Assembly: GCF_000828085.3 (NCBI RefSeq)
Contig: NZ_JXCA02000019.1
Span: forward strand, 503,606-537,818
Source of the DNA: Scytonema tolypothrichoides VB-61278
GTDB lineage: Bacteria > Cyanobacteriota > Cyanobacteriia > Cyanobacteriales > Nostocaceae
Direction: 5' to 3'
DNA: 34,213 nucleotides
Part shown: piece by piece, positions 1 through 34,213 of the stretch
Position numbering within the stretch: the first letter of the stretch is position 1
Layout of the letters: each line of letters begins with the position of its first letter
Position numbers and translations under genes: made by a program
The notes under the pieces: model-generated
Told to the model about the DNA's origin: nothing
Seen by the model: only the letters and a program-made list of their open reading frames with translations
The model's database searches: none

Positions 1-232
1 CCGGAGAATATAGTTTTACTCTTTCAACCACCCTATAGTCCCCAAGTTAACCCAATTGAACGATTGTGGAAAGAATTGAAAAAGAGACTTAAATGGAAAC
101 TGTTTGATAATTTGTTTGGATGAATTAAGAGATAAGCTCTCAAAAGAACTGAATAAGTTAACTCCAGAAACTATTCATTCTGTGACTGGATGGCAGTTTA
201 TTCTAGAGGCACTATCTGTAGCAAACATTTAG
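1..232 (+). pseudogene. IS630-type transposase, 3' end, frameshifted
   Basis: Frame 1 reads through the DDE-transposase C-terminal motif PPYSPQVNPIERLW, typical of IS630/Tc1-like transposases, where the final Glu is the last catalytic acid. It then hits TGA at 121-123. The tail continues in another frame (DELRDKL to VTGWQFILEAL, ending SVANI, TAG at 230-232), which matches the usual end of cyanobacterial members. The break coincides with a tandem TTTG duplication at 111-118; removing one TTTG restores NLDELRDKL. I infer an inactivated insertion sequence whose 5' part lies outside the window. A sequencing error is possible but less likely for a clean 4-bp duplication. Confidence 0.8.
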
Positions 233-236
233 GTAA

Positions 237-365
237 TCGATATTACAGCAAGGCAAGTCACCTACTGCTGCTTTACGTGCTGCACAACTGAAGCTATTGC
301 AAGACTCGAAATGGAATAAACCTTCGTATTGGGCGGCGTTCACTTTGCAGGGTGAGTGGAGATGA
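237..365 (+). pseudogene. CHAT-domain protein, C-terminal remnant
   Basis: Immediately after the transposase, an open frame encodes PTAALRAAQLKLL, then PSYWAAFTLQGEWR and TGA at 363-365. The 'ALRxAQL ... PxYWAAFxLQGEW' ending is the conserved C-terminus of many cyanobacterial CHAT (caspase-HetF-associated with TPR) proteins. There is no start, and the upstream frame closes at 234-236, exactly where the transposase ends. The remnant is therefore probably the tail of a CHAT gene cut by the IS630 insertion. The family assignment rests on motif recognition only. Confidence 0.65.
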
Positions 366-498
366 TGTGCATTTTCCGATCGCTTTATAAACCCCCATAT
401 TGAATAGAGATAAATCGCAGAAGCATCGATCAGCTACAATTGAGCAAACGATGCAGTTTGCTGGTTGCTGGGAGGATATGTCTAATGAAAGCAGCATT

Positions 499-522
499 AT
501 TTAACTTGTCATTTAACTTGTC
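499..522 (+). repeat. 12-bp tandem duplication
   Basis: ATTTAACTTGTC occurs twice in direct succession just before the Uma2 start at 539. The stretch 366-538 holds no complete gene. One short frame at 436-504 (TIEQTMQFAGCWEDM) resembles the tail of a small antitoxin-like protein, but it is too short to call. Confidence 0.7.
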
Positions 523-538
523 ATGGTAATACTTAATT

Positions 539-1123
539 ATGAGCGCGTTAACCTTACAGTTACCTCCATCACTAAAATTAACTGATGAAGAATTTGAACA
601 ACTTGTTGCTGTTAATCAAGAATTACGTTTAGAATTGGATGCTCAAGGGGAATTAATTATAATGTCACCGACGGGAGGAGAAACGGGGAATCGCAATTTT
701 GAATTTTATATTGATTTAGGTATTTGGAACCGTAAAAATAATCTTGGAAAAGCTTTTGATTCTTCGACAGGTTTTAAGCTCCCAAATGGTGCGACTCGTT
801 CTCCTGATGCATCTTGGATAACTATAGAGCGTTGGGAAAAATTAACACCACAACAAAGAAAGAAGTTCCTTCCTTTGTGTCCTGATTTTGCGGTGGAGTT
901 GGTTTCGGAAAGTGACGATATAGAAGATACTCAAGCTAAGATGCGGGAATATATAGAGAATGGTTTGCGTCTTGGTTGGTTGATTCATCCTCAAGAGAAA
1001 CGAGTGGAAATTTATCGTCCTCATGTTGCGGTGGAAGTTCTCAATTATCCGAAAAGTTTATCGGGTGAGGATGTGTTACCTGGTTTTGTGTTAGATTTGG
1101 AACGGATTTTTGGGTGTTGCTGA
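539..1123 (+). CDS. Uma2 family (DUF820) PD-(D/E)XK nuclease-fold protein
   Basis: A 194-residue protein of the Uma2/DUF820 family, which has the restriction-endonuclease (PD-(D/E)XK) fold and is strongly expanded in cyanobacteria. Visible core elements in order: MSPTGGETGNRN (42-53), SPDAS with putative metal-binding Asp90, VELVSESDD with Glu120, KMREYIENG with Lys134, then LGWLIHPQEKRVEIYR. Length is normal for the family. The ATG at 539 is the first in frame, but no good Shine-Dalgarno precedes it. It stands alone between decayed mobile DNA and a repeat-rich gap. The real substrate of the family is not established, although genome defence or mobile-element association is often suggested. 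A second Uma2 gene lies at 31895-32485. Confidence 0.88.
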   Translation: MSALTLQLPPSLKLTDEEFEQLVAVNQELRLELDAQGELIIMSPTGGETGNRNFEFYIDLGIWNRKNNLGKAFDSSTGFKLPNGATRSPDASWITIERWEKLTPQQRKKFLPLCPDFAVELVSESDDIEDTQAKMREYIENGLRLGWLIHPQEKRVEIYRPHVAVEVLNYPKSLSGEDVLPGFVLDLERIFGCC

Positions 1124-1166
1124 AATTTTGAGATGAATTTCAAAATTTCCATTGATGTAGAGAGAT

Positions 1167-1194
1167 GTAAAGACGTTGCATGCAACGTCTCTAC
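1167..1194. repeat. Interspersed palindromic repeat (AGACGTTGCA type)
   Basis: A perfect 20-bp palindrome at 1171-1190 (AGACGTTGCA then its reverse complement), extended by near-matching GTA(A/G)/CTAC arms. A closely related copy lies at 11605-11632, so this is a dispersed family. It could form a hairpin in RNA downstream of the Uma2 gene. Confidence 0.8.
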
Positions 1195-1299
1195 AGAAAT
1201 TTGCCGAAAATTGAACATTGTGCACTATCAAATTCATTACCAAATTCAGCAACGCCGAAAATTTTATTAAGTAGCGATCTACATAATTAAATGTAAAAT

Positions 1300-1365
1300 G
1301 TCATTGCGAGTGAAACGAAGTGAAACGTTCGCGCAGCGTGTCCCCTTGGGACTCAGCAATCGCAG
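1300..1365. repeat. Interspersed repeat (GTCATTGCGAG ... CAATCGCAG)
   Basis: The segment begins GTCATTGCGAG and ends CAGCAATCGCAG. In between is a CGCGCAGCGTGTCCC unit resembling pieces at 5330-5345 and 10312-10335. This is the pattern of nested short repeats in Nostocales genomes. The rest of the 1124-1448 gap contains the palindrome at 1167-1194 and nothing else I can support. Confidence 0.55.
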
Positions 1366-1448
1366 TATTTCTATTTTAAGTTTTTTTAGGTTGACCTACT
1401 TAGAACTCATCATCAGGATATGATTGAAATTGTCTGATTAATTCAACA

Positions 1449-2186
1449 ATGAAATTTCTCGGAATTGACTTAGGCTGGAAATCCCAACCCAGTGGCTTAT
1501 GCTACTTAGAATTCATAGACGGAAAACTGCAAATACAAGATTTAGACCGTAAAGAATCTATTGCAGACATCATAACCTGGATTGATACTTGCGTTACACC
1601 AGAAGAACCCGCCATCATCGGTGTAGACGCACCCACCCTGATCCCAAACGCTACTGGAAGTCGCCTACCCGACAAACTCACTCACAAACACTTTGGCAAA
1701 TATCACGCTGGATGCTATCCAGCAAATCTCGGCTTGCCCTTTGCAGAAAGAACAGTCAAATTTGGCTTAGAATTAGAAGCCCGTGGTTTTGTCCACGCAC
1801 CAACAATAGAACCACAAAAACCAGGCAGATATCAAATAGAAGTCTTTCCCCATCCAGCCATAGTTAATTTATTTGGCTTAGAACGAATTCTTAAATATAA
1901 AAAAGGACGCTTGAGCGATCGCCGCCTCGAACTCATCAAACTCCACAATTACATCACAGAAATCTTACCCTCTCTCCATCCCCCTCTGTGTCTTCCTCTT
2001 GGTAATTCGTTTCTTCCCGAAATTCCCACCACAGGCGCAGCCCTCAAAGAAGTTGAAGACAAACTTGATAGCCTCATCTGTGCTTATGTCGCTGCATACT
2101 GGTGGTTTTGGGGAGACCAACGTAACCTGGTGCTTGGCGATCGCACCACAGGTTACATTGTCATCCCCTCAAAAAGTCAACAGTAA
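1449..2186 (+). CDS. DUF429 domain-containing protein
   Basis: A 245-residue protein that starts with a phosphate-loop-like MKFLGIDLGW and has a second conserved acidic motif IIGVDAPT (about 56-63), both typical of DUF429. This family is thought to have an RNase H/actin-like fold; its biochemical role is unknown. EVFPHPAIVNLFGLERILKYKKG in the middle is also a conserved family block. The gene converges on the glucan phosphorylase gene with only 21 bp between stops. A HIP1 site (GCGATCGC) lies near the 3' end. The ATG at 1449 begins directly at the family's N-terminal motif, which supports this start. Confidence 0.85.
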   Translation: MKFLGIDLGWKSQPSGLCYLEFIDGKLQIQDLDRKESIADIITWIDTCVTPEEPAIIGVDAPTLIPNATGSRLPDKLTHKHFGKYHAGCYPANLGLPFAERTVKFGLELEARGFVHAPTIEPQKPGRYQIEVFPHPAIVNLFGLERILKYKKGRLSDRRLELIKLHNYITEILPSLHPPLCLPLGNSFLPEIPTTGAALKEVEDKLDSLICAYVAAYWWFWGDQRNLVLGDRTTGYIVIPSKSQQ

Positions 2187-2207
2187 AAATGATGACTTTT
2201 CACTTAT

Positions 2208-4784
2208 TTACTCTGCCCAAACAATCACCCTTGGCTCATAAGGACTGGAGAGGTATTTGTGGTTTGGCAACACTCGTAAAGACAAGCCTTGTAAACCAGA
2301 TATGTTATACACAATTTCAGCAGTGTAAACACTTAATCCATCCTTATCTTCTCCTTGGTAATCCATGACCACAGGCACACCGTTAACAATTTGACCATCA
2401 GCATCAATGGCACCTTGATACAGTTCCACCTGTACATCCTTGTTGGTCAAAGTTGCCAAGTCAACTAAAGCTTGGACGTTAACAATTTGGTTAACCTCAA
2501 TATCTACTTCTGAGGATACGTTAACATCTTTGATTTTGATATCAAACCAGTGTGCAGTGAGATTTTCTTTCCAATCAGCTAGTTCTTTAGCTGGGGCGTA
2601 TTTATCAGCAGTGAGAGTGTGGTAGCGATCGCTTGTTGGGAAATAAGCCCGTTCTGCGTATTCTCGCACCATCCGTGCCGTGTTAAAGAACGGACAATTT
2701 AACTGGATTGCGTCTTTCATTTTATCAATCCAGCGGCGAGGCAAACCATCAACATCCCGGTCGTAGAACAGAGGGACAACTTCCTTTTCCACCAAATCGT
2801 AAAAAGCATTTGCCTCTATTTCATCTTGGTAACTGGGGTCATCATACATTTCCCCATGTCCAATCGCCCAACCAGTACGAACATAATCAGCTTCATCCCA
2901 CCAACCATCTAGTACACTTAAATTCGGCAAACCATTCATAGCTGCCTTCATCCCACTCGTACCAGAAGCTTCCCGTGGACGGCGTGGTGTGTTTAACCAT
3001 ATATCGCAACCAGCGACCATCAACCGAGCTATATAAATATCGTAGTTGGGAACAAACACAATCTGCTTTTCCAAGCCCTGTTCGTCGATGAAGTGATTGA
3101 TATCACGGATAAGTTCTTTACCAGGAATATCCTTGGGGTGTGCTTTACCAGAGATCACAAACTGCACTTTACGGTCTTTGTTGCCCAACAAAATCCGCTT
3201 GATTCGCTCAACATCTCGCATCCACAGAGTAGCACGTTTGTAGGTTGCAAAGCGACGGGCAAAACCAATAGTTAGAACTTTGGGATCAAGAACTTCTTGT
3301 GCAGAGGCAATTTCTGAGGGAGAAGCCCCACGGTCTCGCAAATGCTTCACCAGACGCTCCCGGACATACATAATCATATCCAACCGGCAGCGCTCGTGAT
3401 TGCGCCACAACTCCTCATCGGGGATCGCGTCCATCCGTTCCCACAAAGGGTTATCAGGCGGTGCTGATGACCAGCTTGGTCCTAGGTAGCGATCGTACAA
3501 CTCTTGTGTAGATTTAGCAACACAACTGCGAGCATGAACGCCGTTTGTAATTGCTTTAATCGGCACTTCCTCTGTGGGCACATTTCGCCACAAATTCTTA
3601 AACATTTGCCGTGACACCACACCATGCAGTTGTGCCACCCCATTAGAGAATGTTGCCATTTTCAGTGCGAGAACCGCCATACTAAAAGGCGCAGACAAAT
3701 CTCCAGTATTTTCGCGTCCCAAAGCTAAAAATTGGTCTTTATTTAACCCAAAGACATCAGCGTAATGTCCCAGGTAGTACAACATTTTGTCTGGGGGGAA
3801 CAAGTCAATTCCGGCTGGTACTGGCGTGTGAGTCGTAAAAATATTACTGGAAGCCACGACCTGTTTAGCTTCGGGATAATTCAGCCCCTCTTCCTGAAGA
3901 AGAATACGGATACGTTCTAGGGCAGAAAATGCCGCGTGACCTTCATTCATATGATACGCGGTGATGTTATACCCAAGGGCTTTTAGCATTCGCACACCAC
4001 CAATACCCAGCATAATTTCTTGGTGGATACGCATATCGATATCGCCACCGTAAAGCTGATCTGTGATGTTGTGGTCGTAAGGATTATTGGGTTCAATGTT
4101 AGTGTCGAGCATATACAGGGGAACTGATCCCACCTGTACACGCCAAACTCTAGCATAAACAGTACGCCCTGGATAATCCACCGAAATCCGCAATTCTGAG
4201 CCATCAGGATTGCGTTCTAGGTGCAAAGGCATATTATAAAAGTCGTTGATTGGGTAGCGTTCTTGCTGCCAACCATCAGCATTCAGATATTGAGCAAAAT
4301 AGCCTTGCTGGTAGAGTAAGCCCACACCAACCAAAGGTAGCCCTAAATCGCTAGCAGATTTGAGGTGATCCCCAGCAAGAACTCCCAAGCCTCCAGAATA
4401 GACAGGTAAACAATCTACAAGCCCAAACTCAGCCGAGAAATAGGCGTAATATTCTTGTCCTTTCTCATCTGAGGCATGACCAATTCTTTGTTTTTCATAC
4501 CACGTACGCTCTTGCAAATAATCCTCTAACTGGCGCGCGGCTCGATCCATCTGTGCCAAGAAGCCTTCATCTTCCACGACTTCCAACAGACGCGCTTGGC
4601 TAATCGTACCGAGCATCAAAACCGGATTGTGACGGCTAGACTCCCATAAATCAGGATCTAAGCGTCGGAATAAGTCTTTCGTCTCAACGTTCCAATCCCA
4701 GTGCAGGTTATATGCCAGCTTCCGCAGTGGCTCAAGTCGCTGCGGTAGTGAAGGGGAAACATTAAAAGTGCGAATCGGCTGCAT
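2208..4784 (-). CDS. glgP: Alpha-glucan phosphorylase, GT35 family
   Basis: An 858-residue enzyme that releases glucose-1-phosphate from glycogen-type glucans by phosphorolysis, in the cytoplasm. The N-terminus (about 10-120) carries the DUF3417-like extension of the long bacterial alpha-glucan phosphorylases. The GT35 core follows with YSGGLGVLAGDH (129-140), HMNEGHAA (278-285) and the pyridoxal-phosphate motif EASGTSGMK, whose Lys613 would bind the cofactor. Length fits the 'alpha-glucan family phosphorylase' subgroup rather than the classical muscle/MalP-type enzyme. It begins ATG at 4784 with MQPIRTFNVSPSLP, the usual start, and is monocistronic. In cyanobacteria these enzymes mobilise glycogen in the dark or under nutrient stress; that role is inferred here from the family. 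Confidence 0.93.
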   Translation of the reverse strand: MQPIRTFNVSPSLPQRLEPLRKLAYNLHWDWNVETKDLFRRLDPDLWESSRHNPVLMLGTISQARLLEVVEDEGFLAQMDRAARQLEDYLQERTWYEKQRIGHASDEKGQEYYAYFSAEFGLVDCLPVYSGGLGVLAGDHLKSASDLGLPLVGVGLLYQQGYFAQYLNADGWQQERYPINDFYNMPLHLERNPDGSELRISVDYPGRTVYARVWRVQVGSVPLYMLDTNIEPNNPYDHNITDQLYGGDIDMRIHQEIMLGIGGVRMLKALGYNITAYHMNEGHAAFSALERIRILLQEEGLNYPEAKQVVASSNIFTTHTPVPAGIDLFPPDKMLYYLGHYADVFGLNKDQFLALGRENTGDLSAPFSMAVLALKMATFSNGVAQLHGVVSRQMFKNLWRNVPTEEVPIKAITNGVHARSCVAKSTQELYDRYLGPSWSSAPPDNPLWERMDAIPDEELWRNHERCRLDMIMYVRERLVKHLRDRGASPSEIASAQEVLDPKVLTIGFARRFATYKRATLWMRDVERIKRILLGNKDRKVQFVISGKAHPKDIPGKELIRDINHFIDEQGLEKQIVFVPNYDIYIARLMVAGCDIWLNTPRRPREASGTSGMKAAMNGLPNLSVLDGWWDEADYVRTGWAIGHGEMYDDPSYQDEIEANAFYDLVEKEVVPLFYDRDVDGLPRRWIDKMKDAIQLNCPFFNTARMVREYAERAYFPTSDRYHTLTADKYAPAKELADWKENLTAHWFDIKIKDVNVSSEVDIEVNQIVNVQALVDLATLTNKDVQVELYQGAIDADGQIVNGVPVVMDYQGEDKDGLSVYTAEIVYNISGLQGLSLRVLPNHKYLSSPYEPRVIVWAE

Positions 4785-5032
4785 AGGTTAGCGAAACTAT
4801 AGCTTTGGCTATAGTTATTGTTGACTGTATTTCTCTTATGCTGCCAATTCTTTATACTATGTTTGTAAAGTTACTCTGACATTGTTAAGCTTTGAAAAGC
4901 ATTCTCAGTTTTCTGACGAAAGCAAAGACTACGGCTGTTTTACATACTTGGTATGAGCTTTTGCCATCTTTTTATTCTTATAAAACTTTATAAATGAGCT
5001 TCCTGCTTGGGCTCCGCTACGATGACTGACAA

Positions 5033-5470
5033 GGGTCTTTCCAAAGTGGCGATCGCCTGTAAGCGCCCTATTGCCCACAGATCTTTTGACGTCCGCCTAT
5101 TGCGGGAGGAACAAGTATTGCTGGGATTGTACATCATCTACCAGCAATGAATGCATTAACGACTCCTAATGTCAAGTATTACCGTTGCATACATCCCCAT
5201 AATTGGAGTGGTGCGTTCCGCTGTTGGGCTAACGCGCACGCTCCGCGTATGCGCTTTAGAGAGGGCTAAAGCGTAAGCGCAAGCGCACGAACCCAAGCGG
5301 TTTGCGCTTTGCGCACGCAAGCGAGGGCTAACGCGCAGCGTCTCCGTAGGAGATACGCATCTCATTCGCCGTAGCTAGGGAACGGAACACACCAAACCGC
5401 TCATGTCCGACACTCAAGTCGTTAAACCATCAGAAGCCTCACCCACTCCCGCAAGGGCGTATATCACTTT
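5033..5470 (+). pseudogene. Decayed glutamine synthetase-family gene
   Basis: Fragments in order match the C-terminal half of glutamine synthetase / glutamate-putrescine ligase-like proteins. They are GLSKVA near 5033, then a clear open stretch from 5105 ([19 protein letters not shown], then [17 protein letters not shown] up to about 5228), and LKSLN at 5413 in another frame. The expected 'W(S)GAFxCWG-NREAA' is broken exactly where a GC-rich repeat (5229-5360) begins. There are several frame changes and no start or stop. I infer a dead gene disrupted by repeat insertion. Only the block at 5105-5228 is convincing by itself. Confidence 0.6.
5229..5360. repeat. GC-rich interspersed repeat cluster
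   Basis: About 130 bp built from variants of GCTAACGCGCA, GCTAAAGCGTAAGCGC and GCAAGCGAGGGCTAACGCGC, followed by GTCTCCGTAGGAGATACGC, itself a small hairpin. Its composition differs sharply from the AT-rich flanks. It lies inside the glutamine synthetase-like remnant. The remaining parts of 4785-5560 (glgP upstream side and the 100 bp before the kinase) show no gene. Confidence 0.75.
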
Positions 5471-5560
5471 TTTTCTTTTTTTCCCAAAATGCATGCATAA
5501 TCTTGAAATTTTAACCCTATGAAATCCAAAATGCTACTCATAATTAAATAAAAATTTAAA

Positions 5561-7060
5561 ATGACTACAGAAATAAACCCAGGAACTTTAATCAATAACC
5601 GTTATCTGATTAAGAAAATTCTTGGACAAGGAGGGTTTGGACGAACTTACTTAGCATTGGATACTCAGCGCTTTGGAGAAGCCTGTGTTCTCAAAGAGTT
5701 TTTACCTGCAACAACGAAACCAGAGATTATTCGTAAATCTAGGGAGCTATTTGAGCGGGAGGCTAAAGTTTTATACCAAATTCAGCATCCTCAAATTCCC
5801 AAATTTCTGGCTTGGTTGACGGAGAACGAACGGCTGTTTATTGTCCTAGAATATATTGATGGCAAAAATTACTCAGAAATTCTATCGGAACGTCTTTCTA
5901 ATAAGGGTAGACCATTTTCCGAAAATGAAGTCAGAGCATGGCTACTAGATATGTTGCCAGTTTTGGAATATATCCACGATCGCAAGATTATTCACCGGGA
6001 TATTTCACTGGAAAATGTTATGCTTCGCCATAACGAATCTAAACCCATGCTGATTGATTTTGGGGTGGTTAAGGAGAAATTGACTGAGATATTATCAGCC
6101 CAATCTCCGCATTACCAATACTCAGTTCACAGTTCAGTAGTGGGGAAAATTGGCTATTCTGCACCAGAACAGCTGCGTGTAGGACATTGCTACCCCTCAA
6201 GTGATATTTACTCACTTGCTGTTTCTGCCGTTATCCTTTTGACTGGGAAAATGCCACATGTGTTGATGGATGGTTCTCTAAACTGGCAATGGCGCTCTTA
6301 TGTCAATATCAGTGACTCTTTTGCTCGCATACTAGAAAAAATGCTAGCAGAAGTACCCACAGAGCGCTACCAGTCAGCAAAACAAGTTTTCATTGAACTT
6401 AATAATAACTCATCATTGTCACTGGGTGGGGTTTCGAGTTCGTTACCGAAAACACAGCAAATTCACACTAACACTACACACGGGCAAGAAAAGCAAAACA
6501 GCGAAACAAATACTCAATCGCATACACAAACACCAGTCTCTCTCAACCCAGAATTTTTAGAATTTGTCGGGCGAGAATTAACTAGTTTTGTTGGTCCAAT
6601 CGCCAGTGTTTTGATGAAAAATACTTTAGACCAAAGCCCACAGATAGCACCAAAGGAATTCACTGAAGCGCTAGCTAAAGAAATTTTTGATGCACAAAAG
6701 GCACAAGAGTTTAGAAATCGCCTCCAACTTGTTGTTGAACCTAACTTAGCAAAACTTGCAAATCCTAGCAGTTCATACCAAGCCTTTGGAAATTATCCTG
6801 CAATTAGCGATCCGGAGTTTTTAGATCGTTGTCGGCGAGAACTCATTAGTTTTGTTGGTCTTTTTTCTAGCGTAATTCTCATAAAAGATGCTTTAAACCA
6901 ACACCCAAACCTAACTCAAACCCAACTTATAGAAACTTTGATGGCAGAAATTCCTGATGAGCAAAAAGCACAAAAATTTAAAGAACGCATTCAGAAAACA
7001 ACAAGTCATATCAAATCCTTTGGGGCGATTGCTAGCAAAATTTCAGCGCTTTTCAATTGA
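5561..7060 (+). CDS. Ser/Thr protein kinase with two C-terminal repeat domains
   Basis: A 499-residue Hanks-type kinase. The N-terminal catalytic domain (about 14-280) has all key elements: glycine loop GQGGFGRTY (22-30), ATP-anchoring Lys45 in VLKEF, catalytic loop HRDISLEN (145-152), DFG at 166-168 and APE at 201-203. It should therefore be an active phosphotransferase. A polar Ser/Thr/Gln-rich linker (about 285-327) leads to two homologous ~60-residue units at 330-390 and 418-478. Each contains PEFL....REL.SFVG, then a helix, and ends EQKAQ(E/K)F(R/K)(N/E)R(L/I)Q. I do not recognise a named function for these units; they are probably helical protein-interaction modules. No membrane segment is evident. 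The gene is monocistronic and follows a long intergenic region. Confidence 0.9.
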   Translation: MTTEINPGTLINNRYLIKKILGQGGFGRTYLALDTQRFGEACVLKEFLPATTKPEIIRKSRELFEREAKVLYQIQHPQIPKFLAWLTENERLFIVLEYIDGKNYSEILSERLSNKGRPFSENEVRAWLLDMLPVLEYIHDRKIIHRDISLENVMLRHNESKPMLIDFGVVKEKLTEILSAQSPHYQYSVHSSVVGKIGYSAPEQLRVGHCYPSSDIYSLAVSAVILLTGKMPHVLMDGSLNWQWRSYVNISDSFARILEKMLAEVPTERYQSAKQVFIELNNNSSLSLGGVSSSLPKTQQIHTNTTHGQEKQNSETNTQSHTQTPVSLNPEFLEFVGRELTSFVGPIASVLMKNTLDQSPQIAPKEFTEALAKEIFDAQKAQEFRNRLQLVVEPNLAKLANPSSSYQAFGNYPAISDPEFLDRCRRELISFVGLFSSVILIKDALNQHPNLTQTQLIETLMAEIPDEQKAQKFKERIQKTTSHIKSFGAIASKISALFN

Positions 7061-7229
7061 TTAAACTCCCTCACTCCCTGTCTCAAACGTAGTCTATAAA
7101 TTAGAAAATTGCTGTCATCATTGACGCTGCCACGATTGTAAAAATATCGCTGTTCCTCATGACGGCTAATTACACAATGACTTCTATAAGAATCTGGTTT
7201 GAATTTAGAAAAATCTAAGTAATTGTAGG

Positions 7230-7256
7230 GTGTGTTAGACGGAACGTCTAACGCAC
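7230..7256. repeat. Palindrome, 11-bp stem
   Basis: GTGTGTTAGAC - GGAAC - GTCTAACGCAC forms a near-perfect hairpin. It is of the 'GTGCGTTAGACG' kind often dispersed in cyanobacterial intergenic DNA. It lies 170 bp after the kinase stop and lacks a T-run. Confidence 0.6.
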
Positions 7257-7340
7257 CAAGATGTTGAGATGATGCTGTACCCCAAGGCATAACACACGCA
7301 ACTACGTATATGTTCAGAAATCAAATAGGAGTTTTATGTT

Positions 7341-7371
7341 AAAAAAATAAGGGCATCTACAAGAGATGCCC
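7341..7371 (-). terminator. Intrinsic terminator, minus strand
   Basis: Read on the minus strand, GGGCATCT-CTTGT-AGATGCCC is followed by TTATTTTTTT, a strong stem plus T-run. The nearest annotated minus-strand gene (O-antigen-ligase-like) ends at 7835, over 450 nt upstream. The terminator may therefore end a short transcript starting in 7372-7620, where I can find no convincing protein, or a long 3' UTR. Confidence 0.65.
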
Positions 7372-7624
7372 GTCATGTAGGAAAACACTACAAAAAGGTA
7401 TTCCCACATCTTCCCAACAATCAGCGAACGTGACGAAATGCGGGATGAGCCACATACACGGTCACAGTCGTATAAAAGTAATTTTATTAACGTATAACTT
7501 GATAAACCACAGTGTATCTTCGGAAAAAAGACAGTGAGCAATGACCGACTACCGCTAGCATTCGTCAAAAGTGAAGGCAACAAGTCAAAAGTAATATATA
7601 TCAAAGCTTTTGGCTGTTTCAAAT

Positions 7625-7775
7625 GGTGAATCCAGCGCGCATGAGTCTTTGTTTCCCTCACGCTTGTGGTCTGGTGTAAGCGCAAAGCCGTCAGGCGAAA
7701 GCAGGCATACCCGATAGCCCTCCGGGTTCGCCAGTCGCCTGCGGAGGGAGACCCTCCCGCAGCGCTGGACTCACC
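7625..7775. mobile_element. MITE-like repeat with 14-bp inverted ends
   Basis: The ends GGTGAATCCAGCGC (7625-7638) and GCGCTGGACTCACC (7762-7775) are inverted repeats with one mismatch. The 151-bp interior contains GC-rich hairpin units (CCCGATAGCCCTCCGGGTTC and GCGGAGGGAGACCCTCCCGC). There is no coding capacity of its own. Related GC-rich units invade the coding sequence at 29510-29587. It lies just after the stop of the O-antigen-ligase-like gene. The other parts of 7061-7834 hold the palindrome and terminator listed separately. Confidence 0.55.
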
Positions 7776-7834
7776 GTAAGGCGTGGCCGTTCCCATAGTG
7801 GTTGCTTTATTTCCGCCGCGTTGTACTACAGTGT

Positions 7835-9226
7835 TTATTTAACCTGCAGCCTTTGGTAATGGTTATAGCGATAGACAACTCCAGAAATAGCAGATAAAAA
7901 TAACCACGAGATCGTATTGAGGCGAAAATCGAATAAGCTGACATCTGCTGTGTTGAATAACACCCAGCCCACAAATACCAGAAGATAACTGAAACATATC
8001 AATTTATCTTCTGCCTGATCTACAGATTTTAACTTTTGCAACAGTTGAACACCTGCAAGAAATATCCAAACGAGTAAGCTACAGAATAAAAGAGTCGTGG
8101 GAAAACCTGTTTCAGCAAATAGCATTAAAAACAAATTGTGGGGATGTCCCAGCCAAATATGCATCTGTGCATCATACAGAGGAGTAAAATTGCGTAAACC
8201 CCAACCAGTCCAAGGACGTTGCTGAGTTAAAGACAAAGCAAATTGCCACTGTGTTTTGCGAAGTAAGGCGATTGGTCTATCAGGATATAATTGGTCGTTT
8301 AAACGTGCCCAGAAGAAAGCGGGAACAAGCTGACGAAACAATTGAGCTATAGACAAAGGAGCAAAAGCAGCACAAAGCACGCTGGCAACGATACCTGCAA
8401 CACAAGCCACAAGAATGTGCCAACCTTCGTAAACCGAATAAGCTAAACAAGCAAAAATAGCGATCGCCCAAGCATTGCGCGAGTCAGTCAAAATCAACGC
8501 CACAAAAATGGCAATCATCGCTCCTGTGAGCAAAAGGAACGTTCGGTAGGGAGACTGAGGGAGTGAGGGAAGTTTTCCTCCTCCCTCTGTGACTCTCTCC
8601 CTTTCTTGTTCCCTTTTCCTGTTGTCTACGTGTCTCCTCATCCGCCGATAGCTTTCTAACCACAACCCTATCCCTAAGATAAAAACTATCATCAGATAAC
8701 CAGCAAAAATGTTGGCGTACATGAATACGGAAGCCATGCGACCTAGTGGTTGTCCTCCACGTTCTATCTCCCATTCCACGACAAACCACAAAATTCTTAT
8801 TTTAGAAGACCAGTTTAAAAACAACTGCCCAAATCCAAGAATCACCACTGGTAGGGAACCAAGCACCAAAATCCAAGACATGTGTCGCAGTTGTACAGGT
8901 GTCTGAATAAGCGTGCTAAAGCTAACGAAAACTAAAAAATACGGTAGGAAATTAAATAAGCCCAGGAAAGCCGCTGTTTTGTCGTTGGCAAAACTAACGG
9001 TGATCAGCATGAACACACTCAGAAGCGCAAATCCCCAGTGGAGGGGACGGCGAAGAATTGCGCGGTATTGAGTGAACCAAGCTCCCAAGATTGCTAAAAC
9101 TATACCCACAGCGCCGAGAAACGGAAGCAATGGGAAGACGAGTAGTCCCAGTTGGGCATAGTTCCAAGAAGATTGCAAACTAGGGTTGGGATGACGAAAA
9201 GCTGTTTTCAAGCAGGTTCCCAACAT
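7835..9226 (-). CDS. O-antigen ligase/polymerase-like membrane protein (Wzy_C)
   Basis: A 463-residue protein with about ten hydrophobic segments, such as LGLLVFPLLPFLGAVGIVLA and a C-terminal pair after GHPHNLFLMLFAETG (about 370-384). That 'G-HPHNLFL...ETG' loop is the signature of the O-antigen ligase/Wzy_C superfamily, which acts on lipid-linked glycans at the outer face of the plasma membrane. The cyanobacterial IctB protein belongs to the same superfamily, so the substrate cannot be named. A charged loop near 195-222 (KREQERERVTEGGGKLPS) is low-complexity and looks like a repeat-derived insert. The start codon lies inside the 3' end of the YaaW-like gene (19-bp overlap), implying translational coupling. 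Confidence 0.85.
   Translation of the reverse strand: MLGTCLKTAFRHPNPSLQSSWNYAQLGLLVFPLLPFLGAVGIVLAILGAWFTQYRAILRRPLHWGFALLSVFMLITVSFANDKTAAFLGLFNFLPYFLVFVSFSTLIQTPVQLRHMSWILVLGSLPVVILGFGQLFLNWSSKIRILWFVVEWEIERGGQPLGRMASVFMYANIFAGYLMIVFILGIGLWLESYRRMRRHVDNRKREQERERVTEGGGKLPSLPQSPYRTFLLLTGAMIAIFVALILTDSRNAWAIAIFACLAYSVYEGWHILVACVAGIVASVLCAAFAPLSIAQLFRQLVPAFFWARLNDQLYPDRPIALLRKTQWQFALSLTQQRPWTGWGLRNFTPLYDAQMHIWLGHPHNLFLMLFAETGFPTTLLFCSLLVWIFLAGVQLLQKLKSVDQAEDKLICFSYLLVFVGWVLFNTADVSLFDFRLNTISWLFLSAISGVVYRYNHYQRLQVK
8545..8640. repeat. Low-complexity purine/pyrimidine insert within the ligase-like gene
   Basis: On the minus strand this is a GAGAGGG/GGGAGTGAGG-rich stretch. It is translated as the charged loop KREQERERVTEGGGKLPS between two membrane helices. 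Its composition differs from the flanking coding sequence. It is in frame and leaves the ORF open. Confidence 0.45.
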
Positions 9227-10050
9227 TCAGCACGAGTCAGACGAATTTGAGCTAGGGCAAATATGGTAGGTATAATTCGACCGTAGTTAGTGGCGATCGC
9301 TCTCCACCCCAAGTCTGCAAGAAACCAACTCCACATCACTGGTCCTAAAACCGCAAACACGCTGCGAGCAACTCCATAACGAGCAGCATTAACAGTCATA
9401 CCCTGCTTTGCCATCTGCAATGTGGCATAATTTTGAAACTGATTTACTACTGCTCCAGAACCTTGAATCACCGCTTCTTTGGCAACTTGATATGTCGCAA
9501 AGTGCATCGCAAATTGACGGGCAATTTGTTTGAGCAACAGTGGCTGGAGAACAGAGGTGACAGCAAGGGCGCTACCACCTTTAAGAAGTAACCCCAAGGG
9601 GTCTCGCTGCAATGTCAGTGGTAGCGGTTCTGTTAATTCTGCTTTTGCTAGCTGACGTTGTATCCGCACAGTCAATTTTTGCTTATCTTTTTCTGGCAAT
9701 TTTCTCCATACCTGACCCAACAGGTGCAGAAATACCTCAGCTTCTAAATCAACTGTTGTCAGTTCACTAGAATAAGGTATTTTCAAATATTTACACACTT
9801 GAATCAGCGCTTGTCGGTAAGTCACCTGACGACTGCGTCCCCGCAAGACCGTCATCCCATCTGCAGCCAAAAAACGAAAGCGTTGCTCTAGTGCATCTAG
9901 CCAAGCTTTGCGACCTTTGCTTTGCACTTCTATAGGTTCTGGTGTGTGAACATAATCTAGAGGATTAAACTTACGACTAAACAGAATTGCCGTGAGATCT
10001 TGCAATTCTTCGTCGCTTGCTAGCTCTAGTGCTGCCCTTAGCTCATCCAA
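9208..10050 (-). CDS. YaaW-like (UPF0174) protein
   Basis: A 280-residue protein resembling the YaaW/UPF0174 family, whose members carry a ubiquinol-cytochrome c chaperone-like region; the molecular role is unknown. The N-terminal part is helical and charged (MDELRAALELASDEELQDLTAILF, including RKFNPLDY). Near 150-250 is a more hydrophobic, Ala/Gly-rich part with LGLLLKGGSALAVTSVLQPL and a conserved-looking ending VMWSWFLADLGWRAIATNYGR. It is first in a two-gene unit with the O-antigen-ligase-like gene, whose start overlaps its last 19 bases. The pairing may simply be local. The assignment rests on overall pattern, not a diagnostic catalytic motif. Confidence 0.7.
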   Translation of the reverse strand: MDELRAALELASDEELQDLTAILFSRKFNPLDYVHTPEPIEVQSKGRKAWLDALEQRFRFLAADGMTVLRGRSRQVTYRQALIQVCKYLKIPYSSELTTVDLEAEVFLHLLGQVWRKLPEKDKQKLTVRIQRQLAKAELTEPLPLTLQRDPLGLLLKGGSALAVTSVLQPLLLKQIARQFAMHFATYQVAKEAVIQGSGAVVNQFQNYATLQMAKQGMTVNAARYGVARSVFAVLGPVMWSWFLADLGWRAIATNYGRIIPTIFALAQIRLTRAECWEPA

Positions 10051-10154
10051 TTTCCCTTCCTCCGTTCCATACAGCTTTTCTGTACCTTATTCTACTATTA
10101 GCTTTTTGGAGTGATGAGTCGTCATAATAAGTTCAAAGTTCAAAAAAAGAAACG

Positions 10155-10277
10155 GGACTTACGCAAATAAACCCGATTTCTACCAAAAATCGTCTGTTTG
10201 GCAACCAAATACGAACGAATAAACCGGGCTTGCCCTGAGCGTAGCCGAAAGATTTATAGCAGATGATGCGTAAGTCC
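10155..10277. mobile_element. MITE with GGACTTACGCA inverted ends
   Basis: GGACTTACGCA at 10155-10165 and TGCGTAAGTCC at 10267-10277 are perfect 11-bp inverted repeats bounding 123 bp without a gene. Such GGACTTACGCA-ended elements are common non-autonomous elements in Nostocales. Downstream, 10283-10345 holds stacked AATTTTGAATTTTGAA runs and a GCGCAGCGTGCCCAAAGGGC unit. The whole 10051-10358 gap is repeat-derived. Confidence 0.7.
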
Positions 10278-10358
10278 TAAGAAATTTAATTTTGAATTTT
10301 GAATTTTGATAGCGCAGCGTGCCCAAAGGGCATACTTTGAATTTGAGCGAAGCGAGTG

Positions 10359-11135
<777 letters not shown>

Positions 11136-11274
11136 TTATGATCCGTAGCGCTAATCATCATAAAGTGATTGTGCGTCAACAATAAAAACAATCTAGGATT
11201 TTACAGATAACCGCTCTCGGGAACTACTATTGAAACATCAAATAGTTAAACACTAGAAAAGTGGTGAGTGTCAC

Positions 11275-11592
11275 ATGGCTACTAAAAAACAATTCAACAG
11301 CTTTGAAGAGATGCTATCTGGTGCTGATGTACCAGTTTTGGTAGACTTTTATGCCGATTGGTGTGGACCTTGTCATATGATGGCTCCAATTTTAGAGCAA
11401 GTCAACGCTCAGCTCCAAGGACGCATACAAATCGTCAAAATTGATACTGAGAAATACCCAGAATTAGCAAGTCAATATGAAATTTACGCTCTACCAACGC
11501 TGGTACTATTTAAGAAGGGTGAGCCAGTGGATCGAATTGAGGGTGTGCTGCAAACACCGCAGTTAGTGCAACGTTTAACGACATTGATTTAA
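11275..11592 (+). CDS. trxA: Thioredoxin
   Basis: A 105-residue single-domain thioredoxin. The active site WCGPC lies at 29-33 and the cis-proline loop YALPTLVLF follows near 72-80, as in typical reduced-disulfide donors of the cytoplasm. The start ATG has GTGGTGAG about 8 nt upstream as ribosome binding site. Monocistronic, divergent from fabG. It probably serves general disulfide reduction driven by ferredoxin- or NADPH-thioredoxin reductase; which m/x/y-type subclass it is cannot be decided by eye. Confidence 0.93.
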   Translation: MATKKQFNSFEEMLSGADVPVLVDFYADWCGPCHMMAPILEQVNAQLQGRIQIVKIDTEKYPELASQYEIYALPTLVLFKKGEPVDRIEGVLQTPQLVQRLTTLI

Positions 11593-11604
11593 TTGGTTTT
11601 GAAG

Positions 11605-11632
11605 GTAGAGACGTTGTATGTAACGTCTCTAC
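11605..11632. repeat. Interspersed palindrome (GTAGAGACGTT type)
   Basis: GTAGAGACGTTGTA then TGTAACGTCTCTAC, a 28-bp near-perfect palindrome 12 bp after the trxA stop. It is a variant of the copy at 1167-1194. In this position it could act as a transcript-end hairpin for trxA. Confidence 0.8.
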
Positions 11633-11705
11633 TAGCTTGAAGATGGGTGTAGAGGTGTAACGGTGTATATTAGATCTCTTTCAAAAGTGAGATTTTACGA
11701 GGTTC

Positions 11706-11796
11706 TGTTCCCTGTTCCCTGTTCCCTGTTCCCTGTTCCCTGTTCCCTGTTCCCTGTTCCCTGTTCCCTGTTCCCTGTTCCCTGTTCCCTGTTCCC
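11706..11796. repeat. Heptamer tandem repeat, 13 x TGTTCCC
   Basis: Thirteen uninterrupted copies of TGTTCCC (91 bp) lie between the convergent trxA and holB genes. This is the class of short tandemly repeated repetitive (STRR) sequences known from heterocyst-forming cyanobacteria. It is likely to vary in copy number by slippage. Confidence 0.97.
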
Positions 11797-11813
11797 TACA
11801 ACTGCCACGAAGT

Positions 11814-12737
11814 CTAATGAATGACAAATGATAAAAGTGTGCATTCCCAAACAAGGCGCGGCTGTGCATAGCAAAGCAAAGATTTGCGAGTTTGTTCTAA
11901 CTGTTGAATCATGCTTGGTTGACGCTTGTGCTGCCAGTAAAATTGTTGCAGATAATCAACTAACCACAATTGAGCTTCTGTATCTAAATCTTTATCAATT
12001 TGTTTAGCTAATTGCAAAGCCTCACGGTAAGATGAAGGGAGTTTGGTCAGGGTTTTGAGTAGTTCAGGGGGAATGGCTTGGAGTTGTTGGTAGGATGCGA
12101 TCGCATCTCCCGGACTACCAGCCGCAACACTCAACACTGCTGGATGCTGCAAAACTTCCTCATGTCCTGTTTGTGTGAGAACTTTCGCCATTGCAGTTGC
12201 ATCCAAACGATAGAAAGGAATTCGCTGACAACGAGACACCAACGTTGACAACACAGACTCAACTGAAGGCGCGATTAAAATCAACGTTGTCTGTCCGGGT
12301 TCTTCCAAAGTCTTAAGCAAAGCATTTGCTGCAGCTTCCGCCATAGTTTCTGCTTGTTCTAGCACAACCACTTGTCTGGGTGCTTCCAAGGGTGAACGAC
12401 TCACAAACGTAGTAATTTCCCGAATTTGTTCTAAGCGAATTGTAGCTGGTGCTTTGCGCTTAAGTCCTTTTTCTGCTGCTTCTATTGCTGTCAGTCGTTG
12501 TCCTTGATGCAAATAAGTTGGCTGCACCCACAACAAATCTGGGTGGTTACCTTGACGCACGCGGTTTTGATGTGGACTAAAGAGCAATTCCACAAAGCAC
12601 CGTGCTGCTAAACTCCGTCCTACACCATCTGAACCAACAAACAAATATCCTGGAGCAATACGTTTTTTTGCTACAGCTTGTACCAGTAATTCCACTGCTT
12701 GCTGTTGCCCTACAAGTGGTGCAAATGCGTCAGTCAT
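11814..12737 (-). CDS. holB: DNA polymerase III delta' subunit
   Basis: A 307-residue clamp-loader subunit of the replicative polymerase. The N-terminal AAA+ domain starts MTDAFAPLVGQ, followed by a Walker A-like GSDGVGRS (35-42) in which Lys is replaced by Arg, as expected for a delta' subunit that does not hydrolyse ATP. LLKTLEEPG and the sensor SRCQRIPF follow near 140-175. A C-terminal helical region completes the chain at normal length. Its stop lies 17 bp from the heptamer repeat. The usual partner tmk is not adjacent within this window. Confidence 0.9.
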   Translation of the reverse strand: MTDAFAPLVGQQQAVELLVQAVAKKRIAPGYLFVGSDGVGRSLAARCFVELLFSPHQNRVRQGNHPDLLWVQPTYLHQGQRLTAIEAAEKGLKRKAPATIRLEQIREITTFVSRSPLEAPRQVVVLEQAETMAEAAANALLKTLEEPGQTTLILIAPSVESVLSTLVSRCQRIPFYRLDATAMAKVLTQTGHEEVLQHPAVLSVAAGSPGDAIASYQQLQAIPPELLKTLTKLPSSYREALQLAKQIDKDLDTEAQLWLVDYLQQFYWQHKRQPSMIQQLEQTRKSLLCYAQPRLVWECTLLSFVIH

Positions 12738-12905
12738 TTTTCGCCGTGCTTTGTGTTACAACCGTTTTGGGTTTTCAGGCTGATATCTTTATAATAGATA
12801 TATTTTGAAGCACGTTGTTGATCAAAACCCGATGTACACCATGTTTTCACTTATGTGTGGGAGCGTCAAAATTAATAAAGTTATTGAAATCTCAGGGGTA
12901 AAAAT

Positions 12906-13169
12906 ATGAGAGTTTGGCTAGCCTGCTTTTTGGTGCTGTTTGCCCTAGCAGAACTGTTTGATTGGGTGAAAGAATTCAACTTACCGCTTCCTATATATAT
13001 ATTAGGTGGAACATTTCTCGCTGTTGCTTCTAATTACGATAAGCTTTTTGGTTCCTATTTGAGTCATGCAAGCGAAGTATCACCCCAACAAATTTTGCTT
13101 GATGATTCACCTTCGTTTACAATTTCGGATTCTGTAGAAGAATTACAAAAATCTGAAACAAAAAGTTAG
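12906..13169 (+). CDS. Small membrane protein, hypothetical
   Basis: 87 residues. The N-terminus is a hydrophobic helix (RVWLACFLVLFALAELFDWV), and a second hydrophobic stretch PLPIYILGGTFLAVASNYDK follows at about 28-47. An acidic, Ser-rich tail then ends in KSETKS. AGGGG lies 8 nt before the ATG and supports the start. I do not recognise a function; this size and topology occur in conserved cyanobacterial hypotheticals. It lies 230 bp before the CHAT/GUN4 operon, separated from it by a hairpin repeat, so it is probably a separate unit. Confidence 0.7.
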   Translation: MRVWLACFLVLFALAELFDWVKEFNLPLPIYILGGTFLAVASNYDKLFGSYLSHASEVSPQQILLDDSPSFTISDSVEELQKSETKS

Positions 13170-13236
13170 CGGTACTATAGCAATCCTATTTGATTTGTGT
13201 GAAGTGCCTGCGCTTTGCGCATAAATTGAAAGCCAC

Positions 13237-13270
13237 AGATCCCCGACTTCGTAAAAGTTGTCGGGGATCT
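13237..13270. repeat. Hairpin repeat AGATCCCCGAC
   Basis: AGATCCCCGAC (13237-13247) and GTCGGGGATCT (13260-13270) form a perfect 11-bp stem with a 12-nt loop, followed by TGTTTGT. It is a dispersed Nostocales-type repeat that may also terminate the upstream small gene. Confidence 0.75.
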
Positions 13271-13398
13271 TGTTTGTCAGTCATTGCGGTAGAGAGACCA
13301 TCCTTTATCATTAAGTGCATAAGCGATGAGTGCTTACGCCTATATAATCTATGTCCAGAAATGCGTAGGTCATAACTCTTGAATACCCTAAATTTCTC

Positions 13399-15042
13399 AT
13401 GAGTGATAATCCCAGTCAAAACCGAAAAATCTTGCTGATGTCAGCAAATCCCTCTGGGACAAGCCCATTGCGTCTGGATGAGGAGATGCGCGAAATCAAG
13501 GAGGGGTTAAGACGGGCAAAAAAGCGTGATCGCTATTCAATAGATAGGGCAGAAGCAGTACGCTATAGAGATATACATAGAGCCATTTTAGAATACGAGC
13601 CGCACATCATTCATTTTTCCGGACACGGTTCTTTTGAAGATGGTTTAGTATTTGAAGATGAAGCCAGTCAAATAAAGCTAGTTGATGCACAAGCTTTGGC
13701 AGGATTGTTTCAATTGTTCGCTGACCAAGTTGAGTGTGTTGTCCTTAATGCTTGTTATTCAGAGTATCAGGCAAGGGCTATAGCACAACATATTCATTAT
13801 GTCGTAGGCATGAGTCAGGCAATTCAAGATAGAGCAGCAATTGAATTTGCTGTGGGTTTTTATGATGCACTGGGAGCAGATAAGAGTTATGAGTTTGCTT
13901 ATAAACTAGGTTGTAGTCTCATTCAGGTAGCAGGGATATCACAACACCTCATTCCTCAACTTATCACTCAGAATAATTTACAGGATAATTTACAATCCCA
14001 ACATTCAAAAGAAACACTACCTTGTAATTATACACCAGAACCAGATAAAATCATATATATTGAACGACCGCCCATTGAGGAAAAAAGCTTTGGTGCGATT
14101 GTACAACCAGGGGCGCTGATTCGCCTGAAAGCACCGCAGAGAATGGGAAAAACTTTATTATTGGAGAAATTGCTCGACTATGCGAGACAGCAGGGTTATC
14201 AAACAGCTAAATTAGATTTGAAACTTGCTGATACTGATACCCTAACTAACTTAAAAACCTTCTTGCAGTGGTTATGCGTTGATGTTTCTGACAGTTTAGA
14301 ACTTCAACCCAAAGTGAACGAATACTGGCAAGATATCTACGGGTTGAATAAAAACTGTACTCGTTACTTTCAAAAGTATTTACTCTCAGATATCAAAACG
14401 CCTCTGGTCTTTGCTATAGATAATTTTGAAAGATTATTTGAATATCCTGATATTTTCTCCCCATTTTGCTTGCTTCTGCGGAGTTGGTATGAAACAGCAA
14501 AACAAGGAGACAGAGTTGGTAATATTTGGAAGAAACTGCGGTTAGTTGTGGTTCATTCCACCGAAGTTTATCCATCGTTGGATACCAATCATTCACCGTT
14601 TAATGTTGGATTAGCGATAGAATTACCTGAGTTTAACCTTTCTCAGGTCATAACTCTTGCCAACCAGTATGAATTAGATGCACAGTTGGGAGAAGATGGA
14701 TTTCGTCAGTTGATGGGGTTGGTAGGAGGACACCCATATCTCATACAGCAGGCTTTAGCCAATCTCAAGAGTCAGCAAATCACTCTAAAACAACTTTTAA
14801 GCCTTGCGCCGACGGAACAAGGAATTTTTAGCGACCATCTGCGACAGCAACTATGGAATTTACAACACAATCCTCAGTTAGAATCAGCTTATAAAAAAGT
14901 AGTGATGGCAGATGAACCTATGAGACTTGATGCGGAAGTTGGGTTTAAACTGCACAGCTTGGGGTTAGTGAAACTCTCTGGTAATGATTGTGTTCCCAGT
15001 TACGATTTATATCGTCAGTACTTCTCAATGCGTTTGGGGTAA
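13399..15042 (+). CDS. CHAT protease-like domain fused to AAA-like ATPase
   Basis: A 547-residue two-domain protein. The N-terminal CHAT domain (about 8-180) starts KILLMSANPSGTSPLRLDEE. It has the caspase-like catalytic pair: His76 in HFSGHG and Cys119 in VVLNACYS, so it is probably a competent peptidase. After a linker comes an AAA-like (AAA_35-type) NTPase: P-loop APQRMGKT (245-252, Lys251), hhhhD strand LVFAIDNFERL with Asp341, and a C-terminal winged-helix-like part with GGHPYLIQQAL. This arrangement resembles STAND-like conflict or cell-death regulators, in which a nucleotide switch controls a protease. The next gene begins 3 bp after the stop, so the two are surely co-transcribed. The substrate is unknown. 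Confidence 0.88.
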   Translation: MSDNPSQNRKILLMSANPSGTSPLRLDEEMREIKEGLRRAKKRDRYSIDRAEAVRYRDIHRAILEYEPHIIHFSGHGSFEDGLVFEDEASQIKLVDAQALAGLFQLFADQVECVVLNACYSEYQARAIAQHIHYVVGMSQAIQDRAAIEFAVGFYDALGADKSYEFAYKLGCSLIQVAGISQHLIPQLITQNNLQDNLQSQHSKETLPCNYTPEPDKIIYIERPPIEEKSFGAIVQPGALIRLKAPQRMGKTLLLEKLLDYARQQGYQTAKLDLKLADTDTLTNLKTFLQWLCVDVSDSLELQPKVNEYWQDIYGLNKNCTRYFQKYLLSDIKTPLVFAIDNFERLFEYPDIFSPFCLLLRSWYETAKQGDRVGNIWKKLRLVVVHSTEVYPSLDTNHSPFNVGLAIELPEFNLSQVITLANQYELDAQLGEDGFRQLMGLVGGHPYLIQQALANLKSQQITLKQLLSLAPTEQGIFSDHLRQQLWNLQHNPQLESAYKKVVMADEPMRLDAEVGFKLHSLGLVKLSGNDCVPSYDLYRQYFSMRLG

Positions 15043-15045
15043 GCT

Positions 15046-17592
15046 ATGGTTGACCAGTACATTTTCTCTGGAAGTTTACCCGAAGAAGCCACTACTTATG
15101 TCACGCGAGAAGCTGATGGCGAATTGTATGAAGGACTCAAGGCGGGTAAATTTTGTTATGTGCTGAACTCCAGACAAAGTGGAAAGTCCAGCTTGCGAGT
15201 CCGAACCATGCGCCGATTACGAGAGTCTGGCGTGGAATGTGCAGCTATTGACCTTTCTGCTGGAGGTATTCAGAATGTCCCACCAGAACAATGGTATGCA
15301 GATTTGATTGATACGCTGATTGAGAGTTTTGGATTGGATGTAGAATTTGGGGATTGGTGGTTACAAAATCAATTAAATTCGCTTGTCACGCGATTTCGGA
15401 AGTTTCTTGAAGAGATACTGCTTGCTGAGATTAAAGAAAATATTGTCATTTTTATTGATGAGATTGATAGTGTTCTAAGCCTCAATTTCCCCACAGACGA
15501 CTTCTTTGCATTTATCCGTGCCTGTTACAATCAGCGTGTTGATAATCCTGAATATAATCGCCTCACCTTTTGTTTGTTGGGAGTCGCATCACCTAGCAAT
15601 TTGATTTCAGATAAAAAGCGCACCCCGTTTAATATTGGGAAAGCTATTTCTCTCAAAGGATTTCAACTGCATGAAGTCGAACCGTTAGAGAAGGGGTTGT
15701 ACGGAAGGTATTCTGATTCTCAAGCAGTGATGAAAGAAATCTTACACTGGACGGGAGGACAACCGTTTCTGACGCAAAAGCTGTGTCAGTTTATGGTGGA
15801 AGAGTTAGAAAGAGATAATCCCCGTACTGTTGAACAGGTTGTGCGATCGCGCATTATTGAAAATTGGGAATCGCAAGATGAACCAGAACATCTGCGAACG
15901 ATTCGAGATAGGATTCTCAGGGATGAACAACGCGCATCTTACCTGCTGGAGTTGTATCAGCAAATTCGGGTAACACAGGAGCAATCTGAAATTACAGCAG
16001 ATGATACTCAAGAGCAAAGCGAATTACAGCTTTCAGGATTAGTCGTTAGAGAACAGAATAAATTAAGAGTTTACAACCCAATTTATCAGGAGATTTTCGA
16101 GCAGAATTGGATTGAAACTCAATTAAGAAATTTACGCCCATATTCAGAGAATTTTAAGTTTTGGGTAGCTTCTGGAGGTAAGGATGAATCCCGACTGCTG
16201 CGGGCTAAGGCGTTACAGGATGCTCTAAAATGGGCGTGTGATAAAAGCTTAAATTATCAGGATAGGGAGTTTTTGGCAGCTTCTCAGGCTAAGGAGAAAG
16301 AAGAGGCGATCGCTGCGAAAGAACAAGAAGCTGCATTAAAAAGAGAGAGAGAGGATAAGGAAGCAGCACAGGCAAGAAATCAACTACTCAGTGAAGCTAA
16401 TAAGAAAGTTAAAATAAGAATTATTTGTGCATTTATTGTTTTAGTTGTAGCAGTTCTGGGAGCAACAACTATAGGGTTATCTTCTATAAAACAACTTAAT
16501 GAAGCTAAAGAAGAAGTTGAAGCTGTTCAGGAATTAAATAAACTAGCTGGTGAATTACAAAAAAATACCAACTCTCGCTCTCAGAGGATTACCTTTGATT
16601 CAAACGAGGCTTTAAGGCTGTCTGCCTTATCTTTTAACATTAATAATCACCAACTCAAACAAGCATTAGTATTTGCTGCTAGTTCACAAGCATATCAACA
16701 ACTACAAAAATTAAAAGAGGCAGAACGAGAAATTAAACAAAGCCAGAAAATTTTAGCTGAAGCCGATAGGAAAAATTTAAATTCCAGTCAGGGCTTACAA
16801 GTTCAAGTATTATTTCAGCAATATCAAGGAAGTCTACTAGCTCAAAATCAAGAAACTCAAAAAGCTACTGAAGCTTATCATACAGCATTTGAGATTTTAA
16901 AAAATAATCCACAAGAAACTGATTTTACTAAAGATAATCAGTTGCTCACAGGTGAAAATATTGAAGCTGTTCATCGAGGTCTAATAGCGCTACTCTCCAA
17001 AAATAATAAAGAACCAGACTTGAGAAAACAGGTTGAACAATTCCTAACCCAATATTTATATGCTCAACTTAAATATTCTCTGAAGGCTAAAGATTGGAAG
17101 GCTGCTGACCAACAAACAGTCCAACTCATGCTTAATGTTGCTAAAAGAGAAGAACAAGGATATTTAGATTATGGCGACATTAATAATTTTTCTTGTCCAC
17201 GCCTAAAAGAAATAAACCAACTTTGGGTAGAATCAGACAAACGTTTTGGCTTTAGTGTGCAAAAGGAAATATGGATTAATAATACTGGAAATAGACTGGG
17301 TATAAAACCGTCGGACTGGACAGACTGGACTAACAAAGATTATGACAATTATCTGAGGTTTGCCAAGACAGTTGGATGGTATGATGACAAGAAAGTAGAC
17401 GAAGCGGGAGGCTCAAGAGGAGACTTTAGGAGGATTGACGACTTGATAGAGCGTATAAAAGATAACTCTTCCTGGGGTAGGGGAAGCCTACCTCAGATGT
17501 TTTTTATGCGTGACTTTTTTTCAATGTTGAGTTTTAACGGTCGAGCATGGTCGGCTAACTTCTTCTCTCGCGTTGCGACTTGTAAAGTGTAA
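15046..17592 (+). CDS. AAA-like ATPase with transmembrane helix and C-terminal GUN4 domain
   Basis: 848 residues. AAA_35-like ATPase (about 5-360): Walker A NSRQSGKSS (41-49, Lys47), Walker B IVIFIDEID (133-141) and GGQPFLTQKLC (237-247). A charged coiled coil (415-452, KEKEEAIAAKEQEAALKRE) leads into one membrane helix (about 456-477). Then comes a TPR-like helical region (515-650). The last ~180 residues match GUN4: YAQLKYSLKAKDWKAADQQT, then CPRLKEINQLWVES, RFGFSVQKEIW (733-743) and the ending FSRVATCKV. GUN4 binds protoporphyrins and assists Mg-chelatase; here it is more likely a ligand sensor or interaction domain tied to the ATPase switch. Follows the CHAT gene by 3 bp. The start ATG is the first codon of the usual family N-terminus (YIFSGSLPEEA). 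Confidence 0.88.
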   Translation: MVDQYIFSGSLPEEATTYVTREADGELYEGLKAGKFCYVLNSRQSGKSSLRVRTMRRLRESGVECAAIDLSAGGIQNVPPEQWYADLIDTLIESFGLDVEFGDWWLQNQLNSLVTRFRKFLEEILLAEIKENIVIFIDEIDSVLSLNFPTDDFFAFIRACYNQRVDNPEYNRLTFCLLGVASPSNLISDKKRTPFNIGKAISLKGFQLHEVEPLEKGLYGRYSDSQAVMKEILHWTGGQPFLTQKLCQFMVEELERDNPRTVEQVVRSRIIENWESQDEPEHLRTIRDRILRDEQRASYLLELYQQIRVTQEQSEITADDTQEQSELQLSGLVVREQNKLRVYNPIYQEIFEQNWIETQLRNLRPYSENFKFWVASGGKDESRLLRAKALQDALKWACDKSLNYQDREFLAASQAKEKEEAIAAKEQEAALKREREDKEAAQARNQLLSEANKKVKIRIICAFIVLVVAVLGATTIGLSSIKQLNEAKEEVEAVQELNKLAGELQKNTNSRSQRITFDSNEALRLSALSFNINNHQLKQALVFAASSQAYQQLQKLKEAEREIKQSQKILAEADRKNLNSSQGLQVQVLFQQYQGSLLAQNQETQKATEAYHTAFEILKNNPQETDFTKDNQLLTGENIEAVHRGLIALLSKNNKEPDLRKQVEQFLTQYLYAQLKYSLKAKDWKAADQQTVQLMLNVAKREEQGYLDYGDINNFSCPRLKEINQLWVESDKRFGFSVQKEIWINNTGNRLGIKPSDWTDWTNKDYDNYLRFAKTVGWYDDKKVDEAGGSRGDFRRIDDLIERIKDNSSWGRGSLPQMFFMRDFFSMLSFNGRAWSANFFSRVATCKV

Positions 17593-17798
17593 CATTTAAG
17601 GCTTTCAGAAGTTTGTAAATATTTATAAAAGCCTCCTTTCCCACGCAATAATCAGCATTTCATAAATCCGATACCTGGCACCGGGGGAATATAGCAGTTT
17701 GCGTGGATAAATTTTTCTGCTACCTCATGCACTTCTGTACTCTCCGTCACCCTCTGCTTGTCCCAAGGTAGGCTCATTTGTCCTGGCGACGACTTTTT

Positions 17799-17922
17799 AT
17801 ACCAATTTGAAAAAAGAATGCAACACATAGAAAATACCCCTCCCTAACCCTCCCCTTAGAAAGGGGAGGGTGCGCGTTAGCGCGGGTGGGGTATCTGTCG
17901 CAAACATTTTTTGAATCGGTAT
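17799..17922. repeat. MITE-like repeat with ATACC(A/G)ATT ends
   Basis: The segment begins ATACCAATTTGAAAAAA and ends TTTTTTGAATCGGTAT, imperfect inverted ends. Inside is a strong hairpin (ACCCTCCCCTT / AAGGGGAGGGT) and a GTGCGCGTTAGCGCGGGTGG unit. The other parts of 17593-18070 show no convincing gene: only short frames and G/C-rich repeat debris following the GUN4 gene. Confidence 0.55.
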
Positions 17923-18070
17923 TAGCTTTCCCACCCTTCACGACCGATGGCAAAAAGCGACTACCCCAGTAATTTCGCTTGTCTGGTTTCGCCTGTGGTC
18001 GATATTTCTGCCCTCTGCCTTTCTGAGGTCAAAAGCGTTAATCCTCCTTTCGGTTCCAATCAATAAGACT

Positions 18071-18502
18071 TCACGCGCCAGATATGAAAGCTGTTTGATT
18101 CCTGACTCCCGTCAGCTGATGCTCTCTTAAGCCTGACTCCTGACTTTTGAATTCTGCTATATCATCACCATCGAGGATGTTGTCATTCACCAAGCCCGAG
18201 ACACTCACCCCACCATCAACCATCAACAAAAGCGCTTCAGAAATTATCGTTTGAGGAAGTTTCCCAGTTTCTTTGACCAACTCTTCTAATACAACACCCG
18301 CCTCTTGGTCATAACTTTTCCCGCTCTCCCAATACCGTCGCCCATTCTTATCCATTTTCCAAACACTGACTTCTTCGTCTTGCGCCAGGAGTTCGCGCTC
18401 CATTTTTCGCATCTGCTTTACGTCGTCCATCTTGGCTTGCACAGCCTCTTGAGTCACTTCATCACCAGTAGCGGTAAAATAATCTCGTACAGGCTCCATC
18501 AT
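18071..18502 (-). CDS. Hypothetical protein, possibly truncated
   Basis: 143 residues with a charged, helical N-terminus (QAKMDDVKQMRKMERELLAQ) and a Trp/Tyr-rich middle (WKMDKNGRRYWESGKSYD). An amphipathic part KLPQTIISEALLLMVDGGVS follows, then an acidic NILDGDDIAEF. The last ~20 residues (GLREHQLTGVRNQT) come from an AGGCTTAAGAGAGC/CAGGAGTCAGG-like repeat, so the original C-terminus may be lost. No family recognised. No clear ribosome binding site precedes the ATG. The tnpB gene begins only 70 bp upstream in the opposite direction, so the element may have separated it from its promoter or 5' part (see 19860-19994). Confidence 0.5.
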   Translation of the reverse strand: MMEPVRDYFTATGDEVTQEAVQAKMDDVKQMRKMERELLAQDEEVSVWKMDKNGRRYWESGKSYDQEAGVVLEELVKETGKLPQTIISEALLLMVDGGVSVSGLVNDNILDGDDIAEFKSQESGLREHQLTGVRNQTAFISGA

Positions 18503-18571
18503 GGGTGTGACTAAAAGTTAACATTAGATTTGTAGACTCTCAACTATTTATCAACCAAAAAAGAGGTTTTT

Positions 18572-19825
18572 TTGTTTGGATGTCAACAAGTTTTAATCAA
18601 GTCGAATAAAGATACTGAGGCGATTCTTGAGTATCTTTGCTCTGAATCAAATGACTTGTACAATTGTGCGGTTTATTATGCTCGTCAAATATGGTTTAAG
18701 ACAGGCAAAATCGTAAGCGGTTTTGATTTAACTGCTGAAATGAAAACGAATCGTCATTTGAATGCAGGGTACGCAAGCTCAATGCAGCAAACCTGCATAA
18801 ATGTCGGTGAAGCATTCAAGTCATTTAAGCAGTTGTTAGCTAAATCTAAGAAAGGTGAATTAGAGCAAAAACCGAAACCACCGAAGTATCGAAAGTCTGG
18901 AGGATTGTTTACTGTTACCTACCCAAAACGATGGTTAAAGTTAGTAGATAATAAAATCAGATTTCCGTTAGGCAATCAAGTTAAAGCGTGGTTTGGAATT
19001 AGTGAATTTTTCTTGTCAATGCCATCTAATCTTGATTGGAAAGTAGTTAAAGAGATTCGCATCCTACCTAGAAATGGTGCTTTTTATGCTGAATTTGTTT
19101 ATTCAATGCAAGCAAAACCCTATCAGTTAGACCCATCAAAAGCACTTGGTTTAGACCCCGGATTAAATAATTGGCTAACCTGCGTAAGTAATATCGGTAC
19201 TAGCTTTATCGTTGATGGCAAGGAGCTTAAAGCCTTGAATCAATGGTACAACAAACAAGTTTCGACAATGAAAGACGCAAAGCCTCAAGGTTTCTGGTCT
19301 AGAACGCTTGCACAGATTACCGAAAAACGTAATCGTCAGATGCGTGATGCGGTGAACAAAGCAGCAAGAATTGTTGTGAACCACTGCCTAGAAAACGGTA
19401 TTGGCTTGATTGTGTTTGGGTGGAACAAGGGACAGAAAGATAGTGCAAACATGGGCGCTAAAACAAATCAAAAATTTGTTTCTGTTCCAACTGCCAAGCT
19501 GAAAGACAGAATTGAGCAACTGTGTCAACAGCATGGAATTCTGTTTGAAGAAACAGAAGAATCTTATACCTCAAAAGCAAGCTTTCTTGATAACGATGAA
19601 CTTCCGAAATATGGTGAAAAACCCAACGAGTGGAAATCATCAGGTAAACGAGTAAAGCGTGGTTTGTTCCGTACTGCTACTTTTGGTTATATCAATGCTG
19701 ATTGCAACGGAGCCGCAAACATACTTCGTAAGCTAAACGTAAAGGGAAAGTTCAACTTAGACTTGAGCGGACTTACTAGAGGCGTTTTGACAGCGCCCAT
19801 TCGGGTTAGGCTATGGTCTACCTGA
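18572..19825 (+). CDS. tnpB: TnpB RNA-guided nuclease (IS1341-type, rearranged RuvC-II)
   Basis: 417 residues of the TnpB/OrfB family, the transposon-encoded RNA-guided nucleases ancestral to Cas12. RuvC-I GLDPGLNN with Asp195 and RuvC-III NADCNGAANI with Asp377 are intact. At the usual RuvC-II position the sequence is LIVFGWNKGQK without Glu; the probable substitute is Glu329 or Glu330 in EESYTSKAS, as in the rearranged clade of TnpB related to Fanzor. There is no CxxC zinc finger. I chose the TTG at 18572 because AGAGG lies 6 nt upstream and the family begins 'MFGCQQ'. No tnpA is present, so mobility would need a TnpA in trans. Confidence 0.9.
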   Translation: MFGCQQVLIKSNKDTEAILEYLCSESNDLYNCAVYYARQIWFKTGKIVSGFDLTAEMKTNRHLNAGYASSMQQTCINVGEAFKSFKQLLAKSKKGELEQKPKPPKYRKSGGLFTVTYPKRWLKLVDNKIRFPLGNQVKAWFGISEFFLSMPSNLDWKVVKEIRILPRNGAFYAEFVYSMQAKPYQLDPSKALGLDPGLNNWLTCVSNIGTSFIVDGKELKALNQWYNKQVSTMKDAKPQGFWSRTLAQITEKRNRQMRDAVNKAARIVVNHCLENGIGLIVFGWNKGQKDSANMGAKTNQKFVSVPTAKLKDRIEQLCQQHGILFEETEESYTSKASFLDNDELPKYGEKPNEWKSSGKRVKRGLFRTATFGYINADCNGAANILRKLNVKGKFNLDLSGLTRGVLTAPIRVRLWST

Positions 19826-19834
19826 TGCAAGAAT

Positions 19835-19864
19835 CTGCGTCTCTTCAGAGCGCAGAGTGTCAAT
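19835..19864 (+). ncRNA. Putative right end / 3' end of TnpB guide RNA
   Basis: Ten bases after the tnpB stop, CTGCG-T-CTC-TTCA-GAG-CGCAG forms a hairpin (19835-19855), followed by AGTGTCAAT. In TnpB elements the guide RNA overlaps the 3' end of the gene and ends at the right element boundary with a hairpin of this kind. By analogy the transcript would start inside the gene and the guide segment would begin just after this hairpin. The exact boundary is inferred. Confidence 0.5.
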
Positions 19865-19994
19865 CTTGCTTCTTATCCGCCAATCGCTGTGCTATCTGCC
19901 GACTTGCACGCCCCTCTATCTCAAGCAGTTCCTGAATTGTAGGATTTTTTTGTAAATTTTCTTCAGAAGCGATGCTTTTATAAGTAAAAAGCAC
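19860..19994 (-). pseudogene. Short minus-strand ORF cut by the TnpB element
   Basis: An open frame from GTG (19992-19994) encodes 44 residues with a protein-like helical pattern: YKSIASEENLQKNPTIQELL, then EIEGRASRQIAQRLADKKQD. It stops in the TnpB element's right-end sequence (TCA of GTGTCAA). The minus-strand hypothetical at 18071-18502 starts on the other side of the element in the same orientation. I infer that the two may be halves of one gene split by the insertion. Alternatively this is an independent tiny gene. Confidence 0.35.
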
Positions 19995-20047
19995 AAAAAA
20001 TATAAATTTATGTCCTATTTCCTAGGTTTATTTTTGTCACAAAACGC

Positions 20048-20078
20048 CTTGAGTTGGGGTTTCAATCCCCAACTCAAG
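20048..20078. repeat. Strong hairpin CTTGAGTTGGGG
   Basis: CTTGAGTTGGGG (20048-20059) and CCCCAACTCAAG (20067-20078) form a perfect 12-bp stem with a 7-nt loop. It lies 50 bp beyond the stop of the minus-strand coiled-coil gene, so it may serve as its transcript end. It is followed by AATTTTGAATTTTGAA repeat debris. The gap 19826-20127 otherwise holds the TnpB right end and the split ORF. Confidence 0.7.
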
Positions 20079-20127
20079 CTGTCTTGAATTTTGAATTTTG
20101 AATGAGCGAATTTTGAATTTTAAATTA

Positions 20128-20703
20128 TTATTTCCCCATCTTTCGCTTCATTTGTTCTAACTCTTCTTCAGTTTCCCAGCGGCGAAACTTCTCTTCTAAA
20201 TCGTCATGTCCACTAAAAGAGCCGCTAGTGGCACCCCACCAACCACTGGTTTCTGAGGGCTGCTGCGCCTTAGTTTTAGCACGGGCTGTTTGAGCTTCGG
20301 CTGCTTTGGCTTGCACTTCTTGTCGCCGTTGTTGAATTTTGCGCAATAGTTCTTTGGCTTGGGTGATGCGTTCTTTGACTCCTTGCATTTGTCCCCAAAG
20401 CTGGTTTCCTTCGCGCAAGAGTGCGGCTTCTCGTTGTGCTGCAGCCGCCGCTAAGTCCTGTCTATTCAGAGATTTTGCCTTTTCTACACGGATATGCCAC
20501 CTTTGGATTTCTTGAGCTGTGGAGAGAATTTGTTCTTGCGATCGCTTCTCCTGCACTTGTAAATCTGCAATCAGCTTCAACGTGTCTTCCTCTTGCCCAC
20601 GCAGCTGTTCCAACAGCGCTTCTAACTCCAAATGCGGATTATTGCGCAAGAATTCCTCCAAACGGTTTTCTAAAAACCGATTAAAATCGTCAAATAAGCC
20701 CAC
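20128..20703 (-). CDS. Coiled-coil protein, cyanobacterial TIGR04376-like
   Basis: 191 residues, mostly a long coiled coil (about 25-145) rich in Gln, Glu, Arg and Ala, preceded by MGLFDDFNRFLENRLEEFL. It ends with a Trp/Gly/Ser linker (SGWWGATSGSF) and an acidic tail ELEQMKRKMGK. The starting motif and architecture fit a conserved cyanobacterial family I remember as TIGR04376, of unknown role. The overall look is PspA/IM30-like without clear homology. No signal or membrane segment. The histidine kinase gene lies 55 bp upstream in the same direction, so co-transcription is possible. Confidence 0.75.
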   Translation of the reverse strand: MGLFDDFNRFLENRLEEFLRNNPHLELEALLEQLRGQEEDTLKLIADLQVQEKRSQEQILSTAQEIQRWHIRVEKAKSLNRQDLAAAAAQREAALLREGNQLWGQMQGVKERITQAKELLRKIQQRRQEVQAKAAEAQTARAKTKAQQPSETSGWWGATSGSFSGHDDLEEKFRRWETEEELEQMKRKMGK

Positions 20704-20758
20704 TGCTAGAACTCCAGAGGTTAGGTGCTTCTTTCATTGTAATAATTATTAAGGAAAT

Positions 20759-22159
20759 TCAAGCACGAATTGGCAGCTTGATGACAAACTTAGCACCTTG
20801 TCCGGGTGCTGAAATGCATGTCAATTGTCCGCCACACTTATTGATAATTTGGTAACTAATCGACAAACCCAAACCTGTACCGTAACCGACAGGTTTCGTG
20901 GTAAAGAACGGGTCAAAAATCATTTCGCGTGTCTTATCCGTCATACCTCCTCCGTTGTCAGCAATTTGGATCACAACATAATCAGAGTCTAAAACTTTCG
21001 TTGTGATCCAAATGCATGGATTCGAGTCAGTGGTAAGCTGGTCGTTTATCCTTGATACGATATTGCATTCAAGGGCATCAATTGCATTACTCAGAATATT
21101 CATGAACACCTGGTTGAGCTGCCCAGCATAGCATTCTATTTCAGGCAGGTGACCGTACTCTTTTATAACTGTAATTTTTGGATACTCTAATGTACCTTTT
21201 AGGCGGTGTCCAAGGAGCAACAGCGTATTTTCAAGATCCTCGTGAATATTCACCGCTGTTTTTTCGGCTTGCTCAACCCGTGAGAAGTTCCGCAATTGTA
21301 AGACAATTTGGTGAATGCGTTCAGCTCCAATTGTCATTGAGGACATAAGTTTAGATACGTCTTCCTCAATGAAATTCAAGTCAATTGCCGTCATTGCAGC
21401 TTCAATTTCCACCCTTGGCTTGGGATAGTATTTCTGATAAAGTTTAATTAAACTCAGCAAATCTTCTGTGTATTGATTGGCGTGGGGCAAATTAGCATAG
21501 ATAAAATTCAGTGTATTGTTAATTTCATGGGCAATTCCCGCAACTAAATGACCCAAACTGACCATTTTTTCGTTGTGCATCAGTTGGGTTTGTGTGTGAG
21601 TGAGTTCTTTTAAAGCTTGCTCTAGCTGCTGAGTTTTTTCAGTAATTCGATAAGTCAAAAGCCGTCGCTCTAATTGTGCCATCACTTGACGGGTGAGAGT
21701 TTGTAGTGCTTCAATTTGTTTTTGTTCGAGTTGACGCGGTACAAAATCGAGTACACAAAGTGTTCCTATGGAATAATCTTCTTTTGTGATCAGGGGTACT
21801 GCTGCATAAAACCGAACGTGAGGCGGTGAGACAACGACCGAGTTCTTGGCAAATTGTGGATCTGCTAAAGTATCTGGAATGATTAACGTATCACCTTTTT
21901 GCACAGTCAACGGGCAGAAACCAGCCTCAAGTGGAGCATTCGTAATTTCCATACCAACCTTTGATTTGAACCATTGTCGGTATGCGTCTACAAAAGTAAT
22001 CAACGCCACTGGAGTTTGACAAATCTGTGCTGCCAATTTAGTCAAATCATCAAAGTCTGCTTCAGCAGGTGTGTCGAGTATTTCATACTGATAAAGTGTT
22101 TTTAGCCGTGCTGTTTCGTATTCCACAACAGCTAGTATTTTATCAGGTTGTTTCTGCAT
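20759..22159 (-). CDS. GAF-domain sensor histidine kinase
   Basis: 466 residues, cytoplasmic (no membrane helix). A GAF domain (about 25-165) includes FVDAYRQWFKS and FYAAVPLITKEDYSIGTLCVLD, as in light/redox or small-ligand sensors. It has no Cys in the bilin-binding place that I can identify. A short coiled coil precedes the HisKA-like phosphoacceptor His211 in GHLVAGIAHEINNTLNF. The HATPase part follows: N box MNILSNAIDAL, G1 IADNGGGM, F box FDPFFTTKP and G2 GTGLGLSI. All catalytic boxes are complete. No response regulator is adjacent, so it is an orphan kinase. The signal is unknown. Confidence 0.9.
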   Translation of the reverse strand: MQKQPDKILAVVEYETARLKTLYQYEILDTPAEADFDDLTKLAAQICQTPVALITFVDAYRQWFKSKVGMEITNAPLEAGFCPLTVQKGDTLIIPDTLADPQFAKNSVVVSPPHVRFYAAVPLITKEDYSIGTLCVLDFVPRQLEQKQIEALQTLTRQVMAQLERRLLTYRITEKTQQLEQALKELTHTQTQLMHNEKMVSLGHLVAGIAHEINNTLNFIYANLPHANQYTEDLLSLIKLYQKYYPKPRVEIEAAMTAIDLNFIEEDVSKLMSSMTIGAERIHQIVLQLRNFSRVEQAEKTAVNIHEDLENTLLLLGHRLKGTLEYPKITVIKEYGHLPEIECYAGQLNQVFMNILSNAIDALECNIVSRINDQLTTDSNPCIWITTKVLDSDYVVIQIADNGGGMTDKTREMIFDPFFTTKPVGYGTGLGLSISYQIINKCGGQLTCISAPGQGAKFVIKLPIRA

Positions 22160-22222
22160 CGATTTTGGCGACGTGGCACTTTTGCGCTAACCATTTTATG
22201 AATTAACAAAGCTTAATTCTAA

Positions 22223-23107
22223 TTATAGTGGTGTTAGCCAGTAAGTAACATTTTCTACAACTTTATTTTGAAACCCAAACTGAGTTAATTTCTCAAGTGG
22301 TAAACCTACATAAGTCCAATGTGGTATATCATTCTCAACGGTCCGATACCAGCCATTTTGATTGAGAACCTGTTTCTGGGCTTCAGTGGTGACTCTCAAA
22401 TCAATGGCTAAGCCCCAGAGATGTTGTGATGCACCTGGTGGTGCAACAATACCAAGGATTTTTATTTCTTTGCCCTGACGGACTTGTTCTAAAGTCTTAT
22501 TGTTTGCGTATTTTTGCCAAAATCTCAAATTAGTTGCAAAACTGCGAGTACAATCACTAGCACCATAACCTGATTTTAAAGGGATTTGTACTTGTGCTCG
22601 TGCTTGATTAAAAGCTTCGGCTGCTGACTTTTGTAAATAACACTGACTCGTGTTCTTCACTTGAGTTAGTGTTAAACTCGATTGAAATTGTTTTGTTTCC
22701 TGCTCATTAGTAAAGAGAACCTTTTGTGGAAGTTTAATTTCCGGATTTTGATTAACAAATACGGAACCATAAGCACGTAATAGTATATATTCATATGTAT
22801 TTGCAGTGGGAATTGTTGGTAACTTATTTGTAATAGCTGAGAAAAATCGCTCTTTTTCAGTCAAGTTTGGGTTAGGAGTGAATGGCTGGCTGGGAGTCGG
22901 AGTAGGAAGTGTTTGAGGAATATTTGGACAGGATTGAGTAAACACTCTGTTATTTTCCAAAGATGGAGTTGTGACACAATCTTTCGGATTTGCAACATCT
23001 GCCATCAACTTATAGCGGCTCATTCCATGACTTGCGACTAATGCACAAGAAAGAAAAGCAATCAGAATGTAAAACAATGTCTTTTTTAAAAAAATTCTCA
23101 TTTTCAT
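22223..23107 (-). CDS. VanY-like D-alanyl-D-alanine carboxypeptidase (M15B)
   Basis: 294 residues. An N-terminal signal/anchor (KKTLFYILIAFLSCALVASH) sends it to the periplasm. A Pro/Thr-rich linker (62-80, TLPTPTPSQPF) leads to the catalytic part. Zinc ligands are visible as SQHLWGLAIDL (His229, Asp236) and PHWTY (His263), the classical M15 peptidase pattern that trims terminal D-Ala from peptidoglycan stem peptides. CTRSFATNLRFWQKY lies upstream of them, where the family has a conserved Arg (Arg188). The gene is monocistronic and has its own upstream gap. No vancomycin-resistance genes are nearby, so cell-wall maturation is the likely job. Confidence 0.85.
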   Translation of the reverse strand: MKMRIFLKKTLFYILIAFLSCALVASHGMSRYKLMADVANPKDCVTTPSLENNRVFTQSCPNIPQTLPTPTPSQPFTPNPNLTEKERFFSAITNKLPTIPTANTYEYILLRAYGSVFVNQNPEIKLPQKVLFTNEQETKQFQSSLTLTQVKNTSQCYLQKSAAEAFNQARAQVQIPLKSGYGASDCTRSFATNLRFWQKYANNKTLEQVRQGKEIKILGIVAPPGASQHLWGLAIDLRVTTEAQKQVLNQNGWYRTVENDIPHWTYVGLPLEKLTQFGFQNKVVENVTYWLTPL

Positions 23108-23431
23108 ATTTGCTACGGTAGGTACATCCTCAAAGAGAATTGCTATATTAGCTGTATATCACTCTACTACAGCCTTCCTAAATAACATGTAAACACTTTC
23201 TCCCTCTTCTCTTTCTTTTCTTTGCGCTCTACCCTGCGGGAAGCCACTTCGTGTCTATGCGTCTTGGCGGTTCGTTTTTTTATTTTTTGTTCACGATCTA
23301 TCTAGAATTCCAATAACAACAAAAAACGTAGATATAACAAAGTGATTTAGCTGACATTTCCATATTCAATCTTCAGCAATGCAATCACCGTATCAGCTAA
23401 TATTGAAATTGACTATATGCTTGTTTAAACT
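23108..23431. other. Intergenic region, no gene seen
   Basis: This divergent gap between the M15 peptidase and mnmG should hold both promoters. It contains a CCCTGCGGGAAGCCACTTCG-type repeat piece near 23230-23250, followed by a T-rich run TTTTTTTATTTTTTG at about 23275. No protein-like frame is evident. Confidence 0.6.
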
Positions 23432-25354
23432 ATGACCATGCACACTTGTATTGAATTCCAAGACGCTTATGATGTGATCGTCGTTGGTGCAGGTCACTCT
23501 GGTTGTGAAGCCGCCCTTGCTACTGCACGCCTCGGCTGTCGAACCTTGCTGTTGACACTTAATTTGGATAAAATTGCTTGGCAACCCTGTAACCCAGCAG
23601 TGGGTGGTCCAGCTAAATCCCAGTTGACTCACGAGGTGGATGCACTCGGCGGAGAAATTGGCAAGATGGCGGATAGAACTTATTTGCAAAAGCGGATTCT
23701 CAACTCTTCGCGAGGACCTGCTGTTTGGGCATTGCGTGCTCAAACAGATAAAAGAGAATACGCAGCGGTAATGAAAGCTATTGTCGAGAACCAAGACAAC
23801 TTAATCATCCGCGAAGGAATGGTCACAGATTTGGTGTTGGGCGCAAACGATGAAGTCGTCGGCGTTCAAACATATTTTGGTGTGGCGTTTGAGTGCAAAG
23901 CAGTCATCTTGACAACGGGGACGTTCTTGGGAGGACGGATTTGGGTTGGTAACAAGTCGATGGAGGCGGGACGCGCTGGAGAATTTGCTGCTGTCGGTTT
24001 GACGGAAACTCTCAATCGCTTGGGGTTTGAAACAGGAAGACTGAAAACAGGAACCCCCGCACGGGTAGACAAGCGGTCTGTTGACTACAGTCAGATGACT
24101 CCACAGCCAGGGGATGAAGATGTCCGTTGGTTTAGCTTTGACCCAGAGGTTTGGGTAGAACGGGAACAACTTCCTTGTCATATTACCCGCACGACACCGG
24201 AAACTCATCGCCTGATTCGGGAAAATCTCCAACTTTCACCAGTTTATGGCGGATGGGTGGATGCTAAAGGACCACGTTATTGTCCCAGTATAGAAGATAA
24301 AATAGTCCGCTTTGCTGATAAGGAAAGCCACCAAATTTTTATTGAACCTGAAGGAAGAGATATTCCTGAACTTTATATTCAAGGGTTTTCTACAGGGTTA
24401 CCGGAAAATTTGCAACTGCACATGTTACGGAGTCTGACTGGGTTGGAAAAGTGCGTTATGCTCCGCCCAGCTTATGCAGTTGAGTATGATTATTTACCTG
24501 CAACTCAGTGTTATCCTACGCTGATGACGAAAAAGGTAGAAGGGCTATTCTGCGCTGGACAAATTAACGGCACAACAGGATACGAAGAAGCAGCAGCTCA
24601 AGGGCTTGTTGCAGGAATTAATGCTGCTCGCTTTGCTCGCGGTCAAGAAATGATTGTTTTTGCCCGTGAGCAAAGTTACATCGGTACATTGGTTGATGAC
24701 TTGTGTACGAAAGACTTACGGGAACCTTACCGTATGCTCACGAGCAGGTCTGAATATAGATTGATACTTCGTTCCGATAATTCTGATCAGCGCTTGACAC
24801 CATTAGGACGGGAAATCGGCTTAATTGATGACCGACGTTGGGAACTTTTTACTCGCAAGCAAGAAAAGATTGCAGGGGAAAAAGAACGGTTGTATGGGAC
24901 ACGGGTGAAGGAACATGATGAAATTGGACGGGCGATCGCCCAAACCACCCAACAAGCAATCAAAGGCTCAATTACCTTAGCTGACTTGTTACGGCGTCCG
25001 GGATTTCATTACGTAGATCTCAACACATACGGACTGGGAAACCCCAATCTTGAACGTGCCGAAAAAGAAGGTGCTGAAATTGACATCAAGTATTCTGGCT
25101 ACCTACAAAGACAACAAAATCAAATTGACCAAATTGCCCGTCAAGCACACCGCCAGTTACCAGCAGACTTAAACTACGAAGCGATTGAGACTCTTTCTAA
25201 AGAAGCGCGGGAAAAACTGAGCAAGGTGAAACCATTGACAATAGGGCAAGCAGCTCGTATTGGTGGAGTGAATCCAGCGGATGTCAATGCTTTATTAATT
25301 TATCTAGAATTGCATAAAACGAAGTCTCCAAAGGAATTTTCAGTCTTGGCTTGA
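23432..25354 (+). CDS. mnmG: tRNA uridine-5-carboxymethylaminomethyl modification enzyme MnmG
   Basis: 640 residues. This FAD protein, together with MnmE, installs the (carboxymethyl)aminomethyl group on wobble U34 of tRNAs. The N-terminal dinucleotide-binding motif [14 protein letters not shown] begins at about 17. The signatures [11 protein letters not shown] and [12 protein letters not shown] are present. The C-terminal helical region (about 550-635, ending near [10 protein letters not shown]) is complete and ends with the MnmG-typical '[18 protein letters not shown]'. Length matches the family. The start at 23432 gives a short [11 protein letters not shown] leader; the next Met, two codons later, is an equal option. 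Confidence 0.95.
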
Positions 25355-25384
25355 AAACAATTCCAAAAGAGCGAGTATAGTAAA

Positions 25385-25532
25385 CAGTGAACAGTGAACA
25401 GTGAAGGAGTCAGGAGTCGGAAGTCGGAAGTCGGAAAACTAAATTCTTTATTTCTTCCTTCTGAATCAAGAATTGCACCAATTGCTGAATTCTTCTTCAA
25501 ACTGATAACTGATAACCGATAACTGATAACTG
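25385..25532. repeat. Mixed short tandem repeats
   Basis: Three CAGTGAA units (25385-25405), then GGAGTC/AAGTCGG heptamer-like units (to about 25434). After an ordinary stretch come AACTGATAACTGATAACCGA-type units (25500-25532). The same AACTGATAACTGTTAA motif recurs at 26528-26548 and about 30060-30085. STRR-like debris between mnmG and the next gene. Confidence 0.75.
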
Positions 25533-25608
25533 TTTTAACTAAGGTTTTTATTCGCGGGCAGAGGGGGAACAATATTTATCTTGCTAGGAGTTAGTAGTCA
25601 AGAACGCC

Positions 25609-26124
25609 ATGTCACAAAACGCCAATACCTATTTCATTCTTCCAGAAGCATCCGAGGAATTCATTGTTAACGAACCCTGGGCGATAGAAACCTATGCCGA
25701 TGGCTTGATGGATGAACTCTTCGCTGATATTAATCTCATTTTGGATCGTTCTGATCGCTTATCTTCCCAAACAGCATTACCTCAAGAGAACATTCCTCAA
25801 GTAACAACGGTTACAACACCGCCAGTTGTCATCCCAGAAACACAAATCAGCCTTGTACCATCCGGGAAGCAACCTAGAAATAATCCATTGAGTCCAGTTG
25901 GAGTCGGGACTTCAGGAGTTCCCAAATTAATAAAGAAACGAGTCAAAAAATCAAAACGCAGAAAAGCCATAGCGGTTTTGATGGGAGTCACCGCAGGGTT
26001 AGCCGCTGCTTGCATTGTTGGGGTAGCAAACTCTGGGCTGTTCAATCGTCTAGTTGTCATAAAATCATTCCAGCAAAGCCTACTGCAGCCGCATGTCGAG
26101 AAGTGCGTACAGTTAGCGGATTGA
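25609..26124 (+). CDS. Hypothetical single-pass membrane protein, probably C-terminally broken
   Basis: 171 residues. An acidic N-terminus (ETYADGLMDELFADINLILD) and a Pro/Thr/Val-rich linker precede a basic stop-transfer (KKRVKKSKRRK, about 108-121). One membrane helix follows (IAVLMGVTAGLAAACIVGVAN, about 123-143). In cyanobacteria proteins of this layout usually have a longer periplasmic tail. Here only ~25 residues follow, with an unconvincing sequence (FQQSLLQPHVEKCVQ). The perfect CRISPR-type repeat at 26190 lies 66 bp after the stop. Loss of the normal 3' end by frameshift or rearrangement is plausible but inferred. No function recognised. Confidence 0.6.
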   Translation: MSQNANTYFILPEASEEFIVNEPWAIETYADGLMDELFADINLILDRSDRLSSQTALPQENIPQVTTVTTPPVVIPETQISLVPSGKQPRNNPLSPVGVGTSGVPKLIKKRVKKSKRRKAIAVLMGVTAGLAAACIVGVANSGLFNRLVVIKSFQQSLLQPHVEKCVQLAD

Positions 26125-26189
26125 TTAGTGCCCACCCGAGGTTGGATTCGCCTGAGTTTCCTCCAAAGGTGAAGGCTGCTAGACGAACT

Positions 26190-26225
26190 CCCTACCGATT
26201 GGGTTAAATCGGATTAGTTGGAAAC
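26190..26225 (+). CRISPR. Solitary CRISPR repeat, perfect copy
   Basis: All 36 bases match the repeat of the array at 31096-31864: CCCTACCGATTGGGTTAAAT, then CGGATTAGTTGGAAAC. No second copy lies within several hundred bases on either side. The nearest repeats are 4.8 kb away in the same orientation. Confidence 0.97.
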
Positions 26226-26547
26226 GTTTAGTTGCGGCCAATGAGATTGTGTTGGTTTATATTGCGTTTCTGGTGTTGCGTGCAATACACGGCTCTCCGT
26301 GAAAGTGCATGCACTTTCACATTATTTGTGGTAGTGTATGTGATTCAAATGAGAACCCGTGACTCTGTTTGTTGGCGGGCGATCGCCTCGTGTCTATCAC
26401 CTCAGTTCTCAAACTTTCTTTTGATCTGAGATTAAGCAATATTTCGTCAACAGCATTAGGGACGAAACCCACCATCTACGGGCATTTGTTGGGTTTCCCC
26501 ACGGTAAGCCCAACCTACAAAAATCCTTAACTGTTAACTGATAACTG
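26226..26547. other. Intergenic stretch with a 22-bp perfect palindrome
   Basis: After the solitary repeat there is no convincing gene up to the TPR gene. GTGAAAGTGCA and its reverse complement TGCACTTTCAC form a perfect palindrome at 26299-26320 (possible operator or hairpin). A GGGCGATCGCC site lies near 26380. AACTGTTAACTGATAACTGTT repeat debris is next to the TPR gene's stop. Confidence 0.6.
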
Positions 26548-27486
26548 TTAAAGAAGAGCAATTTCTGATAAAAATAGAAGTTCCTGCCGTAAATTCTTCA
26601 ATAAATCTAAAGTTTTTTCATATAAGGTGATTTCTCCGAAGTTTGCAAAGTATTTAACCGCCTTTTGTAAGTCCGGTATTGCAGCCTGTTCATGACCAAG
26701 CTGATGATAGGCTATACCCCGGTTAAAATAAGCATGAGCATCGGTTGGGTGCAGCTTCAGTGCTTCAGTAAAATCCTGAATGGCACTTTTGTTATCTCCA
26801 CTTCTGCCAGCAATGCAACCTCGGTTAAAGTACGCCCTATAGTCGTGAGGATTGAGACGAATTGCTAGAGAGAAGTCGTGCTTAGCTGCTTGTAAATCTT
26901 GCAACTGGAAACGAGATATGCCTCTGTCATTGTAAATATCCGCAAGTAGAGGGCTAGGGTAGGGAGAAATTTGACTTAGGGCTGAGTTATAGTTTGCTAT
27001 TGCTTGTTGGTGATTGCCCAACATAGCATTCGCAATTCCTCGGTTATAGTATGCTTGGAAGTCATAGGGTTTGAGTGAGATCGCTTGAGTATTATCAGCG
27101 ATCGCCGCCAGATAATTTCCCTGTCTGTAATAAGCAAGTCCCCGGTTCACATAAGCCTCAGCACTGTCAGGTGCATTTTTTATCGCCTGGTTGCAATCTG
27201 TTACCGCCTTCTGATAATCTTCTAATTGAAGATAAGCGAAACATCGATTACTATAAGCAGCAGCAAAACTGCTCTGGTGCTCAATTGCTTGAGTGAAATC
27301 TTTGATAGCTTCCTGATAGTTGTCGTTCAGGACATTTTTGACTCCCATCTTAAAGAAGTCATCTGATGTGACTTGAGTCCTGGCTGTAGCTGACAAGTGT
27401 ATTGGTGAAATCAGCAACAAATAAGCAAGTGCCACAGCAACACCAAAGTCAAGCATGAATCGAAAACAGCGATTCAAGCGATTCAT
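26548..27486 (-). CDS. TPR-repeat protein
   Basis: 312 residues. An N-terminal hydrophobic segment (MLDFGVAVALAYLLLISPIHL, about 11-31) acts as signal or anchor, so the rest should face the periplasm or thylakoid lumen. About seven tetratricopeptide repeats follow, marked by repeated 'AYxNRGxAxxxLGNxQxAIxDxxxAI' patterns (YSNRCFAYLQLEDYQKAVTD, AYVNRGLAYYRQGNYLAAIA, and so on). TPRs form a scaffold for protein partners, which are not identifiable here. The gene lies 99 bp downstream of petJ on the same strand. Co-transcription is possible, and a link to electron-transfer proteins would be speculative. Confidence 0.88.
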   Translation of the reverse strand: MNRLNRCFRFMLDFGVAVALAYLLLISPIHLSATARTQVTSDDFFKMGVKNVLNDNYQEAIKDFTQAIEHQSSFAAAYSNRCFAYLQLEDYQKAVTDCNQAIKNAPDSAEAYVNRGLAYYRQGNYLAAIADNTQAISLKPYDFQAYYNRGIANAMLGNHQQAIANYNSALSQISPYPSPLLADIYNDRGISRFQLQDLQAAKHDFSLAIRLNPHDYRAYFNRGCIAGRSGDNKSAIQDFTEALKLHPTDAHAYFNRGIAYHQLGHEQAAIPDLQKAVKYFANFGEITLYEKTLDLLKNLRQELLFLSEIALL

Positions 27487-27585
27487 AAGAATATCTCACA
27501 TTGCTAGCAGAACAAAAATAGTAGGTAAGGCAAATGCCCTACCTATCAAGCTGATACACGTACGTATAGAAATCAGTATTTCTTT

Positions 27586-27921
27586 TTACTTCCAGCCTTT
27601 ATCAGCTTGTCCGATCACGTATGCTGCTACATCTTCAATTTGCTCGGGTTTCAAACGACCTTTGAAGGCGGGCATGGCACCTTTACCTTTTGTCACTTGG
27701 CTGATAATAGCTTCTTCTGAGTACATCCCATACTTTTCCAAAGCCTCTTTTTTTAGGCTTTTGGCAGCGTTAACTAGGTTCTTCCCACCCGCATGACACT
27801 GAGCGCAATTGGCACTGAAGAGTTTACCACCCTTAGCAGCGTCTGCTGCAAAAGCTGGAGGATTGAAGGCAAAGGTAAAAATTACCATGACCAACAACAA
27901 TACTGAAAAAATCTTTTTCAT
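27586..27921 (-). CDS. petJ: Cytochrome c6 (c553)
   Basis: 111 residues: a signal peptide of about 25 ([20 protein letters not shown], cleavage after AFA) and a mature chain of about 86, the usual size. The heme motif CAQCH is at 39-43 and the axial Met83 lies in KGAMPAFKG. The C-terminus [16 protein letters not shown] is typical. This soluble lumenal carrier passes electrons from cytochrome b6f to photosystem I or the oxidase, replacing plastocyanin under copper limitation. GGGAG lies shortly upstream of the ATG as ribosome binding site. Confidence 0.96.
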
Positions 27922-28070
27922 CCCGTGTTCTCCCGAGAATTGGCATATTCGTTAAGAATCACCATAATTCTGATGTTTCCAGCACTTGTTGTCAAAAGAC
28001 AGGCTGTCAAACTTAGTTACTACAAAATGACTGTCAACATCGAAAAAATTCACGAAAATTTAACTCGATT

Positions 28071-28733
28071 TCAAGATGCAATGATGAAACTGTCTCTTCG
28101 GTGAAAGTCAGCCTCAGTTCCTTGATGAGTTAACGCCCAGTAAGACACTTCACCGTTTCTATGTTTAATGACGGTGGTGATGGCAATTTCAAGGGCTTGC
28201 TCTGCTGCAATGATTTTATCTAAATTGACATCCAACCCAAGTGTGAAACCATCCGATAGATACTGAACATGAAACGGGAGTATTGTAAAAGCTATTTCCT
28301 CTTGCATCCCTTGACGGTATCCATCAAAGCGATAGACATTCCAGTGTCCAGCGGGGGAGAGGTTGAATTCCCAATACCTATCAGAATTCTTGATACCAAG
28401 GAAGAACTCGAAGCAGGTGTCTTTCCAGAGTTCGTGTTTTCGTGCTGGTGTGTCTGATGGTGTAGCAATTGCAATTTCTTTTAAATCGCCGAGAAGCGCG
28501 TAGTGGATGGTGAATTGATTTGCTTGTCGGGCAATATTGCCTGTAATCTTTAAATTAGGTATTGGTTCATACCAAGTTGTGTTCAAAACCTCACCCCTGC
28601 TTCTCTCTTTATTAATCAAAACCTCACCCCTGCCCCTCTCCTTATTAAGGAGAGGGGTGTCCGTAAGGATCGGGTGAGGTAATAACTGAGTATCAGCAGA
28701 AGGGAAGGGTTGCAGAGAAAACGTCTGGTTCAT
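28071..28733 (-). CDS. DOMON-like domain protein with in-frame repeat insert
   Basis: 220 residues with a DOMON-like beta-sandwich (about 53-218), marked by LWKDTCFEFFLGIKNSDRYWEFNLSPAGHWNVYRFDGYR as in cyanobacterial 'DOMON-like' proteins; such folds bind heme or sugars. Residues about 19-51 (HPILTDTPLLN, KERGRGEV, INKERSRGEV) come from an interspersed repeat and are unlikely to be native. The start overlaps the stop of the phosphotransferase-like gene upstream (ATGA, 4 bp), so the two are translationally coupled. The domain plus a sugar-kinase-like partner suggests carbohydrate handling, by inference. Confidence 0.8.
   Translation of the reverse strand: MNQTFSLQPFPSADTQLLPHPILTDTPLLNKERGRGEVLINKERSRGEVLNTTWYEPIPNLKITGNIARQANQFTIHYALLGDLKEIAIATPSDTPARKHELWKDTCFEFFLGIKNSDRYWEFNLSPAGHWNVYRFDGYRQGMQEEIAFTILPFHVQYLSDGFTLGLDVNLDKIIAAEQALEIAITTVIKHRNGEVSYWALTHQGTEADFHRRDSFIIAS
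28581..28679. repeat. Interspersed repeat inserted in the DOMON-like gene
   Basis: Two 33-bp direct units (28584-28616 and 28617-28649) begin CAAAACCTCACCCCTGC. They are followed by CCTTATTAAGGAGAGGGGTG and GGATCGGGTGAGGT. This 'ACCTCACCC...CCTTAATAAGGAGAGG' pattern is a common intergenic repeat, here lying wholly inside an ORF in a multiple of three. Confidence 0.8.
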
Positions 28734-29926
28734 CTCAAATCCTGAATGATATTGCCAATCGTTACTTCCTGAGATTCGATGCTTTGGGTGAGTTGAAACT
28801 GGACAAGCGCCCTCGCAAGGTTGTGTTCTGAATGCTTCACCTTGAAGTAGACGTTTCCTGCTAAATAGTCAGTAAAGAATCTCAGTCCCAACTCAAACGC
28901 AATCAGACGGATTGCATCGTATATGTAAGCATAGTCATTATCGGTGAGAAACGCCTTTGCCACAGAGAGATAGCCCTGTAGAATTCCCTGACACAAATCA
29001 GTATCGAAAGAGACGCTTTCCCACTGCTCAGTTTCTTCTCCAGCCAGATTGCAGCCTGAACGCAGACAATCGCCAATATCGTAATGTACCAGACCAGGCT
29101 TAACAGTGTCGAGGTCTATCACACTCACGGCTTGCCCTGTTGCAGTATCAAACATGACGTTATTGATTTTTGGATCGCCGTGCATGAGGCGCAGTGGTAG
29201 GTTACCTGTGGCTTTGGCATTTTCGAGGACATGTGCCACGTTAGTGCGATCGCTCACAAACTCCAAGCAATACTTTACCTCTGGGGATTCGCGCGGACTA
29301 GTTTTCGCCAAAACTTCCTCGTAGTGCTGAAGATAAAGCGGCGTAATATGGAACCCTTCTAAGGTGTCAACAAGTTTTTCTGGTGACAAGTCGCTGATAA
29401 GATTGTGGAACATGCCCAAGGCATAACCAACTTCTGTGGCGTGAGACTTATCGCGCATCGTGTCGAAAGACTGTGCGCCCTCAATGAAACTGATTGCCCG
29501 CCAGAACGAACCCTCCGGGTATGACCTCCGGTCACGCTGCGCTAACGCAGTCGCTTCAAGCCGGGGAACCCGTCCAACGCGCTGCTCACCGTCAGCATCT
29601 CTCCAGTGATCTTGAGCATCCCTGGTTAACAGTACGCGGGGCACTTCCCAGCGGCGACTGAGAGGAGTCAGTTGTAGCTTTTTATGAATATGATCAGTGA
29701 AGATACGCATATTCTGCATGATGAGTTGGGGCTGACGAAATACCTGTGTGTTGATGCGTTGCAGAACAAAATGTTGTTGCTCTGGAGAATCTAGACTCAC
29801 TAAAAAAGTATCGTTAATATTACCACTTCCCAAGGATTGGACGTCCGTAACCTTCCCTTGTAGAGTGAATTGGTTGGCAATAGCAAAAAGATTGTTTGTA
29901 TTGTGTGTCTTGAGTTCTTCTGTCAT
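28730..29926 (-). CDS. Aminoglycoside-phosphotransferase-like (sugar kinase) protein with in-frame repeat insert
   Basis: 398 residues of the APH/choline-kinase fold, closest in look to N-acetylhexosamine kinase (NahK)-like proteins. Catalytic loop HGDPKINN (249-256; Asp251, Asn256) and metal-binding VIDLDTVKPG (269-278) are intact. The glycine-rich SLGSGNINDTFLV (31-43) is the nucleotide loop. Residues 114-139 (EQRVGRVPRLEATALAQ ... PEG) interrupt what should read continuously DADG-SFWRAISFIEGAQSF. They are encoded by an inserted GC-rich repeat. The gene overlaps the DOMON-like gene by 4 bp. The actual substrate, probably a small sugar, is not certain. Confidence 0.85.
   Translation of the reverse strand: MTEELKTHNTNNLFAIANQFTLQGKVTDVQSLGSGNINDTFLVSLDSPEQQHFVLQRINTQVFRQPQLIMQNMRIFTDHIHKKLQLTPLSRRWEVPRVLLTRDAQDHWRDADGEQRVGRVPRLEATALAQRDRRSYPEGSFWRAISFIEGAQSFDTMRDKSHATEVGYALGMFHNLISDLSPEKLVDTLEGFHITPLYLQHYEEVLAKTSPRESPEVKYCLEFVSDRTNVAHVLENAKATGNLPLRLMHGDPKINNVMFDTATGQAVSVIDLDTVKPGLVHYDIGDCLRSGCNLAGEETEQWESVSFDTDLCQGILQGYLSVAKAFLTDNDYAYIYDAIRLIAFELGLRFFTDYLAGNVYFKVKHSEHNLARALVQFQLTQSIESQEVTIGNIIQDLR
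29510..29587. repeat. 78-bp GC-rich repeat inserted in the phosphotransferase-like gene
   Basis: On the minus strand the insert reads GAGCAGCGCGTTGGACGGGT, then CCCCGGCTTGAAGCGACTGC, and ends CATACCCGGAGGGT. It is exactly 26 codons. A GGT codon closes both sides of the junction (GACGGT | ... GAGGGT). Similar units occur in the 7625-7775 element. Confidence 0.8.
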
Positions 29927-30220
29927 CTTAGTCTTTAACCTGCGCGACTCCCCACGTCATTGCACGAGGCAATACGAGATATCGTAACTTAACTCATCTC
30001 ACTATTAAATGACTCCCTCCCCATCGTAGCGCCCCTCTGGAGCCAGATGTGCCGATAACCAAATAACTGATAGCAAATAACTGTTAAAAGGAATGGGGTT
30101 TCGCATCAGAACTCATGAGTGGTAAAAAGTCAATACTCATGACCAATAACTAATGATTAAAGAAGCGATTATCAAGGGTTTTTTGAAATACGTTATTGAT
30201 CTAAAATCAGATTAACAGGT

Positions 30221-30652
30221 GTGCGAGGAAAAATGTTAGCCAAAGACCGATTCTACAAAGCAGTCAAAAAAGGTCTTGAGAAAGAACAGTGGGTGATCAC
30301 ACATGACCCTTTGAGAATTTCGTTTACTGAGGAAGATGAAGTTAGAGGTGATTTGCTTGCAGAACGGATGTTAGTAGCTGCAAAAATGGGAGAAAAGATT
30401 GCAGTACAAGTCAAAAGTTTTTTGAGTGACTCAGCATTTTTTGATTTCCATGTTGCCCTGGGTCAATATTTTAATTACCGTTTAATTTTAGAATTAAATG
30501 AAAAAGAACACACCTTATATTTAGGAGTACCAATCGCCGCTTATGAGTCATTTTTTCAACGTGATTTACCCAAAGCGTCAGTGAAGAAATATCAAGTCAA
30601 GCTGATTGTATACGACCCAGTGGATGAGGTAATAGTCAAATGGAAAAATTAG
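30221..30652 (+). CDS. xisH: XisH family protein
   Basis: 143 residues matching XisH, first described as a factor controlling excision of the fdxN element during heterocyst differentiation in Anabaena. The protein has an endonuclease-like (PD-(D/E)XK) fold. Visible: THDPLRISF (23-31), DLLAERMLVAA with Asp40, IAVQVKSFLSDS with Lys61, and ALGQYFNYR. Most family members have IAVE(I/V)KSF; here the Glu is Gln59, which may abolish nuclease activity. GAGGA lies just upstream of ATG 30221. Next comes xisI, whose start overlaps by 13 bp. No fdxN element is visible, so the role here is not settled. Confidence 0.93.
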   Translation: MRGKMLAKDRFYKAVKKGLEKEQWVITHDPLRISFTEEDEVRGDLLAERMLVAAKMGEKIAVQVKSFLSDSAFFDFHVALGQYFNYRLILELNEKEHTLYLGVPIAAYESFFQRDLPKASVKKYQVKLIVYDPVDEVIVKWKN

Positions 30653-30975
30653 AATTTTATCGTCAGTGTATCCAAGAACTCTTGAGAGAATACAGCAAAA
30701 GTACACCGAGTAATGACGAAATTGAGGTGCAAACAATTTTTGATACAGAACAAGATCATTATCAAATTGTTGATTTAGGATGGGACAAACATCGCCGCAT
30801 CTACTATTGCGTCATGCATTTGGACATTAAAGACGGTAAAATCTGGATTCAACGCAACCAGACTGATAAGTTGATTGCTGATGAATTGGTAGCAATGGGT
30901 GTGTTAAAGAATGATATCGTGTTGGGTTTACAGCCTGTGTATGTAAGGGAGTATACGGGGTATAGTGTGTCGTAG
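30640..30975 (+). CDS. xisI: XisI family protein
   Basis: 111 residues, the constant partner of XisH. Family hallmarks: MEKLEFYRQCIQELLREYS, FDTEQDHYQIVDLGWDKHRRIYYCVMHLDI and the C-terminal VLGLQPVYVREYTGYSV. The ATG overlaps the last 13 bp of xisH, indicating translational coupling and probably a complex. The pair occurs in many copies per cyanobacterial genome, often beside mobile or toxin-antitoxin genes, so an accessory or defence-type role is as likely as excision control. A CRISPR array begins 71 bp after its stop without an obvious terminator between. Confidence 0.93.
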   Translation: MEKLEFYRQCIQELLREYSKSTPSNDEIEVQTIFDTEQDHYQIVDLGWDKHRRIYYCVMHLDIKDGKIWIQRNQTDKLIADELVAMGVLKNDIVLGLQPVYVREYTGYSVS

Positions 30976-31045
30976 GCGTAATCTATAAAAGGTATTATGC
31001 TGATTCTCGCGATGTATCAGTAGTGTATTTGTGTGCTTCTGCATA

Positions 31046-31864
31046 GATTAGTTGGAAACTTCACAGTTGGTTGTCAGAAAAAGAAGTTGATTTAACCCTA
31101 CCGATTGGGTTAAATCGGATTAGTTGGAAACATTCTGTAATCTGCTTGTGTGTATCGTGATCCCAATCCCCTACCGATTGGGTTAAATCGGATTAGTTGG
31201 AAACCCTGTTATTTGCCAAGTCTACCGTTGACTTTACATCCCTACCGATTGGGTTAAATCGGATTAGTTGGAAACCACAGGAAAAAGTTATGGAAAAAAG
31301 TTAGTTGGTCCCTACCGATTGGGTTAAATCGGATTAGTTGGAAACTTTTTTGAGGTCATTGATCTGATTCTGGTCCATTTCACCCCTACCGATTGGGTTA
31401 AATCGGATTAGTTGGAAACCTCTAGCATCGAATTTAATACCGAAGAAATCACAATGTCCCTACCGATTGGGTTAAATCGGATTAGTTGGAAACAAAGAGT
31501 ATCTCCATCAAATGCTGCCTCTCTCAAAACAGCCCTACCGATTGGGTTAAATCGGATTAGTTGGAAACAACTGATTCGCCTCCCTTTTCTGTCTTTTCTT
31601 CAACCCTACCGATTGGGTTAAATCGGATTAGTTGGAAACACTTTAATTTCAAATTTAGTTTCAAACGCATTTTCAGGAAGTCCCTACCGATTGGGTTAAA
31701 TCGGATTAGTTGGAAACTTCAACTTATTTTAGACTTAGGAGATACCCATGAAACCCTACCGATTGGGTTAAATCGGATTAGTTGGAAACTAGAAGATGTA
31801 GGCGATATCCTCCTCAACTAGATAGGGCCCCTACCGATTGGGTTAAATCGGATTAGTTGGAAAC
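31046..31864 (+). CRISPR. CRISPR array, 11 full repeats plus one partial
   Basis: Eleven identical 36-bp repeats start at 31096, 31169, 31240, 31310, 31384, 31458, 31533, 31604, 31682, 31754 and 31829. The repeat begins CCCTACCGATTGGGTTAAAT and ends CGGATTAGTTGGAAAC; CCGATT/AATCGG is an internal 6-bp stem with loop GGGTTA. A 14-nt repeat tail (GATTAGTTGGAAAC, 31046-31059) precedes the first full copy by a 36-nt spacer. Spacers are 34-42 nt. The repeat's GGAAAC end resembles crRNA 5' handles, which favours plus-strand transcription; the partial copy at the low-coordinate end argues for the reverse. No cas genes lie in the window, so the type is undetermined. Confidence 0.97.
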
Positions 31865-31894
31865 TTATTACTCAAGGCGATCGCACTAACCAAA

Positions 31895-32485
31895 TCACTC
31901 ACCAACAGCACCTTCTGGAAAAATCCGACTCAAGTCCAATAAAGCATCTTCAAACCCAGGAATTGACACCGACTGATTCGCCAAAGAAATCTGCTTACTC
32001 AAATAATTAAACTCACCTTGAATATTTTGATAAGGCTGACTGTAACGCTCTAATTGACGAGCTTGCAAATTCACAATCCAGTAATCAGAAATTCCCGCTT
32101 CTGCGTACAGTATTAGTTTCGTTGTTTGGTCATAAGTTAATGTGGAATCGGAAATTTCAATAACAAGTAAAATGTCTTCGGGATAGGGATGGTGAGGAAG
32201 ATAATCTTCATCTGTTCCTCTTGCAATAACGACATCCGGCTCAGGTTCACTTTGATTGGAAAGGATGATAGGATCTTGTCCACGGATAACTGCTTGGTCG
32301 CCTAAAAGCCGATTCAATTGACGGTAAAGTCGGGTTGTACAAAATATATGAGGTGTTCCCTTTGGAGTCTTTTGGATAAATTCTCCCCGAATCAATTCAA
32401 TCTTGTCTGTCTCCGTCAAAAACCCAATTTCAATTAGTCGATGATATTCCTCGATTGTAAATCGCTTTCGTTTGACAACAGTCAT
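31895..32485 (-). CDS. Uma2 family (DUF820) PD-(D/E)XK nuclease-fold protein
   Basis: 196 residues. FTIEEYHRLIEIGFLTETDKIELIRGEFIQKTP is the common Uma2 N-terminus with Glu30. The core follows as EPEPDVVIARG (Asp84), LLVIEISDSTLTYDQTTK (Glu110, Lys123) and LYAEAGISDYWIVNL. These residues form the expected nuclease-like acidic cluster, so catalytic competence is plausible, though the target is unknown. Its subfamily differs from the Uma2 protein at 539-1123. The stop lies 30 bp from the last CRISPR repeat, in convergent orientation to xisHI. It shares only the broad nuclease fold with XisH. Confidence 0.9.
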   Translation of the reverse strand: MTVVKRKRFTIEEYHRLIEIGFLTETDKIELIRGEFIQKTPKGTPHIFCTTRLYRQLNRLLGDQAVIRGQDPIILSNQSEPEPDVVIARGTDEDYLPHHPYPEDILLVIEISDSTLTYDQTTKLILYAEAGISDYWIVNLQARQLERYSQPYQNIQGEFNYLSKQISLANQSVSIPGFEDALLDLSRIFPEGAVGE

Positions 32486-32536
32486 GATATTTATTTAGAT
32501 GTCGCGGCTTCCACTTTCAATTTAAGCCAATACAAA

Positions 32537-33739
32537 TTAAACTGACTTTGCACTCAACGCCTCAAACTGCTGCCAACACAAATACAACGCACGCGGGACG
32601 TGAAAGCAACCCTTCCATTTCCCACCTTTAAGATTTAACAACACTTCTCCACGCCGATTAAGATATCCAAACCACTCACCATATTCTGGATCAGCAAAGT
32701 GTGACCAAGTGTAATCATGGATCTTTTGATACCATTCCTGACAGGTTTCACGTTCTGTTAGGCGATTGCCCATCGCCAATGCAACCAAAGTTTCTAAATG
32801 AACCCACCACAATTTTTGATCCCATTCCAGTTGCTGTGGCGGATGACCATCTGCATCCATAAAATAATACAATCCGCCGTACTCACTATCCCAAGCAAAA
32901 TCTAAGATATTTAGCACCACGTCAACCGCTTGGTTAATCCTTTGAGTATCGTTGCGACGACGAGCAATGTCCATAATAAACCACATCGCTTCAATACCAT
33001 GACCGGGATTTATCAGACGTCCCTCAAAACAATCAATGTGTGAACCGTCGGGAGCAACATTTTCACATATCAATCTGCGTCCTTTGTCAAGAAAATCGCT
33101 CATCACTTCCTGAACTGTTGTACTCAAGACGTTCTCAAGAGTTTCACTTGGTAGTAGCCATTCCATTTCTAGAGTCAGGTTGGCTAAAATCATCGGTACT
33201 GCCAGAGATTTCATTGGGCGTGTACCAGGATAGGTTTTGGTATACTTACCTTTCGGGTTATCCTGGCGGCGCAAAACGTTGTTGTAAGCTTGCATAGCTA
33301 CATCTTTTGCCCATTCTTCACCAGAAGCTAGGGCATATTGACTGAAAGCCATTGCTGCAAAGCAATCAGAAAAAATATTGTAAGGCTGAACCAGAGGCTT
33401 CCCTTCACGAGTTAGCGCAAAGTACCAATTTCCGTCAGCATCTCGACCATGTTGTGCAAGAAAATTCGCGCCATTGCTGGCAATTTTCAGCCAATTTTCG
33501 CGTTTTTCTAGTTGGTTGTAAAGCATGGAGAAAGTCCACACCTGACGGTTTTGCAGCCAGATAAATTTATCTGTGTCATAAACTTTCCCCTCACGATCAA
33601 GACAGGTAAAATAGCCGCCTTGCTCCCAGTCAATTGAGTGTTTTTCCCAAAATGGGAGTACATCATTGAGGAGCGCATTTTTGTAAAGTTCAGCAAGCTT
33701 TTTAAAGTTGTGCTGCATAAATATCCTCTTTTTAGTCAA
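32537..33739 (-). CDS. AGE family epimerase/isomerase
   Basis: 400 residues, an (alpha/alpha)6-barrel sugar epimerase of the N-acylglucosamine 2-epimerase/cellobiose epimerase superfamily. Conserved blocks: [22 protein letters not shown] (about 38-59), [25 protein letters not shown] with the catalytic-type His, [12 protein letters not shown] and [18 protein letters not shown] at the C-terminus. The His residues of the last three blocks are those used for proton transfer. The exact substrate (GlcNAc, mannose/glucose or cello-oligosaccharide) cannot be read from the sequence. AGAGGA precedes the ATG. It is a single gene; with the NahK-like kinase and GlgP it adds to the window's sugar enzymes, but they are not linked in an operon. 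Confidence 0.88.
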
Positions 33740-33784
33740 TCCAAGCTTTTAGCTTATATCAAGTTCGCTTAATTGCTTATAAAT

Positions 33785-33842
33785 CCCGAAGAACCCCACC
33801 CCGGTTTTGTCTGACGCCAAAACCTCCCCTCCCCTTAGCAAG
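33785..33842. repeat. Interspersed repeat truncated by the IS4-like element
   Basis: CCCGAAGAACCCCACCCCGG through CCAAAACCTCCCCTCCCCTT, then AGCAAGG, is the left half of a common hairpin repeat whose mirror arm (GGGGAGG...) is missing. The break is where the IS-like sequence begins (CTACGGTGTACACACAAGTG). Confidence 0.5.
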
Positions 33843-34213
33843 GCTACGGTGTACACACAAGTGGTAGTAAACTACTAACACAAGGAGTTGTGGGGAGTAT
33901 TTGGCGGTGGAAAATCCAATAAAGATTCACGCTCAACAGTGCCAGGGAAAAGCATTTGGAGACCCGCGACTGGTAAAAAGGGGGCAGCATTATACTCAGC
34001 GATGGAAAAACATCAATCAGTCAGTATTCGTCAAATAAGTAAAAATAGAGCTGAACAAGTAGGGTATTACCGCTTTTTAGAGAATAAGAATGTGAGGGTA
34101 GGGGAATTAGTCCGTAGCTTATCAGACCAATGCTTGTTACAGGTAGAAGGAAAACATATATTGGCAATTAGCGACAGTAGCGAAATCAATTTGCAGTCTC
34201 ATGCAGGTAGATT
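33843..34213 (+). pseudogene. IS4-family transposase, 5' part, frameshifted and cut by the window end
   Basis: In one frame, from a GTG at 33907 or the TTG at 33901, the protein reads GKAFGDPRLVKRG. That is the start of the Tn5/IS4-like N-terminal domain. The continuation AALYSAMEKHQSVSIRQISK ... RAEQVGYYRFLENKNV ... LAISDSSEI lies in the +2-shifted frame. The change falls at AAAAAGGGGG (33975-33984); one extra G would restore the frame. The first catalytic Asp (SDSSEI region) is in the downstream frame. AGGAG at 33883-33887 may be the ribosome binding site. Either a broken copy or a slippage-dependent one. The 3' part lies outside the window. Confidence 0.75.

What the first reader, a model, noticed from the sequence alone, without database searches (positions are those of the whole stretch)
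13399..17592. CHAT/AAA-like plus AAA-like/GUN4 operon: a tetrapyrrole-linked conflict or signalling switch?
Two genes 3 bp apart encode a CHAT protease-like domain with intact His76/Cys119 fused to an AAA-like NTPase, and a second AAA-like ATPase with a coiled coil, one membrane helix, a TPR-like region and a C-terminal GUN4 domain. GUN4 is a protoporphyrin-binding partner of Mg-chelatase. Joined to an NTPase and paired with a caspase-like peptidase, it suggests a membrane switch that senses tetrapyrrole or redox/light stress and triggers proteolysis, possibly cell death or phage defence. Domain identities are from motifs; the function is inference.
Basis: partly seen in the sequence, partly recalled or inferred. 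Interest (0 to 1): 0.75.

Follow-up and report, generated by a model that had tools for sequence, protein, structure and literature searches.

The report
Split membrane receptor with hypervariable tip
Two neighbouring genes of a filamentous cyanobacterium look like the halves of a membrane alarm receptor, an inside protease and a membrane-spanning sensor, and the end of the sensor gene belongs to a class of gene ends that are unrelated even between close relatives, in a way reminiscent of immune receptors.

Summary
In detail: a CHAT-AAA_35 gene (13399-15042) and, 3 bp on, an AAA_35 / coiled-coil / one membrane helix / helical / GUN4 gene (15046-17592). The pair belongs to a modular cyanobacterial family: gene 1 is effector + AAA_35 (TIR, CHAT, kinase, cyclase, trypsin), gene 2 is AAA_35 + sensor (GUN4, WD40, GAF, others). 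71 of 80 gene-1 loci have gene 2 downstream, and one genome fuses CHAT to GUN4. Folds resemble STAND/NLR proteins and SAVED-CHAT. GUN4 and WD40 types have a membrane helix, GAF types do not convincingly, so GUN4 is probably outside the cytoplasm. Tetrapyrrole sensing is poorly supported: canonical binding residues are not conserved. Unexpectedly, the GUN4 gene ends in a 72-nt hypervariable stretch running into a conserved DNA element with a stop in each frame. Of 43 such elements fetched by DNA match, 40 end GUN4 genes, in all three frames; a same-genus relative 95% identical upstream is no more alike in the stretch than shuffled sequence. A RAYT-like Y1 transposase family lies tail-to-tail with GUN4 genes in 25 of 60 loci, and with cyanobactin-like precursors in 8. 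Most likely: a split STAND receptor whose sensor tip is, or was, diversified by an undescribed process.

The parts
13399..15042 (+). gene 1: CHAT-AAA_35 effector protein, 547 aa
13414..13881 (+). CHAT domain (aa 6-161), His76 and Cys119 present
14041..15027 (+). AAA_35 (STAND-like NTPase with C-terminal winged-helix-like part), aa 215-543; Walker A GKT kept, Walker B reads DN instead of DE
15046..17592 (+). gene 2: AAA_35 - coiled coil - membrane helix - helical repeats - GUN4, 848 aa
15067..16101 (+). AAA_35 of gene 2 (aa 8-352), Walker A and Walker B DEID kept
16420..16476 (+). single hydrophobic membrane helix (aa 459-477), positive on its N-terminal side
17053..17397 (+). GUN4 core (aa 670-784)
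17494..17565 (+). hypervariable coding segment (72 nt); no second copy found in the genome
17566..17600 (+). conserved DNA element with small hairpin (by eye); TAA at 17583, 17590 and 17597, one in each frame
17670..17681 (+). 12-mer GATACCTGGCAC, also present at cyanobactin-transposase loci
17679..17804 (-). decayed 3' fragment of a convergent RAYT-like Y1 transposase
17918..18025 (-). second fragment of the same decayed transposase

Best explanation
The two genes encode a split, STAND-type transmembrane receptor. Gene 2 is the sensor: its AAA_35 NTPase lies in the cytoplasm and a single membrane helix carries a helical stalk and a GUN4-fold head to the other side of the membrane (periplasm or thylakoid lumen). 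Ligand binding at the head is passed through the helix and coiled coil to the gene-2 NTPase, which then recruits or nucleates an oligomer with the AAA_35 domain of gene 1 and activates its CHAT protease by proximity, as in NLR and apoptosome assemblies. The head is not a conserved porphyrin sensor. It belongs to a class of GUN4 domains in which the porphyrin-binding C-terminal part has given way to a hypervariable peptide. That peptide appears to be exchanged as a block, and a downstream DNA element supplies a stop in whatever frame results. Shown: domains, pairing, one fusion, modular swaps, hypervariability, frame-independent stop element. Inferred: topology, co-assembly, protease activation, that the peptide is the ligand-contact surface, and that diversification is (or was) an active process.
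For: Pairing: 71 of 80 gene-1 loci have an AAA_35 gene of the gene-2 type within 3 kb downstream, 17 of them at 3 or 7 bp; CHAT-AAA_35-membrane-GUN4 in one ORF in L073. Modularity: of 78 gene-1 N-terminal segments TIR_2 42, CHAT 14, Pkinase 6, cyclase 4, trypsin 2, caspase 1; of 67 gene-2 C-terminal segments GAF 22, WD40 16, GUN4 16; single cases of PBP (L062) and peptidoglycan-binding domains (L166). Topology rule: membrane helix in 17 of 17 GUN4 types and 17 of 17 WD40 types; 19 of 22 GAF types have none and the other 3 only a weak stretch without positive flank. Folds: SAVED-CHAT, then RPP1, NRC4, Dark/Dronc for protein 1; STAND 6mfv and Avs5 for protein 2. Hypervariability: in 100 gene pairs with GUN4 core DNA at least 80% identical the core averages 86%, the next ~156 nt 72% (shuffled 51%), the segment 48% (shuffled 44%) and the element 90%; 90 or 93 of the 100 segment pairs are no better than shuffles. 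Window versus same-genus L039: 95, 83, 46 and 94%. 40 of 43 elements fetched by DNA match end a GUN4 ORF, with stop offsets +31 (15), +24 (14), +17 (8), other 3. Starting from the GUN4 core, the ORF is open to the element in 68 of 72 genes, against 18.7 of 61 expected from shuffles.
Against: No experiment. The models are shallow (pTM 0.48 and 0.56), fold matches have low TM-scores, and no complex was modelled. The orientation of the membrane helix is inferred. 9 of 80 gene-1 loci show no gene 2, and only some are at contig ends; the 71 include gaps up to 2.3 kb and a few gene-2 fragments. Gene-1 Walker B is DN in 15 of 32 aligned members, so its NTPase may not hydrolyse. Identity falls already in the stretch before the segment (72%), so part of the variation could be ordinary fast divergence, and short segments give less power. 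The window's own transposase is decayed and only fragments were found in this genome, so diversification may have stopped here. In this class the G+T bias of the segment is weak (59% against 51%). Five close pairs keep identical or clearly related segments, so exchange is not constant.
Confidence: 0.6

Rival explanations
1. Tetrapyrrole or redox switch: GUN4 binds protoporphyrin or Mg-protoporphyrin and gates the CHAT protease, linking pigment stress to proteolysis.
For: Clear GUN4 profile match and similarity to solved tetrapyrrole-binding GUN4 proteins; the idea is published for cyanobacterial conflict systems (passages); the window has Arg at the R214 column.
Against: F196 equivalent is Leu; Phe in 1 of 28 class members; the His of GHLP is kept in 0 of 28 but in 7 of 8 other GUN4 paralogues of this genome that were aligned; the R214 region is hypervariable, Arg in 5 of 28. 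The head sits behind a membrane helix, whereas the porphyrin pathway is cytoplasmic/stromal (general knowledge).
Confidence: 0.12
2. Ordinary regulated proteolysis or stress signalling without conflict role: the split receptor reports envelope or ligand state (as PBP, PG-binding and GAF variants suggest) and the hypervariable tail is a disordered, weakly constrained, fast-diverging end.
For: Sensor variants include Peripla_BP_6, PG_binding, GAF/PAS; residues 818-848 are modelled with pLDDT below 50; identity already falls before the segment.
Against: The tail stays open in 68 of 72 genes where 18.7 of 61 are expected by chance; near-identical cores carry unrelated tails; effectors are TIR, CHAT, caspase, typical of conflict systems.
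Confidence: 0.2
3. The hypervariable end is a by-product of a mobile element: an IS200/RAYT-like element sits at GUN4 3' ends, its end provides the stops, and upstream sequence decays or is rearranged by its activity.
For: Y1 transposase (Pfam) tail-to-tail with GUN4 in 25 of 60 loci; the DNA next to the element is conserved together with it; a REP-like hairpin is visible in the element (by eye).
Against: The element is at GUN4 gene ends even where only transposase fragments are left; open reading is preserved; the same transposase also lies next to cyanobactin-like precursors, whose core is known to be hypervariable and functional (passages).
Confidence: 0.25
4. Diversity-generating retroelement (DGR) acting on the GUN4 tail.
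For: DGR variable proteins of cyanobacteria include GUN4- and CHAT-containing ones (passages of PMC7517822).
Against: Segments differ in length (4-193 nt) and frame and most close pairs share no recognisable constant positions, unlike A-to-N substitution on a fixed template; the variable scaffold there is a C-type lectin (passages). A reverse transcriptase was not searched for.
Confidence: 0.04

Closest known systems
STAND/NLR receptors (plant RPP1, NRC4; bacterial Avs5; Dark/Dronc)
   Same: AAA_35 models match these folds, with low TM-scores; effector plus NTPase plus sensor logic
   Different: effector and sensor are on two proteins, each with its own NTPase, and the sensor half is membrane-anchored
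SAVED-CHAT (8tl0)
   Same: CHAT domain with the same His/Cys motifs
   Different: no SAVED domain found; CHAT is joined to AAA_35
VMAP / iSTAND ternary conflict systems (Kaur et al. 2020, PMC7159879)
   Same: NTPase-centred, overlapping pool of effectors, GUN4 as a cyanobacterial accessory domain (passages seen)
   Different: no MoxR-vWA component among the window proteins scanned; two-gene AAA_35 pair; the terms AAA_35 and CHAT do not occur in that text
DGR-diversified STAND 'antigen sensors' (PMC10907252)
   Same: hypervariable sensor tip on STAND systems in multicellular bacteria (passages)
   Different: GUN4 scaffold, length and frame changes, conserved three-frame stop element, Y1 transposase instead of fixed-length template substitution
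Canonical GUN4 (Mg-chelatase cofactor)
   Same: core of the fold
   Different: porphyrin-binding C-terminal segment not conserved
RAYT / tnpA_REP transposases
   Same: IS200-like Y1 transposase, few copies in most genomes searched, hairpin-bearing flank (by eye)
   Different: sits tail-to-tail with GUN4 and cyanobactin-like precursor genes; GUN4 and cyanobactin are not mentioned in the survey PMC6006769 (term search of main text)

Membership tests
CHAT protease | Pfam CHAT match with His-Cys dyad | tested here: met
CHAT protease | proteolytic activity and a substrate | not testable with these tools
STAND NTPase | P-loop, GG[HQ]P motif before a winged-helix-like end, fold match to STAND/NLR | tested here: met
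   low TM-scores; the reading of GG[HQ]P as the STAND GxP motif is recalled
STAND NTPase | ligand-induced oligomer | not testable with these tools
   -
GUN4 fold | Pfam GUN4 over cut-off | tested here: met
   83.2 bits against 29.2, but only positions 6-104 of 141
GUN4 porphyrin-binding protein | binding residues F196 and R214 (Synechocystis numbering) | tested here: not met
   F196 is L; an Arg stands at the R214 column in the window but inside the unalignable hypervariable tail (Arg in 5 of 28)
VMAP-type ternary conflict system | MoxR and vWA components next to it | tested here: not met
   none among 16 window proteins scanned with Pfam, of 41 ORFs listed
PADLOC PD-T4-6 | full-length match to the defence protein | tested here: not met
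   only profile 288-448 of 450 matched, over the GUN4 region
Diversity-generating retroelement target | fixed-length variable region changed at template adenines | tested here: not met
   length 4-193 nt; most close pairs no more alike than shuffles
Diversity-generating retroelement target | reverse transcriptase and template repeat | not tested
   -

The most novel reading that the evidence does not exclude
Cyanobacteria possess a previously undescribed gene-diversifying system, independent of reverse transcriptase. It replaces the 3' coding end of GUN4 proteins (including the sensor half of this CHAT/STAND receptor) and of cyanobactin precursors with new, frame-indifferent sequence. It depends on a dedicated RAYT-like Y1 single-strand transposase encoded tail-to-tail with the target and, at GUN4 genes, on a conserved hairpin element carrying stops in all three frames; an adaptive-immunity-like receptor repertoire would be one product.
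Probability: 0.35. Interest if true: 0.97.

Novelty: new variant of a known kind. Interest (0 to 1): 0.85.

Why it matters
Two things become testable. First, a class of split, membrane-spanning STAND receptors in cyanobacteria, with a swappable effector inside and a swappable sensor, is laid out as a parts list; in the held library the name AAA_35 gave 5 papers, of which only one (on sigma factors) means this domain, and PF14516 gave none. Second, GUN4 tails are a natural hypervariable protein region with unusual genetics (unrelated segments on near-identical cores, any frame, built-in three-frame stop) that shares a transposase family with cyanobactin precursors, whose hypervariable cores lack an agreed mechanism (to my knowledge). 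If the transposase drives the change, this is a new route to bacterial receptor and natural-product diversity.

Tried and rejected
Porphyrin switch: residues checked and not conserved. PD-T4-6 defence label: match confined to the GUN4 region. NCBIfam: no family. Rfam: no RNA family in the window at gathering threshold. Silent-donor cassette: the window's segment has no second copy found in its genome; the next best matches are 17-19 nt. DGR: pattern does not fit. A plain protein-level conserved tail: rejected, because the endings FSRVATCKV, ALRLVKCNI and FSRCDL are one DNA sequence read in three frames. The IS605-type TnpB ORF downstream (18572-19825) was not tested for a role. Literature (open-licence PMC papers only): GUN4 + CHAT domain 0 papers; GUN4 domain + cyanobacteria + kinase 4; GUN4 + hypervariable 2, both treating DGRs; REP-associated tyrosine transposase + cyanobacteria 4; cyanobactin + transposase + hypervariable 4; anacyclamide + transposase 7, of which I looked at passages of three. 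The in-frame stop count is circular, because ORFs were chosen as reaching the element; I use, which starts from the GUN4 core, instead. A short-pattern search of this genome (up to 3 mismatches) gave 8 places, of which C3:503734, C1:1077358 and C1:1238689 are not at a GUN4 match; its backward control gave 1, so the pattern alone is loose. My note that no match crosses the middle was wrong: one does (G361).
Full report
Observation. Pfam finds CHAT (aa 6-161) and AAA_35 (215-543) in protein 1, AAA_35 (8-352) and GUN4 (670-784) in protein 2. His76 and Cys119 sit in GHG and NAC motifs that align with the SAVED-CHAT structure 8tl0. A single strong hydrophobic helix lies at aa 459-477 of protein 2, with charge +4 before and -2 after it. 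The genome has 7.9 Mb in 31 contigs and 14 GUN4 matches.

The pair is a family. A search of 59 relatives with protein 2 matched all 59, many only through the shared AAA_35/coiled-coil part. Fetched neighbourhoods show gene 1 (something + AAA_35) directly upstream of gene 2 (AAA_35 + something) again and again. Of the other nine, at least three have little room left on the contig. All 80 titles are cyanobacterial. Gene-1 N-termini (78 of 80 scanned; the other two were too short): TIR_2 42, CHAT 14, Pkinase 6, Sigma70_r4_2 6, cyclase 4, GerE 3, Trypsin_2 2, Peptidase_C14 1, EAD1 1. Gene-2 C-termini (67 of 70 usable given): GAF 22, WD40 16, GUN4 16, and single cases of peptidoglycan-binding (L166), TPR (L161), MORN (L107) and a ResIII/EcoEI_R helicase (L108), plus Peripla_BP_6 (L062). 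Combinations by similarity: TIR-GAF 19, CHAT-GUN4 10, TIR-WD40 9, unknown-GUN4 5, kinase-WD40 3, the rest in smaller or unassigned groups. In L073 CHAT, one AAA_35, the membrane helix and GUN4 are one 1074-aa ORF (draft genome), a natural fusion that argues for joint function.

Membrane side. All 17 GUN4 types (window included) and all 17 WD40 types have a membrane helix about 70 or more residues after the NTPase. 19 of 22 GAF types have none, and three have a weak stretch with negative flank; the remaining types are mixed. GAF and PAS are cytoplasmic sensors; PBP and PG-binding domains work outside (general knowledge), and both sit in gene 2 after the same coiled-coil/membrane region. So GUN4 here is most likely outside the cytoplasm (inference, about 0.7).

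NTPases and folds. Gene-2 NTPases keep D138-E139-I140-D141 in all 36 aligned rows. The gene-1 clade of this window reads D-N at Walker B (15 of 32 rows), others D-E and variants. Protein 1 (pLDDT 84, pTM 0.56) matches SAVED-CHAT, then archaeal AAA+ 2fna, NLRs RPP1, NRC4, WRR4A and Dark/Dronc among many AAA+ proteins. Protein 2 (pLDDT 80, pTM 0.48) matches the STAND protein 6mfv, Orc2, RuvB and Avs5. TM-scores are low throughout. By analogy with paired NLRs, I read gene 2 as the active switch and gene 1 as the recruited effector; this is inference.

Porphyrin. Passages of PMC8967248 name Synechocystis F196 and R214 as binding residues; one search gives their place through 1y6i and the genome's own canonical GUN4. 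In 28 AAA_35-GUN4 rows F196 is Phe once; GHLP His is kept in none (7 of 8 in the other GUN4 paralogues of this genome that were aligned); the R214 stretch is not alignable (Arg in 5 of 28, the window among them). The canonical site is not conserved; another ligand, or another way to bind a tetrapyrrole, is not excluded.

The tail. The protein ends FSRVATCKV, ALRLVKCNI or FSRCDL are the same DNA in three frames. An element beginning TCTCGC-N3-GCGACTTGTAAA, with TAA at offsets 17, 24 and 31, follows the gene: 26 of 30 AAA_35-GUN4 genes have it, entered in frames 0, 1 and 2 in 14, 5 and 7 cases. In this genome, of six matches to the element by similarity, five are at GUN4 gene ends (of 14 GUN4 matches) and one is partial, beside a transposase fragment. 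A looser pattern search also hit three places away from GUN4, with one hit for the backward control. A 901-nt query across 118 family genomes hit 77 of them; in the capped list many matches start at positions 659-667, the segment/element junction, without the upstream block. I fetched 40 such places, picked by hand down the list (mostly those with no upstream block), plus three loci returned by that call: 40 of 43 elements end a GUN4 ORF, with stop offsets +31 15, +24 14, +17 8, other 3; the remaining 3 have no long ORF, one of them (L311) at a contig end. In another genus, 28 of 29 genomes match a GUN4 gene-end query; apart from the query's own locus the listed matches stop before or begin after a 190-nt middle, except one at 73% (G361). 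That middle includes about 150 nt of GUN4 coding sequence before the segment proper (the query's own segment is 38 nt), so alone does not isolate the tail.

Nature of the variation. 61 segments of at least 20 nt: G+T 66% against 51% in the core (56 of 61 higher, Wilcoxon p 2e-10) and 51% (s.d. 8%) in 592 other gene ends. The bias is strong in other GUN4 genes (71%) and weaker in this class (59%). Among 100 pairs with core identity of at least 80%, identity runs core 86%, the ~156 nt up to the segment 72% (51% shuffled; 97 of 100 above shuffles), segment 48% (44% shuffled), element 90%; 90 (20 shuffles) or 93 (30 shuffles) segment pairs are no better than shuffles. For the 42 pairs within this class it is 41 of 42. 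Of the seven others, five are 79-100% identical and two are marginal. Few intermediates favour replacement over drift, but the falling identity before the segment and the short lengths leave fast divergence possible. L232 and L233 (core 99%, element 100%) differ by an indel that changes the frame. Starting from the GUN4 core, the ORF reaches the element in 68 of 72 genes, with 18.7 of 61 expected by shuffling (sets overlap but are not identical), so the segment is translated and kept open.

The transposase. Downstream of many of these genes, on the other strand, lies a Y1_Tnp (IS200-like) gene or its remains. From a search of 195 genomes of the order, 41 positive, I examined 60 loci covering every listed place but one at a contig end: 25 have GUN4 tail-to-tail, 8 a cyanobactin-like precursor (recognised by recalled leader/tail motifs), 27 other. 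Of these 27, six have under 200 nt of sequence beyond the gene. L206 also showed a precursor-like ORF, and L208, L210, L254, L266 and L273 show RiPP-like leaders by eye. Thus 27 of 60 show neither by the tests used, which counts against an exclusive link. The 12-mer GATACCTGGCAC occurs four times in the genome, three at GUN4 ends and one beside a transposase fragment; it is exact in all 8 cyanobactin-like loci but in only 7 of its 25 GUN4 loci, and may simply belong to the transposase's flank. Published clusters report a transposase between artE and artF and between sphE and sphF; I saw passages only and no mechanism drawn from it there. This genome holds only fragments of the transposase.

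Known or new. GUN4 as a sensor in conflict systems is published (passages), as are DGR-varied STAND sensors and GUN4/CHAT domains in DGR proteins. The two-gene AAA_35 system and the GUN4 hypervariable end were not found in the held library by the searches. Overall: a new variant of STAND conflict receptors whose sensor tip may be diversified by a new mechanism.

Noticed in passing
L202, L203, L205, L207, L262, L263, L265, L271 (and L206): The same Y1 transposase family lies tail-to-tail with cyanobactin-like precursor genes with differing cores; each of the eight loci carries the 12-mer GATACCTGGCAC.
   Followed up: partly
L073:2908-6132 (-): One ORF joins CHAT, a single AAA_35, coiled coil, membrane helix and GUN4: a natural fusion of the two genes.
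   Followed up: partly
L108:3349-8412 (+): Gene 2 with two AAA_35 matches followed by a ResIII/DEAD helicase and EcoEI_R C-terminal domain, beside a CHAT-AAA_35 gene.
   Followed up: no
L062:1559-4309 (-) and L166:10973-14071 (+): Gene-2 proteins with a periplasmic binding protein domain or peptidoglycan-binding repeats after the NTPase part.
   Followed up: partly
L050, end of the ORF at 4325-6943: The stop element carries a partial duplication of its own first half, a possible trace of the exchange process.
   Followed up: no
window 18572-19825 (+): IS605 OrfB/TnpB-like ORF just downstream of the pair, starting with TTG.
   Followed up: no
PADLOC PDLC04062 (PD-T4-6): The C-terminal part of this defence profile matches the GUN4 region, so GUN4 proteins may be mislabelled as PD-T4-6.
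   Followed up: no
window 14029-15039, Walker B: Gene-1 NTPases of this clade read DN instead of DE (15 of 32 aligned), so the effector half may not hydrolyse ATP.
   Followed up: partly
L279 (G000:C7:161100-165000): The only copy of the 12-mer in this genome not at a GUN4 gene lies beside a transposase fragment; the partner gene is unknown.
   Followed up: no
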